NCBI GenBank assembly: GCA_021324365.1
Contig: JAJPJE010000042.1
Coordinates: forward strand, 1-64,000
Length of the DNA: 64,000 nucleotides
Reading direction: 5' to 3'
Source: Terriglobia bacterium
GTDB taxonomy: Bacteria > Acidobacteriota > Terriglobia > Terriglobales > Acidobacteriaceae
Numbering within the stretch: position 1 is the first letter of the stretch; each line of letters begins with the position of its first letter. Below are positions 1 through 64,000 of the stretch, piece by piece. The position numbers and the translations under genes were made by a program. The notes beneath the pieces are model-generated. The model was not told the origin of the DNA and did not search any database. It saw nothing but the letters and a program-made list of their open reading frames with translations.

Positions 1-25
1 GAAGCAGAGAACAAGAATGAAGTGA

Positions 26-57
26 GAAGGTGCGCAGATGAAAGACTGCGCACCTTC
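26..57 (-). terminator. Hairpin terminator downstream of the SYLF gene
   Basis: A perfect 12-bp inverted repeat (26-37 with 46-57) closes an 8-nt loop just past the stop codon of the minus-strand gene that ends at 69. Read on the minus strand, the stem is followed by a moderately T-rich stretch, so it can act as an intrinsic terminator. The T-run is weak, so efficiency is uncertain. Confidence 0.6.
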
Positions 58-68
58 AATACTCCAAT

Positions 69-791
69 TTATTTCTTATTTGTGGCAACAGTCGAGCCTT
101 CCTTGCTTCGTTCTACGGCCGCGATGAAAGGACGCGCCGCAGCCGGCATTTTGACTTTGCCGTCCAGAATCTGCGTGCTGGTGTAATCCGTTCCATACAT
201 TGCTTTTGTCGAGTCGCCGTCGCGCTCAATCTCGGAGCCCCCCAGGTCGACGCCGGCGAACAGCCCGTGGGCGCGTGAATAGGTCAAGATGTCGGAGTTA
301 AGTTTCCATCCAGTTGCTGCGGAGGCCTGCCGACCGATAGGCCCGGCGCTGGCAGAAGCGGAACCGCCGATCTGGAACTTGTCACTCAATAGATGGCGCA
401 TGCCTTCTTCGTTCATGATCATCATGACGAGCTGAACGTCTTCAACGCCGATCTGCGCGCCCCAGCTTCCTCCGCTGATGGTGAAGAACGCGGGTGCGCT
501 CCAGGAGCCGTTCGGCAATTTGCAGGTTGCCACACCGCGTCCATGTCGCCCGCCGAGAATAAACCCACCTTTGATCATGCTCGGTACGACGGCGACACAT
601 TTTGCGCCTTTGAAAATGTCATCAGGAATGCCTTTGTCGGGAGCGGCTTCAATTTCATGTAAAGTTTTTGCCGCGTCTTGCAACCGCTCTTCCACGTCGG
701 TTTTCGTTTGGGCTGCCCATGCGAAAGTGGACGCCGCAAGCACCAGGAGAGACGCAAAGGCTGGAAGGTAGATTATCCGGGAAATTTTCAT
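69..791 (-). CDS. Secreted SYLF (Ysc84-like) lipid-binding domain protein
   Basis: The 240-aa product has an N-terminal signal peptide (hydrophobic core LPAFASLLVLAASTFAWA) and then a single SYLF domain covering nearly all of the mature protein. SYLF landmarks visible are the KGAKCVAVVPSMIKGGFILGGRHGRGV block, the glycine-rich FTISGGSWGAQIG segment and the C-terminal YSRAHGLFAGVDLGGSEI block. SYLF domains bind phosphoinositides in eukaryotes; bacterial members are exported proteins of poorly known role. The ATG at 791 was preferred over upstream starts because GGAG lies 8 nt before it and the signal peptide starts cleanly there. The gene stands alone, back from the esterase gene, with a hairpin after its stop. 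Confidence 0.85.
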   Translation of the reverse strand: MKISRIIYLPAFASLLVLAASTFAWAAQTKTDVEERLQDAAKTLHEIEAAPDKGIPDDIFKGAKCVAVVPSMIKGGFILGGRHGRGVATCKLPNGSWSAPAFFTISGGSWGAQIGVEDVQLVMMIMNEEGMRHLLSDKFQIGGSASASAGPIGRQASAATGWKLNSDILTYSRAHGLFAGVDLGGSEIERDGDSTKAMYGTDYTSTQILDGKVKMPAAARPFIAAVERSKEGSTVATNKK

Positions 792-861
792 AGTCATCAC
801 TCCAGTTCTTTGGATGTATGGGCGTGACTTGCAGGTTGGCAAAAGCGGGAAGACGAAGAGC

Positions 862-2529
862 TTATCGACGATTCGCAGCGTACTGCGGTCCGTGCTGCTT
901 CACGTAGTCATGCATCATCTGGACCAGTTCAGCGTTGGTCATTGGCTGCCATCCGTGACCTTTCATGGGCCGACCGTACTCGAAATGCGCATCAGCTGCG
1001 GGATTTTTTACTGTCGATAAAAAATCCTGCATACGATATACCGCAAGGTTCAAATAGTAATTATCCATGTCGCCGACATAAACGTGAATCTTGCCCGTCA
1101 GTTCCGGGCCGATTCGCTGCCAATTCTTTTCCAGGTAAGCGCGCAGATCGTATCGGCGCATGTAATCGGCGACTTGGTGATCGATCTTTCCCGTGCGCTT
1201 ATTCCAGACTGGCTGGGGATAACCATCCTCGGCAACTGGCCCGTACACTGCTTCCCACGCCTCGAGTTGCTGGCAGGAGCGTCCGTGGCTACCGAGAACA
1301 TCCTCCAGTTGCGACATCTCGCGTTCAGTGAGAGTTACTTGTCCTTCGGTTGTGCGCATTAGTGGACGCTGCGGGACCGGCGGGCCATAACCCGGAACAT
1401 CGAAGGCATTGTCATCTTCGTATATGTTCACGAGCTGATAGCGGCTGAAATCAACCGGATCGGGATAGAAAGTCCAGGTGCCGCCGAAGAAGTCGGGATG
1501 AAAGATCTGCAGTGCGAGCGATTCCCATCCGCCTGTCGACCCGCCTGTTAGCAAACGCGCGAACGGTTCCGCAATGATGCGGAAGTGGCTCTCAATGTAG
1601 GGAATCAGTTCCTGCATGATGGCGTCGCCGTAGGGGCCGTTGTTGGCTGAGTTCACGGCGTACGAATCGTCAAAGAATGGCGTGGGGTGCTGAAAGGTCA
1701 CGGCGATCATGGGTGGAAGCTGTCCATTGCGCCACATCGACGAAAACTTTGCGGAACCGCCGAACTCGACATCATCGTTACCATCAGAGTCGACGAATCC
1801 GAAAGGCACTGCATCACCGAAATGCCCCTGATCGTATATCACCGCATAGGGCTGAGAGGTAGTGTCGTACCCATGCGGCAGCAGCACGGTTGCGCCAAGG
1901 TAGATCGGCTGCCCCCAGAATTTACTGAGCACCTTGCTCTGGATGCGGACGTGTTTTAGCCAGTCCGTGTCGGCCGGAGGTGGGATGGCCTTGATCACCT
2001 TGCTGAGCGTGAGCGTCACTTCGCCGGGCGCTTTTGGATCGAGATGAACTTTTTCGACTGCGCTGTAAAGATTTCCCGGAGAAACATTGAATTGCTGACC
2101 TTCTCCCTGATCGAGATGCGCCCAGATGACGTGCCCGTCGGAGCGATGGAATTCGGTGTAGATGTTGAGAACAGCCTGTGCGTAGTAGTCGCCGGGCGGC
2201 ACTTGGGCGATGTCCGCGAGTGGATAGCCGAGAGTACCGGAAGAGATGGTGACGTCTTGAGAGGGAGCGAGTTGCGAGACATCGGCTCCGAAGAATTGAG
2301 TTCGCGATTCGAATGAGCCTACTTGCAGCCGTGGCTCACGGGTTTGTGAAGTGGCCAGAATGACATAGACGCGTCCGGTGATCGGTTGGGCATGAACAGA
2401 AGCTGGAAAGGAGACTTGGAACTTCGTCGATTGCTGCGCCTGCGCAATACACGCCAGGAGCATCAAGGCGAGCGTCAGTCGCACCAGTTTGCCGTGAAGA
2501 ACGCCGTAAGTTTCGAACGATGCGGCCAT
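862..2529 (-). CDS. Secreted esterase (alpha/beta-hydrolase, enterochelin-esterase-like)
   Basis: About 555 aa. A signal peptide (LTLALMLLACIAQAQ) is followed by a roughly 150-residue beta-rich N-terminal region and then a C-terminal esterase fold of the PF00756 type. The nucleophile elbow reads GGSTGGWES, with the Ser at about residue 331. The oxyanion and core strands appear as AVIYDQGHFG and PPMIAVTFQHP. An FHPDFFGGTW segment follows the elbow, as in esterase D-like enzymes. The substrate cannot be read from sequence. Start choice is uncertain: an in-frame GTG at 2607 would add 26 residues before the signal peptide, and neither start has a strong ribosome site. It diverges from the purine nucleoside phosphorylase gene. 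Confidence 0.75.
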   Translation of the reverse strand: MAASFETYGVLHGKLVRLTLALMLLACIAQAQQSTKFQVSFPASVHAQPITGRVYVILATSQTREPRLQVGSFESRTQFFGADVSQLAPSQDVTISSGTLGYPLADIAQVPPGDYYAQAVLNIYTEFHRSDGHVIWAHLDQGEGQQFNVSPGNLYSAVEKVHLDPKAPGEVTLTLSKVIKAIPPPADTDWLKHVRIQSKVLSKFWGQPIYLGATVLLPHGYDTTSQPYAVIYDQGHFGDAVPFGFVDSDGNDDVEFGGSAKFSSMWRNGQLPPMIAVTFQHPTPFFDDSYAVNSANNGPYGDAIMQELIPYIESHFRIIAEPFARLLTGGSTGGWESLALQIFHPDFFGGTWTFYPDPVDFSRYQLVNIYEDDNAFDVPGYGPPVPQRPLMRTTEGQVTLTEREMSQLEDVLGSHGRSCQQLEAWEAVYGPVAEDGYPQPVWNKRTGKIDHQVADYMRRYDLRAYLEKNWQRIGPELTGKIHVYVGDMDNYYLNLAVYRMQDFLSTVKNPAADAHFEYGRPMKGHGWQPMTNAELVQMMHDYVKQHGPQYAANRR

Positions 2530-2640
2530 TCGGGATCGGAACTTTGAGGATAAGGAAGGGTGGCAGTTTCTGCAAACCAAGTTGCCGTTCTGAGTATGAT
2601 GGATCACCAGGAGTGAGATGCAGCTGAAAGCTAATTGAAG

Positions 2641-3507
2641 ATGAGTGCCGTCGAGAAAGCAAGCATGAGGGATTTTGATCGCGCGGAAAAAGCCAGCGCG
2701 TTGATTCGGTCGTGCATTTCCGTCGTGCCGCAGGTCGCGGTGGTCTTGGGATCGGGCTTAGGCGGATTCGCGGACGAACTATCCGATGTGGTGCGAATCC
2801 CGTATAGCGAGATCCCGCATTTTCCGACATCGACGGTAATTGGACACTCGGGTAGGTTCGTCGCGGGTATGCTCGATGGTGTCCCGATTGCGGTAATGCA
2901 AGGGCGCTCGCATTTGTATGAAGGCTACACGGCCGGGGAGATAGCTTTTCCGATTCGAGTGTTGGGACGGCTTGGAGTTCGTGCTGTGATCCTGACCAAT
3001 GCGTCGGGAGGCATTAATGCCACATATCAAGCCGGATCGCTGGTGGTGCTGCAGGATCACATCAATTTCCAGGGAGCCAATCCCCTCTTTGGTCCGAACG
3101 ACGAACGCTTTGGCCCGCGCTTTCCGGACATGACGCACGCATACACCATAGGTTATCGTCGGATGGCGTTGGCAGAAGGCACCAGACTCGGCGTCGATGT
3201 GCACGAGGGCGTGTACGTGGGCTTAACCGGGCCAAGCTATGAGACACCTGCGGAGATTCGCGCATTCCGAGCCATAGGGGCTGATGTTGTCGGCATGTCT
3301 ACTGTGGCGGAGGCGATCGTCGCACGACACATGGGCATGAAGATCCTGGCGATTTCCTGCGTGGCGAACCGGGCAGCGGATATTTCGAATGAAGAACTAA
3401 GTCACGCAGAGGTTCTGGTAGCCATGAAGCGGGCACAGGGCAGTGTAAATACCCTGCTCAGAGCCGTCATTCCAAAAATTCAAGAAGACCTTGTCGGTTT
3501 GAAGTAA
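2641..3507 (+). CDS. Purine-nucleoside phosphorylase
   Basis: The 288-aa product matches the trimeric class I PNP family (inosine/guanosine phosphorolysis, purine salvage, cytosol). Visible landmarks are the phosphate-binding VVLGSGLGGFADEL near residue 35, the HSGR motif, the GRSHLYEGY block, LTNASGGIN and the substrate-site GVYVGLTGPSYETPAE followed by GADVVGMSTVAEA. Length is normal for the family. A TTG at 2635 precedes ATG 2641 in frame; ATG 2665 is a third option. The next gene, 45 bp downstream, is unrelated in function, so co-transcription is possible but not informative. Confidence 0.92.
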   Translation: MSAVEKASMRDFDRAEKASALIRSCISVVPQVAVVLGSGLGGFADELSDVVRIPYSEIPHFPTSTVIGHSGRFVAGMLDGVPIAVMQGRSHLYEGYTAGEIAFPIRVLGRLGVRAVILTNASGGINATYQAGSLVVLQDHINFQGANPLFGPNDERFGPRFPDMTHAYTIGYRRMALAEGTRLGVDVHEGVYVGLTGPSYETPAEIRAFRAIGADVVGMSTVAEAIVARHMGMKILAISCVANRAADISNEELSHAEVLVAMKRAQGSVNTLLRAVIPKIQEDLVGLK

Positions 3508-3552
3508 AGATGTTTTCCGTTATTAATAATTAACCGCTAGACTCAGACGGCG

Positions 3553-6375
3553 ATGAGACCCCGACGTGTTTCGCTCTTGTTTGCAATTGTCACTATCAGC
3601 CTTTCAGCCCAGCAGAAGGAAAGCCTTAACCTTCCTACCAGCAAGAAACTGATCACCCCCGCTCCCGGTGATCCGCGACAGCTCGGAAGTTTGCCAACAA
3701 ACATCGTCGTGAGCCCAGATGGAAGGTATGCCGCCATCCTTGAGAACGGATATGGCACACGCGATACCAAATTTCAACAGGGGATTGCGGTTCTGAATCT
3801 GGAGACGAATGTCATTCAGGGGTTTCCGGATTCACGTCTCAGTCGAAATGCGAAACAAAGTTACTTTCTCGGATTAGCCTTCAGCTCGGATGGCAGGTAT
3901 TTGTATGCGGCGATGGGTTCGATCACCGATCCGGAAGGTAAGTCGTCTGGCGATACAGGGAACGGCATAGCGGTGTATTCGTTCACGGAAGGGAAGGTCG
4001 CGCCGGAGCGGTTCATCGCGATTTCTCCGCAAAAGCTGGCAGCCGGGAAGCATGCGGCGAGAATATCGAGTCATGCGCCGAAGGGGACAGCGGTACCGTA
4101 TCCGGCAGGATTGGCCGTGCTCGCTATCGATAGCGCCGAGAAATTGCTGGTTGCGGACAATTTGTCGGACGACGTGCTGCTGATCGATGCCGCGTCGGGA
4201 AATATCGAGAAGCGATTCGATGTGAGCACGAGTGAGTGGGTGCCGGCATCATTTCCCTATGCGGTGGTAGCAACAAAAGACGGCAAGCGGGCTTGGGTGA
4301 GCCTGTGGAATGCGTCGCAAGTGGCGGAGCTGGATCTGGAGAAGGGGACCGTGACACGGTGGATTAAGCTGCATCCGCCGAAGGTGGCTACGGACCCGGG
4401 GAGCCATCCCACGGCGATGGCGCTGAGCAAGGACGAGTCGACTCTATTCGTGGCGCTGGCCAATACTGATGAGGTCGCGGCTGTGCAGACGAAGGACGGG
4501 AGCATCTCTTTGGTCTCCACCAGATTGCCAGGCCAGAATGCTGCAGGTGCATATCCGAATGCGGTAATGCTGAGCAGTGACGGTTCCAGACTATTCGTGG
4601 CAAATGCGAGCAGCGATGCCGTAGCAATGTTCCCGGTGCGCAGCGTGGCTAGAACGTCCGGTAGTGGGCAACCTGGCGGCGCTGGTGCTGTGCAGCCTAA
4701 CACAAAGCCTCTCGGCTTTATCCCAACCGAATGGTATCCGACTGCACTCGCCATCCACGGAGACGAATTACTTGTGGTTAGCGGAAAGGCGCAAGGGACA
4801 GGGCCCAATCCGCCGGGGGGACATGCTACCGATCCCGCGCACGCGCGGCATCCGTATATCGCGACCCTGCTGCATGGATCGATTGCCAGGATAAAAGTGC
4901 CCGAGGCCGAAAAGAATCTTTCGGCGCTGACACAGGAAGTGCTCGACAGCAATCTGATGAATGGCCGCACGGAAGCAATTCCCTTCAGGAGCGGTAAGAA
5001 TCCTATTCGCCACGTGATCTACATCATTAAAGAAAACCGTACCTACGACCAGATTCTGGGCGATCTTGGCGTAGGCGATGGCGATCCTTCCCTCACCATG
5101 TACGGCGAAGACATCACGCCCAACCAGCACAAGCTAGCTCGACAGTTCGGCGTTCTCGACGATTTTTACGACAGCGGTGAAGTTTCGGGCGACGGTCATG
5201 TGTGGTCTACAGCGGCGATCACCAGCGACTACACCGAGCGCACGTGGCAAATCGCGTATCGTGGATATGAGCGCACCTACGACTTCGAAGGGACAGTCGC
5301 GAATGAATATCCGATCAAGCAGGGAATTGCCGATGTGAATGAGCCCGGTACCGGATACCTGTGGACCAACATGGCCAAGCACGGGATCACATACCGGCAT
5401 TATGGCGAGTATGTATCGAGCCACTTTTGCGATCGTGGTGGCGAGGCCGACCTGCCGGAGGAGGGCACGCCGCTCGCACCGCCTGAGCATTGCCCGCAGC
5501 GTGTGTCGAAGCCGGGGCAGCCGTTGCCATCGGGTGCGGGGATGGCAAAGGGCCCTCCAAATCCGTACCAGTGGGATGTGCCGCTGCTGGCGGAGAACGT
5601 CGCAACAAAGCCGGAGCTGCGCGATCACTTCGATCCGAATTATCCGGACTTTCGCCTCGACTTTCCCGATCAACTGCGAGCAGACGAGTTCCTGCGGGAA
5701 TTCAATGGTTGGCTTGATCAGCGCAGAACCGGCAAGCCGGATCCGATGCCGCAATTTATCATCCTGCGCCTGCCGAACGACCATACGGCGGGAACCCGTC
5801 CCGGAATGCCCACGCCGAGCGGTTCGGTTGCCGACAACGATCTGGCAGTCGGGCGCGTGGTCGAGGCCATTTCGCACAGCGAGTACTGGAATGACACGGC
5901 TATCTTCATTCTTGAAGACGATGCGCAGAATGGCGCCGATCACGTGGACGCGCATCGCAGCGTCGTGCTGGTGATCAGCAAGTACTCACCGGGTACGGTG
6001 CAAAAGCCGTTTATCGATCACAATTTCTACACCACGGTAAACACCATCCACACGATGGAGGTGCTGCTGGGAGTTCCGCCGATGAACAACAACGATGCAC
6101 GGGCGGCAATCATGGCGCCCCTGTTCACAGGTGCAGGGAATCAACCAGCGTTTGAGGCCGACTATGGCAATCAGGAGAACGACCTCATCTACCAGATGAA
6201 TCCGCCAAAAGGGCAGGGCGCGAAGGACTCACTGAAGATGGATTTCTCGCACGCCGATGCGGTGGACACCGCAAAGCTGAATAAGATCTTGTGGCGCGAT
6301 CGCATGGGAAAACGTCCGATGCCAAAACCGCAGCACAATGTCATTCCGGAATCCGCGAAAGAAGACGATGATTAA
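3553..6375 (+). CDS. YncE-like beta-propeller fused to AcpA/phospholipase C-type phosphoesterase
   Basis: 940 aa, exported (short N-terminal hydrophobic segment ending LSAQQK). Residues of about 30-460 carry repeated propeller strands such as VVSPDGRYAAILENGY, AFSSDGRYLYAAMG, ALSKDESTLFVALANTDEVA and MLSSDGSRLFVANASSDAVA. Residues of about 490-880 form a PF04185 phosphoesterase region, recognised by HVIYIIKENRTYDQILGDLG, the active-site-like NDHTAG segment, and the metal-site-like ILEDDAQNGADHVDAHRS. The family includes acid phosphatases and phospholipases C, so a secreted phosphomonoesterase or diesterase is likely; substrate unknown. This fusion architecture recurs in Acidobacteriota and related phyla. 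Codon phase is intact across the whole length. Confidence 0.88.
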   Translation: MRPRRVSLLFAIVTISLSAQQKESLNLPTSKKLITPAPGDPRQLGSLPTNIVVSPDGRYAAILENGYGTRDTKFQQGIAVLNLETNVIQGFPDSRLSRNAKQSYFLGLAFSSDGRYLYAAMGSITDPEGKSSGDTGNGIAVYSFTEGKVAPERFIAISPQKLAAGKHAARISSHAPKGTAVPYPAGLAVLAIDSAEKLLVADNLSDDVLLIDAASGNIEKRFDVSTSEWVPASFPYAVVATKDGKRAWVSLWNASQVAELDLEKGTVTRWIKLHPPKVATDPGSHPTAMALSKDESTLFVALANTDEVAAVQTKDGSISLVSTRLPGQNAAGAYPNAVMLSSDGSRLFVANASSDAVAMFPVRSVARTSGSGQPGGAGAVQPNTKPLGFIPTEWYPTALAIHGDELLVVSGKAQGTGPNPPGGHATDPAHARHPYIATLLHGSIARIKVPEAEKNLSALTQEVLDSNLMNGRTEAIPFRSGKNPIRHVIYIIKENRTYDQILGDLGVGDGDPSLTMYGEDITPNQHKLARQFGVLDDFYDSGEVSGDGHVWSTAAITSDYTERTWQIAYRGYERTYDFEGTVANEYPIKQGIADVNEPGTGYLWTNMAKHGITYRHYGEYVSSHFCDRGGEADLPEEGTPLAPPEHCPQRVSKPGQPLPSGAGMAKGPPNPYQWDVPLLAENVATKPELRDHFDPNYPDFRLDFPDQLRADEFLREFNGWLDQRRTGKPDPMPQFIILRLPNDHTAGTRPGMPTPSGSVADNDLAVGRVVEAISHSEYWNDTAIFILEDDAQNGADHVDAHRSVVLVISKYSPGTVQKPFIDHNFYTTVNTIHTMEVLLGVPPMNNNDARAAIMAPLFTGAGNQPAFEADYGNQENDLIYQMNPPKGQGAKDSLKMDFSHADAVDTAKLNKILWRDRMGKRPMPKPQHNVIPESAKEDDD

Positions 6376-6423
6376 CTTAGTGAGCCGAGAGTGAAGACGG
6401 AGTGCGAGAAGCCCGCCTCGCCA

Positions 6424-6440
6424 GCCGGCGAGACGCCGGC
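6424..6440. repeat. GC-rich intergenic hairpin
   Basis: A 7-bp perfect inverted repeat (GCCGGCG / CGCCGGC) with a 3-nt loop lies 49 bp after the phosphoesterase stop. There is no T-run, so it is not a standard terminator. It may be a short dispersed palindrome or an mRNA 3-prime stabiliser. Confidence 0.4.
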
Positions 6441-6625
6441 GTTACAAAGTGAGAAAATATTGACGATGGGCAAGTGGGGTTGCTCATCCTGAGTGTTCCC
6501 GTTCCTGGAAAGCGCAGTTCAATCAGCTCGGCTTTCTGAATCGGCGCACGGCGGATTGCATCTCACTGATGTTATCTCCATGCAGTTCCGGAATCCTAAG
6601 TGAACAAATTACTGGAGGAAGATCC

Positions 6626-7246
6626 ATGGCAATTGCAGTCGCTCTTGAACTCCCAGCCTTGCCGTATGCGTACAATGCGCTGGAACCTTACATTGACGAC
6701 CAGACGATGCATCTACATCACGACAAGCACCACCAGGCGTATGTGGACAACGCGAACGCCGCACTTGGAAAACATCCGGATTGGCAGAACAAATCGCCCG
6801 AAGAGATTTTGAAGAGCATCAACAGCGTGCCGGAAGATATCCGCACCGCCGTGCGCAACAATGTCGGCGGACACGTGAATCACAGCATGTTCTGGGCGAT
6901 CATGAAGCCGAATGGAGGAGGCAATCCAACGGGCCGCATTGCCGAAGTCATCAAGAATTTCGGTGGCTTCGATGCGTTCAAAGAAAAGTTTAACGATGCG
7001 GGTCTCAAACGCTTCGGCAGTGGATGGGCGTGGCTGGTGCGTAGCAAGTCCGGCCAATTTGAAATCTTGAGCACGCCAAACCAGGACAGCCCGATCATGG
7101 ACGGCCATTTCCCGATCATGGGCAATGACGTGTGGGAACACGCTTATTATCTCAAGTACCAGAATCGACGCGGCGAATATCTGAAGGCGTGGTGGAACGT
7201 CGTCAACTGGGACGAGATCAATAGGCGATTAGAACAGGCGAAATAA
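6626..7246 (+). CDS. sodA: Superoxide dismutase, Mn-type (Fe/Mn family)
   Basis: 206 aa. The metal ligands are visible: His in [11 protein letters not shown], His in [10 protein letters not shown], and Asp/His in [15 protein letters not shown]. Gly-Gly in the second motif and Gln in [12 protein letters not shown] follow the Mn-type pattern (the outer-sphere Gln comes from the C-terminal domain), so Mn is inferred over Fe. It detoxifies superoxide in the cytosol; no signal peptide is seen. The start at 6626 is set by GGAGGAA at 6614-6620; an upstream in-frame start at 6569 lacks support. A strong terminator follows at 7282. Confidence 0.95.
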
Positions 7247-7281
7247 GGAAGTTGTCAGTTGCTGTTACCATCTTGTCAGAG

Positions 7282-7306
7282 AAGCCCGGCGACGAGCCGG
7301 GCTTTT
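7282..7306 (+). terminator. Intrinsic terminator of the superoxide dismutase gene
   Basis: AAGCCCGGC pairs perfectly with GCCGGGCTT across a short loop and runs into TTTTT, 36 bp after the sodA stop. This is the clearest rho-independent terminator in the window. Confidence 0.9.
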
Positions 7307-7576
7307 TATGCCATTTCCCAAGAACTACGTCCGGTCGGGATGTCACCAGCAGACGCGGATTCTCTCTGGAATGTAGAGACTTATCGCGATGGTCAGTTCG
7401 ATTTCTGGCTTGCGCTCTCTAGCAGCTACTTAGGAGTTTTTTATGAACTTTTTAGCCTAGTTTTATGGGCGGTGAACTCAAATACGTTGGTACCGGGAAG
7501 AGCTTAATGGGTAAGTGGGAGAGGTGCTTCGCCACTGATTCCGGCGGGCAATCGCAATACGGTGACCAGCGCATCC
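7307..7576 (+). other. Leader region before the porin-kdp block
   Basis: About 270 bp between the sodA terminator and the porin start hold no convincing gene. An open frame (ATG at 7340, stop before 7508) has no ribosome site and no recognisable features. The promoter for the porin and perhaps for kdp should lie here. I could not match the sequence to a c-di-AMP (ydaO) or other known riboswitch consensus by eye. Confidence 0.4.
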
Positions 7577-8776
7577 ATGATTTTCAATCGAGAGAGCTTC
7601 ACTGCCGTGGTTCTGTGCTGCGGAATGGCGTGTATCAGCAACGCTCAGAACACGGGCACACCGAATCAACCTGCACCGGCATCTCAAGCGCCCCCCCAAG
7701 CAGCAAGTCCATTATCCACACCGGCGATTACGGGACCATTACAAGCGGTGCCGCCGATTAATTTCGACGCTGGTCCGCTTGGCCAACTCAGTGTCAACGG
7801 CATTATCAGTGGAATCGGGCTTTGGCAGGGTAATCACGTTGCTGGTGACAACGTGGCGCAAGCAGCGCTGAGCAACGGTCAAATATTCCTGCAGAAGACG
7901 ACCGGTTGGTGGCAGTTTTACATCCAGGCAGGTGCTTACAACATTCCGTCGCTGGGCACTCCGTTCCTCTCCACTGAAAAAGCAATCACCGATCTGTATG
8001 GGCCGGTGCCGGTCGCCTACGCAAAGTTGGTGCCCGGAAAGAACACAACCCTCCAGATCGGCTCATTGCCTACGTTGATGGGTGCCGAATACACCTTCGA
8101 CTTCGAGAACATGAACATCGAGCGCGGCTTGTTGTGGAACCAGGAGAACGCGATCAATCGTGGTATCCAACTGAACCAGACAATCGGCAAGTTCGCTGCC
8201 TCTCTAAGCTGGAATGACGGTTTTTACTCGAATCGCTACTCATGGCTGAGCGGATCTCTTACCTACACAAATGGTCCGCACAGCGTGGTGTTCTCCGGCA
8301 TGGGAAATCTTGGGAAGACTGCATTCCAGACTTTGGCGACGCCAGTTCAGAACAACGGCACGATGTACGCCGTCATTTACACGTACACGAAAGGGAACTG
8401 GATCGTGCAGCCCTACTTTCAATACAGCGACGTGCCAACACACCCGGCAATTGGAATCGTTCGCGGCGCCTCGACGTCGGGTGGCGCCGTCCTGGTAAAT
8501 CGCACTCTTAAGCATGGGCTTTCGCTTTCTGGACGCGGTGAGTATGTGTCGAGTACGGGCACTGCCGCCACGCGGGCCGTCAATCTTCTTTATGGCCCTG
8601 GAAGCGACGCATGGTCGTTAACCCTGACCCCGACTTATCAGTTCAAACGCTTCTTTACACGCGGAGATCTTTCGTGGGTCCGTGCAGAGAGCTTTACTGC
8701 CGGAGATGCGTTTGGTTCGAACGGCACGAATCAAAATCAGCCACGCGCCGTGGTGGAGGCTGGATTTCTTTTCTGA
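7577..8776 (+). CDS. Outer-membrane beta-barrel porin (OmpL-like, BBP2 type)
   Basis: About 399 aa with a signal peptide (FTAVVLCCGMACISNAQ), a Pro/Ala-rich linker and then a beta-barrel: alternating amphipathic strands (WQFYIQAGAYNIPSLGTPF, KLVPGKNTTLQIGSLPTLMG, GLLWNQENAINRGIQLNQ, HSVVFSGMGNLG) ending in a terminal aromatic strand AVVEAGFLF, the usual BAM-recognition end. This resembles the putative beta-barrel porin-2 family (PF07642). A GTG at 7562 is an alternative start. It lies 41 bp upstream of the small-peptide/kdpF pair on the same strand, which suggests (inference only) a role in potassium or other cation passage across the outer membrane. Confidence 0.8.
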   Translation: MIFNRESFTAVVLCCGMACISNAQNTGTPNQPAPASQAPPQAASPLSTPAITGPLQAVPPINFDAGPLGQLSVNGIISGIGLWQGNHVAGDNVAQAALSNGQIFLQKTTGWWQFYIQAGAYNIPSLGTPFLSTEKAITDLYGPVPVAYAKLVPGKNTTLQIGSLPTLMGAEYTFDFENMNIERGLLWNQENAINRGIQLNQTIGKFAASLSWNDGFYSNRYSWLSGSLTYTNGPHSVVFSGMGNLGKTAFQTLATPVQNNGTMYAVIYTYTKGNWIVQPYFQYSDVPTHPAIGIVRGASTSGGAVLVNRTLKHGLSLSGRGEYVSSTGTAATRAVNLLYGPGSDAWSLTLTPTYQFKRFFTRGDLSWVRAESFTAGDAFGSNGTNQNQPRAVVEAGFLF

Positions 8777-8817
8777 CGGTGATCTCGAATGCTGATCATC
8801 ATCATGGGAGATAAGTT

Positions 8818-8904
8818 ATGCAAGACATTCTGTGGATAGCAGTGACGATTGCATTTTTCGCTTTGTCGATCGGCTACGTGCACTTTTGCGAGCGCATGAA
8901 GTGA
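8818..8904 (+). CDS. 28-aa single-pass membrane peptide preceding kdpF
   Basis: A 28-codon ORF, MQDILWIAVTIAFFALSIGY followed by VHFCERMK, preceded by GGGAGA with good spacing. It is one transmembrane helix with a short basic C-terminus. It ends 10 bp before kdpF. Small ORFs of this kind next to kdpF are something I recall from other genomes, usually annotated as hypothetical; a role as an extra Kdp accessory peptide is inference. It is too short to be detected by length-limited gene finders. Confidence 0.65.
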   Translation: MQDILWIAVTIAFFALSIGYVHFCERMK

Positions 8905-8914
8905 GGAGAGGGAG

Positions 8915-9004
8915 ATGAGCGTGCAAGCCGCAATCATGTTGGCAATAAGCACTCTGACAACGGTGTACCTGGTGTATGCGTTGCTGCGTCCTGAGAAGTT
9001 TTGA
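8915..9004 (+). CDS. kdpF: K+-transporting ATPase subunit KdpF
   Basis: 29 aa: one transmembrane helix (ATG at 8915, start MSVQAAIMLAISTLT) followed by VYLVYALLRPEKF, which has the typical KdpF C-terminal YALLRPEKF signature. KdpF stabilises the KdpABC complex in the inner membrane. A strong GGAGAGGGAG ribosome site precedes it. It sits 134 bp before kdpA, which is wider than usual; that gap contains a further tiny ORF. Confidence 0.88.
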   Translation: MSVQAAIMLAISTLTTVYLVYALLRPEKF

Positions 9005-9088
9005 TGTCCTGCGTTGCAGCCAGAGGTTTGCCTGTTACAGACGCTGGCGGAGATCTGGGTCGTTGTCGTTCACCTGAAGGAGCGCAGG

Positions 9089-9142
9089 ATGCGTAAATCG
9101 AAGGCGAGCCGCCATCGAGACAGCGGCGAGGAGAGTTCATGA
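9089..9142 (+). other. Possible 17-aa leader ORF overlapping the kdpA start
   Basis: ATG at 9089 has AAGGAG 7 nt upstream and opens a 17-codon, basic/Ser-rich reading frame whose TGA stop overlaps the kdpA start as ATGA. This arrangement could couple kdpA translation to the small ORF, or it may be chance. No homology is claimed. Confidence 0.25.
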
Positions 9143-10938
9143 CAGTAAATGGCTGGTTCCAGATTCTGCTTTTCCTGGCAATCGTGCTTGCGTTGACAAA
9201 ACCCCTGGGAATTTTCATGGCGCGTGTCTTCAGCGGGGAGCGGACGATCCTTGATGCAATCCTGCGGCCTATCGAGAGGCTTCTTTATCGGATCACCGGG
9301 GTCGATGAAAAGCACGAAATGCGCTGGACCGAATATGCAGTGGCGATGCTGCTGTTCAGCGTTGTCTCGATGATCGTGCTCTATTTGTTGCAGCGCTTGC
9401 AAGGGTACCTGCCACTAAATCCCCAGCACCTAGGAGCAGTGAACCCTCCCGTACTGGCATTCAACACCGCCGCGTCGTTCACGACGAACACGAACTGGCA
9501 GAACTACTCTGGCGAGACCACGATGAGCTATTTCACGCAAATGGCGGGACTCGCGTATCACAACTTCACGTCTGCAGCTGTTGGAATCGTGCTGGCGATT
9601 GCCTTTATACGCGGGATTGCTCGTCGCGAAATGAAGACCATCGGCAATTTCTGGGTCGATCTTGTCCGATGCAGCCTTTGGGTATTGTTGCCGCTGTGCA
9701 TTCTGGGATCGCTGGTCCTTGTGTCACAAGGCGTGGTCCAGAATTTCCGGCCTTATGACAAAATCAAGCTGGTCGAGCCGATGCAGGTTCCGAAAGTGGA
9801 TTCGAACGGCAAGCCAGTGCTCGGGCCAGACGGAAAACAACTGTCAGACACGGTAACAGAGCAAACAATCGCGCAGGGCCCGGTCGCTTCGCAGGAGATC
9901 ATTAAGGAACTTGGAACCAATGGCGGTGGTTTCTTTAACGCAAACAGTTCTCATCCGTTTGAAAATCCAACTCCACTGTCCGACTACATAGAACTGATCG
10001 CGATCTTCAGTCTTGGTAGCGCTCTTACTTACACACTGGGACAGATGACAGGTTCGCACCGCCACGGGTGGGCGGTTTGGTCGGCGATGGCGATTCTGTT
10101 TCTTGCGGGGGTTACGGTGGCGTACTGGGCGGAGGCACGCGGAAATCCTTTGCTGGCAGGAACTAACCAGAGACCAACCGCTGCCCAAGCCGGCGGAAAC
10201 ATGGAAGGCAAGGAAGTTCGCTTTGGAGTCACTGACTCGGCTCTTTGGGCGACGGTGACGACGGATACAAGTTGCGGAGCCATCAATAGCTGGCACGATT
10301 CCTTTACGCCTCTTGGGGGCATGGTTCCCCTGACCAACATCATGCTGAGTGAAGTAGTGTTCGGCGGAGTTGGTTCCGGCATGTACGGCATGCTGATTGA
10401 CATCATTCTTGCCGTGTTCATCGCGGGTCTGATGGTCGGTCGAACACCCGAATATCTAGGCAAGAAGATCGAGGCCTACGACGTGAAGATGGCCATGCTT
10501 GTCATTCTCATCTTCCCGCTGGTGATTCTCGGCTTTGCTGCAGTCTCCGTCGTGTACGGTTTCGGCACATCCAGCATTTTGAATCCGGGGCCGCACGGAC
10601 TGAGCGAAATTCTCTACGCGTTTACCTCGCAAGCCGGGAACAATGGATCCGCGTTCGCCGGTTTAACGACCAACACACTTTGGTACAACAGCGCCGGCGG
10701 AATCACAATGCTCGTCGGGCGCTTTCTGATGATCATCCCGATGCTGGCGATTGCTGGAAACCTGGCCGGCAAAAAGTATGTTCCGCCGTCGTTAGGCACG
10801 TTCCCAGTAACTACGCCGCTGTTCACGGTGTTGCTGATTGGCGTGATCTTGATTGTCGGTGCGTTGACATTTTTCCCGGCGTTGAGCCTGGGTCCCATTC
10901 TCGAGCATTTACTCATGGCAGCAGGTAAGACTTTCTAG
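9139..10938 (+). CDS. kdpA: K+-transporting ATPase subunit A (potassium-binding channel-like subunit)
   Basis: 599 aa, polytopic. The four selectivity-filter-like segments of the KdpA/SKT family are visible in order: [36 protein letters not shown] and [11 protein letters not shown]. KdpA binds and conducts K+ in the KdpFABC pump under potassium limitation. The length is somewhat above the E. coli protein (about 557 aa), partly because of a hydrophilic loop near residues 210-240 ([15 protein letters not shown]). ATG 9139 has GAGGAGAG upstream. kdpB follows after 11 bp. Confidence 0.97.
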
Positions 10939-10949
10939 AGGACGTAGAC

Positions 10950-13040
10950 ATGACAGTAGCGACGGAAAAGCCGGTTCTTCCAGAAGTAGTAACACTGCGC
11001 GTGGGACATTCGCCAATGAAGCCCAGAAAGAAAGCGATCTGGGAGTGGAAGATTGTCCGGCGGGCGATCCTGGATGCCTTGGTCAAGCTCGATCCACGAA
11101 AGATGATGGGAAATCCGGTGATGTTCGTGGTGGAGATCGGCAGCGTTATCACCACAATTTTGCTGTTCCAGCGCGGCGGTGCATCCAAATTCAACCTACA
11201 GATCACGCTATGGCTTTGGTTCACGGTTCTGTTTGCGAATTTCGCGGAGGCAATGGCAGAAGGACGCGGCAAGGCGCAAGCGGACACGCTGAGGAAGGCA
11301 AGGTCTGAGACTGTTGCAAACCGATTCGTAAGCGGCAAGATCGAACAAGTTCCCAGCTCGAAGTTGCGGACTGGCGATCTCGTCCAAGTCTCGGCCGGAG
11401 AGTTCATTCCTTCGGATGGCGAGATCATCGAGGGAGTGGCGTCCGTCGACGAGTCGGCAATTACGGGCGAATCCGCCCCCGTGATCCGAGAAGCCGGTGG
11501 CGACCGGTCCGCGGTAACTGGCGGCACGCGCGTTCTGTCTGATCAGATCAAAGTAAGGATTACCTCGAATCCGGGCGAGACATTCCTCGATCGCATGATC
11601 GCGCTGGTGGAAGGCGCAGAGCGCCAGAAGACGCCGAACGAGATCGCGCTGAATATTCTGCTCGCAGGACTAACGATTGTCTTCCTGCTCGCGGTGGTAA
11701 CCCTTCAGCCCTTTGCGATTTACTCGGGATCACCCCAAACCGTATTTGTCTTGGTTTCGCTGCTTGTCTGCCTGATACCGACGACCATTGGCGCTCTTCT
11801 CTCGGCCATCGGCATCGCCGGAATGGATCGTCTGGTTCAGCACAATGTCCTGGCAATGTCGGGTCGCGCCGTGGAAGCCGCGGGCGACGTAAACACGCTG
11901 CTGCTGGATAAGACGGGGACAATTACTCTCGGCAATCGGCAAGCGGCGCGTTTCATCGCCGCGCCGGGTGTTTCCGAGGAGGAACTAGCGGATGCAGCCC
12001 AGCTCTCGTCACTCGCCGATGAGACTCCTGAAGGACGGTCCATCGTCGTGCTGGCGAAAGAAAAGTACGGCTTGCGAGGCCGGGAACTGGCTTCCCACGA
12101 GGCAGACTTTGTTCCGTTCAGCGCACAAACACGCATGTCTGGGGTTAATTTCAACGGATTTGAAATCAGAAAAGGCGCGACGGACGCAATCGCCACATAC
12201 GTCGCGCAAAATGGTGGAACAGTTGCCCCTGAAGTCAGGCTCACCGTCGAGCAGATTTCGCGTGCAGGGGGTACGCCCCTGGTTGTGGCGGAAAAAAGAC
12301 GCGGCGCGCTGGGCGTAATCGAACTGAAAGACATCGTAAAAGGCGGTATGAGGGAGCGATTCAATCAACTCCGTGCGATTGGCATTCGCACGGTGATGAT
12401 CACGGGTGATAACCCACTCACGGCTGCGGCGATTGCGAACGAAGCCGGCGTGGATGACTTTCTTGCCCAGGCAACACCTAAAGACAAGATGGAGCTGATC
12501 AAGAAAGAGCAAGCCGATGGCAAACTGGTAGCCATGACCGGCGATGGTACGAATGATGCTCCAGCATTGGCGCAGGCCGACGTGGGCGTGGCCATGAACA
12601 CCGGTACGCAGGCGGCTAAAGAAGCCGGCAACATGGTGGATCTTGATTCGAATCCGACCAAGCTCATCGAAATCGTAGAGATCGGCAAACAGCTTCTGAT
12701 GACGCGAGGCTCGCTGACGACATTCTCGATTGCGAATGACGTGGCGAAATACTTTGCGATCATCCCGGCGATGTTCGCGGGAACTTTTCCTGTGCTGAAT
12801 GCGCTCAACATCATGCATCTGAAGACACCGGAGTCGGCGATTCTCTCAGCGGTCATCTTCAATGCTCTGATCATCATCGCGCTGATTCCGCTCGCTCTGC
12901 GCGGGGTGAAGTATCGCCCGCTGGCTGCGGCGGCATTGCTTCGCAGGAATCTGTTGCTGTATGGGGTTGGCGGCATTATCGCACCCTTCATCGGGATCAA
13001 ACTGCTGGATATGCTGATCACTGGCATTGGGCTTGCATAG
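10950..13040 (+). CDS. kdpB: K+-transporting ATPase subunit B (P-type ATPase)
   Basis: 696 aa, the energising subunit of Kdp. The phosphorylated aspartate lies in [10 protein letters not shown] (Asp at about 320). The actuator TGES motif appears in [12 protein letters not shown], the nucleotide-domain signature in KGATDAI, and the hinge in [18 protein letters not shown]. Class IA P-ATPase length and order are normal. It is part of a compact kdpA-kdpB-kdpC run (7 bp to kdpC). Confidence 0.97.
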
Positions 13041-13047
13041 GAGATCT

Positions 13048-13644
13048 ATGAAGAAGAACTTGGTTACCGCCGTACTGATGACGATTGCCACGACGATCTT
13101 ATTGGGGGTCATCTATCCGCTGGTCGTAACCGGACTAGCACAGCTTTTATTCCCGAAAAAAGCGAATGGCGAGCTCATTGAGAAGAATGGAGTGCTTGTG
13201 GGATCGGCGCTCATTGGGCAAGGCTTCTCTGGTCCGGCATACTTTCACTCGCGACCCTCCGCGGCCGGAAATGGCTGGGATGCAGCAAATTCAGGCGGAT
13301 CAAATTATGGTCCGACAAACCATAAGTTCATTGATCGCGTCCATCAGGATGTCACGACCCTTCAGGCTGAGAATCCCGGGCAGCCGATACCAGTTGACAT
13401 GGTGACGACGTCAGCTTCCGGGTTCGATCCGGATATCACGCCGGCTGCTGCCGAATTTCAGTTGGCGCGCGTGGCGAAGGAGCGCGGCATCAGCATCGAC
13501 CAACTACAGAGTTTAGTTGCAAAGCACACCCAGGAGCGCCAGTGGGGATTCCTTGGCGAGCGCAGAGTTAACGTGCTGGAGCTGAACCTGGAGTTGGACG
13601 CGCGCTATCCCGCGACGAAGCGAGCCAGCGCAGCAAGGAACTGA
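13048..13644 (+). CDS. kdpC: K+-transporting ATPase subunit C
   Basis: 198 aa. One N-terminal transmembrane helix (VTAVLMTIATTILLGVIYPLVVTG) precedes the periplasmic domain with the family motifs GSALIGQGF, YFHSRPSAAG, ASGFDPDITPAAAEFQ and VNVLELNLELD. The ATG at 13048 follows AGGAGATCT and is preferred over an in-frame TTG inside kdpB. It ends the kdp run; no kdpD or kdpE follows, and a tRNA on the other strand comes next. Confidence 0.96.
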   Translation: MKKNLVTAVLMTIATTILLGVIYPLVVTGLAQLLFPKKANGELIEKNGVLVGSALIGQGFSGPAYFHSRPSAAGNGWDAANSGGSNYGPTNHKFIDRVHQDVTTLQAENPGQPIPVDMVTTSASGFDPDITPAAAEFQLARVAKERGISIDQLQSLVAKHTQERQWGFLGERRVNVLELNLELDARYPATKRASAARN

Positions 13645-13664
13645 CGGCGCCGTGCTGCTTGAAA

Positions 13665-13742
13665 TGGTAGGCCCGAATGGACTCGAACCATCGACCTCAT
13701 CCGTGTCAAGGATGCGCTCTAACCAGACTGAGCTACGGGCCT
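13665..13742 (-). tRNA. tRNA-Val (GAC)
   Basis: The minus strand folds into a full cloverleaf: acceptor AGGCCCG/CGGGCCT, D arm starting GCTCAG, anticodon stem CATCC/GGATG with loop TTGACAC (anticodon GAC), and T arm around TTCGAGT. An encoded CCA occupies 13665-13667. Confidence 0.95.
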
Positions 13743-13767
13743 ACACAGGGAACCACCGCGAATTACC

Positions 13768-13797
13768 ATTCTAAAGGGCGACTTGCCATTCCCGCAA
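13768..13797 (-). promoter_or_regulatory. Candidate sigma-70 promoter of tRNA-Val
   Basis: On the minus strand TTGCGG and TAGAAT are separated by 18 bp, with the -10 ending 25 nt before the tRNA 5-prime end. This is a reasonable fit to a housekeeping promoter. Confidence 0.45.
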
Positions 13798-13915
13798 TGT
13801 TCCAAAGCCGGTCTTAATTATTCTTAAGCGCGCCCCGCATCTGAGCTTCACGGTTACAAATCGTTTTTGTCCCCTGTATATTGACCGATGATCTTATCTG
13901 GTCGAGGTTATGCTC

Positions 13916-16227
13916 ATGCCAAGGCGCTATCTTTCGGGTATTAGATATTCCTGTGTTGGGCTCCTCTGTCTGACCGTACTCATGATTTCCGCATCGGCCC
14001 AGTCGAATTCCTCTGCGTTGAACGATCCCAGGATCGACACGCGTGTAAATGTTCTGCTGAACCGGATGACCCTGCAGGAGAAGATCGGGCAGTTGGTGCA
14101 ATATTCCGCTGGATCGCCCACCGGGCCGGGAACCGGCCGCACCGATTATCCGGACATGATCGCGCAAGGTGGCATTGGCTCGCTCTTCAATCTGACAGGC
14201 GCCCGCGAAGTGAATGCCATGCAGAAGATTGCGGTCGAGAAGTCACGGCTGCATATTCCCCTCATCTTCGGCCTCGACGTCATTCACGGCTACCGCACTA
14301 CTTTCCCGGTTCCGCTCGGAATGTCGGCCACCTGGAATCCCAACTTGGTTGAAAAAGCTGCGCGGATCTCTGCGATTGAGGCCAGCCAGGAAGGCGTTCG
14401 CTGGACATTTTCACCGATGGTCGACATCGCCCGCGATGCCCGCTGGGGACGTATTGTAGAAGGTGCGAAGATACGTATCTGGGCCAGGCGATTGCGCGCG
14501 CATATGTGCGCGGATACCAGGGTACAAATCTTGCCAATCCCGATTCGATTCTCGCGTGCTTGAAGCACTACGTTGCATACGGAGCGGCCGAGGCTGGTCG
14601 AGATTACAACACCGTCGATATTTCGCATCGTAGTCTGCGGCAAGTGTATCTGCCGCCGTTCAAGGCTGGTATCGATCAAGGCGCAGCTACGGTGATGAGT
14701 GCGTTTGACGATCTGCAGGGGGTCCCTGCAAGCGCGAATCACTACACATTGACACAGATCTTGCGCGGCGAATGGGGATTCCGCGGCTTCGTCGTGAGCG
14801 ACTGGAACTCCGTCGGTGAGTTGATCCCGCAGGGGGTTGCACTTGACCAGGCGACTGCGGCCCGCAAGGCATTGACTGCCGGAGTCGACATGGACATGGA
14901 GAGCAACAGTTACGGGCCAACACTTCAGAAGCAGGTGCAATCAGGTCAGATTCCGGAGTCCGTTGTCGATGAAGCGGTACGTCGTATTTTGCGCGTGAAG
15001 TTTGCAATGGGATTGTTTGACCACCCATACACGGATGAGTCCAAGGGCAACATCACGAGTCTGGATCCGGAACACGTGGCCACTGCGCGAACGGTTGCCG
15101 AAGAATCCTTTGTCTTGCTGAAAAACGCCGCTGTGAGTGGAGCGCCGGTTCTTCCGTTGGCAAGTAGCGCGAAGACGATTGCGCTGATCGGCCCATTGGC
15201 AGACAGCGCTACCGACATGCTGGGTTCGTGGTCCACAAAAGGCGATCCGAAGGATGTGGTCACGCTGCGTCAGGCTTTGAGCGACCGCCTCGCGCAATCG
15301 CAGGGCAAACTTATTTACGCGAAGGGCACAGATATCCTTACCAACTCCGAAGCCGGATTTGCTGAGGCTGTTTCGGCGGCGCAGGAAGCGGACGTGGTTG
15401 TTGCAGCGCTTGGTGAAGACGCCGCCCTTATGACTGGCGAAGCCGCGTCGCGCGCCCACCTGAATCTACCCGGGAATCAGGAGAAATTACTAGAAGCCGT
15501 CGCGAGTACGGGGAAGCCAGTTGTATTGGTGGTGTTCAGCGGACGTCCTCTTATTCTCGATTGGGAGGCTTCCCACATTCCGGCGATTCTCGAAGCATGG
15601 TTCCCGGGCGTGCAAGCGGGTCCCGCGCTGGTGCGGACGTTGTTTGGAGATGCCAATCCGAGTGGACGCCTTACCACTTCATTTCCCCGCGCAGTCGGAC
15701 AAGAACCGCTTTACTACAACCACATGAATACCGGGCGTCCCGCGGACGGAGTCGATCTCTCACATCCGCCCACTGATGCAAAGGAGAAGTACCTTTCGCG
15801 CTACATCGATGAACAGAACTCTCCATTGTTCCCCTTCGGTTTCGGGTTGTCGTACACCACATTCCAATACTCTTCCATGACGCTCAGTGCACAATCGCTC
15901 AAGGCAGATGCGTTGAACAATGGATCTGCCGCGCTCACCGTTTCTGCCGAGGTAAAGAACACCGGCACTCGCGCCGGAGCGGAAGTCGTTCAGCTCTATA
16001 TCCGGCAGCAGGGCACCAGCGTTACGCGACCGGTCCGCGAACTAAAAGGTTTTCAGAAGGTCGTGCTGGCACCAGGCGAGTCGAAGCGCGTCGAATTCAA
16101 ACTTGGGCGCGACGAGTTTGCCTTCTGGAACATCGACATGAAGGATGTCGTGGAGCCGGCGAAGGTGACGATCTGGGTTGGCCCGAATTCAATCGAAGGG
16201 TCGGAGGCGGCGTTCACGATTCAGTAA
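13916..16227 (+). pseudogene. GH3 beta-glucosidase (BglX-like), frameshifted
   Basis: Two reading frames together encode one glycoside hydrolase family 3 enzyme of about 770 aa with a signal peptide (LLCLTVLMISASAQ). The N-terminal part (to about 14469) has RMTLQEKIGQLVQ, IPLIFGLDVIHGYRTTFPVPL and RDARWGRIVEGA. The second frame resumes at GEDTYLGQ-like residues and continues with LKHYVAYGAAEAGRDYN, the nucleophile region GFVVSDWNS, the GH3 C-domain (FVLLKNAAV, GRPLILDWEA) and the fibronectin-III-like tail. The frame changes from 2 to 1 at 14465-14470, where GGTGCGAAGAT stands in place of an expected GGT-GCG-GGC-GAA-GAT; a 4-base loss inside a GCG/GGCG repeat explains it exactly. The remainder is intact, so this is a recent mutation or a sequencing error. 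Intact, it would be an exported, probably periplasmic, beta-glucosidase. Confidence 0.85.
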
Positions 16228-16240
16228 ATGTAAAAAGCTT

Positions 16241-16306
16241 AGCCACGGATTGCACGGATGATACGGGCTGAACTCAACATTGGTGTGTGCCGTATCGTTC
16301 GTGGCT
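16241..16306. terminator. Imperfect inverted repeat between convergent genes
   Basis: AGCCACG (16241-16247) pairs with CGTGGCT (16300-16306), and GATACGG (16260-16266) with CCGTATC (16290-16296). The outer arm runs into TTTTC on the plus strand and into AAGCTTTTTAC on the minus strand. It lies between the convergent GH3 and kinase genes, as expected for a bidirectional terminator. Confidence 0.55.
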
Positions 16307-16309
16307 TTT

Positions 16310-18724
16310 CTATCGCATTGCGGGAGCGACGTTCTGCTGGCACGTATCGGAGGCGAGTCGCAGCAACTGGTAATCGGGTTCTTCGCGAATCGACTTCAAT
16401 AAAGGATCTTCCTGCAACGCTTGTGAAGCGCAGTATTTGCCGTCAATAGCGCTCTTCAACAGCTGAACCGCGGTCTTCTTTGCCCCGCAATAGGCCAGCA
16501 GGGAACCTTCGTAGTAGCGCATCTCCGGATCGCGTTGAGCCAGCAGTCCTGCAACGAGCGGTGCGGCAACTGTCTCGAAGTCGCCGGTCCTGCCCGGCGC
16601 CAGGCAGGATTGCAGTGTGCTTCGCAGCCACATCGGATTGGTGGAAACGTCGCCAGCCGCTTTTCTCGCTTCTGCTACGTCGTCCTCCCTCAGCAGGACC
16701 GCGGGTAACACGTTGCGCGACCATTCGGACGACGCATCCAGATGCAGATAATCCATCGCCCGCGGTGATTTGCCTGCCTCGAAGAATGCAAATGCACAGG
16801 AACGGAACGCGTAGTTTCCAGGGTCTAATCCGAGCGCAATCTCACATTCTTTCTGCGCGCGATCCAACAGACCTGCATAGCGAAGAACGTACGAGAGCGT
16901 GAAATGGGCCTGCGCGCTATCGGGACGGCGTCGTAACAGGTCGGTCGCCTCGCGGTATGCGGTGCCGAGATCTCCACTCTCGACACGATTCCGTACAAGT
17001 TTGGCTGCGGCTGCGATGAAGTTAGGATCGAGCGCAACCGCTTTTGCGTAAGCCTCGCCGGCCTTGCGGAACATGGCTTCGCCACCGTTACTGTAAGCCG
17101 AATCGTAGTAGTAGCGCATTCCCAGTGCATCCCACGCAGGAGCGTAATTTGGATCGAGAGCAACCGAGCGCTCGAGGAGCTCAATCGCTCGGCGGTTGGG
17201 GCCGGGATCATGTGGAACGGCGGTGCTGCGCAGGTACAGATCGTATGCCTGGAGATTTTGTGGCTGCGTCGCCGTTTCCCATCCCGCCGGGCCGGAAGTC
17301 AATGCCGGCAACAGTCCTTGCCGGATTCGTAAGGCTAACTGGCGTTGCATATCGATCAGATCGCCCGCAGGCACACTGGTTGTACCTTGCCAAAGCACTC
17401 GATTGGATAGAACTTCGATGGCCTGCAGCGTAACGATCAACTTCTCGCCCTGCTGCACGAAGTGGCCGGTTACGACCATTCCAGCGTGGAGTGATTTGCC
17501 GGCCTTTTGCGGATCAACGTTGGCGTTGGCAAATTGTGCTGTTGAGGTAGCGGGCCGCACTTCAAGAGAAGGCGAGTATGTCAGCGCATTTGCAACCTGG
17601 TCGGCAATTGCAAAGCGCAAATAGTCATTGTTCGGATCGCCGCTGACATTTTGAAACGGCAACACAGCAACGGCACGACTGGAAACCGCGCCTGTACTTC
17701 GCGACCGCACAACCCACAACAGAACGCTCAGGAATAGCAACATGACAATGAAGGCGGCCGCACCCAATATCATGTAAGTGTGCTTCAGGCTCCGGGTCCG
17801 GAAAACTTTCTTGGGCGAGCTCTCAGATACGACAGAACCTTCTTCCGCACCCTGTTCACGCCTGAGTTTGCGCAGATCTTCACGGAGTTCGGCTGCCGAC
17901 GCGTAGCGCAGCTCCACATCCTTTTCCATCGCTCGCGCAATTACCGACTCCAACTCAGGAGCAATCTCCGGATTCAGAGTGCGCGGAGAGACCGGTCGCT
18001 CGCGCAAAATCGCCGCACGGGTAGCCACGCCGGTTCTGCTCTCGAAAGGGCGTTTCCCGGTTGCCATTTCGTACAGGACTACGCCAAGTGAAAAGACGTC
18101 GGACCGCGCGTCCACTTCACCGCCGCTTGCCTGCTCGGGAGACATGTAGAACGCGGTGCCGGGGATAAAACCGTCGGAAGTTATGGCCGCTTTTACTGCA
18201 GCGCGGGCTGATTCGCCATCCATTTGCGAGCGTCGATGTGCAATTTCGGGCTGATGTTCCACCTTTGCAAGTCCAAAATCGAGGATCTTGGCTTGGCCAC
18301 GCTCGGTGACGAATATGTTGCCGGGCTTCAAGTCGCGATGGATGACCCCCTGGGTGTGCGCCGCGTCAAGGGCATCTGCCAACTGAAATCCGAGTTCCAC
18401 GACTTGATCCTGCGGAAGCGATCCGGAAGCCAACAGGTCCATCAGAGTGCTGCCGTCCAGGAACTCCATCGCGAGGAAGGGACGCCCCTCATTGTCGCCA
18501 ACGTCATAGACAGTGCAAATGGAAGGATGATTCAAAAGGGAAGTGGCACGTGCTTCACCAGTGAAGCGCTCCAGAGCAATCGGGTCCTTTGCGAGGTCTT
18601 CGGGAAGGAACTTCAGGGCGACGCAGCGGCCAAGGCGCACGTCCTCGGCCTTATAGACGACACCCATCCCACCGCGGCCCAATTGCTCGAGAATACGATA
18701 GTGCGAAACGGTCTGGCCGATCAC
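16310..18724 (-). CDS. Membrane Ser/Thr protein kinase with TolB-like and TPR C-terminal regions
   Basis: 804 aa. Hanks-type kinase domain in residues 1-280: GRGGMGVVYKAED P-loop, catalytic Lys in VALKFL (about 38), HRDLKPGN (Asp about 131), DFG at about 149-151 and an activation segment ending GTAFYMSPEQ. A single transmembrane helix lies at about 317-339. The outer part begins with VAVLPFQNVSGDPNNDYLRFAIAD, the TolB/adenylate-cyclase-associated region often fused to such kinases, followed by TPR-like helices (FRKAGEAYAKAVALDPNFIAA, AQKECEIALGLDPGNYAF). All catalytic residues are present, so an active transmembrane kinase is likely; ligand and targets are unknown. This architecture is abundant in Acidobacteriota. 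It diverges from the TPR gene at 18895. Confidence 0.9.
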   Translation of the reverse strand: MIGQTVSHYRILEQLGRGGMGVVYKAEDVRLGRCVALKFLPEDLAKDPIALERFTGEARATSLLNHPSICTVYDVGDNEGRPFLAMEFLDGSTLMDLLASGSLPQDQVVELGFQLADALDAAHTQGVIHRDLKPGNIFVTERGQAKILDFGLAKVEHQPEIAHRRSQMDGESARAAVKAAITSDGFIPGTAFYMSPEQASGGEVDARSDVFSLGVVLYEMATGKRPFESRTGVATRAAILRERPVSPRTLNPEIAPELESVIARAMEKDVELRYASAAELREDLRKLRREQGAEEGSVVSESSPKKVFRTRSLKHTYMILGAAAFIVMLLFLSVLLWVVRSRSTGAVSSRAVAVLPFQNVSGDPNNDYLRFAIADQVANALTYSPSLEVRPATSTAQFANANVDPQKAGKSLHAGMVVTGHFVQQGEKLIVTLQAIEVLSNRVLWQGTTSVPAGDLIDMQRQLALRIRQGLLPALTSGPAGWETATQPQNLQAYDLYLRSTAVPHDPGPNRRAIELLERSVALDPNYAPAWDALGMRYYYDSAYSNGGEAMFRKAGEAYAKAVALDPNFIAAAAKLVRNRVESGDLGTAYREATDLLRRRPDSAQAHFTLSYVLRYAGLLDRAQKECEIALGLDPGNYAFRSCAFAFFEAGKSPRAMDYLHLDASSEWSRNVLPAVLLREDDVAEARKAAGDVSTNPMWLRSTLQSCLAPGRTGDFETVAAPLVAGLLAQRDPEMRYYEGSLLAYCGAKKTAVQLLKSAIDGKYCASQALQEDPLLKSIREEPDYQLLRLASDTCQQNVAPAMR

Positions 18725-18894
18725 GGCAAGAACTCCCGCTCCAGCGGCGGCACAAAAGTAAGCCGTGGCAGGGACACTACAACCAATTGAATCCTAGAAC
18801 CTTAGGTTTGCGGCGTCAACGAACCTGCGGGGCGCTACAATCATCTGCGTCGTGGTTAACCGCACCCTGGGACAGGTAGCCGCCGGAGGGTTCT

Positions 18895-19884
18895 ATGGTC
18901 CGTCTCGCGCTAATCGCACTTAGTATTCTCTTGTTTGTTCCGCAAATGTGGCCGCAAGTTGCAAATGGCAGTCTCTGCGATCTGGCAATCCACCTTCGAA
19001 CGCCAGACGATCGCGAGTACGATGGCAGTGTTCACCTCGAATTGCTATCCACAGGCGGAAGTCCGATAGCAGCAACCGGAACGTCTAATGGCACTGCGGA
19101 GTTTCAGGTGCCTAGCGGAATTACTTATCGTGTGCGGATTTCCGGCGAGGGCATTGAGACATCCACCGAGGAATTCTTCATTATGGGCGGCACACTCATT
19201 CATACCGAAAATGTCAGCGTAACTCTCAAAAAAACTTCCACCACACAGTCGGAAACTGCTCCTGGAAGCGGTCCAACCATTTCTGTGACGGAAATGAACG
19301 CGCCCGCCAATGCTCGGGATCAAATGAAGAAGGGTATGGACGCGCTTGCTAAAGGAGACATGGTGAAAGCTGAGGAAAGATTCGAGAAGGCCACTGCTAT
19401 CTACCCGCAATATGCACGGGCTTACACCGCGCAGGGGCTCATTGCAGTGAAGTCGGGAAATAAGAGCAAGGCTAAAGCTTTGTTCTCCAAGGCGACTGAG
19501 GTCGATTCAAACTTCCTGCCGGCTTATGTCGATTTGGCACGCATCGATTTTCAGGAGAACAATTACACAGAAGCTGAGTCTCTGTTGCGAAAGGTCATGG
19601 TGTTGAACCCAACCATGACGGATGCTGTTGCACTCCTGGCCAGCACCGAGTACATGAATAAGGAGTACAACAAGGCTCTTGCCGACGCACAGCGAGTGCA
19701 CACGCTTCCTAATCACCAACAGTTCGCGCAGGTACACCTACTCGCAGGTAAAATTTTCGAAATCAAGAACGATCCGCAGCAGGCGATAGCCGAATACCAG
19801 TTGTTTCTGAAAGAGAGTCCACAAAGTCCCCAGGCTGCAATGGTGGAACGTGAGATTTCCCAACTGCAGACCGAAGACCACTGA
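18895..19884 (+). CDS. Secreted TPR-repeat protein
   Basis: 329 aa with a signal peptide (MVRLALIALSILLFVPQMWP). Residues of about 25-115 look like a beta-sandwich of the carboxypeptidase-regulatory type (GSVHLELLSTGGSPIAATGTSNGTAEFQVPSGITYRV). After a Ser/Thr/Pro linker, residues of about 140-325 form at least five TPR-like units (KKGMDALAKGDMVKAEERFE, ARAYTAQGLIAVKSGNKSKA, YVDLARIDFQENNYTEAESLL). A periplasmic scaffold or complex-assembly role is the usual inference. It diverges from the kinase gene, sharing a 170-bp intergenic region. Confidence 0.75.
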   Translation: MVRLALIALSILLFVPQMWPQVANGSLCDLAIHLRTPDDREYDGSVHLELLSTGGSPIAATGTSNGTAEFQVPSGITYRVRISGEGIETSTEEFFIMGGTLIHTENVSVTLKKTSTTQSETAPGSGPTISVTEMNAPANARDQMKKGMDALAKGDMVKAEERFEKATAIYPQYARAYTAQGLIAVKSGNKSKAKALFSKATEVDSNFLPAYVDLARIDFQENNYTEAESLLRKVMVLNPTMTDAVALLASTEYMNKEYNKALADAQRVHTLPNHQQFAQVHLLAGKIFEIKNDPQQAIAEYQLFLKESPQSPQAAMVEREISQLQTEDH

Positions 19885-20026
19885 AACGACCGCGACGCTT
19901 TTTCCCTCACTGGTACCGTGGTAATCACAGAGTTACTACCCGTGCCTATTCAGACGCCCAATCTTAAGCCATAGTATCTTGCACCGGGCAAGCGCCAGAA
20001 GCGTACGGCGAGCCGGAAGGGCTCCG

Positions 20027-20431
20027 ATGGATAAATTTTCATACGCTGCAGGAAGTGACTTGGATTCCGCGAACAAGGCATTCCAGGAGCAGGTCTCGAC
20101 ACAGGTGCGCCGCGCCACCGCGGAACTGAAGAAGCTGGAACAGATACTCTCAGCCGGGATCGTCGACCGCCGTGTTCTCACCGAATTTCGTGATGCCGTA
20201 AACCGCGTTCGCTCGACGAGTTGGAATGTGGAGTGCTGGCTTCAATCGGCGCAGAATGGCGAGCCCATGTCTGCGATGCTGTTGCAGGAGCGAGTGCGCC
20301 TGGCTACGCAACTGAACACGCAGTTGGCTCCCGATCTACACGCCGAAGGTTCTAATGTCGATGCGGCGAGCTTGCAGAAGCTCCGTAGTTCATTGGAAAC
20401 GTTGCTCCAGGAACTGACGAACGTATTCTGA
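20027..20431 (+). CDS. Conserved-looking helical protein of unknown function
   Basis: 134 aa, no signal peptide or membrane segment, strongly alpha-helical with a heptad-like pattern (VSTQVRRATAELKKLEQIL, LQKLRSSLETLLQELTNVF), suggesting a coiled coil. I do not recognise the family. ATG 20027 is chosen because GGAAGG lies 7-8 nt upstream; the open frame extends back to 19979. It lies 48 bp before the next gene on the same strand and may be co-transcribed with it and the phosphatidyltransferase. Confidence 0.6.
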   Translation: MDKFSYAAGSDLDSANKAFQEQVSTQVRRATAELKKLEQILSAGIVDRRVLTEFRDAVNRVRSTSWNVECWLQSAQNGEPMSAMLLQERVRLATQLNTQLAPDLHAEGSNVDAASLQKLRSSLETLLQELTNVF

Positions 20432-20479
20432 TTCAGTTCTCCTTGCAAACTTCTTCGGCGCACCTGACAATCACAAGTC

Positions 20480-20842
20480 ATGCCTCCTAGTCCGAACTCG
20501 TCCGAATTTTCGCCCTTTGTGCCTGGGTGCGCGGTTCTGATCACCTTGCACAGCCCGCGCGAGAAATTCTGGGGAGCCCTGCTGGAATTGAGCGGCTCAG
20601 GGATCGTCGTTCGCGGTATCGACCTGAATTCGTTCGACGATTTTGCCGCCCTGGCGAAGGCTGGGGAGCCGCTTTCTACTGCCACAGTCTTTTTTCCCCT
20701 CCTTAGGGTGGAGAAAGTCGAACTGGATGCCGAGAACGGGTCGATTCCCTCGTTAGCAGAGCAGTTTTCAGAAAAGGCAGGTATTCCAGCAGAAGAGATA
20801 TTCGGATTCGCCGGACCTTCTGGCTGGAGGGAGAGCGAGTGA
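20480..20842 (+). CDS. Small hypothetical protein translationally coupled to a phosphatidyltransferase
   Basis: 120 aa, soluble, with beta-rich N-terminal half (GCAVLITLHSPREKFWGALLELSGSGIVVRGIDLNSFDDF), reminiscent of a small barrel, and an acidic C-terminus (AEQFSEKAGIPAEEIFG). I do not recognise the family. The stop codon overlaps the next start by 4 bp (GTGA), so translation is probably coupled and a role beside phospholipid synthesis is possible. Confidence 0.65.
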   Translation: MPPSPNSSEFSPFVPGCAVLITLHSPREKFWGALLELSGSGIVVRGIDLNSFDDFAALAKAGEPLSTATVFFPLLRVEKVELDAENGSIPSLAEQFSEKAGIPAEEIFGFAGPSGWRESE

Positions 20843-21417
20843 TCTCTCAACTCCGGACAGTAGCCAACCAGTTGACGCTGCTTCGGCTCATCTTCATCCC
20901 ATTCGTGATTATCAATGTTCTGGATCAGAACTATGGATGGGCTCTGGCCTTATTCATTGGAGCGGGTCTCAGTGATGCCCTCGACGGCTTTCTCGCCCGG
21001 TGGCTGAAGCAGCAGACGCTGCTCGGTCAATATCTTGATCCGATTGCGGACAAGCTATTGCTGAGCAGCCTGTTCCTGGTGCTGTCGTTCATGCACGATG
21101 TGCCGTGGAAGTATACCGTCATTGTTTTCAGCCGCGACATCAGTATTCTGGCCATTTCAGCTGTGCTATACGCGACTACTGAACTACGGAATTTTTCGCC
21201 AAGCATTTTCGGTAAGATGAACACAGTCTCACAAGTCGCTACGGTTTTCTTTGTGCTGCTGGGACATGTCGTCCATTCTGAATTCGTCAGCGGAGCCCGG
21301 CGACTCGGACTTTGGTTGACGTTTACATTCACGATTCTGTCGGCGCTGCACTACATCGTTCTGGTTAACCAGCGCTTGCGCGCCTTACCCCAGAAAGCGG
21401 TAAGCAGCAGTCATTAA
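20839..21417 (+). CDS. CDP-alcohol phosphatidyltransferase (phosphatidylglycerophosphate synthase-like)
   Basis: 192 aa, polytopic. The complete catalytic signature D-x2-DG-x2-AR-x8-G-x3-D-x3-D is present: Asp46, Asp49, Gly63, Asp67 and Asp71 in DALDGFLARW...GQYLDPIADK. These residues bind two divalent metals and the CDP-diacylglycerol. The N-terminal NQLTLLRLIFIPFVI resembles PgsA, so PGP synthase is the best guess; cardiolipin synthase of the same fold is the alternative. It starts with GTG, overlapping the upstream ORF. Confidence 0.85.
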   Translation: MISQLRTVANQLTLLRLIFIPFVIINVLDQNYGWALALFIGAGLSDALDGFLARWLKQQTLLGQYLDPIADKLLLSSLFLVLSFMHDVPWKYTVIVFSRDISILAISAVLYATTELRNFSPSIFGKMNTVSQVATVFFVLLGHVVHSEFVSGARRLGLWLTFTFTILSALHYIVLVNQRLRALPQKAVSSSH

Positions 21418-21566
21418 GGCAGCAGCCTGTTATCGGCCGCCAGTAGTTAGTCACCCTCCGGCAGCAGCGAAGCTCCTTGTTCTAATCACTGGTGATTAGA
21501 AATCTAAGTCTCCACCGTTGTGGGTACCAACGGCGGGTGACTGGCTACTAACTTTCTACTGTCCGG

Positions 21567-21903
21567 TTACTCACCTTTCATCTTTTCGCTGACCTGTTTG
21601 GCGAGTTTGGCCATCTCATCGGCGTTTTGGATGACATCGACGGACATGGTTGCGTCGGGATTTATGTTGTCCACGTATTTTTTGAGTTCCTGTAATAGTT
21701 GCGCCAATCGGGTGGCATCGGCCTGCAGGCTGTTCAAGCGCTTTTTTTAATTCATTGCGATAAATTTGCTTTTGAACTCTCTGCGCTTCCGGGCTCATCT
21801 GACTTTCCTAGCTGGAATTGTCGATGCGTTGTGCTATACGCTCAGCCAGTGCGGTTCCTGTCAGCAAAACACACATCAGCATCAAGAATCGAATCTTTCG
21901 CAT
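21567..21903 (-). pseudogene. Small secreted helical protein, disrupted by an in-frame TAG and an A7 frameshift
   Basis: ATG 21903 (with GAAGGAAG upstream) opens a signal peptide, MRKIRFLMLMCVLLTGTALA, that stops at TAG (21808-21810) after 31 codons. The same frame continues past the TAG into an ATG at 21798 (AGGAAAG upstream) and a helical segment MSPEAQRVQKQIYRNELKK. At a run of seven A (plus strand T7, 21742-21748) the frame is lost. With six A it continues as RLNSLQADATRLAQLLQELK, KYVDNINPDATMSVDVIQNA and DEMAKLAKQVSEKMKGE to TAA at 21567. The joined product, about 107 aa, resembles small exported helical proteins I recall from Acidobacteriota. Alternatives are a 31-aa secreted peptide plus a separate 76-aa ORF that relies on slippage. 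It lies 35 bp after the VWA gene, itself disrupted. Confidence 0.6.
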
Positions 21904-21938
21904 GTCTTCCTTCGGTACAACTGCAGCCGTTCGCGACC

Positions 21939-23711
21939 TTATTTTGCTGCTCTTTGCCCGCCTGCTGTCACCAGCGGCACGTCTACTGTTCCGATTTTGC
22001 GGCTTTTGCGGTCCATTACTCCGAGACGCAGTAGCACAGCGCCAGGCTTTAGCTCCAACTCCTGATGCTCTGGAATGCCGGTTTTAAGTGCCTGCTCAAA
22101 TGCCTCAGGACGGATGTGGGCGTTCATCGTGTCAACGGTGTGTCCGATATCTTTGCCCTCGCGGTTGTAGAGCGCAGCCACGAAGTCGATGGTGCTGTGC
22201 TGGCGGCCATCCTTGGTTTGCGTGAAGCTGATGTCCTGTGGTGCGACGGCGTAATCAATGCGAATTTGATTATGCTCTTTGTCGGGCATGAGGACCTGTG
22301 CACGAATCAGCAGCATGGTTGATTCGGGGACGGAGGGTTGCATCGCCGCAAAGAGCACGATGCCTGCGCGGTCGCCCGGAACTTCCGTTTCAGGTACTGC
22401 GTAGAATCCGCGGCGGTACTCGAGCTTTGCTCCGGCGTCAGTCACTCTGACTTAAATTTTGTGATACTCGCCATCCCACTTTTTCACAATCGGACTGAAA
22501 GCAATCGTGTAGTAGGTGGAGCCCTGCTCCATGGCACGCTCCATCATGTTCTTGATGTCGTTGCCGATGAATGCCTGGCCGCCAGTTTCGCGAGCGATAT
22601 CGTCCATGGTGCCCTTGGTATCCGTGTAGTCGTTGTAGCGCATCTTTTGTGCAAGCGAGACCTGATCGGTGGCAGAGCTCAGTTCCATCTGGGTGCTCGC
22701 ACTGGCACTTACGTTGGTTGTTTGCACCCCACGCACATCGATCGGATAAACGGCAATTTGTGCCGCTAACAGAAGCGCCGCCGTTTCACGAATGGCGCCT
22801 CCGTAGTTGTCGGGAACCAGCAGCGGATCGTTACTGAAGTCAGGTCCCAGGCGGAATGGGAAACCACCCGAAAGCCAAAAAAGATTCTTGCGTCCTGAAT
22901 AACCCGACACCGCTCCCGCCAAGGCTGCAATCGCGTCGAGGGTCTTCCTCGACCGCACGTCATTCTGAAACGTAACCTGCGCGTCCAACGCGCTTATCAG
23001 GCGTGCTTTGAGGGAAGAGTCTGGGCCCCCTTGTGCTGACGCGGCTGCATCGACCAAGAACGCGATATCGCTGACAGCATCCTGGTATTGACTATTGGTG
23101 GTCAATACTGGCGATGTGTTGGACAGAATCGACTCTGCCGCCTGGGTCAGGCGGTCGGAGCTACCGCTGAAACCCTGCATCATTCTCAGCTTTGTGCCCA
23201 ATACGAACAGCGCGACCTTCTGGCCCGGCGGCAGTTCTCGGAGGAACTGGATCATCTGCTTGCGTGCATATTGCTGGTCCTGCTGCGGCGTGTTCAGCAC
23301 GTCGAGCAGCACCACATTCACGGCGCTATTCGGGCCTTGCTCGGTAAAGTTGGTGTACTGATCCGGCGGTAGATTGATCTTTTCCAATTTTGCCGAAAGG
23401 GGCCGCCAAACGTGGGCTTCGAAGGCGCTTATTGGTTGCGGCTTGCCATCCTGCAGGATCGTGAAGTCCTTCTCAGTAAGCCCGCGTACAGGCTTGCCGG
23501 ATTTATCGGTCACCACCACATCGACCAGCACCAGTCGCGTACTCGCATGAAAAGTTGGAGTAGTCTCTGCTGCTTCGCCTTCACTCGACCCCGAAGAAGC
23601 TGCTCCGGTTGATAGCGTCTGTGACAACGAGCAAGGAGTCAATGATAAGAGCAGCGCGAAGAGAAGGAAGCAGCTCGATGGAGTCCGCCAGGAGCTGCTG
23701 ATCTTGGACAT
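21939..23711 (-). pseudogene. VWFA-related (acidobacterial-type) domain protein with in-frame TAA
   Basis: The frame encodes about 590 codons: signal peptide (CFLLFALLLSLTPCSLSQ), a beta-sandwich lead (STRLVLVDVVVTDKSGKPVRGLTEKDFTILQDGKPQPI), a von Willebrand A-type domain (AVNVVLLDVLNTPQQDQQYARKQMIQFL, GRKNLFWLSGGFPF) and a C-terminal beta domain (GAKLEYRRGFYAVPE onwards). TAA at 22452-22454 interrupts it exactly between GEYHKI and VRVTDAGAKLEYRRG. Both sides are in the same frame and the join is what the family is expected to read there, so one substitution (for example AAA to TAA) explains it. The first 419 aa keep the whole VWA domain and might still be functional. Members are exported proteins of unknown role, abundant in Acidobacteriota. 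Confidence 0.82.
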
Positions 23712-23900
23712 GAACCCCCCTGACCAGCTAAGTTGTACTTCATCAGCTTACAACCCGAATCGAGGGTGAAGGTGTTGTTTTGAAGATCTCCCAAAAAACC
23801 GCAGCCCAAATTTGCACTTCGGCGCAGCTTTCGGCAACCCGGTTGGGAGGGGCTGCACCCAAATCACCAGAAGCGACACCCAAGTCATCTGAGGTGACAG

Positions 23901-24053
23901 ATGTTGTGGTTTGTGTTTCTTGTTCTGCTGGTGCTCTGGATGCTTGGCCTGGCGGGGACGTATTCGATTGGCGCGTGGCTGTGGCTGTTGCTCGTGGCCG
24001 CTGTCGTCGTCCTGGTTGTGCAACTCGCAACTGGAACGCGGGTCGCTCGTTGA
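23901..24053 (+). CDS. Lmo0937-family small membrane protein
   Basis: 50 aa: MLWFVFLVLLVLWMLGLAGT, YSIGAWLWLLLVAAVVVLVV, QLATGTRVAR. The two hydrophobic helices split by a small polar turn, the MLW start and the basic C-terminus match the Lmo0937/DUF5670 type of short membrane proteins. GAGGTG lies 5 nt before the ATG. Function is unknown; homologues are often stress-induced. It stands alone between divergent and convergent minus-strand genes. Confidence 0.75.
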   Translation: MLWFVFLVLLVLWMLGLAGTYSIGAWLWLLLVAAVVVLVVQLATGTRVAR

Positions 24054-24073
24054 TATCCTGGGCTCCCCTTGGC

Positions 24074-25114
24074 CTATCGTAGAGCGATGGGCTGCGTTAA
24101 GCTGACATTTGCTTCACGTAAGAAACGAGCTGCTTCTTCCGGCGGGGTCGGATTGATATAAAAGCCGGTTCCCCACTCGAAGCCCGCCGTCTTCGTCAGC
24201 TTGGGCATGAACTCAATGTGCCAGTGATAGTGGTCGTTTTGCGGATCCTGAAGCGGCGAGGTGTGCAGCACCAGGTTGTACGCAGGGTTGTCGAGCACCA
24301 GGTCGGCCTTCGTCAGCAGGGTTTTTACCGCCTTCGCCAGATTTTCAAACATCGCAGACGACGAATTTTCAAACGACGACTCGTGTCGCTTAGGGAGAAC
24401 CCAGGTCTCAAATGGAAAACGCGGCGCATAAGGGGCGATGGTCAGGAAGTCGGGATTTTCAGCGACAACGCGAGTTCCGACTTCGGATTCCTGCCGCACG
24501 ATGTCGCAAAAAACGCACCGCTCTTTGTAGATGAAGTACTGCTTGGCACCTTCCAATTCTTCGACGACGTACTTTGGAAGGATAGGAAGAGCAATCAACT
24601 GGGAATGGGTGTGTTCCAGGGAAGCCCCTGCGGCTTCGCCGTGATTCTTGAAAATCAGGATGTACTTGAAGCGGCGGTCTTTCCGCAGATCGATGATGCG
24701 ATCGCGAAAGGCCCACAGCACGTCCTCGATGCGCTTTTCCGGAAGTTGCTCCAACGACGCGGTGTGGTCGGGCGTCTCGATGATGACTTCGTGCGCGCCG
24801 ATCCCGTTCATCTTGTCGAACATGCCATCCGCCTGACGGTTCAGGCTGCCTTCAATTCCCAGTGCCGGGAACTTGTTTGGAACCACGCGAACAGTCCACC
24901 CGGGAGTGTCGCGCGGTGCGACCGGACCACCATTGTTGCTCGGGCGATACGCCATGATCTCCGGCGGCGTCTTCGCTTCATTCCCGTAGCAGAATGGACA
25001 AAAGCCGCCTTTGATCTGGTTCTTCTCGCGCGCGAAGTCGGTGGGGCGCTTGGCGCGGTCGGTGGAAATAATGACCCAGCGTCCGACGATGGGGTCTTTG
25101 CGAAGCTCAGGCAA
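24074..25114 (-). CDS. galT: Galactose-1-phosphate uridylyltransferase
   Basis: 346 aa, Leloir pathway (UDP-glucose plus galactose-1-phosphate to UDP-galactose plus glucose-1-phosphate). Visible are the N-terminal LRKDPIVGRWVIISTDRAKRP, the zinc-site pair in CPFCYGNE, the active-site block GASLEHTHSQLIALP (the HxHxQ triad of the HIT superfamily) and the second HYHWHIEFMPK motif. The His-Thr-His variant at the active site differs from the E. coli HPHGQ but is seen in the shorter GalT branch. galK is 18 kb away at 42835, so they are not one operon here. Confidence 0.93.
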   Translation of the reverse strand: MPELRKDPIVGRWVIISTDRAKRPTDFAREKNQIKGGFCPFCYGNEAKTPPEIMAYRPSNNGGPVAPRDTPGWTVRVVPNKFPALGIEGSLNRQADGMFDKMNGIGAHEVIIETPDHTASLEQLPEKRIEDVLWAFRDRIIDLRKDRRFKYILIFKNHGEAAGASLEHTHSQLIALPILPKYVVEELEGAKQYFIYKERCVFCDIVRQESEVGTRVVAENPDFLTIAPYAPRFPFETWVLPKRHESSFENSSSAMFENLAKAVKTLLTKADLVLDNPAYNLVLHTSPLQDPQNDHYHWHIEFMPKLTKTAGFEWGTGFYINPTPPEEAARFLREANVSLTQPIALR

Positions 25115-25140
25115 GGGAGTACTCCTAAGAACCTTCTATA

Positions 25141-25575
25141 TTACGTCAACGGGAAGGCACTCCTGAACAGGGTGATGTCAGGCTGTTGTTTGCGCTCACA
25201 GTAGATGCTGACTATGTCGAAGCGGGTGGCTGGAGCGCCTTCCACGCGGCGCAGATACTCGCGCGCGACACGCGCAATCGCTTTGCGTTTCTCTCGATCC
25301 ACCGCCGCCTCGGCGGGCTTCACGGTACGGGTGGTGCGAGTCTTGACCTCAACGAAGACCAGCGTACCGGAGTCCCAGCCGATCAGATCGATCTCACCAC
25401 TCTTGTTCCGGGCACGGTAGTTGCGCGCTACGATGATGTACCCGAGCTTACGAAGATGGAAGTAGGCAATTTCTTCTCCCACTTGTCCGGTGCGCTGGTG
25501 CTCAGGCTTGTTCTGTGCGGTAGGAAAAACCGCATCGAGCATGCGAAGAGCGTTCTGCAGGAACCGGCCAGCCAT
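25141..25575 (-). CDS. yraN: YraN/UPF0102 family nuclease-fold protein
   Basis: 144 aa. The endonuclease-like core is visible as GEEIAYFHLRKLGYIIVARNYR, the acidic GEIDLIGWD and the FVEVKTRT motif (E-x-K), the restriction-endonuclease fold signature of UPF0102. The cellular role is not established. A later Met at residue 12 is a possible start. It lies 26 bp upstream of galT on the same strand. Confidence 0.88.
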   Translation of the reverse strand: MAGRFLQNALRMLDAVFPTAQNKPEHQRTGQVGEEIAYFHLRKLGYIIVARNYRARNKSGEIDLIGWDSGTLVFVEVKTRTTRTVKPAEAAVDREKRKAIARVAREYLRRVEGAPATRFDIVSIYCERKQQPDITLFRSAFPLT

Positions 25576-25722
25576 GAATAGGCGAAAGTATAACCAGATC
25601 GCCGCGTGCAGCCATTGATGCCCGTCACACGGAATTGTGTGTCATTAAAAATAGCGACGCCATTTGTTTTTCTCGGGCGAAAGCACGAGCGGCGCGGATG
25701 GCGTTCGCGCCATACCAGCATC

Positions 25723-28700
25723 CTAGAACGACAGTCGCGCGCTCATCTGCAGCTCACGACCCGGAGTCATAGCCATAGTGATGGTCCCGAATTGAGGCTC
25801 GTTGACGTAACGGTTTGGTGTTCCGAGATTGGTATGGTTCAGAGCGTTAAAAGCTTCCGCGCGGATTTGAAATTGTGTCTTTTCCGTCAGGCTAAAAATG
25901 CGTGAGAGAGCAAGATCCATTGTCTGGAGGCCGGGGCCGTACACAGAGTTACGCCCGACGTCGCCAAATGTGTAGGCCGGCGGGGTTACAAACGCTGCAG
26001 GATTGAACCATTCCTGTGCAGTATGGGTGCCCGGGCCAAAAGTCGGCTGCCCGGTGTAGTTGGCGCGAATCGGGTTCTCGCCAAGGACGGTTCCGGAATT
26101 GGCGGTGTCACCGAATACCGAAATCGTAAATGGCATACCCGACTGCACCTGATACACACTCGCCAAGTTCCAATTCTTCGTCAGGCCGCGTAGGAGGGCC
26201 GAGCGCTCAAATCCAGGAATGTCGTACACGAGGCTGAGTGCCAACCGGTGACGCACATCACATCCAGGCCCTTTTTCTGCGTTCAGATCGTTGTTGTTCT
26301 GCGGAATCGCTGACTCATCCATGGGAGAACGGAAATCTGGCGCATCGGTCAGATTTTTCGCAAACGTATAGTTGGCGAGGAAGCTCAGGCCGCGGGAATA
26401 GCGCTGCCGCACGTTGACGTATCCCGCGTCGTACCAACTCCGCGCCGTATTTTCCAGCAGATTGATCGTACTGACCGGAAACGTGTCGCTCTGGATAATT
26501 GCTTGCGTACTGCTCGGTTGCAGCGTCGTGTCCGGAACGAAGGTTAGAGTTTTGTAGGGACGACGCGGTCCGAGCGGTCCAGGGCCGGGTAGAGCATTGT
26601 TGATGAGGTGCGCGCGCTGCAGATGATATCCGCGTGCTCCAAGATAACCAATCTCGACCGAAGTACTGCTGCCGACTGCCTTCTGCACCGAAGTGTCCCA
26701 CTGTTGGATGTACTGCGCAGGCGCGTGCGGATCAAAAGCCGTAAAGCTCACCGTAGTCGCAGGAAGTGGTCCAGTACCTAAAACCGGCGTGCCGAAATTC
26801 AGCCCAGAGTTGTACAACGCTGCAGGAGGAGTAAAGTTGTCAGCCTGCTGAGTCTCAGGAAAGACGTACGGCACATTGTGACGCTGGTTGCACCAGGTAT
26901 TCAGATCGACAGGCGTAAAGAAAATGCCATAAGAGGCGTGGAGCACCAGGCCAGCCCCAGGCAGATTCTTGGCGATTCCGAGGCGTGGTGCAAAATTGTG
27001 CGTGTTCGCGTACATCAAGCCGCGTGGATACCCGTTTTGTCCGCCAACAAAAACCGAAGGTACACCGATGTTGAAGGCAATATTGGTGTTCGTGTTGTCC
27101 TTGTCATAGAGTGGATTCGAGTATTCGTACCGCAGTCCGAAATTGATGGTCAGAGTTGACGTGGCGTGCCAGCTATCCTCGGCAAACCAATCCGTGCCCC
27201 AGTTGAACAGGTTCATCTGGGGTATTCCGGCCTGACGCTGCTTTACCGTCGGCAAACTTAGCAGCAGGCTCGCCAGCGCCGATCCGCTGCCGTCGTTGAA
27301 TCCATATTGTGTCGTGTAGCCGTTCGTGAACTGGTAATAGCCGCGGTTCTGGAAGAACCCCCACATGGGCCACGTATACCATTGGTAGTCGCCGCCGAAC
27401 TTAAGTCCGTGGCGGCCGTGCTGCCACGACAAAGTGTCGCGCAGTTCATACATCGTGTCCCAAGCATGCATTGGGGTGGCGGCAAAGGTATCACCGATAC
27501 CGGTGTACCCTTGTACTGCAAACCATGGCGCACCCCAGGCATTCGGACCACCAAAGCCGATTCCCGTGATACCTAGTGCTCCAACAATGTCGTTCACCCC
27601 ATTGTTCTGCGATGTGTGATCCATCGATAGGCGGGAAACTGCAATTGATGCACTGTTCACCTTGGCGTTCATCAAGTGGTTCCAGGAAATAACCGCCTGC
27701 TGGGAACGGTTGTCGAAGTCCGCACCGAATCCCGGGAGATTCTCGGTGGTCGAAGTCATGCCTCCGCTTGGCGAAAATCCATGTTCGGAGCTGATGGAGT
27801 AACGCCCGAAAATACTGTCGCCATTGGAAAAATCATGATCGATGCGGACGGTCCCTTGATCCTGGTAATGCGTTTCATTGCGTATATCCAGGTAGTTATT
27901 AGAGTCTGGCCCTCCGCTCATCGACATCATGTTTGGCATGGGAATGTACTGCATGAGGAAGGCTTCCATTTGCGGATTGATACGATTCTGCGGAATCTGA
28001 TTATTCGAAAACTCCGTGCGTGTATACGGGTAATTGTTTGGCCCGACCGGCTTGCTGGGATCGTAGTTAGGATTGGGCACCGCAGATGTCGGATCGTAGA
28101 TTTTCACCCCGCTGTTGCTGAAATTGCCTTGAATCTCGGCGGGTGTAGGCACAGTCAGAATTTGCGCGTCGGATTGCGCGAGCCTCAGACCTTCATAATT
28201 CACAAAGAAAAAAGTCTTCTTACCCACCAGCGGGCCGCCGAAAGCTGCACCAAAGTTATTCTGAACGAGATGGTTGTTTCCCATCGAAGCGAAAGTGCTG
28301 GCGTCCATCGCCCCATTGCGCAGAAATTCATAGGCCGTACCGTGGAACTGGTTCGAGCCCGAGTGCGTCACGATGTTGATCTGACCGCCGCCTGCACCTC
28401 CCATTTCCGCAGTGTAGCTGCTGGTTTCGACTTGGAATTCCTTCACCGCATCAGGAGATGGGCTGAAATTCTGGGTGTTGAATGTTGGATCGGTATTGGT
28501 GACGCCGTCGAGGAGGAAGAAGTTCGCATTCGGTCTTGCGCCACCGATCACCACCGCGGAGCGCTGTCCCGGGCGCCAGTACAGCGGATTCGTGCCACCT
28601 GTCTGCGCTCCAAATCCGACATGCGCACCGGGAACCGTCAGGACCAGGTCGATCAACATGCGCCCGTTCAGCGGTAACTCGCGAATGGATCGAGACTCGA

Positions 28701-29106
28701 CGACCTCGCCTACGGAGGCGTCTGTGGTGCGAAGCAACTCGCTGGACGCGTTGACACTGACCCCTTCCTTCACAGCGCCCACACTCATCGTGATATCGAG
28801 CGCGATCTTCTGCCCGACTTCCAGCCGTACCGGTTGCGTGCCGCTCGCGAAGCCAGTCGCCTCTGTTCGCACCTCGTAGTCGTCGGGCAAAAGCGCCGCA
28901 GCTTCGAAAATACCCTCCTGGTTCGTGACTACCTGCCGCACGGTGCCAGTCGATTTCGCAGTGAGCCTCACCGTGGCACCAGCGATCGGCAGATGTTGAG
29001 GATCGCTCACCACCCCGCTAATCAGGCCGAAGTTACTTTGAGCGAATACTGCACCGGGAACGATGACGCATAGCAAGAGCACCGCGACCACGACTGCTTT
29101 ATGCAT
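25723..29106 (-). CDS. TonB-dependent receptor, Oar-like with carboxypeptidase-regulatory N-terminal domain
   Basis: 1127 aa. Signal peptide (VVVAVLLLCVIVPGAVFA), then a carboxypeptidase-regulatory-like beta-sandwich (GLISGVVSDPQHLPIAGATVRLTAKSTG), a plug domain (VVESRSIRELPLNGRMLIDLVL...GQRSAVVIGGARPNANFFLLDG) and a long outer-membrane barrel ending MTPGRELQMSARLSF. This Oar/TBDT type is expanded in Acidobacteriota and is thought to import oligosaccharides or other bulky substrates, or to bind surface ligands. The start at 29106 gives the signal peptide directly; the frame stays open to 29196. No substrate-specific neighbour is evident. Confidence 0.9.
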   Translation of the reverse strand: MHKAVVVAVLLLCVIVPGAVFAQSNFGLISGVVSDPQHLPIAGATVRLTAKSTGTVRQVVTNQEGIFEAAALLPDDYEVRTEATGFASGTQPVRLEVGQKIALDITMSVGAVKEGVSVNASSELLRTTDASVGEVVESRSIRELPLNGRMLIDLVLTVPGAHVGFGAQTGGTNPLYWRPGQRSAVVIGGARPNANFFLLDGVTNTDPTFNTQNFSPSPDAVKEFQVETSSYTAEMGGAGGGQINIVTHSGSNQFHGTAYEFLRNGAMDASTFASMGNNHLVQNNFGAAFGGPLVGKKTFFFVNYEGLRLAQSDAQILTVPTPAEIQGNFSNSGVKIYDPTSAVPNPNYDPSKPVGPNNYPYTRTEFSNNQIPQNRINPQMEAFLMQYIPMPNMMSMSGGPDSNNYLDIRNETHYQDQGTVRIDHDFSNGDSIFGRYSISSEHGFSPSGGMTSTTENLPGFGADFDNRSQQAVISWNHLMNAKVNSASIAVSRLSMDHTSQNNGVNDIVGALGITGIGFGGPNAWGAPWFAVQGYTGIGDTFAATPMHAWDTMYELRDTLSWQHGRHGLKFGGDYQWYTWPMWGFFQNRGYYQFTNGYTTQYGFNDGSGSALASLLLSLPTVKQRQAGIPQMNLFNWGTDWFAEDSWHATSTLTINFGLRYEYSNPLYDKDNTNTNIAFNIGVPSVFVGGQNGYPRGLMYANTHNFAPRLGIAKNLPGAGLVLHASYGIFFTPVDLNTWCNQRHNVPYVFPETQQADNFTPPAALYNSGLNFGTPVLGTGPLPATTVSFTAFDPHAPAQYIQQWDTSVQKAVGSSTSVEIGYLGARGYHLQRAHLINNALPGPGPLGPRRPYKTLTFVPDTTLQPSSTQAIIQSDTFPVSTINLLENTARSWYDAGYVNVRQRYSRGLSFLANYTFAKNLTDAPDFRSPMDESAIPQNNNDLNAEKGPGCDVRHRLALSLVYDIPGFERSALLRGLTKNWNLASVYQVQSGMPFTISVFGDTANSGTVLGENPIRANYTGQPTFGPGTHTAQEWFNPAAFVTPPAYTFGDVGRNSVYGPGLQTMDLALSRIFSLTEKTQFQIRAEAFNALNHTNLGTPNRYVNEPQFGTITMAMTPGRELQMSARLSF

Positions 29107-29237
29107 ATTGTCGATTACCCCAAGCGAGCAGAGTTGCAGGATTGAATGTTGAACAGAGTCAGCCCTGCGGCGGTGTGGATCAATAGTGCAAAACAACTAG
29201 TCATGGCGATTGGCGGCAGAGTAAAGCCAGCGTAGGG

Positions 29238-29274
29238 CCCTGGCTCGCGGCCTCTCTTTGGTCGCGAACCAGGG
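29238..29274. terminator. Stem-loop downstream of the aminotransferase
   Basis: CCCTGG (29238-29243) pairs with CCAGGG (29269-29274) and CGCG (29246-29249) with CGCG (29263-29266). It lies between the aminotransferase stop and the TonB receptor start, both on the minus strand. There is no clear T-run, so it could be a weak terminator or processing site. Confidence 0.4.
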
Positions 29275-29312
29275 ATGTGGAAATGGAATGCCTAAAGCGA
29301 AATGCGAACGAT

Positions 29313-30710
29313 CTAGCTTCCTTGTGGCTGACCGATGGAATACGGATCGGCTATAGACTTACCACCCTCCGCATTGCGGATGCACTCTTCGAGGATGTCC
29401 AGAGCAACGTCGGCCTGTTCTTTGGTGAGAATCAGCGGAGGGCAGAGGCGAATGGTGTTAGGTCCTGCGCCAAGCACGAGCAGTCCTTTATAGAACGCCG
29501 TCTCAACGATGGTGTCGCGAAGTTCGCCGCCCGGAGTGCGCTGCTGCTTGTCGGCCACGATTTCGATGCCGATCATCAGACCGCGCCCGCGCACGTCACC
29601 AACCAACGGCACGGTGCTTGGCCACTGGTTCAGGCGCTTCATCATGTGATCGCCGACTTCACGTGCGTTCTCGAGACCTTCACGTTCCAGCACGTCCAAA
29701 GTAGCCAGTGAAGCTGCAATCGCGACAGGATTGCCGCCAAATGTGGAGGCATGCGAGCCGGGAATCCAGTCCATGATCTCAGCGCGGGACATCATGATGC
29801 CCAGCGGCATGCCCGAGCCGATACCCTTTGCGCAGCAGAGAATGTCTGGCTCTACTCCGGTGTGCTGAACCGCCCACCACTTGCCGGTACGCGCAACCCC
29901 AGATTGGACTTCGTCGACAACCAGCAGAATGCCGTGACGATCACAAATGCGGCGCAACTCCTGCATGAATACAGTGGGTGCGACCACGTATCCGCCCTCG
30001 CCCTGAATTGGTTCGACAAAAATCGCAGCGACTTCTTCCGGGGGAAGTGTGGTCTTAAACACTTTGTCTTCGATGAAGCGCGCGCATTCGTAGGCAAATG
30101 CCTCGGCGTTCCGCGGTGCAACTCCCGCGCGATAGACGTCGGGATAGCGCACGTGGGTAACGCCGGGAACCAGCGGAGCGAAACGGCGCTTCTGCTGCGG
30201 CTTGGATGCGGTCAGAGAAAGCGATCCCATGGTACGGCCGTGGAAGGCGCCATAAAACGCAATAATGTTCTGCCGCCGTGTGTGATAACGCGCCAGCTTC
30301 ATCGCGGCTTCAATTGCTTCGGTACCGGAGTTGCCGTAGTAAACCCGGTGCGGGCCTTTCATCGGAGCGATCTTCGAAAGCCGCTCTGCCAGGGTCACCA
30401 TGTTCTCATAGTAGAAATCAGTGCCCGACATGTGAATGAGTCGGCCGGCTTGTTCCTGGATAGCCTTCACGACTTCGGGATGACAATGTCCGGTGGAGCA
30501 CACCGCGATCCCGGCAGCAAAGTCCATGAACTGATTGCAATCGACGTCTTCGACCATGATGCCGCGGCCGGTTTTCGCCACCATGGGATAGGAGCGTGTA
30601 TACGAGGGCGAAATGTATTTCTTATCGCCTTCCAGCACCCGGCGCGCATTTGGTCCGGGCAGTTCTGTGCGGATGATGGGACCCACGTGGGTCAATGTAT
30701 TGGTTGCCAT
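29313..30710 (-). CDS. Class III PLP aminotransferase (acetylornithine/4-aminobutyrate type)
   Basis: 465 aa. Fold-type I, class III signatures are present: YGNSGTEAIEAAMKLARYHT, FYGAFHGRTMGSLSLTASKP, FVEPIQGEGGYVVAP, LLVVDEVQSGVARTGKWWA and the PLP lysine in CCAKGIGSGMPLG. Length and the GHCHPEVVKAIQEQ segment fit the broad omega-aminotransferase group; exact substrate (ornithine, GABA, lysine or another omega-amine) cannot be fixed. ATG 30710 follows GGAGATC; an upstream in-frame start exists at 30737. No arginine or GABA genes are adjacent. Confidence 0.88.
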   Translation of the reverse strand: MATNTLTHVGPIIRTELPGPNARRVLEGDKKYISPSYTRSYPMVAKTGRGIMVEDVDCNQFMDFAAGIAVCSTGHCHPEVVKAIQEQAGRLIHMSGTDFYYENMVTLAERLSKIAPMKGPHRVYYGNSGTEAIEAAMKLARYHTRRQNIIAFYGAFHGRTMGSLSLTASKPQQKRRFAPLVPGVTHVRYPDVYRAGVAPRNAEAFAYECARFIEDKVFKTTLPPEEVAAIFVEPIQGEGGYVVAPTVFMQELRRICDRHGILLVVDEVQSGVARTGKWWAVQHTGVEPDILCCAKGIGSGMPLGIMMSRAEIMDWIPGSHASTFGGNPVAIAASLATLDVLEREGLENAREVGDHMMKRLNQWPSTVPLVGDVRGRGLMIGIEIVADKQQRTPGGELRDTIVETAFYKGLLVLGAGPNTIRLCPPLILTKEQADVALDILEECIRNAEGGKSIADPYSIGQPQGS

Positions 30711-31042
30711 TATGATCTCCGTTCTTTCGCTGAGCACGCGTATGCGTGAAGGACGTCAAAGTGCTTGATTGAGCAGGAAAATCAGCGGGTAGACCGGAAT
30801 TAGTCGCAGCCGAACAGGAATGGGCGCGCGTTGCAGGGCAGCAGGTTCAGACCAACGCGGGGATAGCTGAGGCGGAGACGAAGGGTACACTTAGGCGCCG
30901 CGTTCAACTCAGCCTGGAATATGACGGTGAGGCGCATCTTCAACTCCAAGCCGATTATAGCCCTGTTTGATTCGGACGATAACCCCTGCAAGTGCCTGGA
31001 ACGGCACATTGGTTTGTGATCGCCGGTTACTTCACTGCCGTT
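30711..31042. other. Intergenic region without a supported gene
   Basis: About 330 bp between the aminotransferase start and the DUF3079 stop. A minus-strand frame (30800-31009) and a plus-strand frame from 30967 lack ribosome sites and family features. The aminotransferase promoter should lie at the left end. Confidence 0.35.
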
Positions 31043-31231
31043 CTATTTGCCTGAATTCTCCGGCGCGGGGCGATTTTCGGCCCAATCGAGCCAGTCTTCT
31101 CCAAATAGCTCAATGGGATGCAGTGTACGGATCGTTCCATTTCCGCAGGCCAGAGATTCCGCCGGGCAGAACTTATCGCATCCCCAGCAAATGCGGTCGG
31201 GATTTTTCGGAAGTAGAGGTATTTTGGCCAT
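31043..31231 (-). CDS. DUF3079 small cysteine-rich protein
   Basis: 62 aa. The sequence MAKIPLLPKNPDRICWGCDK, followed by FCPAESLACGNGTIRTLHPIELFGEDW, matches the DUF3079 family, with the conserved CWGCDKFCPAESLACGNG block and the HP-ELFGEDW end. The three or four cysteines suggest metal or redox binding. Function unknown. It is a lone gene. Confidence 0.85.
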   Translation of the reverse strand: MAKIPLLPKNPDRICWGCDKFCPAESLACGNGTIRTLHPIELFGEDWLDWAENRPAPENSGK

Positions 31232-31423
31232 TGCTTTTGTTCCACTAAAGCGTGCGCCGAGGCCGAAACGGCTGCAATGACTTTAGTCTCACCCCTCACT
31301 CCAAATACCTTTGGGGAGACTTCCTGGGTTGTTGTAATGTTGGGAGCAGTTCTTGCATTTCATACGTGAGTAGCCGGCTGCACGGGATGGGTTTCTGGAG
31401 ATTGCGCCGGACAGGACCAAACG

Positions 31424-31603
31424 ATGCCTCTTTACGAATACCAATGTGGCGCCTGCGGTGAGAGCTTTGAGATGCTGCGTTCGATAAAAGACGCAGATGA
31501 CCGCCTGGAATGCCCAAAATGCCATTCAGACCGCGTTCAGCGCAAGCTTTCGACGTTCTCATCCGGTGGATGCGGGGGATCCGGGGCGCGCGGATTTACT
31601 TGA
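31424..31603 (+). CDS. FmdB-type zinc ribbon protein
   Basis: 59 aa: MPLYEYQCGACGESFEMLRS, IKDADDRLECPKCHSDRVQR, then KLSTFSSGGCGGSGARGFT. The PLYEYxCxxCGxxFE start, the second CPKC pair and the Gly/Cys-rich tail are the FmdB/CxxC-CxxC regulatory family pattern, with one zinc bound by two CxxC knuckles. It is described as a putative regulatory protein; true function unknown. Confidence 0.88.
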   Translation: MPLYEYQCGACGESFEMLRSIKDADDRLECPKCHSDRVQRKLSTFSSGGCGGSGARGFT

Positions 31604-31643
31604 GCGCGATAACGATCGGCCGGTCGGCCGCAAATTCAGCATA

Positions 31644-32027
31644 CTAGTCTGCCCGGCAATCGCACGGTCGAAGCGAGGCAGGCAACAACGAGCAGACAAG
31701 ATTCTTGAGGTGCAAGAAACTCAGAATTTGTACGGCTCTCACCGCTCCTACAGAGTCGCGACAGTTTAAATTCTCTGCATCACCGCGCCGATTTGGCGGC
31801 GCATTAGAAATTAAGGCTCCCGATCGGGTAAGGCTCCGCAATATGCTGGCGCCGACAGAATCGATTACCGAAAGATCGCCCAGATCGAAAATTGCTTTGC
31901 GTCCTCTCAGAGAGCCGCAAACGCGATTCCATTGCCGCATTAATTCCGGTACTTCCTGGCCGGTAAACTCGCCTTCCAGACGAATCTTAACGGAATAAGG
32001 CTCATCGAAAAGAAGTACGCGCAACAT
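31644..32027 (-). CDS. STAS-like domain protein
   Basis: About 127 aa. Residues 1-75 have an anti-anti-sigma-like pattern: SVKIRLEGEFTG, then KAIFDLGDLSVIDSVGASILRSLTRSGA, with Ser in IDSVG at the position phosphorylated in SpoIIAA-type proteins. The last ~50 residues (NRRGDAENLNCRDSVGAV...) do not look like STAS and may be a family-specific tail or the result of a frame change. GAGG precedes ATG 32027 by 5 nt. A role in partner switching is inference. Confidence 0.55.
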   Translation of the reverse strand: MLRVLLFDEPYSVKIRLEGEFTGQEVPELMRQWNRVCGSLRGRKAIFDLGDLSVIDSVGASILRSLTRSGALISNAPPNRRGDAENLNCRDSVGAVRAVQILSFLHLKNLVCSLLPASLRPCDCRAD

Positions 32028-32181
32028 CGGCACCTCTGTAACGTAAATGCATAAGCCTTAAAATTAGTTACAGAAATTTCAAAGTTTCGCATCCAAGAGA
32101 GTTCATTTGCGTTTGCGGAGATTCCAGTTGCCCAGTCCGGGTAAGGGTTGTTAGCCTCAGATTTTGCACGGGAGGTGGGGA

Positions 32182-33267
32182 ATGAAGGCTACTGCACTGT
32201 TACACGATCTTGGCCAAAGCATTTGGCTCGACAACATCACGCGCGACCTGCTGAACAGCGGTACTCTTAAGCGCTATATCGATGAATTATGCGTCACCGG
32301 GCTGACTTCGAATCCGACAATTTTCGACCAGGCAATCAAGAAGAGCAGCGCATATGACGATTCCATCCGCGAAAAGCTGGCGAAGGGTGAAGCGGGCGAG
32401 CAACTCTTCTTTGACGTTGCGCTCGAGGACATCACGCGCGCGGCGGATTTATTCCGGCACGTCTGGGAGCAAACCAACGGAGTCGACGGTTATGTCTCGC
32501 TGGAAGTCTCACCGCTGCTGGCTTATGACACCAAGAGCACACTCGCAGCGGCGAAGGAGCTGCATCGCCGTGCCGGACGGCTGAACCTTTTCATCAAAAT
32601 TCCAGGCACCAAAGAAGGCCTTCCAGCAATCGAGGAATGCATCTTTGCGGGAGTGCCGATCAACGTTACGCTGCTATTCGATCGCGAGCAGTATGTGGCG
32701 GCCGCGGATGCATTCATGCGCGGCGTAGAGCGGCGCATCGAGGCGGGACTCAACCCGAAAGTCGCTTCGGTTGCGTCGGTCTTCATAAGCCGCTGGGATG
32801 TTGCGGTGACGAACAAGGTTCCGGAGCAATTGAAGAACAAGTTAGGCATTGCCGTGGCTGGGAGAATTTACCAGGCATATCGAGAACTGCTGCTCTCCGC
32901 ACGTTGGCAGCGCGCCATGAACTTCGGTGCGATTCCGCAGAGACTCTTATGGGCCAGCACCGGAACGAAGGATCCCTCGGCTTCGGAAACACTCTATGTT
33001 GACGCACTGGCTTCTCCGTTCTCTGTCAACACCATGCCGGAAAACACCCTGAATGCGCTAGCTAAGAAAGACAAGATCGGCACGCCGATGTCCGTCGATG
33101 GCAGTGCTGCCGAGAGCATGCTCAAGCAGTATGCGCAGGCTGGCATCGACACTGATGCGCTCGCAGCGCAATTGCAGGATGAAGGCGCCAAGTCGTTTGC
33201 GAAATCGTGGAACGAATTGATGGGCGTAATCTCGTCGAAGAGCGCTGTACTGGAAGCGGCAAGATAG
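32182..33267 (+). CDS. tal: Transaldolase
   Basis: 361 aa. Pentose phosphate pathway: transfers a dihydroxyacetone unit from sedoheptulose-7-phosphate. Family blocks are [41 protein letters not shown], the Schiff-base lysine in [27 protein letters not shown] and [13 protein letters not shown]. The length fits the long bacterial transaldolase class. ATG 32182 follows GGAGGTGGGG, overriding an upstream start at 32164. pgi begins 11 bp after it. In some bacteria these two are fused as one polypeptide. Confidence 0.95.
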
Positions 33268-33277
33268 AGGAGCAGAA

Positions 33278-34939
33278 ATGTCGGCAGTAACGGCTGCGAA
33301 GCGCTTCAGAACGAAGGCGCCTTCCAATTCGGCAGAATGGCGGGCGTTGAAAGATCATTATAAGAAGATGGAAGTCGTCCACTTGCGCGAGTTATTTGCG
33401 GAAGACCCGAAACGGGGAGAGCGATTTTCGCTTCAAGCGGTTGGCCTGTTTCTGGACTATTCAAAAAACCGCATTACAGATGAAACTCTCAATCTGCTGT
33501 TCAAACTGGCTGAGGCGTCGCGAGTCCGCGAGCGCATCGAGGCCATGTTTACCGGCCAGAAGATCAATGTCACTGAAAAACGAGCAGTGTTGCACATTGC
33601 GCTGCGCGCGCCTCGCGGTGAGCAGATTTTCGTAGATGGAACGGACGTGGTTCCGGAAGTGCACGCGGTGCTCGATAAGATGGCGGCTTTCGCCAACCGC
33701 ATTCGCAGCGGCGACTGGAAGGGGCACACCGGCAAGCGCATTAAGAATGTCGTGAACGTCGGCATTGGCGGGTCCGATCTCGGTCCAGTGATGGCCTATG
33801 AGGCGCTGAAGTTTTACAGCGAACGATCAATGCAATTTCGCTTCGTGTCCAACGTGGATGGAACCGATTTCGCCGAAGCGGTGCACGACCTCGATCCGAC
33901 GGAAACGCTGTTCATCATCTCGTCGAAGACCTTTACCACGCTGGAAACCATGACCAATGCGCACACCGCGCGTGAGTGGCTGCTGCATGGGTTAGGTGGT
34001 GATGAGAGCTCAGTGGCGAAGCACTTCGTTGCGGTGTCGACGAATTCGGCGGAGGTATCGAAATTCGGCATCGACACGGCAAACATGTTCGAGTTCTGGG
34101 ACTGGGTCGGTGGACGCTATTCCATGGATTCGGCGATCGGCCTCTCGACGATGCTAGCGATTGGTCCAGATAATTTTCGCGAAATGCTGGATGGTTTTCA
34201 CGAGATGGACGTGCATTTCCGGACTGCCTCGTTCGAAAAGAACCTGCCGGTCCTGATGGCGGTGCTGTCCATCTGGTACAACGATTTTTTCGGAGCGCAG
34301 ACGGTTGCAGTGCTTCCCTACGAACAGTATCTGAAGCGTTTTCCCGCATACCTGCAACAACTTACGATGGAGAGCAATGGAAAATCCGTTACGCTTAATG
34401 GTAAGCCGGTGAAGCATGATACGGGCCCAATCTACTGGGGCGAACCGGGCACCAACGGCCAGCATTCTTTTTATCAGCTTATCCATCAAGGCACTCGCCT
34501 GATACCTTGCGACTTCATCGGGTTCGGCAAATCGCTGAATCCTCTCGGGCGCCATCATGATTTGCTGATGGCGAATATTTGCGCCCAGACGGAAGCACTA
34601 GCCTTTGGCAAGACTGCCGAACAGGTAAAAGGCGAGGGAACGCCAGATTGGCTGGTGCCGCATCGGATTTTTGAGGGCAACCGGCCATCGAACACCATTA
34701 TGGCAGAGAAGCTCACGCCAAGGGTGCTGGGCAAGTTGGTTGCGCTCTACGAGCATAGCGTGTTCGTGCAAGGCGCGATCTGGAACATTAACTCGTTCGA
34801 CCAGTGGGGAGTGGAACTCGGCAAAGTACTGGCGCAGCGAATCATTCCCGAACTCGAGAGCAAGGACGAACCCGCGCTGCATCACGACAGTTCGACCAAC
34901 AATGTGATCCGCGAATACCGCAAGCTGAAGGCGAATTAG
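33278..34939 (+). CDS. pgi: Glucose-6-phosphate isomerase
   Basis: 553 aa, interconverts glucose-6-phosphate and fructose-6-phosphate in the cytosol. PGI signatures: [63 protein letters not shown], and the C-terminal block [15 protein letters not shown]. The base-catalyst Glu/His region lies in MESNGKSV and [16 protein letters not shown]. Length is that of the large (E. coli-like) form. GAGGAG lies 6 nt upstream of the ATG. Co-transcribed with tal (11 bp) and probably gnd (37 bp). Confidence 0.96.
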
Positions 34940-34976
34940 CGGTCCGCACGCAGAAATATTCTGAAAGGATTTCTAC

Positions 34977-35996
34977 ATGCAGCTTGGAATGGTAGGCCTG
35001 GGACGTATGGGCGCGAATATGGTTCGCCGCCTGATGCGGGCAGGACAGGAATGCGTGGTATTTGATCGCTCGTCGGAGGCAGTGAACGATCTCGTGAAAG
35101 AAAAGGCAATTGGGACTTCTTCCCTTGCCGACATGGTGAAGAAGATGAAAGCGCCGCGAGCGATCTGGCTGATGGTCCCAGCCGCGGTAGTCGATCAGAC
35201 GATCGTCAGCATCGTTCCGAGTCTCCAGCCGGGCGACATCCTGATTGATGGCGGAAATTCCTATTACATCGACGACATTCGCCGTGCAAAAGAGCTTGCG
35301 GCGAAGAAGATTCACTACGTCGATGTGGGCACCAGCGGTGGTGTCTGGGGCCTAGAGCGCGGTTACTGCATGATGATCGGCGGCGAGAACGATGTCATAA
35401 AACATCTCGATCCGATATTTGCGGCTCTGGCACCGGGACGTGGCGACATTCCACGCACGCCGGGACGCGAGAAATTGGGCGGCACTGCTGAGCAGGGATA
35501 TCTGCACTGCGGGCCGAACGGAGCTGGCCACTTCGTGAAGATGGTCCATAACGGCATCGAATATGGAATTATGGCTGCATACGCCGAAGGACTAGGAGTG
35601 CTGAAGTCAGCGAACGTTGGCAAGCATCAGCACGAAGCGGATGCTGAGACCACTCCATTGCGCGATCCCGAACACTATCAATACGACTTCAATCTCGCTG
35701 ATGTAACCGAAGTCTGGCGCCGTGGCAGTGTCATCGCATCGTGGCTGCTCGATCTAACTGCCAGTGCATTGGCGCAAGATCCAGAACTCGCTAGATTCGC
35801 CGGCCGTGTTTCAGATTCTGGAGAGGGTCGCTGGACAATCAAGGCAGCCATCGACGAAGCCGTTCCGGCGCACGTTCTCACAGCTGCACTTTACGAGCGC
35901 TTCAGTTCCCGCGGCGAAGCTGATTATGCGAACAAGATTCTGTCGGCAATGCGTTATGCTTTTGGCGGCCATCTTGAGAAGGCAGCCGGCAAATAG
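34977..35996 (+). CDS. gnd: 6-phosphogluconate dehydrogenase, decarboxylating (short form)
   Basis: 339 aa, the YqeC/GndA-type short form rather than the ~470-aa enzyme. N-terminal Rossmann motif [29 protein letters not shown], the [13 protein letters not shown] segment, the substrate block [24 protein letters not shown], and the catalytic Lys in [15 protein letters not shown]. An acidic/neutral residue after the second strand (VVFDRS) favours NAD over NADP, as known for short forms; this is inference. It ends in a stem-loop that spans its stop codon, with pgl just downstream. Confidence 0.93.
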
Positions 35997-36011
35997 AACC
36001 CAGTTGCCGGC
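35985..36011 (+). promoter_or_regulatory. Stem-loop spanning the gnd stop codon, ahead of pgl
   Basis: GCCGGCAA (35985-35992) pairs perfectly with TTGCCGGC (36004-36011) around an 11-nt loop that includes the gnd TAG. It ends 5 nt before the proposed pgl start and has no T-run. It may limit pgl ribosome access or mark an mRNA processing site. Confidence 0.4.
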
Positions 36012-36016
36012 GTGAG

Positions 36017-36712
36017 TTGACCAGCGTGGACCTCGAAGTACTCAATGATGCCGACGCAGTAGCTAAACGCGGTGCGGGACTGATTGCTGCTGCAGCGCGG
36101 GAGGCGATCGCCACGCGCGGACGCTTTCTAGCGGCATTCAGCGGTGGCCGGGCACCTTGGGTAATGCTGCGAGAGCTGGCAAAGCAGCATCTCCCATGGG
36201 ATCAAATCCACATTTTCCAGATCGACGAGCGTGTCGCGCCTGATGGCGATCCCGAACGCAACCTTACGCACCTTCGCGAGACACTTCTAAACCACGCACC
36301 CATTCCGGCACAAAACGTTCATCCTATGCCAGTAGAAGAAGCCGACCTAGAAGGCGCGGCGGCGCAGTATGCGCTGACTCTTCAGAAGATCGGTGGAATA
36401 CCTCCAGTGCTCGATCTCGCTCACCTCGGCATGGGTCCCGACGGCCATACAGCGTCGCTGATCCCAGGTGACCCGGTGCTTGATGTGACGGATCGCGATG
36501 TGGCGGATACGGGCGTTTATCAGGGTCGAAGGCGGCTTACTCTGACCTACCCGATGCTCAACCGGTCTCGACATATTCTGTGGCTGATCACCGGAGCCGA
36601 CAAAGAGCCGATGTTGAAGCGAATCCTGTCGCGCGATCTTTCCATTCCCGCCGGAAGAGTTCACCAGGAGCAGGCAATTGTTCTCACCGACAAAGCCGCC
36701 GCCGGTTCCTGA
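36017..36712 (+). CDS. pgl: 6-phosphogluconolactonase
   Basis: 231 aa of the DevB/Pgl type. Hydrolyses 6-phosphogluconolactone. Visible are FLAAFSGGRAPWVML (the phosphate-binding SGG), IHIFQIDERVAPDGDPERN and LAHLGMGPDGHTASLIPG, the three hallmark blocks. The start is uncertain: TTG 36017 or GTG 36026; neither has a clear ribosome site, and the stem-loop just upstream suggests coupling to gnd. It would connect zwf to gnd or to the Entner-Doudoroff route, but zwf is not in the window. Confidence 0.9.
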   Translation: MTSVDLEVLNDADAVAKRGAGLIAAAAREAIATRGRFLAAFSGGRAPWVMLRELAKQHLPWDQIHIFQIDERVAPDGDPERNLTHLRETLLNHAPIPAQNVHPMPVEEADLEGAAAQYALTLQKIGGIPPVLDLAHLGMGPDGHTASLIPGDPVLDVTDRDVADTGVYQGRRRLTLTYPMLNRSRHILWLITGADKEPMLKRILSRDLSIPAGRVHQEQAIVLTDKAAAGS

Positions 36713-36866
36713 TTCCAGCTTGCTTGCAGCTTGCCCGCCAACTTCGGATAGAAACAACGCGCCGAACTTGGAACTGAGATTTGCAACTTACGGAATCGCG
36801 CGTCGCCGTTTATCATGACAGATTGCGAACGGCCTAGATTAGAGAAACGTTTCTTTAGAGGACTTC

Positions 36867-37961
36867 ATGCCCCTTTCGATCAAGCCTTGTGAACAGTGTC
36901 GTTGGGATCTGGTGAGTCTGGGAGAAGTGATGCTGCGCTTCGATCCCGGAGACCGGCGCATTGCGACTGCACGGCTCTTTGAAGTTTCGGAGGGCGGCGG
37001 AGAATATAACGTAGCCCGAGGGTTGAAGCGTTGCTTTGGATTGCGGACCGCGATCGTGACCGCCTTTGCCGACAATCCGGTTGGGCGGTTGCTCGAAGAT
37101 CTGATTTACCAGGGCGGCGTCGATCAGTCGCTTGTGCGCTGGGTGCCGTATGACGGCGTGGGACGGACAGTGCGCAATGGGCTGAATTTTACGGAACGCG
37201 GCTTCGGTGTGCGTGCAGCCCTGGGGTGCTCCGATCGCGGCCATACGGCGGTTTCGCAGCTGAAGTCGGGTGAGATCGATTGGGATGAAGTGTTCGGGAA
37301 ACACGGAGCGCGATGGTTTCACACCGGCGGCATCTTTTGCGCGCTATCGGAGACAACGCCCGATGTCGCGCTGGAAGCGATGAAGACCGCGCGGAAACAT
37401 GGCACCGTCGTATCGTACGACCTGAATTACCGCGAGTCCTTGTGGAAGGGAGTCGGTGGACCGAAGCGGGCACAGGAAGTGAATCGAAGACTCGCTCCGT
37501 TTGTTGATGTCATGCTCGGCAATGAAGAGGACTTCTCGGCCGCTCTGGGATTTGAAGTGAGCGGGCTCGATGAGCACATCTCCAACATCGAAACCGAAGC
37601 GTTTAGGGCGATGATTCGGAAGGTGACAGCGGAATTTCCATTCAAGGTAGTTGCGACCACGCTGAGAAAAGCGAAAACAGCGACGCGGAACGACTGGGGA
37701 GCCATCTGCTGGGAGGATCGATTGTTTTACGAGGCGAAGATGCGCGAAGATCTGGACATATTCGATCGTGTCGGCGGTGGAGATTCATTTGCATCGGGAC
37801 TGATTTACGGCTTTCTGGAACAGAAAGGGGCGCAGTGGGCTGTAGAGTGCGGGGCGGCACACGGAGCGCTCGCGATGACCACACCTGGCGACACGACGAT
37901 GGCTACTCTCAAGGAAGTACTGCACGTCATGAAAGGTGCAGGCGCACGGATCGCAAGATAG
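36867..37961 (+). CDS. PfkB-family sugar kinase, probably 2-keto-3-deoxygluconate kinase
   Basis: 364 aa. PfkB signatures are seen: an N-terminal LGEVMLRFDPGD, the GGGEYNVARGLKR motif, and a C-terminal DRVGGGDSFASGLIYGFL anion-hole/base motif. The adjacent KDPG aldolase gene 15 bp downstream makes 2-keto-3-deoxygluconate the best substrate guess (KdgK), feeding the lower Entner-Doudoroff pathway. A different aldose or ketose substrate cannot be excluded. AGAGGA precedes the ATG. Confidence 0.82.
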   Translation: MPLSIKPCEQCRWDLVSLGEVMLRFDPGDRRIATARLFEVSEGGGEYNVARGLKRCFGLRTAIVTAFADNPVGRLLEDLIYQGGVDQSLVRWVPYDGVGRTVRNGLNFTERGFGVRAALGCSDRGHTAVSQLKSGEIDWDEVFGKHGARWFHTGGIFCALSETTPDVALEAMKTARKHGTVVSYDLNYRESLWKGVGGPKRAQEVNRRLAPFVDVMLGNEEDFSAALGFEVSGLDEHISNIETEAFRAMIRKVTAEFPFKVVATTLRKAKTATRNDWGAICWEDRLFYEAKMREDLDIFDRVGGGDSFASGLIYGFLEQKGAQWAVECGAAHGALAMTTPGDTTMATLKEVLHVMKGAGARIAR

Positions 37962-37976
37962 AGCTGAGGCGGACAA

Positions 37977-38636
37977 GTGACCAAGCAGGAAGTGGCGAAG
38001 AAGATCGTTGAGGTAGGAATCGTTCCCGTGGTGCGCGCAGCATCGGCGAAACAGGCTATGCACGCAACTCAAGCGGTGCGCGATGGCGGTATCACCGTGG
38101 TTGAGATCACCATGACGGTCCCGGGTGCGGTGGAAGTCATTGCCGAGCTGGTGAAGACCGCAGGGTCGGAAGTTCTGGTGGGTGCGGGAACGGTCCTCGA
38201 TGCAGAGACTGCCAAGCGATGTGTCGACGCAGGGGCGGAATTCCTGGTCAGTCCGGGATTCGATCTGGAGACGGTGAAGTTTGCGATTACGAAGAGCAAA
38301 CTGATGATGGCTGGCGCGTTAACGCCGACTGAGGTGATCGCAGCATGGAAGGCTGGCAGCGACTTCGTCAAGATATTCCCATGCGGTGCCGTCGGCGGCG
38401 CGAGTTATCTCAAGGCGCTTAAGGGTCCACTGCCCCAGGTTCCCCTGATTCCAACCGGCGGCGTGAATCTTAAAAGTGCGGCTGATCTTATCAAGGCGGG
38501 AGCGGCGGCACTCGGAGTCGGAGGGGAACTCGTTTCGGCAGCGGCGTTGAAATCCGGCAACCTGCACGAAATCACAGAAGCTGCGCGGCAGTTTGTGAAC
38601 ATCGTGCAGCAGGCGCGAGCGGAAAGCGACAAGTGA
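37977..38636 (+). CDS. eda: KDPG/KHG aldolase
   Basis: 219 aa. Cleaves 2-keto-3-deoxy-6-phosphogluconate to pyruvate and glyceraldehyde-3-phosphate. Family landmarks are GIVPVVRA, the catalytic Glu in VVEITMTVPGA, VGAGTVLDAETAKRCVDAGAEFLVSPGF, the Schiff-base Lys in DFVKIFPCGAVGGASYLKAL and IPTGGVNLKSA. GTG start with GAGGCGG upstream. It follows the kinase by 15 bp, forming a kdgK-eda pair. Confidence 0.94.
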   Translation: MTKQEVAKKIVEVGIVPVVRAASAKQAMHATQAVRDGGITVVEITMTVPGAVEVIAELVKTAGSEVLVGAGTVLDAETAKRCVDAGAEFLVSPGFDLETVKFAITKSKLMMAGALTPTEVIAAWKAGSDFVKIFPCGAVGGASYLKALKGPLPQVPLIPTGGVNLKSAADLIKAGAAALGVGGELVSAAALKSGNLHEITEAARQFVNIVQQARAESDK

Positions 38637-38756
38637 ATGCGAAGGGAGATCAGCATCCCTGTAGGTGGACTGAGCTCACTACATCTGATCTAATACCGAT
38701 GGGGGAAATGCGACGTTTTCTCTGATAGTTCGTTTCGTCGTCTGCACTTCTTATCC

Positions 38757-40280
38757 ATGCAATTCAGCCGTTCGAGCGGAACCCTATTGCATCCGACTTC
38801 ATTGCCTGGGCCTTATGGTGTCGGAGATCTGGGGCGCGAAGCATACCGGTTTGTCGATTTCCTGCATGCCTCGCGCCAGAAACTCTGGCAAGTGCTCCCC
38901 CTGAACCCCACTGGTTATGGTGATTCGCCCTTTCAGTGCTTCTCCGCGGTAGCCGGAAATCCTCTTCTGCTCGGCCTCGACGAGCTTATGAAGCGGGGAG
39001 TGCTGCATTACGAGGATCTTGGAAATGTACCGACCTTTCCGGATGACCGTGTCGACTTCGGGAGGGTGATCGCATGGAAGTTTCCGGTGCTGCGGAAAGC
39101 TGCGCGGAATTTTTTTGACGTTGCTAAACCTGAACAGCGGAAGGAATTCACAGACTTCTGCGACAACAACGCACATTGGTTAGACGACTTCGCGCTCTTC
39201 ATGGCACTGAAGGAAGCACACCAGCAGATTGCCTGGACGCGCTGGCCGGGCGAGGTGGCACAGCGCCGTCCAGAAGCCCTGGCTCGGTGGCGCGAGCGAC
39301 TGGCGCCGCAAATCGAGACCAATAAGTACTGGCAATTCGAGTTTTTCCGCGAGTGGCAGGCGCTGCGAACATATGCGCATGAGCGGGGCGTGCACATCAT
39401 CGGCGACATACCTATTTATGTCGCCCACGATAGCGCGGATGTCTGGGCGAACCCGCAGTTCTTTCTACTGGATGCGGATGGGAATGCGCAGAAGGTTTCG
39501 GGAGTTCCTCCGGACTACTTCAGCGCAACCGGCCAACTATGGGGAAATCCGATCTACAACTGGCCACTGCTGAAAGAAACCGGGTATCGCTGGTGGGTTG
39601 ACCGTTTTCGCGCCGCGTTGACGCTCTACGACATCGTGCGCATCGATCACTTTCGCGGATTCGAGGCGTACTGGGAAGTTCCGGGAGGGGAAAAGACGGC
39701 TATCAACGGACGGTGGGTAAAAGGCCCGGGAGCGGAACTATTTCGCGTGTTACAGTCGGAAATCGGAGAACTGCCGATCATCGCAGAAAACCTTGGCGTC
39801 ATTACTCCGGAAGTGGAAGCAATCCGGCACGAGTTCGGATTTCCAGGAATGGCGATCCTGCAGTTTGCGTTTGGCAACGATCCGCAAGGGCCGAGTTTTC
39901 GGCCGCACAACTATCCGCGTGAAATCGTCGCATATACCGGCACGCACGATAACGACACCACTTTAGGCTGGTGGAACAGCACCGGATCGAGTGACAGCAT
40001 TCGTACCTTGGACGATGTTGCCAAGGAACACGCCTTTGCACGCGCCTATCTCAATTTCCAGGATGAACCGGTGAACTGGGTGTTGAGCCGCGCTGTGCTG
40101 GCTTCGGTAGCAAACACTGCTGTCGTTCCAATGCAGGACCTGCTTGGCTTGGGCAATGAAGCACGCATGAACCTGCCTGGAACTTCGAGCGGAAACTGGC
40201 GCTGGCGGATGTTGCCCGGTGTGTTGACCCTCAAACTCAGCGCTAAACTGCAGGAGCTCAATGCCCTTTACGACCGGTAG
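38757..40280 (+). CDS. malQ: 4-alpha-glucanotransferase (amylomaltase)
   Basis: 507 aa, GH77. Transfers alpha-1,4-glucan segments in maltodextrin/glycogen turnover. Visible are the N-terminal SSGTLLHPTSLPGPYGVGDLG, the QVLPLNPTGYGDSPFQCFSA block, IIGDIPIYVAHDSADVWANP, the nucleophile region YDIVRIDHFRGFEAYWEVP, the acid/base region PIIAENLGVITPEV and AYTGTHDNDTTLGWW. Length and all catalytic blocks are normal. The 120-bp gap upstream may carry its own promoter. Confidence 0.95.
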   Translation: MQFSRSSGTLLHPTSLPGPYGVGDLGREAYRFVDFLHASRQKLWQVLPLNPTGYGDSPFQCFSAVAGNPLLLGLDELMKRGVLHYEDLGNVPTFPDDRVDFGRVIAWKFPVLRKAARNFFDVAKPEQRKEFTDFCDNNAHWLDDFALFMALKEAHQQIAWTRWPGEVAQRRPEALARWRERLAPQIETNKYWQFEFFREWQALRTYAHERGVHIIGDIPIYVAHDSADVWANPQFFLLDADGNAQKVSGVPPDYFSATGQLWGNPIYNWPLLKETGYRWWVDRFRAALTLYDIVRIDHFRGFEAYWEVPGGEKTAINGRWVKGPGAELFRVLQSEIGELPIIAENLGVITPEVEAIRHEFGFPGMAILQFAFGNDPQGPSFRPHNYPREIVAYTGTHDNDTTLGWWNSTGSSDSIRTLDDVAKEHAFARAYLNFQDEPVNWVLSRAVLASVANTAVVPMQDLLGLGNEARMNLPGTSSGNWRWRMLPGVLTLKLSAKLQELNALYDR

Positions 40281-40412
40281 TTACTGAAGTTATTCCTGAA
40301 GCGCCTCCGTTACCTTCTCCTTTGGTAACCGTCCACGCGATACTCAACCTACAGGATCAAGTCTTTCGATCGCATGTGCATTTGCGCGTGCTGCGTGGCG
40401 AAGGGTGGGAGT

Positions 40413-42263
40413 ATGACGTGGAAGCAGGTGGAGTGGTTCGCTTCAGTGTGCCTTGCGGTTTGTTGTGGCATCAGCGTTGCCGTCGTATCGCCGATGTATG
40501 CGGCATCGGATTCGGATGCGACGCAGGTCAAGAGCACAGTACCCGTTCATTACGGATACCCATCAGACTGGAGCGCTCGGCACCTCATCCTGGGCGGCAA
40601 TGACGCTGACAAGGCTTTGGCCAAAGGACAGCACGATCCACGCCATGTCTACAACCTGGTTCAGCGTATGCTCGCGGTTCAGAACTCAAACCGCGTAGCG
40701 CGACGGCCGAGGAAAGCGCCACCGGCCGTCCAAGTCGACTGGGCGGTTTCCCTCGAGAATGGCTACGTTCCCGCGAATCAATTTCCGGCCAAGTTCAGAT
40801 TTGATGTAACAAAAGAGAATTGCAACAGCGATTTCATCGTATTCGGTCTTACCGTCACCTCCGGTACACAGGCGAATCTCGTCGGAATCAATAACCTGTA
40901 TACCGGCGGAAGTTCTCCATGCAATGGGGGAAATCCTTACGTAGCTTTTGCCTATAACACCGCAGTACATGGCGGAAACATCAGCACATCTCCGGTACTA
41001 TCGAGCGATGGCACGAAGGTGGCATTCGTGGAGAACGCTCCGACTGGTTCCTACTTTCACGTGCTGGTCCTGCCGAATCCAATTCCTACGCCGCCCGCGC
41101 AGTCCGGAAATGTTCTTAGCCCAATCACTCCTACGATTTGTAACAACACCTTTACGTCGGGTTGCATGACCGATGTGCAGATATCCTCTGCCGCTAACAC
41201 AAATTCTTCGCCGTGGGTTGACTATGATGCCGAGACAGCCTATGTCGGAACCGATGACGGTGTGCTGCATCAGATTCACCCGGTGTTCAGCGGTACCAAT
41301 CCGGTGGTGGATACGGACACGGTGAACTGGCCTGTAACTGTATCGACCCAGAGCAACTCAGTTTTGACCGGCGCCGTTGTCGACAATAATGCAGGGCTGA
41401 TCTTCGTGGGAGACGGTTACGGATACCTGTATTCCGTAAGCCTCACGAATCCAGCCAAGACCACTAACGCACAGATCGCGATTGGTTGGGTTGGCCACGG
41501 TCCGGGCACGGGAATCCTGGATCCTCCCATTGTCATCAATGACCCGGCAAACCCTGCGATCGATCAGGTATTTGCTTTCACTGGATGCAGCATCACCTTG
41601 GGTGATGGTGGGGCGGTTTCGCAAGTGCCAGCAAACTTCACTTCGAACACAACACCGAATTCGGTCGATCTCGGCTCAGCGTCTGGAGTTGGCGATTGCA
41701 CAACCGGGAACGTGCATGGCGGTACTTTCGACAATACATTCTGGACCAGTGGCAGCAACGGTGGACACCTGATCGCGTGCGGCTTTGTGTCAGGCACCGG
41801 TAATGCTCCGCTGATTCCTTCGAATCCTAAGATGTACTGGTTGCCCTTCAATCGGAATCATATTGTGACCAACGCCAATCAGAAGACTTACACGATCAAC
41901 AGCACGATAGGAGATGAATGCTCGCCGCTGACTGAGTTCTACGACGGGACTACGGATCGACTGTTTTTCGGAGTGGGCAATAGCGATGGATATGTAAAAA
42001 CGTCAACACTTACCAACAAGTCAATTTCTACACCGAGCACATGTACGGCGGGCAGTCCCAGCAGCAGCTGCGTCACAACACCAGCAAACCTAGGCGGTAC
42101 CAGCGGGATCGTCATTGATAACACTCTTTCTGCCACCGGCGGAGCGAACATTTATTTCAGCACGCTGGCTCCAGGTGGAAGCAACGGGGCGAACTGCAAC
42201 GTAAGCGGAGGGGCTGCCAAGCCTTATTGCGCCATCAAGTTGACCCAGAACGGCCTGAAATAG
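40413..42263 (+). CDS. Secreted beta-propeller-like protein of unknown function
   Basis: About 616 aa with a signal peptide (FASVCLAVCCGISVAVVSPMYAA). The mature part is rich in Asn, Thr, Gly and Ser, with recurring propeller-like strands: SSPWVDYDAETAYVGTDDGVLHQIHPVF, GAVVDNNAGLIFVGDGYGYLYSV, SPLTEFYDGTTDRLFFGVGN. At least eight cysteines occur in CxxG/NC-type pairs that could form disulphides. I cannot name the family; a PQQ/WD-type propeller is inferred. ATG 40413 follows GGGAG; the frame is open from 40374. It is flanked by malQ and ybaK without clear linkage. Confidence 0.65.
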   Translation: MTWKQVEWFASVCLAVCCGISVAVVSPMYAASDSDATQVKSTVPVHYGYPSDWSARHLILGGNDADKALAKGQHDPRHVYNLVQRMLAVQNSNRVARRPRKAPPAVQVDWAVSLENGYVPANQFPAKFRFDVTKENCNSDFIVFGLTVTSGTQANLVGINNLYTGGSSPCNGGNPYVAFAYNTAVHGGNISTSPVLSSDGTKVAFVENAPTGSYFHVLVLPNPIPTPPAQSGNVLSPITPTICNNTFTSGCMTDVQISSAANTNSSPWVDYDAETAYVGTDDGVLHQIHPVFSGTNPVVDTDTVNWPVTVSTQSNSVLTGAVVDNNAGLIFVGDGYGYLYSVSLTNPAKTTNAQIAIGWVGHGPGTGILDPPIVINDPANPAIDQVFAFTGCSITLGDGGAVSQVPANFTSNTTPNSVDLGSASGVGDCTTGNVHGGTFDNTFWTSGSNGGHLIACGFVSGTGNAPLIPSNPKMYWLPFNRNHIVTNANQKTYTINSTIGDECSPLTEFYDGTTDRLFFGVGNSDGYVKTSTLTNKSISTPSTCTAGSPSSSCVTTPANLGGTSGIVIDNTLSATGGANIYFSTLAPGGSNGANCNVSGGAAKPYCAIKLTQNGLK

Positions 42264-42322
42264 GTAGCACCCAAGAGAAGAGATGTTCAGGTAGCATACG
42301 TTCGTTCTTGACAAGAGCACCC

Positions 42323-42817
42323 GTGTCGAAGAAGGTACCCAAAACCAACGCTGCGCGGGAGTTAGACCAACTTGGGACCCCTTACGAGTTGCGACAGTAC
42401 GAGTCTGATCCCGAACATCTCGAGGCGGAACTGGTTGCCGAGAAGATCGGCCTGCCTCCGGAGCAGGTTTTTAAGACGCTGGTTGCCATAGGCGACATCA
42501 AGGGCGTCTGTCTCGCAGTCATTCCCGCCGACAGTCAGCTCGATTTAAAGGCACTGGCCGCTGCTACCGGTAATCGCAAACTCCACCTCGCTCCACTTAA
42601 AGATGTGCAACGGCTGACGGGATACATTCGCGGCGGGGTTACAGCACTCGGTTGCAAGAAGCCTTACCCGGTTATTCTCGACAGTTCGGCGCTCGAGTGG
42701 AACCTAATCTCTGTTTCGGCCGGACTGCGTGGATTGCAAATCCTGCTCGCGCCCAGCGATTACATCCGTTCCGTCTCTGCTACGGCGGCAAGTATCTCGC
42801 GAAAGAAGCAGCAGTAA
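42323..42817 (+). CDS. ybaK: YbaK/EbsC-type Cys-tRNA(Pro) deacylase
   Basis: 164 aa from GTG 42323. YbaK-fold landmarks: LGTPYELRQYESDP, the lysine-bearing VFKTLVAIGDIKGVCLAVIPADSQLDLKALAAATG, and GYIRGGVTALGCKKPYPVILD. It hydrolyses mischarged Cys-tRNA(Pro) in the cytosol, a translation-fidelity factor. The frame extends to 42227 but lacks family sequence before residue 33. galK starts 17 bp after its stop. Confidence 0.88.
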   Translation: MSKKVPKTNAARELDQLGTPYELRQYESDPEHLEAELVAEKIGLPPEQVFKTLVAIGDIKGVCLAVIPADSQLDLKALAAATGNRKLHLAPLKDVQRLTGYIRGGVTALGCKKPYPVILDSSALEWNLISVSAGLRGLQILLAPSDYIRSVSATAASISRKKQQ

Positions 42818-42834
42818 GCGTTTACAATTTAGCA

Positions 42835-44019
42835 ATGGCGCTGACTCCAGGGTTACAGGAGCGCTTCGAGGAGCGCTTTGGAGCGACTCCGCGCATCTTC
42901 CGGGCTCCCGGCCGGGTGAACCTCATCGGGGAGCACACCGATTACAACGACGGATTTGTAATGCCGGTCGCTATCCAGTTTTCCTGCTGGGTGGCAGCCT
43001 CCGCAAGACCGGACCGGAAATTGGTCATTCATTCGGAGAACCTGAACGAAACCGCCACCGTTAACCTGGCCGATGCCAGGCCTTCGAGAAACTGGAGCGA
43101 CTACGTGGCCGGTGCTGCGGCCATTCCAGACCGCAGCGGCTACCGACTCCAAGGCGCCAATCTGCTGATCCACAGCGAAGTTCCCATGGGTGCCGGACTC
43201 AGTTCCTCCGCCGCCATTGAAGTTTCCGTGGCACTGGCGATGCTCTCAACATCAGGATACGAGGTGGATCGGACGCAACTGGCGCGCTGGTGCCAGCAGG
43301 CAGAGCACGAGTTCCCCGGCATGATGTGCGGCATCATGGACCAATTCATCTCGTGCCGTGCGGAGGCCGGCCGAGGTCTCAAATTGGATTGCCGGACTCT
43401 TGCCTATGAGTACGTTCTGCTACCGCAAGATGTGGAAATCGTGATCTGCAATACCATGGTGAAACACAAGCTGGCCAGCGGCGAATACAATACGCGACGC
43501 CAGCAGTGCGAGACAGGTGTCCGGGTTTTGGCGGAAGTCATACCAGGACTGAAAGCTTTGCGGGACGTGAGTCCGGCTCAGTTGCGCGAAAATCGGAAGC
43601 TGCTGGATCCAAAGGTTTATCGGAGATGTCTGCACGTGGTGACGGAGAATGAACGAGTGCAGAGAGGCGCTGAAATGCTGAACCGTAACGATGTTGCCGG
43701 GTTCGGCAAGCTGATGGACGAGTCTCACGAGAGCCTCCGTCGTGATTTCGAGGTGAGTTGCGCGGAACTGGATAAGATGATCGAAATTGCGCGCGACCAG
43801 AAAGGCGTTCTGGGCGCCCGTATGACAGGCGGTGGCTTCGGCGGCTGTACGGTGAACCTGGTTGGCTCGGAATGTGCCCACGAATTCGAGGACAACGTGC
43901 GGGAGAATTATCGGCAGGCGATGGGCGTAGTTCCAGAGATCTATGTTTGTCGAGCATCGCAGGGAGCAGAAGAAGTCAAGCTTGAGTCGGCTATAGAAGC
44001 CGGAAGCCGGTTTCGGTAA
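42835..44019 (+). CDS. galK: Galactokinase
   Basis: 394 aa, GHMP family; ATP-dependent phosphorylation of galactose (Leloir pathway). Signatures: GRVNLIGEHTDYNDGFVMPVA (galactokinase signature), the GHMP loop VPMGAGLSSSAAIEVSVA, and GARMTGGGFGGCTVNLV. The catalytic Asp is in MCGIMDQFIS. ATG 42835 is preferred because the frame upstream overlaps ybaK. Its 3-prime end overlaps the convergent PilZ gene by 29 bp. Confidence 0.95.
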   Translation: MALTPGLQERFEERFGATPRIFRAPGRVNLIGEHTDYNDGFVMPVAIQFSCWVAASARPDRKLVIHSENLNETATVNLADARPSRNWSDYVAGAAAIPDRSGYRLQGANLLIHSEVPMGAGLSSSAAIEVSVALAMLSTSGYEVDRTQLARWCQQAEHEFPGMMCGIMDQFISCRAEAGRGLKLDCRTLAYEYVLLPQDVEIVICNTMVKHKLASGEYNTRRQQCETGVRVLAEVIPGLKALRDVSPAQLRENRKLLDPKVYRRCLHVVTENERVQRGAEMLNRNDVAGFGKLMDESHESLRRDFEVSCAELDKMIEIARDQKGVLGARMTGGGFGGCTVNLVGSECAHEFEDNVRENYRQAMGVVPEIYVCRASQGAEEVKLESAIEAGSRFR

Positions 44020-44302
44020 ATTCCCCGTGCGGAATGCTCCACTGGACTTCCGCAATTACGGTTCCCCACGGATATGTCACCAGCAATTGCTGGCCCCGCG
44101 AAAGAGCAAGGTGATGATGACGCGCGCGCAGGCCGTGAAGGCTGGTGTTTACCAGTTCGCCACGAAGATCGACAAAGCCGCTGGGCTGCATCACGGATAG
44201 AACGATCTCTCCGTCAGCCACGAATCGGGGTTCGCGGCGGCGCTCGATATCGAGTTGTGCGATTTTTCGCAGCAGCTCGCTTTCCGATAATGCGGACTTC
44301 AT
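43991..44302 (-). CDS. PilZ-like domain protein
   Basis: 103 aa. The c-di-GMP-binding pattern is partly visible: RRREPRF (RxxxR-like) near residue 20, then LVNTSLHGLRAR ((D/N)xSxxG) about 28 residues on. It is soluble and single-domain. A c-di-GMP receptor role is a family inference; the second motif has Asn in place of Asp, which is tolerated in the family. It converges on galK. Confidence 0.65.
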   Translation of the reverse strand: MKSALSESELLRKIAQLDIERRREPRFVADGEIVLSVMQPSGFVDLRGELVNTSLHGLRARHHHLALSRGQQLLVTYPWGTVIAEVQWSIPHGEFTETGFRLL

Positions 44303-44462
44303 GAGTGAAAGGTAGCCCGGCCCGATTCGGCAATCAATGCACGAAGGTAACTCCTTGTGCCTTGACAGTTAGCCGTTGACGAATTTCGCATATCTCTCTG
44401 GCATATACAGGTTTCATCTAATATTCAGGTGCGCACGAGTAAATTAACGGTGGCACAGGCTG

Positions 44463-45137
44463 ATGAACGTCCTGATCGTCGAAGACGAAAAACGCATGGC
44501 GGAGTTGCTGTCCACCGGACTGAAAGAAGAGGGGCACACCACGACGTGCGCCTACGACGGCGAGGAAGGACTGAGTCTCGCCAGGAACTACCAGTTCGAT
44601 GCCATTGTTCTCGATCTCATGCTGCCAAAGCTGAGCGGATACGAAGTAGCGCGGCAGTTGCGCGGTGAGCACAATCCGACGCCCATTCTGATGCTAACTG
44701 CTCGCGATACGGTAGAGGACGTCGTAAAGGGACTCGACTTGGGCGCTGACGACTACCTGACCAAGCCGTTCTCGTTCGACGAACTGCTCGCCAGGCTGCG
44801 GGCCGTGGCGAGGAGAGGACTCTCAACCAGCCCCAAGCTACAAGTAGGAGATCTCGTGCTCGACCCGGCGAGCCGCGAAGTTTCACGAAGCGGCATGCTG
44901 ATTAACCTCACGCGCACCGAATATAACTTGCTCGAAAAGCTCATGCGCAAGCACGGACACGTGGTAGCTCGGCAAGCGCTGATCGAGTCAGTGTGGGGTT
45001 TCGATCGCGAGGTGGAAGAAAACACGCTCGACGCCTTCATGAGATTGCTGCGAAACAAAATTGACCGTCCAGGCATGGCCCGCCTGATACACACATCGCG
45101 CGGTGTCGGCTACTACATCCGGCAGGAAGCACAATGA
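44463..45137 (+). CDS. OmpR-family response regulator of an RND efflux operon
   Basis: 224 aa. Receiver domain with phosphoacceptor Asp51 (IVLDLMLPKLSG), acidic pair near residues 8-9 and Lys101 (LTKPFS); C-terminal winged helix (LTRTEYNLLEKLMRKHGHVVARQALIESVWG...HTSRGVGYYI). CusR/CopR-like by length and layout. First gene of a run with 4-bp overlaps; it presumably activates the operon on signal from the adjacent kinase. Confidence 0.92.
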   Translation: MNVLIVEDEKRMAELLSTGLKEEGHTTTCAYDGEEGLSLARNYQFDAIVLDLMLPKLSGYEVARQLRGEHNPTPILMLTARDTVEDVVKGLDLGADDYLTKPFSFDELLARLRAVARRGLSTSPKLQVGDLVLDPASREVSRSGMLINLTRTEYNLLEKLMRKHGHVVARQALIESVWGFDREVEENTLDAFMRLLRNKIDRPGMARLIHTSRGVGYYIRQEAQ

Positions 45138-46582
45138 AGCGCGTGTCCATCGGGCTTCGGCTTACGCTGTGGTACTTTGCATTTTTCTCGCTGGCACTCG
45201 TGCTGTTCGGAACAAGCATGTGGTTTTCGGTAAGACACAGCATGTTCCGCGTTATCAAGCAGAACCTCAATGACAACGTGCAGGGCGTCCAAAGATTCCT
45301 GGAGGATCAACCGGCCGACTCTTCACTCTCCAGGCTACAGCGCGAGACTATTGAAGAATACTCGGCGGAGAACGAAGGGGATTACCTGCAGATTGTCGAC
45401 GAGCAGGGGAACGTGCTTTACCAGGCGCAGGCGCTGCGGGCGGCGCACTCGCCGGACTTGTCTGACTTGCGCCTGTTACCTTCAGGCAGATACAAGCGAG
45501 AAAAAATTCAAGACGGCCAATTTCTCTTTCTGAGCAAAACCATAACCGCGCATGGAAAGAAGTATTCCGTGTTGGCAGGTATGCCGTTGAGAGATTTGTA
45601 CGGATCGCTGGCGAGGTTTCGCGAAGACCTGCTGCTTTTTGTGCCGCTGGTGTTGATTGTGGCTTCAGCTTTCGGTTACTGGATGAGCCGCCGGGCGTTG
45701 CGGCCAGTACGCGAGATTACGATAGCCGCCCGCAGTATCGGTGCGCAGAACCTGAGCAAAAGGCTCACCCGACTCGAGACCGGCGATGAGTTGCAGCTCC
45801 TATCCGAGACACTGAACGAAATGCTAGCCCGTCTGGAGCAGTCGTTCGCCCGAATCGCGCAATTTACGGCGGATGCTTCGCATGAGCTGCGTACACCGAT
45901 TTCGCTGATCCGGACGGAAGCCGAGGTTGCGATGCGAAAGTCGCGGACTGAAAGCGAATACCGCGCAACCCTGCAACATATTCTTGCCGAGGCGGAGCGT
46001 ACGACCCACCTGGTTGAGGAATTGCTTTCGCTTGCGCGCACTGATTCTGGTGCGGAAAACTTGACGCTACAGCTGATGGATGTCGGTAGTGCTGTCTGCG
46101 AATCGGCTGAGAATTGGCGGCAGGTGGCCGAAGAAAAGGGACTGCGGTTCACGACAGAATTGTTGCACCAGCCGATCTCGGTACAGGCAGATCGCGCTGC
46201 TTTCCTGCGGGTACTCGCGATCCTGCTCGACAACGCGGTGCGTTATACGTCATCGCCCGGCTATATCAAGATATTCGATCGAATCGAAGGCGATTCAGTT
46301 CTGCTGAGTGTTGAAGACAGCGGAATTGGAATCTCCGAGAGCGAGTTGCCGCGCATTTTTGAGCGTTTCTACCGAGCCGACCCCGCCCGCAATCGCCAGT
46401 CTGGCGGAGCCGGACTGGGACTCGCGATCGCTCAGTGGATCGTGAAGCAACATAACGGAACTATTAGCGTTAACAGCGTTCTCGGTCACGGATCGACATT
46501 CACGGTTCGCTTACCCGTGGCCGCGATATCGTCTGAAAATACCGAGCGCGGTACCTACGACTGCACAAGTTTGAAGGTGTGA
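45134..46582 (+). CDS. Sensor histidine kinase (HAMP, CusS-like layout)
   Basis: 482 aa. Two transmembrane helices (about 8-33 and 170-190) flank a periplasmic sensor of roughly 135 residues, then HAMP (RRALRPVREITIAARSIGAQNLSKRL), H-box ASHELRTPISLIRTEAEVAM (His about 250), N-box LLDNAVRYT, D/F/G boxes VEDSGIGI, RIFERFYRADPA and GAGLGLAIAQWIV. The ATG overlaps the regulator stop by 4 bp. The signal (drug, metal or envelope stress) is unknown. Confidence 0.92.
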   Translation: MKRVSIGLRLTLWYFAFFSLALVLFGTSMWFSVRHSMFRVIKQNLNDNVQGVQRFLEDQPADSSLSRLQRETIEEYSAENEGDYLQIVDEQGNVLYQAQALRAAHSPDLSDLRLLPSGRYKREKIQDGQFLFLSKTITAHGKKYSVLAGMPLRDLYGSLARFREDLLLFVPLVLIVASAFGYWMSRRALRPVREITIAARSIGAQNLSKRLTRLETGDELQLLSETLNEMLARLEQSFARIAQFTADASHELRTPISLIRTEAEVAMRKSRTESEYRATLQHILAEAERTTHLVEELLSLARTDSGAENLTLQLMDVGSAVCESAENWRQVAEEKGLRFTTELLHQPISVQADRAAFLRVLAILLDNAVRYTSSPGYIKIFDRIEGDSVLLSVEDSGIGISESELPRIFERFYRADPARNRQSGGAGLGLAIAQWIVKQHNGTISVNSVLGHGSTFTVRLPVAAISSENTERGTYDCTSLKV

Positions 46583-47916
46583 CTTCCGATATGAAATCGA
46601 TAGCTTGTTTGGCGCTCTTCGTAAATGTGATTTCTTTGGGTGGGATAGCGCAAACCACTCAAGTGACCGGACTGCCCGCGGGCCAGCAAGCGCCGATGAC
46701 GCTGACGCTACAGGATGCGCTCCATCGCGCGCAACAGAATGAGCCCCAGTTCCGGGCAGCGCTGACTGAGGCGGGGATTGCGCATGAAGACCGTGTCCAG
46801 GCACGCTCTGCCCTGCTACCTACGATTGCGTACAACAATCAGTTCCTCTATACCCAGGGAAATGGCACCCCAACGGCTCGTTACATTGCGAACAATGGCG
46901 TGCATGAATACATATCGCAGGGTGATGCGCACCAGGTTCTGAATTTCGGGTTCGGCCAGCTTGCCGATTACCGGCGGACCGCTGCAATGGAAGCGTTGGC
47001 ACAGGCAAGGGCGGAAATCGCAGCCCGCGGATTGGTCGTTACCGTCACCCAGAGCTACTACGGACTGGTGGTCGCGATGCGCAAATTTGCTAACACGCAG
47101 CGTGCGACCAATGAAGCCCAGCGCTTTCTGGATCTGAGCAAGAAACTTGAGCAAGGCGGAGAGGTGGCGCACTCCGACGTCATTAAAGCGCAGATTCAGT
47201 TCAACGACCAGGACCGTGCATTGCGCGAGGCACAGCGGCAACTGGAGCAGGCAAGGCTCTCGCTCGCGGTGCTTGTTTTTCCGAATTTTACTCAGGATTT
47301 CACCGTGGTTGATGATCTCGAAGCAGCCCCGCCACTCCCATCCCCGTCGGAAATCTCCGCGATGGCAAATCGCAAGAATCCCGACCTTCACGCCGCGATG
47401 GCGACGCTCGCAGCGTCGCGACAGGAGATCTCTGTCGCACGCGGTGAGTACTTTCCAACGCTGACCTTCGATGCGTTTTACGGGATTGACGCAACTCGCT
47501 TCGCGACAAGAGTCGACGGCATTCCTGTTCTTGGCTACGCGGCAGTAGCGACGCTGAATATTCCGATCTGGAATTGGGGCGCAACGCAGGCGCGCGTCAA
47601 ACAGGCGCAGCTTCGTGAAAAACAAGCCCGAGTCGAGCTGAGTGCTACTCAACGGCAGTTGCTGGCAAATTTACAAGGATTCTATTCGGAAGCGCAGACG
47701 GCGCGTGGAGAATTGGATACGCTCCGCAATTCCGCCGACCTCGCGGCTGACAGCTTGCGCCTGACAATATTGCGGTACCAGGGCGGCGAAGCAACAGCCT
47801 TAGAAGTGGTCGACGCGCAGAATACCTTAACCCTGGCTCGCAACAACTACGCCGACGGGGAAGCGCGTTACCGGCTGGCACTCGCGACTCTGCAAACGTT
47901 GACGGGAGCTTTCTGA
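46579..47916 (+). CDS. TolC-family outer-membrane efflux protein
   Basis: 445 aa. Signal peptide (CLALFVNVISLGGIAQ) and two OEP-type repeats with long helices (LTLQDALHRAQQNEPQFRAALTEAGI, VTQSYYGLVVAMRKFANTQ, ARVELSATQRQLLANLQGFYSEAQ, LEVVDAQNTLTLARNNYADGEARY). It forms the outer-membrane duct for the downstream adaptor and pump. GTG 46579 overlaps the kinase stop; ATG 46591 is an alternative. Confidence 0.9.
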   Translation: MTSDMKSIACLALFVNVISLGGIAQTTQVTGLPAGQQAPMTLTLQDALHRAQQNEPQFRAALTEAGIAHEDRVQARSALLPTIAYNNQFLYTQGNGTPTARYIANNGVHEYISQGDAHQVLNFGFGQLADYRRTAAMEALAQARAEIAARGLVVTVTQSYYGLVVAMRKFANTQRATNEAQRFLDLSKKLEQGGEVAHSDVIKAQIQFNDQDRALREAQRQLEQARLSLAVLVFPNFTQDFTVVDDLEAAPPLPSPSEISAMANRKNPDLHAAMATLAASRQEISVARGEYFPTLTFDAFYGIDATRFATRVDGIPVLGYAAVATLNIPIWNWGATQARVKQAQLREKQARVELSATQRQLLANLQGFYSEAQTARGELDTLRNSADLAADSLRLTILRYQGGEATALEVVDAQNTLTLARNNYADGEARYRLALATLQTLTGAF

Positions 47917-49199
47917 TGCGCGTGCGAAGCCTGTCCTCAGCCCTGATGGTATCTACGCTGGCCGCAATGCTCGTGTTTGCCGCGTGTTCCGGGAGCGAGA
48001 AGGAGAAAGAGCCGGTCGTATCGGTGCAGGTCGCGACGGTGCGCCAGGGTGAAATTCAGCACGTGATTCAAACCGACGCCGTGCTGTTTCCCGTTCAACA
48101 AGCTGCCATTACGCCGAAGATCAGCGCTCCGGTGAAGAAGTTTTATGTAAATAGGGGCAGCAAGGTGAAGCAGGGACAGTTGCTCGCCGTTCTGGAAAAT
48201 CGCGATCTTACCGCCGCCGAAATCGACAGCAAGGGAGCCTACGAACAGGCGCAGGCTACATACGAGACCACTACGGCGGCCACCCTGCCGGAAGACATCC
48301 AGAAGGCGGAAGCAGACGTCGTGACCGCGAAGCAGGCTTTCGATGCCGAGGAAAAGCTGTACGAGAGTCGGCAGAATCTGTACAAACAGGGCGCGCTGCC
48401 GCGCAAAGATCTGGATGCTTCGCACGTGTCTTTTACGCAGGCGCAGACGCAGTACGAGATCGCCCAAAAGCACTTGGCGGCACTGCAATCGATCGGGAGG
48501 CAACAGACACTCAAGTCCGCAAAGGGGCAACTCACCAGCGCACAAGGCAAGTACCTGGGAGCTGAAGCGCAACTTGCGTATTCCGAGATCAGGAGTCCGA
48601 TTACGGGTGAGGTAACCGATCGTCCCTTATACCCGGGTGAAATGGCACCGGCAGGCACACCGCTAATCACCGTGATGGATACATCAAAGGTTATCGCCAA
48701 AGCGCATATTCCGCAGGATGAAGCTGCGTTCCTGAAGACCGGCGACCCGGCTACGATGAGTGCTGCCGGATTACAAAAGCCGGTTGCCGCGAAAGTGGTT
48801 CTGGTCAGCCCGGCAACGGATCCGAACAGCACCACAATTGAGATCTGGGTAGAAGCTGCAAATCCGAAAGGTACGTTACGGGCGGGAACGAATGTGCATC
48901 TGTCCATGATCGCGCAGAGTATTTCGAATGCTCTGATCGTGCCGTCGGAGTCGGTGCTGACGAACGAGGGCAAGAACACCGTAATCATCGTCGAGCCCGA
49001 CAATAAAGCTCACCAGCAGGACGTGACTGTCGGCATTCGTAACGGGAACGAAGTTCAGATCACCAGCGGGCTGAAGGCGGGAGAGATCGTGGTGACGAAT
49101 GGAGCCTACGGGTTGCCCGACAACACGCGTGTACAGATCGAGAAACCGGCACCAGCGCCGGGACCGAGCGAGTCCAAGGCCAAGGAAGACGAGACGTAG
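47916..49199 (+). CDS. RND periplasmic adaptor lipoprotein (MFP)
   Basis: 427 aa. Lipobox VFAACSGS with the acylated Cys. Biotinyl-lipoyl-like half-motifs (FYVNRGSKVKQGQLLAVLENRDL; AYSEIRSPITGEVTDRPLYPGEM) bracket a coiled-coil hairpin (about residues 90-215), followed by beta-barrel and membrane-proximal domains (VPSESVLTNEGKNTVIIVE, VTNGAYGLPDNTRVQIE). It bridges the RND pump to TolC. ATG overlaps the upstream stop by 1 bp. Confidence 0.93.
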   Translation: MRVRSLSSALMVSTLAAMLVFAACSGSEKEKEPVVSVQVATVRQGEIQHVIQTDAVLFPVQQAAITPKISAPVKKFYVNRGSKVKQGQLLAVLENRDLTAAEIDSKGAYEQAQATYETTTAATLPEDIQKAEADVVTAKQAFDAEEKLYESRQNLYKQGALPRKDLDASHVSFTQAQTQYEIAQKHLAALQSIGRQQTLKSAKGQLTSAQGKYLGAEAQLAYSEIRSPITGEVTDRPLYPGEMAPAGTPLITVMDTSKVIAKAHIPQDEAAFLKTGDPATMSAAGLQKPVAAKVVLVSPATDPNSTTIEIWVEAANPKGTLRAGTNVHLSMIAQSISNALIVPSESVLTNEGKNTVIIVEPDNKAHQQDVTVGIRNGNEVQITSGLKAGEIVVTNGAYGLPDNTRVQIEKPAPAPGPSESKAKEDET

Positions 49200-49201
49200 C
49201 G

Positions 49202-52200
49202 ATGGCGACGGAGCACCTAGTCGATCAACAACCCAAGGCCGGCGAGCAACCGCCGCGCTACTGGTTTGTCACACATTCGAAGTCGGTTCTGTTTCTTATC
49301 ATTACGATCGCAATCATCGGGGCATACCTGGCTCTAACGCTTCCAGTTTCAGTGTTTCCAGAGACGAATTTTCCGCGTGTGCTGATCGGGGTAGACAACG
49401 GTGTAATGCCGATCGATCAGATGCTGGTTACTGTAACTCGGCCGCTGGAAGAAGCGGTGAACAGCGTGCCAGGGTTGCTGACCGTGCGCTCCACCACAAG
49501 CCGTGGCTCTGCGGAAGTGGACCTGTTCTTTGACTGGCACGTGGACATGTTCCAGACGCTGCAGTATGTGAACGCGGCTGTGGCGCGAGTGCAGTCATCC
49601 TTACCGGCGACCGCAAAGATCACCACCAACCGTCTTACTTTTGCGGCATTTCCCATCATTGGATACAGCCTGACATCGGATTCTGTTCCGCAGACCAAGC
49701 TCTGGGAGATGGCGACGTACGAGCTGAAGCCAAGGTTGAACCGGCTGGATGGTGTGGCGCGGGTAATTGTGCAAGGCGGCCAGGAGCCGGAGTTTCACGT
49801 TGTGCCTGATCCGGCGAAATTGTTGCAGGCAGGCGTGACCGTAACCGACATTCTGAATTCGATTCAGAACACGAATCTGATCGATTCGCCCGGGCTGATG
49901 GAGCAAAATCATCAACTGGTGCTCGGGTTGGTGTCGGGGCAAGTGCGCGATCCCAGCGAGATTGCCAATATCGTGGTGAAGACTACACCTGCAGGAGTTC
50001 CCATTCGCATTGGCGATCTCGGCAGGGTTGAAGACGCGGTAAAACCTGTCTATACGATCGTTACGGCAAACGGCAAGCCGGCGCTGCTGCTAAGCATCGA
50101 TCGGCAGCCGGGCACGAACACTCTTCGGGTTGCAAATGAAGTCCACGACGAAATTCTGAAGCTACGACAATCGTTGCCACCCGGCATTCAGATACAGCCG
50201 TTCTACGATCAGTCGACGATCGTTCAGGAATCAATCAAGAGCGTACGCGATGCGATCCTGATCGGGATCATCCTCGCGTCTCTGATCATGATTCTCTTTC
50301 TGCGCGACTGGAGAACCTCGGTGATCGCAGGCCTGGTAATTCCTGTCACCGTACTGGTCACGTGCCTGGCATTGAAAGCGCTGGGGCAGAGCTTCAACCT
50401 TATGACCCTGGGCGGACTTGCCGCGGCAGTTGGGCTTGTGATCGACGATGCCATCGTTGTTGTCGAAAATATCGTCTTACATCGGGATGCCGGACAGGGG
50501 CGATTCCAGGCAATTCATAGCGCGCTCAAGGAGATCACGGGGCCGCTGATTGGTTCGACGATCACGCCCATTGTAGTGTTTCTGCCGCTGATCTCGATTG
50601 CAGGCGTTACGGGCACTTTCTTTCGTGCGCTGGCTATCACGGTGTCGGTATCGCTGCTGACATCGCTTGCGCTGGCGCTGACCTGGACGCCAAGTCTCAG
50701 CCACTATCTGATTAAGAAGCTGCCGGAAAACGAACAGACTCCAGAAAATCAAAACGACCATCAGAGTGACTACGACAAGCTGCTTGCGGCCGAAGAGAAG
50801 ACCATGGGGGGACGGTTGGGCAAGGTCGTTCGCTTCTACGAGCGATCGCTGCGATTCGCTTTGGAACGTCCAAAATGGTTGGTCTTGGCCGCTCTCATGC
50901 TGATTGTACTTTCATACTTCTGCTATCGCTCGCTCGGCTCCGATCTGCTGCCGGCGATGGATGAAGGCGGTTTCATTGTCGACTACATCATGCCGGCGGG
51001 TAGTTCGCTGGCAGAGACGAACCGCGTGGTCAGCCACATCGTGCAGATGGCGCGTCAGATTCCGGAAGTGGAGAGCACTTCGAGACGCACAGGCCTGCAA
51101 CTGGGGCTGGCAACCGTGACTGAAGCCAACACGGGCGACATATCGGTTAAGCTAAAAGCAAAACGGAGCCGTGGGATCGAAGACATTATGGCAGAGCTTC
51201 GCGCTGAGATCGCGCAGAAAGAGCCAGCAATTGATGTCGAATTTGTCCAAGTCCTGCAGGATATGATCGGCGATTTGACGAATGCGCCGGAACCAATCCA
51301 GATCAAATTGTTCTCGGAAGATCCCGCCCTGCTGCGCACCTGGGCACCTCGCGTTGGGGATACGATTTCGAAGATCCACGGCGTTGTAGACGTGCTGAAT
51401 GGAATCGACAACACTATCAGCGGTACGGCATTTGTGTACCAGGTGAATCCCGCTGTCGCCGCGCGCGCCGGATTCACGCCAGAAGAAGTGTCAACGGATG
51501 CGCAAGCGATTCTCGAGGGCATGCCAGCGACGGTTCCCGTTGTAGTGAACGACCGCGCGTATACGATGCGTGTGCGTTTTCCAGAGCAGAACCGTGCGTC
51601 ACTTTCGGCGATGAATAATACGCTGCTGAACAGCGCCAGCGGCAGAACGGCAACGCTTGGTTCACTGGCTGCGTATACCGAATTGCCAGGACAGACAGAA
51701 ATACGCCGCGAGAATCTCCAGCGTGACGTTGCCGTAACCGCGCGATTGGAGGGCGTGGACCTGGGCAGCGGAATCGCCGCGGTGAAGAAGGCTGTCGATG
51801 GCTTGCATCTGCCATCTTCGATTCGGATCGTCTATGGCGGAACCTATCAAGAACAACAACAATCGTTTCACGATTTGTTGTTTGTTCTCGTTCTTGCAGT
51901 GGTGTTGATATTCATTGTGCTACTGTTCGAATTCCGAAGCTTCGCAGCGCCGACGGCAATTCTTTCTTCCGCGTTGCTGTCGACCAGCGGAGTGTTCCTC
52001 GCATTACTGGTAACCGGCACGGAGTTCAACATCGCGTCATTCATGGGACTGATCATGGTGATCGGCATTGTCGCGAAAAATGGCATTCTGCTGCTCGATG
52101 CCGACCAGCGCTTCCGAAAACTGGGATTTAGCTCGGAAGAGGCGATGATCCAGGCTGGGCGGCGCCGGTTGCGTCCAATCCTGATGACTGCAATGGCGGC

Positions 52201-52354
52201 AGTCGCCGGAATGCTTCCCCTGGCGTTGGCATTGGGGGCGGGATCGCAGATGCTGCAACCATTGGCGATTGCGGTGATCGGCGGAATTACTATCTCGATG
52301 GTGCTGTCACTGATTGTGACACCTGCGGTGCATCACTATATGACGCGCAATTGA
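49202..52354 (+). CDS. RND efflux permease, HAE (multidrug) type
   Basis: 1050 aa, two pseudo-repeats with 12 transmembrane helices. Helix 4 reads GLVIDDAIVVVENIVLH, with the adjacent Asp-Asp proton-relay pair of hydrophobe/amphiphile (HAE) pumps; heavy-metal pumps have a different motif, so metal export is unlikely despite a Cus-like regulator pair. Also seen: PVSVFPETNFPRVLIGV, porter subdomain IKLFSEDPALLRTWAP and GLIMVIGIVAKNGILLLDAD. Final gene of the operon; its 3-prime end overlaps the convergent glycosyltransferase by 65 bp. Confidence 0.94.
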   Translation: MATEHLVDQQPKAGEQPPRYWFVTHSKSVLFLIITIAIIGAYLALTLPVSVFPETNFPRVLIGVDNGVMPIDQMLVTVTRPLEEAVNSVPGLLTVRSTTSRGSAEVDLFFDWHVDMFQTLQYVNAAVARVQSSLPATAKITTNRLTFAAFPIIGYSLTSDSVPQTKLWEMATYELKPRLNRLDGVARVIVQGGQEPEFHVVPDPAKLLQAGVTVTDILNSIQNTNLIDSPGLMEQNHQLVLGLVSGQVRDPSEIANIVVKTTPAGVPIRIGDLGRVEDAVKPVYTIVTANGKPALLLSIDRQPGTNTLRVANEVHDEILKLRQSLPPGIQIQPFYDQSTIVQESIKSVRDAILIGIILASLIMILFLRDWRTSVIAGLVIPVTVLVTCLALKALGQSFNLMTLGGLAAAVGLVIDDAIVVVENIVLHRDAGQGRFQAIHSALKEITGPLIGSTITPIVVFLPLISIAGVTGTFFRALAITVSVSLLTSLALALTWTPSLSHYLIKKLPENEQTPENQNDHQSDYDKLLAAEEKTMGGRLGKVVRFYERSLRFALERPKWLVLAALMLIVLSYFCYRSLGSDLLPAMDEGGFIVDYIMPAGSSLAETNRVVSHIVQMARQIPEVESTSRRTGLQLGLATVTEANTGDISVKLKAKRSRGIEDIMAELRAEIAQKEPAIDVEFVQVLQDMIGDLTNAPEPIQIKLFSEDPALLRTWAPRVGDTISKIHGVVDVLNGIDNTISGTAFVYQVNPAVAARAGFTPEEVSTDAQAILEGMPATVPVVVNDRAYTMRVRFPEQNRASLSAMNNTLLNSASGRTATLGSLAAYTELPGQTEIRRENLQRDVAVTARLEGVDLGSGIAAVKKAVDGLHLPSSIRIVYGGTYQEQQQSFHDLLFVLVLAVVLIFIVLLFEFRSFAAPTAILSSALLSTSGVFLALLVTGTEFNIASFMGLIMVIGIVAKNGILLLDADQRFRKLGFSSEEAMIQAGRRRLRPILMTAMAAVAGMLPLALALGAGSQMLQPLAIAVIGGITISMVLSLIVTPAVHHYMTRN

Positions 52355-53264
52355 AGAAGTACCGCAAACGATCTCGCATGAGTCGAGGCGTATTCAAAAC
52401 GAACCAGGCATCTGCTCGAAGAAGAGTTAGGGTACTACGCGGATCGCGAAACAAACTTCGAATCACATTCCATATCGCATAACGTAAGAAAAACTCCGGC
52501 AGTGAAGTCAGAGGTGCATGCAGCAGATATGTGGCAAGCAGATTCTTTGCCTTATGGAACTGCAGCACGGCATCGGAGCGGCTGAAACCGGCATCTTCAA
52601 GGGTTATTGCCTTTGCGTCCGGGACGATGACTACATTTCGCCCGGCACGGATGACACGCAGACAGAGTTCGATATCTTCGCAATACATGAAGAAGTCGTG
52701 ATGCAAGACTCCGAGTTCTTCAATGGCGGACCGACGCAAAAGCATCATCGCCCCGGTCGCGTAGGTAGCGCAAAACGGACCGAGCGGCACGGCTTCGTTC
52801 GGGGTGTCGCGTCCAATCGCTAGCTGGGAAAAAACGGGCCCAAGGACGACCGAACCTCCAGCACAAATTAGCAAACCCCTCTCATCGTAGTGTGCGCCGG
52901 AGACGATAGCCGCCTGAGGATCGCGCTCGATGTAATCCACCATATGCGCAATTGCATCGGGGGCGGTAACCATGTCGTCCTCCGTTAAATAGATGTATGC
53001 GCCTCTCGACTGGCGAATGCCCTCATTCATTCCGCCGGTGTAGCCGGAGTTCTGCCGCATGGAGATGAAACGTACCTGCGGGAGGGTGGCTACCAGAGCG
53101 CGGATTTCCGGGCTCCGTGGACTCGGATTATCAACGACCAAAATCTCCAATCTCGAGTAGGTCTGTCGAAGTATGGAGGACAGCGCCTGCCCGAGATATT
53201 CCGGCCGGTTGTGGCTTAGGATGACAACGCTGACGAGCGGTTGCGAGTTGGATGGATGGTTCAA
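52290..53264 (-). CDS. Family 2 glycosyltransferase
   Basis: 324 aa. GT-A core: VSVVILSHNRPEYLGQALSSILRQTYSRLEILVVDNPSP, then NSGYTGGMNEGIRQSRGAYIYLTEDDMV, where EDD takes the DxD place. It resembles rhamnosyltransferase-type GT2 enzymes of cell-surface polysaccharides. The start is taken as TTG 53264 because it overlaps the upstream TGA as TTGA; the frame is open back to 53357. Paired with a TylF methyltransferase. Confidence 0.85.
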   Translation of the reverse strand: MNHPSNSQPLVSVVILSHNRPEYLGQALSSILRQTYSRLEILVVDNPSPRSPEIRALVATLPQVRFISMRQNSGYTGGMNEGIRQSRGAYIYLTEDDMVTAPDAIAHMVDYIERDPQAAIVSGAHYDERGLLICAGGSVVLGPVFSQLAIGRDTPNEAVPLGPFCATYATGAMMLLRRSAIEELGVLHHDFFMYCEDIELCLRVIRAGRNVVIVPDAKAITLEDAGFSRSDAVLQFHKAKNLLATYLLHAPLTSLPEFFLRYAIWNVIRSLFRDPRSTLTLLRADAWFVLNTPRLMRDRLRYFFNCASYSDAPQVSQSVTAPSR

Positions 53265-54124
53265 CAACGTTTCCAGAAGACGGCGGAGTGGTCGATGCGA
53301 ATCAGTTCCTCGGTAATGTGGTTTCTGCTGCGGAACTCGTCGACAGCCTGGCGACATCCCGTGAGCGCGTAATCATCGATGATGCAGAAACCTCCGCTCG
53401 CCAGCTTCGGATACAGGTTTTGCAAGGCATCCATGGTCGATCCGTACATGTCGCCATCCAGACGCAACAGGGCAATCCGGTCGATTGGGGCGTTGGGCAA
53501 GGTTTCGTTGAACCAGCCCTTCAGGAAATGCACTCGGTCGTGCAAAAGGCCGTATTTTTCGACATTCGCCTTCACCTCTGCCAGTGGTATTGCGAGGACG
53601 TGATTCAGCATCCAGTGAATGTCGCCGACGTCGGCGGCATTGCGGGCATCGGGTTTGGGTAGTCCCGCAAAGGAATCAGCCATCCAGACGTGGCGAGAGG
53701 CGTCACCAAGCGCGTGTAACACTGCGAGCATGTAGATAGAGGCACCACCGCGCCAGACTCCGGTTTCGATGAGATCGCCCGGAACGCCATTATCGAGGAT
53801 ATCGCGGATGCAGTATTCGATATTGTCGAGGCGCCGTGTGCCGACCATCGTCTCCGCTTCCGCGGGCCAGCGACCGCCTTCTTCGCAGTCGGCGTCATCA
53901 AATGCCACTCTTTCGACAATCTCAAGATTCCATCTGCGGAGCAAAGCAGCCACGAATGTATGGATCATCCAGACGGGACGCGCACGTTTGCCAACTACGA
54001 CCGGCCGCCTTAGTTCGCGATAGCGTTCACCGAAGATCGAGCGCGTGAGGCATCCCTTCATTAGATCCAGGTACAGGCGCGACGCATCGTTCGACTGAGG
54101 AACCCGCAGCGAAAGGCAGGACAT
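53261..54124 (-). CDS. TylF/MycF-type sugar O-methyltransferase
   Basis: 287 aa. Family landmarks: DLIETGVWRGGASIYMLAVLHALGD (SAM motif), VWMADSFAGLPKPDA, HFLKGWFNETLP and the metal-site block ALLRLDGDMYGSTMDALQNLYPKL followed by GGFCIIDDYAL. TylF/MycF enzymes methylate sugar hydroxyls. With the overlapping glycosyltransferase it probably tailors a surface glycan; a macrolide role is not supported because no other such genes are present. Confidence 0.9.
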   Translation of the reverse strand: MSCLSLRVPQSNDASRLYLDLMKGCLTRSIFGERYRELRRPVVVGKRARPVWMIHTFVAALLRRWNLEIVERVAFDDADCEEGGRWPAEAETMVGTRRLDNIEYCIRDILDNGVPGDLIETGVWRGGASIYMLAVLHALGDASRHVWMADSFAGLPKPDARNAADVGDIHWMLNHVLAIPLAEVKANVEKYGLLHDRVHFLKGWFNETLPNAPIDRIALLRLDGDMYGSTMDALQNLYPKLASGGFCIIDDYALTGCRQAVDEFRSRNHITEELIRIDHSAVFWKRC

Positions 54125-54313
54125 GGTGGAATTTTAGGGGAGATGCAGCCGAGCGATTGTTGTCGGTTCAGGTACGTTCGTTCGTTGTCGCAGCATATGA
54201 ACCAAGATAAACATCGGGAGAAGGCCGGATAAGCGCTTGTCCTCTACCTCGGGTGCCCCTACCATCTTCTCCACCGGGGTCCTTCGGCACATTTTTAACG
54301 GAGATGGACAAAG

Positions 54314-55600
54314 ATGCTGGGACGCAATTTGCAGCTTCCTTCGATTCTTCTGTTCGTGATGGCGATCATAAGCTGTGGAGGGGGAGGCGGAGGCTCGTCC
54401 AACTCTAATCCAAGCGGTTCCGGCGGTAGCAGCAGCACAAGCGTCACTTACTCTTTTAGCGGCGGGACGCCTACAGCCGCGGCCGTGCAGATCGGCACAG
54501 GGACGTTTACGTCCGCAACCCTTCAATCCGGCAAACTTGCCCTTTCCATTCCCCAGGGCACGACCACTTACGCCATTGCGTTTGTTTGCCCTCCGACAGC
54601 CGGATTTGGCAATACAGTCACGAGCGAGTACATCATCGAAGCCGCGATCCAGGATGGCACGGCTTTCAGTCTGAACTGTGGTGCAACGCTGACTACGAGT
54701 AACGTCACGGGAAGCGTGGATGCTTCGGCGGTACCTGGCGCTGCAAACGTGCTCATTCGTGGTACTGCCGGATATGGTGGCCAATTGGGCGGGACCACAG
54801 GTACCTTCAACGTGACATTGCCGAACGGAACCAACGATGTGGCGTTTGTCGCAATCGATTCGGCCGTGCAGCCAAATGTGCTCGCCGTGAAGATTCTGAG
54901 GAATCAGACTGCCCCCGGGGCTGTAAACGGCGGCAACGCAGTCGTGTTTTCTTCAGCCGACTTGACGGCGAATCAGTCATTCGCAGTGACCAACATACCA
55001 AGCGGATTTGTCACTCCGCCGGCCGCATCCGTTGAATACTACACAGCTAATGGAACATACATTCTCCTCGACAACAATTCTGCTACCCAGTACCCGGCGG
55101 TTCCAGCAGCTGCTAAACAAAGCGGGGATTTTTACTTATTCGAGGCGAATACCAGCGATACAGCCACTCACAATTCCGCGGTAGGTATTACACAGACCAA
55201 CACTACGGGTGGCAGCGCAACGATCGCTCTTCCGACGCAATGGACGTACTCCGGACCTACTCCGGCCAAATTGCCGACCTTCACCTTCGCCTACTCCGGA
55301 TATTCGGGACTAGCGGATGTGGCGCAGCAAGCGGAAATCGAATGGGCTCCAACGCCGACGACGCTAACGACGATCACGGTAACCGCAACCACGAATGCTC
55401 AGAACGGTGCCACAACCCTGGCTATACCGGACCTAAGTTCAATATCCGGATTTTCCGCGAGCGCTCCCTCGGGAACAAATGTCTATTGGGTGGCTGCCAT
55501 TTATGGTGGGTCGGCCGAGGAATTCAGCTTTTATCCCAATCCGCCTTCCAATGGATCGCTCGCATTCGTGCAGAATCGAGGCAACTACACACAGCCCTAA
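54314..55600 (+). CDS. Putative lipoprotein with Gly/Ser-rich linker
   Basis: 428 aa. N-terminal signal with lipobox-like AIISC followed by a poly-Gly run, then a Ser/Gly linker. The rest is beta-rich, Thr/Ala/Asn-rich, with strands such as KLALSIPQGTTTYAIAFVC and YSGYSGLADVAQQAEIEWAP. I do not recognise a named domain. It is compatible with an outer-membrane or surface lipoprotein. It overlaps the convergent MATE gene by 4 bp. Confidence 0.65.
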   Translation: MLGRNLQLPSILLFVMAIISCGGGGGGSSNSNPSGSGGSSSTSVTYSFSGGTPTAAAVQIGTGTFTSATLQSGKLALSIPQGTTTYAIAFVCPPTAGFGNTVTSEYIIEAAIQDGTAFSLNCGATLTTSNVTGSVDASAVPGAANVLIRGTAGYGGQLGGTTGTFNVTLPNGTNDVAFVAIDSAVQPNVLAVKILRNQTAPGAVNGGNAVVFSSADLTANQSFAVTNIPSGFVTPPAASVEYYTANGTYILLDNNSATQYPAVPAAAKQSGDFYLFEANTSDTATHNSAVGITQTNTTGGSATIALPTQWTYSGPTPAKLPTFTFAYSGYSGLADVAQQAEIEWAPTPTTLTTITVTATTNAQNGATTLAIPDLSSISGFSASAPSGTNVYWVAAIYGGSAEEFSFYPNPPSNGSLAFVQNRGNYTQP

Positions 55601-57000
55601 TCGAGCGCAAGTGGGCGACTGCGATATTGCCACAATATCAGCAGGATGGAGCCGATCAGAATCAGGCCAATACAAAGGCCGATCCACAACCCTACCGCGC
55701 CCCATCCTACATGAAAACAGAGAATGTAGCCGACTGGCAGCCCAATGATCCAGTACGAGAAGAGGCTCGTAATCGTCGGCGTGCGCGTGTCGCCCATGCC
55801 GCGCAGAGCTCCGGTCGCCACGGTCTGTAAGCCGTCGAAAAGTTCGAAAGCTGCGGCAACCAGCAGCAACTCCGCGCCGAAATGGATGACTTTGGGATCG
55901 GGTGAAAAGATGCGTGCGATCCACGCGGGAATACTAACAAAGAGAATGCCAGCCAAAGTCATGAAGGCGGCCCCAACGGCGATGGCGGTCCAGCCTGCGC
56001 GGCGTGCTCCGGCCGCATCTCCACGTCCGATGGCTTGCCCGACGCGAACGGCGGCTGCTGAACTGATTCCGAGCGGAACCATGTAGGTGAACGAGGCGGC
56101 ATTCAGAGCAATCTGATGGCCCGCGAGCGGAAGCGGACCGAGCTTTCCGATCAATGCAGCGGCGACGGTGAAAACACCAATCTCGAGCAGAATCTGGCTC
56201 GCTGCCGGAAAACCGAGTCTCAACAGCTCGAACATTCTGCTGATCTCAATGCGGGCTCCACGATCCGAGAGGCCGAGCTGCTTGCGCTTGTTGAAGTAGA
56301 GGAGAGATCCGGCGAGTACCAGCGTGATGTAGATACGAGCGGCACAGGTAGACCATCCCGAGCCGGGCAATCCGTACGCGCGTGATCCCATGCGGCCATA
56401 GATAAAGATCCAGTTGCCCACCAGGTTGACGACGTTGGCGGAGATCAGCGCGAAGGTGATTGGCTTTACGACGCCGACCGCCTGCATGTAGCGGCGCAGC
56501 GCAAAATAGAGCACCAGGGGCAGCGTGCTCCAATTCAACGCCCTCAAGAACGGGCCCATTTCATTTACAACCTCGTGATCGATGTGCATGCGCTGCATCA
56601 ACGGCGGCCAGAGGGAGACCACGCCCATCATCAGGGGTGCGAGAATCAGGGCCACTACCAGGCTGTTGAGGAGAGAGGCGCGAGCATCGGCGAGGTCCTT
56701 CCGCCCGAAGGCCTGGGAGACCAGCGTATCCAGCCCGAGAAGCAGGCCGCTGCCAAAGATTGCAACAGTGTAGTAAAGCCCTCCACCGAGGCTGACAGCG
56801 CCGATGGCGACCGCGCTGTTCGGGAGCCGGCCAACCATGATCGTATCCACGATGCCCATGCTCATCCAGCCGAGTTCCGCGACGATCAGGGGTAAGGCCA
56901 GACTCAGCGTCGGGCGAAGTTCCGAGAAAAAGAGATCCCTCGTCGAACGTGGAGTCAAGCCACCCGTTTTGCGCGAAAGGTTGGTTTCGGGCTGGGTCAT
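55597..57000 (-). CDS. MATE-family multidrug/Na+ antiporter (NorM-like)
   Basis: 467 aa, 12 predicted helices. MatE repeats show PLIVAELGWMSMGIVDTIMVGRL and ALNAASFTYMVPLGISSAAAVRVGQAIG, the typical paired blocks. NorM/DinF-type exporter; substrates unknown. No regulator is adjacent. Confidence 0.9.
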   Translation of the reverse strand: MTQPETNLSRKTGGLTPRSTRDLFFSELRPTLSLALPLIVAELGWMSMGIVDTIMVGRLPNSAVAIGAVSLGGGLYYTVAIFGSGLLLGLDTLVSQAFGRKDLADARASLLNSLVVALILAPLMMGVVSLWPPLMQRMHIDHEVVNEMGPFLRALNWSTLPLVLYFALRRYMQAVGVVKPITFALISANVVNLVGNWIFIYGRMGSRAYGLPGSGWSTCAARIYITLVLAGSLLYFNKRKQLGLSDRGARIEISRMFELLRLGFPAASQILLEIGVFTVAAALIGKLGPLPLAGHQIALNAASFTYMVPLGISSAAAVRVGQAIGRGDAAGARRAGWTAIAVGAAFMTLAGILFVSIPAWIARIFSPDPKVIHFGAELLLVAAAFELFDGLQTVATGALRGMGDTRTPTITSLFSYWIIGLPVGYILCFHVGWGAVGLWIGLCIGLILIGSILLILWQYRSRPLALD

Positions 57001-57216
57001 CAGGGTTATGGCTTAAGTGCTGAAGTTTTGATGATAGTGAGCCTATTCTGGAACAACTACATTCCCACATTGATCATTGACGGAAATGCGCTGGGGATGG
57101 AAACTTCCAGTAGCCCACCTGAAAGCTTGTGGCGGTTACCTCTTCCCGCCAAAGATTGACGGCGTGAGGGTATTTGTGTCGCATCATCCTTTGCCAAGGA
57201 CCGGGACAACCTAATC

Positions 57217-58524
57217 ATGCCCAGTACAAACGTCTCCACTGCCGCGCCTGCTACCAGCGGCACGCAGCAACAAACTGATTATCGCGCGATGGCACTGGTC
57301 ACCACACTGTTCTTCGCGTGGGGCTTCCTGACCTGCCTCAACGACATTTTAATTCCACACTTGAAGGGCCTCTTCGACCTGAACTACAGACAGGCGATGA
57401 TGGTTCAACTTGCATTCTTCTCCTCTTATTGTGCGTTCTCATATCCTTCTGCCAAGATCATCGACTTCCTGGGTTATCAGCGAGCCATGGTTATTGGCCT
57501 GCTCACGATGGGAGTTGGAGCGTTCCTGTTTATCCCAGCTGCGAGCGCGCCTTCATATCCGCTCTTCCTCACAGCACTCATCATTCTGGCCGCTGGCATG
57601 ACGGTGCTCCAGACTTCGGCGAATCCGTATGTAGCGGTGTTAGGACCGCCGCGAACGGCCTCGAGCCGGCTCAACCTCACGCAGGCGTTTAATTCTTTGG
57701 GAACGACGGTTGCTCCATCGTTCGGCAGCAAGCTGATCCTGGGAGCGGTAGCAGCTCCAGTTGCGATCGAAGTTTTTCGTGCTTTCACACCTGCCCAGCG
57801 GCATGCGTACCAGATAGAGCAGGCGAGCGCCGTGAAGGTGCCCTATATCGGACTGGCAATTGCGCTCTGTGTACTGGCAATAATCATGGGGTTGTACAAG
57901 CTGCCCAAAATTGCGTCGGCGGAAGCGCATGGCGAGACGCACGGTTCCATCTGGAAGTATCGTCACCTGCTACTCGGAGCGCTCGCAATCTTCCTGTACG
58001 TTGGTGCTGAAGTTTCAATCGGCAGCTTCCTGACGAACTACCTGAACCGGCCGGAGATCGGGAACCTGACACTGAAAGATGCAGCTGATATGTTGAAGTA
58101 TTACTGGGGCGGGGCGATGGTAGGGCGCTTTATTGGATCCGCAGTTCTCCAGAGGCTCAAGCCGGGAGCGGTTCTCGGTGTTAACGCGCTGGTTGCGGCA
58201 TTGCTGGTTGTCGTTTCGATGCTGACGCTTGGTCACACCGCGATGTGGTCCATTCTGCTGGTCGGATTGTTCAATTCAATCATGTTTCCTACAATCTTCA
58301 CGCTTGGCATCGCAGGGCTGGGGCCGTTGACCGGTGACGGTTCGGGCCTGCTGATTGCCGCGATTATTGGCGGTGCCATCGTTCCTTATGTGCAGGGAGC
58401 CTTTGCGGATATGCCAAGCATTGGCATTCATCATGCATTCTTTCTTCCTGTGCTCTGCTATCTGTATATCGCGTTTTACGGCTTTATCGGATCGAAACCG
58501 AAAGCTGCGGTAGCAGCGAGCTAA
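57217..58524 (+). CDS. Sugar:H+ symporter, MFS FucP/GluP type
   Basis: 435 aa, 12 helices. FucP-like segments LFFAWGFLTCLNDILIPHLKGLFDLNY, QTSANPYVAVLGPPRTASSRLNLTQAFNSLGTTVAP and SIMFPTIFTLGIAGLGPLTGDGSGLLI. The family carries L-fucose, glucose, galactose or related sugars. It would fit with galK/galT and malQ, but is not in an operon with them. Confidence 0.9.
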   Translation: MPSTNVSTAAPATSGTQQQTDYRAMALVTTLFFAWGFLTCLNDILIPHLKGLFDLNYRQAMMVQLAFFSSYCAFSYPSAKIIDFLGYQRAMVIGLLTMGVGAFLFIPAASAPSYPLFLTALIILAAGMTVLQTSANPYVAVLGPPRTASSRLNLTQAFNSLGTTVAPSFGSKLILGAVAAPVAIEVFRAFTPAQRHAYQIEQASAVKVPYIGLAIALCVLAIIMGLYKLPKIASAEAHGETHGSIWKYRHLLLGALAIFLYVGAEVSIGSFLTNYLNRPEIGNLTLKDAADMLKYYWGGAMVGRFIGSAVLQRLKPGAVLGVNALVAALLVVVSMLTLGHTAMWSILLVGLFNSIMFPTIFTLGIAGLGPLTGDGSGLLIAAIIGGAIVPYVQGAFADMPSIGIHHAFFLPVLCYLYIAFYGFIGSKPKAAVAAS

Positions 58525-58596
58525 AGATCTGAGAATGGAAAATCTCCGCGGTGATACCAATCGGCTCTGTAGCTCGTCGAAACGTAGTAAAGCACT

Positions 58597-58953
58597 CTAG
58601 AAACTCGGCGTGTCGGGAAATCTGGATATCGCGAACAGCTTGTCTAGACTGGTGAGATGCAGCAACTCCTTAACCCGCTCGCTCAGGCTGGCGAGTTTCA
58701 GTTCGACGCCGTTGCGTCTTGCAGACGCCCATACGCTAACCAGAGCGCCCAGGCCCGAGCTGTCCATGTAACTGACTTGGGAAAGATCCAGCACAATCGG
58801 ACGCTTCTGCGGTATTACATCCCTCACCATCGTCTGCAGCAGTGCCGAGGTGGAAGCGTTCACCTTTCCAATGCAATGAAATATCGTCTGTTGGGGCGTG
58901 GATTCCTTTTCGATATGCAATTCTGAACTGGGAGTAGCGGGATTGGCGGCCAT
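58597..58953 (-). CDS. STAS-domain anti-anti-sigma factor
   Basis: 118 aa, SpoIIAA/RsbV-like. Ser in VSYMDSSGLGALVSVWASARR is the predicted phosphorylation site; the fold continues to LLHLTSLDKLF. GGAGGTAA lies 6 nt before the ATG. Such proteins bind an anti-sigma kinase; no RsbW-like gene is adjacent. Confidence 0.9.
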   Translation of the reverse strand: MAANPATPSSELHIEKESTPQQTIFHCIGKVNASTSALLQTMVRDVIPQKRPIVLDLSQVSYMDSSGLGALVSVWASARRNGVELKLASLSERVKELLHLTSLDKLFAISRFPDTPSF

Positions 58954-59243
58954 GACGGATTACCTCCGTGAATCGAGATGTCAAGAAATCCGGTGATGAG
59001 CCGGAGCCAGGCGGGTCCCAATACGTTGCGGCGTATTGTTATCGGCTTGCCTCGTACTGTCAAGGAGGTAAGCGTGGAAGTCCCGATTTTCTGACCTGTA
59101 ACAGCCCTGCAGTGCTCGATGCCAAGGCGATCGCCATTGCTCACAACGGCCGTTCCGTCCCGCCATTTGCTAGGGCCAGCCCCGCTTTTTCTTACGAAGG
59201 TATGAAGCTGCACCTAAGGGGAGGGGAAGGCGTCCAGCAAGCC

Positions 59244-59435
59244 CTAATCTGACTCCGTTCTTTCCAGTTTGCGTGATTCGCGCACGGCCATGATCACAAA
59301 CCATGCTGAAAAGACGTCTATGCCGGCAAGGACGAATCCCACGGTACGCCAGGTTCCTCCTGCTGTGAATAGTGCGGCATGAGCTGCCGCAATCAGCAGG
59401 AGGGCAAAAAGCAAAAGCTTCCGGCGCTTTCGCAT
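59244..59435 (-). CDS. Small two-helix membrane protein
   Basis: 63 aa with two hydrophobic segments (LLLFALLLIAAAHAALF and TVGFVLAGIDVFSAWFVIMAV), a basic start (MRKRRK) and charged C-terminus. Unknown family. It starts 39 bp after thiC on the same strand; ribosome site is weak. Confidence 0.55.
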   Translation of the reverse strand: MRKRRKLLLFALLLIAAAHAALFTAGGTWRTVGFVLAGIDVFSAWFVIMAVRESRKLERTESD

Positions 59436-59474
59436 ACGGTTTAAGAACCCGACTGGCTACGAGGTCAAGTGGAG

Positions 59475-60985
<1,511 letters not shown>

Positions 60986-61089
60986 CCCTCCGGATTTGGA
61001 ACAAACGGCCAAGTACAGGGCATCACAGGACCTAGTGATCCTTGACCCGGCTTGCTGGTCGAGTACAATTTCAACCAGCGGGTCTTCTC

Positions 61090-61554
61090 ATGTCGAACAA
61101 GTACGTAAAATTCGGATTGGCGATTGCCATTATCGTCATCTCGCTCGGCTATCTCGCCTACACCGGCGTCCGCGATACTAAGAGTTACTACGTGACGATC
61201 AAAGAACTGAAGGCGATGGACGACACGGTTTACAGCAAGCGCCTGCGCGTCGCCGGTAATGTCGTGCCCGGATCGATTAAGCGGCAGGGAAGCCATCTCG
61301 AATTCCAGCTTGCTGAGGAAGGCCGCACGCTGCCTGTGGCTTACACCGGAACTGAAGCGCCCCCCGACACCTTCAAAGACGACTCGCAGGCTTTGGCAGA
61401 AGGAACATTCGGACGGGACGGCGTATTCCACGCGAAAGGTTTGCAGGCAAAATGCGCTTCGAAGTATGCCCCGCAGCAACCGGGGACGGCACCGGCGACG
61501 CCTGCTCCTGCAATGCAACAGTCGAGCCTGACTACCTCAACCACAGCTCGGTAG
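61090..61554 (+). CDS. ccmE: CcmE cytochrome c maturation haem chaperone, CxxxY type
   Basis: 154 aa. One N-terminal membrane anchor (VKFGLAIAIIVISLGYLAYTG) and an OB-fold periplasmic domain (LRVAGNVVPGSIKRQGSHLEFQL, TLPVAYTGTEAPPDTFKDDSQALAEGTF). The haem-binding site reads AKCASKYAP, so Cys122-x3-Tyr126 replaces the usual His-x3-Tyr. CxxxY forms are known from archaea and some bacteria. A Pro/Ala/Thr-rich tail follows. ATG 61090 is chosen over 61042 by the position of the anchor. No other ccm gene is adjacent. Confidence 0.88.
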   Translation: MSNKYVKFGLAIAIIVISLGYLAYTGVRDTKSYYVTIKELKAMDDTVYSKRLRVAGNVVPGSIKRQGSHLEFQLAEEGRTLPVAYTGTEAPPDTFKDDSQALAEGTFGRDGVFHAKGLQAKCASKYAPQQPGTAPATPAPAMQQSSLTTSTTAR

Positions 61555-61600
61555 GCTAAAGCAGCCACCGGTCGTGGCCGCACATTTATCATATCTGCGG

Positions 61601-62044
61601 ATGAGCAGCAGGGAAGTCATCACTCACTCACCTGAGGAAACAATTGAGCTTGGGCGCAAGCTGGCGGCGGAATTGCGCCCGCCAAAGTTGGTGTTGTTGC
61701 GCGGCGACCTGGGTGCGGGAAAAACCACTATCAGCAAGGGCATTGCTGAGGCTTTTGAAGCTGCCGAGCAGGATGACGTCACCAGCCCGACCTTCACCCT
61801 AATCCATGAATATCGCGGGCCGGAACATTCCGTCTATCACATCGATCTGTATCGACTCGATACGCAACGCGAGTTGGAGACGCTTGGACTGGAAGATATT
61901 ATCGCCGACGAACGGAATCTGGTGCTGATCGAATGGGGAGAGAAATTTCCCAGCCTGATGCAGCAGTTTCAAGCAGAGATCGCGATTGAACGCCTGGGGC
62001 CGGAAGAACGAAAGATCAGATTCGCCACGGATCTCAGGGAGTGA
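61601..62044 (+). CDS. tsaE: tRNA threonylcarbamoyladenosine biosynthesis ATPase TsaE
   Basis: 147 aa. P-loop RGDLGAGKTTISKGIAEAF, switch segment DDVTSPTFTLIHEYRG, HIDLYRLDTQRELETLGLEDI and LIEWGEKFP are the TsaE blocks. It acts with TsaB/D/C for t6A37 in tRNA. A GTG at 61574 is an alternative start. It lies 46 bp after ccmE. Confidence 0.94.
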   Translation: MSSREVITHSPEETIELGRKLAAELRPPKLVLLRGDLGAGKTTISKGIAEAFEAAEQDDVTSPTFTLIHEYRGPEHSVYHIDLYRLDTQRELETLGLEDIIADERNLVLIEWGEKFPSLMQQFQAEIAIERLGPEERKIRFATDLRE

Positions 62045-62132
62045 TAAGACAGTGGCTATGAAGCGTGCAGTCACATAGCTCTGGCAACTTGTACCCTCAG
62101 AAGCTAAAGCCATTTGAACTGGTGTTAGCGGT

Positions 62133-62146
62133 GCGCCTGAAGGCGC
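62133..62146. repeat. Short palindrome between tsaE and fabI
   Basis: GCGCC-TGAA-GGCGC, a 5-bp perfect stem with a tetraloop, between convergent genes. No T-run. Possibly a dispersed palindrome. Confidence 0.3.
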
Positions 62147-62185
62147 GCCCCTTCAAAACGTAAGGACCTCCACGACGGTGTCGGC

Positions 62186-62956
62186 TTAGAAACCCATGAT
62201 GTTGTAGCCGCAGTCGACATAAATCGTGTCGCCGGTGATGCCGCGGCTCATGTCCGAAGCCAGGAAGAGCCCAGTCGAACCGACCTCATCCTGCTCGACG
62301 TTGCGACGCAATGGTGCACGATCGGCGTGCGCTTTCAGCATGTCTCCAAGGTTTCCGATGCCGCGCGCAGCCAGAGTTTTAATGGGACCGGCGGAGATGG
62401 CATTCACGCGAATGTTCTGCTTGCCGAGATCCGCGGCAAGGTAACGCACCGCAGCTTCCAGAGCAGCCTTCGCCACGCCCATTACATTGTAGTTCGGCAC
62501 AACCTTTTCCGCGCCGTAATACGTCAGGGTCATGATGCTGCCACCTAAGCTCATGAGCGGAGCAGCCGCGCGTGATACTGCCACCAGCGAATAGCAGCTG
62601 ACGTCAAGAGCAATGCGGAATCCCTCACGCGTGGTCTGGACGAACTCGCCGCGCAATTCGTTGGCCGGAGCAAAAGCAACGCTATGCACAACGGTATGCA
62701 GGGTTCCGTATTTTTCTCTAAGTTGCGTAAAGAGATGGTCGATCTCTTCGTCACGCGAGACGTCGCACTGGAAACTCTCAGCGCCCGGCAACTCGGCGAT
62801 CAGGTCAGCAGCTTCCTGAGCCAGCCGCTCGTTCTGGTAGGTGATCGCCATGCGCATGCCCGCGCCGTGCAACTGTTTGGCAATAGCCCAGGCAATACTG
62901 CGCTTGTTGGCAACGCCGAAAACGACGGCGGCTTTTCCATCGAGACCTAATACCAT
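62186..62956 (-). CDS. fabI: Enoyl-ACP reductase (NADH)
   Basis: 256 aa, SDR superfamily, last step of fatty-acid elongation. VFGVANKRSIAWAIAKQLHGAG cofactor loop, AITYQNERL, VHSVAFAPANELRG, and the FabI catalytic pair in LTYYGAEKVVPNYNVMGVAKAALEA (Tyr-x6-Lys in YNVMGVAK), then AGPIKTLAARGI. ATG 62956 follows GAGGCGAAG; an upstream in-frame start lies at 62977. Confidence 0.96.
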   Translation of the reverse strand: MVLGLDGKAAVVFGVANKRSIAWAIAKQLHGAGMRMAITYQNERLAQEAADLIAELPGAESFQCDVSRDEEIDHLFTQLREKYGTLHTVVHSVAFAPANELRGEFVQTTREGFRIALDVSCYSLVAVSRAAAPLMSLGGSIMTLTYYGAEKVVPNYNVMGVAKAALEAAVRYLAADLGKQNIRVNAISAGPIKTLAARGIGNLGDMLKAHADRAPLRRNVEQDEVGSTGLFLASDMSRGITGDTIYVDCGYNIMGF

Positions 62957-63119
62957 CTGAATGCTTCGCCTCCTCACAGGGAAACAAACAGAATACGGTT
63001 AGAAGTTAGAACTTGGAAGCAAGAAGTGAGTCTTTGCGCGTTGTTCAGTTGTCACTCCCCAACTCGGAGGAGCCGAGCAACTGATTACTATGCGATGCGC
63101 CTCGCGCTATTCGGAAGAA

Positions 63120-64000
63120 TCAATCTCCAGCCGCTTCATTAAGCGCGAGTTCGTCCGCGTTTATTTTTCTGGTCTCGCCCGATGCAAACGAACTCAAGCA
63201 TGCCAGCAAATACATTCCAGCAATAATCGCAAACGCGTACGTCAAACCGATCCGATGAGCAATCAGTCCGACGAGCAGTCCGAAGACAAGCTGCAGTCCG
63301 GTGCCAGCGAAGTAGATGCAGTTCTGCACTCGTCCCATGAAATGCTTTGGAACCGCTCGCATCAGGTTTGTCGAGAGCGCGATGCCGCTCACGCCGCGTG
63401 CGGAACCGCCTGCAGCATACAACGAGACTGCCAGAACCAACAGCGGTGAGAACGGCGACAGGAAGAACGCAGCCGTCAGAACCGCGAACGAAATCACGAG
63501 CGCGCGGCGGGCACTCAATCGACCAATCAGGCGCGGTGCGTAGAACGCGCTCAGCGAGGCGCCAACTGCCCATCCGGCGTTCAGCCAGCCGTAGCCAACC
63601 GCTCCCGCATGGAGAATGCGATCGCTCAGGGGAGCAGTTACAACACCCCCGATCAGCATGGCGCCGATAAAAAAGGCCCACGCGACCCCAAGTAAGGTCA
63701 GCGAGCGGTCACAACGCAGAAAATCGAATCCTTCGCGCATTTCGCGGATGTACCGGGTAACGCCCGAAGCCGCACTGGGCTCCGACTGCTCCTGAGCAGC
63801 GGGCATTACGATGTGGCGTCCCTTGCGCACGAAGAGATAGCAACTTAATGACACCAGATAGGTGCTGAAATCGATCAGGAGCACGCCGCCTAGTCCAATG
63901 TGGTTATAGACGAATCCAACCAGCGCGCCCGCCATAAGCCACCCGCCCTGAATTCCTGCCATCAGAAAGCTGTTGGAGTGCACGAACTCTGACTCCGGTG
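63120..64000 (-). CDS. MFS transporter, N-terminus beyond the window
   Basis: At least 293 C-terminal residues with eight or more helices (FLMAGIQGGWLMAGALVGFVY, LLGVAWAFFIGAMLIGGVV, ALVISFAVLTAAFFLSPFSPLLVLAV, LVFGLLVGLIAHRIGLTYAFAIIAGMYLL). The frame is open to the window edge (PESEFVHSNSFLMAG), so the true start lies at or beyond 64000. The layout resembles enterobactin-exporter/macrolide-type MFS proteins (DHA3-like); substrate unknown. Confidence 0.8.
   Translation of the reverse strand, partial: PESEFVHSNSFLMAGIQGGWLMAGALVGFVYNHIGLGGVLLIDFSTYLVSLSCYLFVRKGRHIVMPAAQEQSEPSAASGVTRYIREMREGFDFLRCDRSLTLLGVAWAFFIGAMLIGGVVTAPLSDRILHAGAVGYGWLNAGWAVGASLSAFYAPRLIGRLSARRALVISFAVLTAAFFLSPFSPLLVLAVSLYAAGGSARGVSGIALSTNLMRAVPKHFMGRVQNCIYFAGTGLQLVFGLLVGLIAHRIGLTYAFAIIAGMYLLACLSSFASGETRKINADELALNEAAGD

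Follow-up and report, generated by a model that had tools for sequence, protein, structure and literature searches.

The small gene on the minus strand at positions 21567 to 21903 of the window (the whole 64,000-nucleotide stretch of Terriglobia bacterium DNA that was analysed) is, judging by its sequence, a pseudogene of a small secreted protein family and not a working member of it. It is very probably a diverged extra copy that shares one decaying unit with the adjoining VWA gene, and the intact copy on contig C23 of the same genome probably keeps the function. Five points were observed directly: the C-terminal piece is homologous to the family, the two genes carry three lesions, an intact copy exists, and the window copy has both a different location and a long branch. 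The elements of the two broken genes are as follows:

21567..21746, minus strand: C-terminal piece with homology to the small secreted family, ending KMKGE* at 21567
21742..21748, minus strand: A7 run, the meeting point of two frames
21749..21807, minus strand: middle segment of 22 residues in the signal-peptide frame, up to the A7 run
21808..21810, minus strand: in-frame TAG, closing the signal-peptide frame
21811..21903, minus strand: signal-peptide piece of 31 codons, with its ATG at 21903 and AAGGAAG upstream
21939..22451, minus strand: remainder of the VWA frame after the TAA, resembling the C-terminal parts of homologues
22452..23711, minus strand: upstream part of the VWA-domain gene (TIGR03436), up to the in-frame TAA at 22454-22452

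The first-pass annotation had described a signal peptide, a TAG, a same-frame segment, an A7 run and then the next frame ending in KMKGE, and this order was confirmed on the minus strand, the signal peptide and the helices being read off the sequence and not called by a prediction tool. A TAA just before the codon at 21746 closes the C-terminal frame on its 5′ side. With the TAG and the frame change, the window copy has no open frame leading from the signal peptide to the C-terminus.

The family membership of the C-terminal piece was established with a profile built from 53 other copies. When all six frames of the window were scanned, this piece scored 65.4 bits (E 6.4e-19) and the second-best match had an E of 0.58, hence the match is not due to chance. 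Against the intact C23 copy the C-terminal segment showed 48–50% identity. The other two pieces gave no significant score alone against the family profile: the signal piece reached −1.3 bits and the 22-residue middle piece 2.0 bits, and when the latter was shuffled 2000 times, at least 20 of the shuffled versions attained 4.5 bits or above. The equivalent 22 residues of 52 intact copies, scored with left-out profiles, had a median of 5.25 bits, and the profile test has little power for the middle piece because eight of the 52 also stayed at or below 2.0 bits. By eye, the middle piece aligned without gaps to the C23 copy, from SPE to the conserved Asp. That the middle segment belongs to the small gene is thus supported by its frame, position and spacing rather than by homology of its own.

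Of 41 genomes, the source genome and 40 relatives, 21 had a match to the small family, and homologues occurred in 251 of 398 genomes of the same taxonomic family. An intact copy is a short protein in which a signal-peptide-like start is followed by a variable linker and a conserved segment, all in a single open frame. Such a copy, of 119 aa, lies in the source genome on contig C23 (L021 4244-4603). Among the matches listed, open frames below 100 aa were confined to the window copy (59 aa) and a copy on G205 C90 (64 aa). A family copy with one internal TAG was also present among the matches listed (G271:C398:9929-10081), possibly an independent case of decay. Intact homologues thus exist and the window copy carries more than one disabling lesion, the two signs by which a pseudogene is recognized. 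The earlier proposal that a single exported protein was once encoded here, and that its two lesions point to decay, agrees with the intact single-frame homologues and with the damage to the adjoining VWA gene. Intact orthologues naturally ending after 31 codons, which would have spoken against it, were not seen among the homologues looked at. Neither Pfam nor NCBIfam gave a match above the cut-off for the small family protein, and in a PDB search its best matches had an E of 0.47 or worse. One phrog of unknown function weakly matched the C-terminal piece (E 0.0071) and none matched the intact copy. Among the literature titles listed, none dealt with the small secreted family, which is no claim of its absence from print.

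The window copy is unusually diverged within its family. When each intact copy was scored with itself left out of the profile, one of the 52 equalled or undercut the score of the C-terminal piece; one of the 53 family rows had no anchor motif and was omitted from this scoring, from the tree and from the conserved-site counts (n = 52). In a tree of 59 columns with many unresolved forks, the end branch of the window row measured 1.25 against a median of 0.21, and similarly long branches were carried by the intact rows L022 (1.99), L023 (1.23) and L102 (1.14). At sites conserved in at least 90% of the other copies the window copy differed at 5 of 22, a count reached by 2 of the 52 intact copies; at 80% conservation it differed at 6 of 25 (reached by five of 52) and at 95% at 3 of 14 (reached by two of 52), in a comparison sample that leans toward copies like the window one, since most of those fetched were best matches to the window piece. 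Divergence alone is no proof of lost function, because some intact rows are equally long-branched or equally changed. The C-terminal piece keeps a high codon-usage score (0.34) and a GC3 of 0.66, as against 0.69 in the intact galT. Its composition remains coding-like, so that the decay is probably of recent date, or translation of the piece might be continuing. The window row grouped with L054 and L056 (98/87), apart from the C23 copy of its own genome, which leaves both a duplication here and an arrival from outside as origins of the extra copy; the genus of the source comprises this genome only.

The gene immediately upstream, unmentioned in the first-pass annotation, is broken as well. Its frame matched TIGR03436 over positions 1-323 with 257.8 bits and with one TAA inside the match, and the part after the TAA showed 42% identity to the C116 paralogue. 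The junction at the TAA is read through by all nine VWA homologues displayed in a scan of 12 loci, the remaining three (L047, L084 and L027) having missed the text pattern. A search with the VWA C-terminal part returned eight rows with one internal stop, which may be natural ends as the matches reach positions 158-167 of 168; one of these rows, L028, reads through the VWA junction. A second TIGR03436 VWA gene of the source genome with an in-frame TAA, split over two rows, was noticed at G000:C96:11419-12453. Separately, a fragment resembling the VWA C-terminal part (73% DNA identity over 87 bases) lies at G000:C57:16116-16244 (L082), just upstream of another VWA gene, and is perhaps a relic.

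The surroundings of the intact copies follow a common pattern. A divergent MscS-type channel gene, so labelled from the Pfam assignment of the C23 neighbour, adjoins the small gene in 15 of 18 chosen loci with intact copies, C23 included, and is missing from L096, L100 and L110. The matched stretches of the two genes are 0.24 to 0.77 kb apart; L109 8201-9600 is one of the loci with this divergent arrangement. In 11 of the 18 loci the C23 H+-pyrophosphatase has a match no more than about 4.4 kb from the small gene, three of these matches having only about 27% identity. The window VWA protein had no match in any of the 18 intact-copy loci. The window copy sits between pgsA and the VWA-domain gene, starts 35 bases downstream of the last stop of the latter, and has no divergent MscS-type neighbour. 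Neither a VWA gene nor a small gene was present at pgsA in any of the nine fetched regions (9-14 kb each, from nine of the 20 relatives having a pgsA match). Repeats bordering the unit were limited to short imperfect pairs between 18000 and 27000, and no Rfam match at gathering score was obtained for a structured RNA between 20000 and 24500. Elsewhere in the window, a stretch of about 1.4 kb (30738-32163) holds just two weak short frames, with coding scores of 0.07 and 0.05.

The unit may instead be intact in the cell and broken only by assembly or sequencing errors, which we consider unlikely. The source genome is a draft of 125 contigs, the available text of PMC11017572 attributes many stops and frameshifts in draft genomes to assembly errors, and the coding signal is good on both flanks of the lesions. 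However, errors would have to account for two nonsense codons and one frame change that fall in two neighbouring genes, all between 21742 and 22454 (about 0.7 kb), and read errors alone would not cause the unusual divergence of the C-terminal piece. The other three 7-base homopolymers in the window fall within open coding sequences, which is a weak control since openness was itself the ground for selecting these sequences.

Expression of the small gene by slippage at the A7 run, with the TAG either read through or followed by reinitiation, is very unlikely. The A7 run lies at the frame junction, and slippage at homopolymer tracts can restore the frames of Blochmannia and Buchnera genes, according to the available text of PMC3017870; at A and T runs, transcript insertions prevail (PMC5574713, likewise in its available part). 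On transcript deletions, however, the same part of PMC5574713 states that a link with homopolymer runs is rare. Moreover, the possibly rescued genes described in the available text of PMC3017870 carry a single tract indel and are otherwise in frame, whereas the lesion of the window gene is not confined to the homopolymer, an additional TAG lying upstream. The suggestion that slippage at the A7 run could restore the frame is therefore not supported: slippage by itself cannot restore the small protein because the TAG stays. Intact copies are open in a single frame, and the A runs of seven or more found in three of the 53 other copies (L058, L014 and L012) occupy other positions with all frames open, the A8 of L012 lying, by eye, about five codons upstream of the site equivalent to the A7 run. 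Readthrough is disfavoured by the use of stop codons in the window, where TAG ends 16 and TAA 12 of 42 coding sequences (53 picked frames less three broken pieces and eight short or weak frames), so that neither resembles a sense codon. As to reinitiation, the ATG after the TAG, proposed earlier to have its own ribosome site, is present at 21798 with AGGA seven bases upstream, but it opens an ORF of 60 aa that lacks a signal peptide, departs from the conserved sequence at the A7 run and stops at 21616, outside the conserved frame. Still less probable is the combined case, in which stop readthrough plus A7 slippage would give some exported protein of full length from the broken VWA and small genes; if true, it would mean that an acidobacterium expresses an envelope unit leakily and at a low level.

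It is just as hard to credit that the pieces are separate working genes, namely one for a secreted peptide of 31 residues and one for a short C-terminal peptide: a good ribosome site does precede the first ATG and a TTG stands at 21737 in the C-terminal frame, but by eye no Shine-Dalgarno-like site accompanies the TTG, and the homologues hold the signal peptide and the C-terminal segment in one frame. Another genetic code was rejected, the stops of the 42 coding sequences including 14 TGA besides the TAG and TAA counts given above. A plasmid origin was rejected as well, with no DNA match in a near-mode search.

Under the preferred reading of a diverged extra copy in a decaying unit, an extra and already diverged copy of the small gene would have come to lie downstream of the VWA gene in this lineage, and the two genes would probably have formed one transcription unit. 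This unit may then have lost its use; a nonsense codon would have arisen in each of the two genes, along with a frame change at the A run of the small one. The intact C23 copy would have retained the family function in its usual place beside the MscS-type channel gene. We infer the co-transcription, the order of events and the loss of function of the VWA/small unit from the arrangement described above. More tentatively, the intact family may be an exported helical protein of the cell envelope, acting with the MscS channel or under the same conditions.

A decaying extra gene copy would be an ordinary finding, and acidobacterial genomes rich in paralogues have been reported in the available text of PMC3174227. 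The spread of the family (251/398 genomes) and its adjacency to MscS (15/18 loci) suggest an envelope or osmotic role. Before a gene with a frameshift in a run of A is called a slippage candidate, the remainder of its sequence and the adjacent genes ought to be checked.

Compared with known systems, the insect-endosymbiont genes with poly-A frameshifts (PMC3017870, available text) and the window gene both change frame at an A run, but the endosymbiont genes are otherwise in frame, whereas the window gene has an upstream nonsense codon and a broken neighbour. The window VWA gene differs from the TIGR03436 acidobacterial VWA proteins in the TAA inside its match, as 25 of the 27 TIGR03436 rows of its own genome list no stop. 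Finally, the window copy and the intact C23 copy have in common the homologous C-terminal segment and the signal-peptide-like start, but unlike the intact family the window copy combines a TAG and a frame change with a long branch and a place away from the MscS gene.
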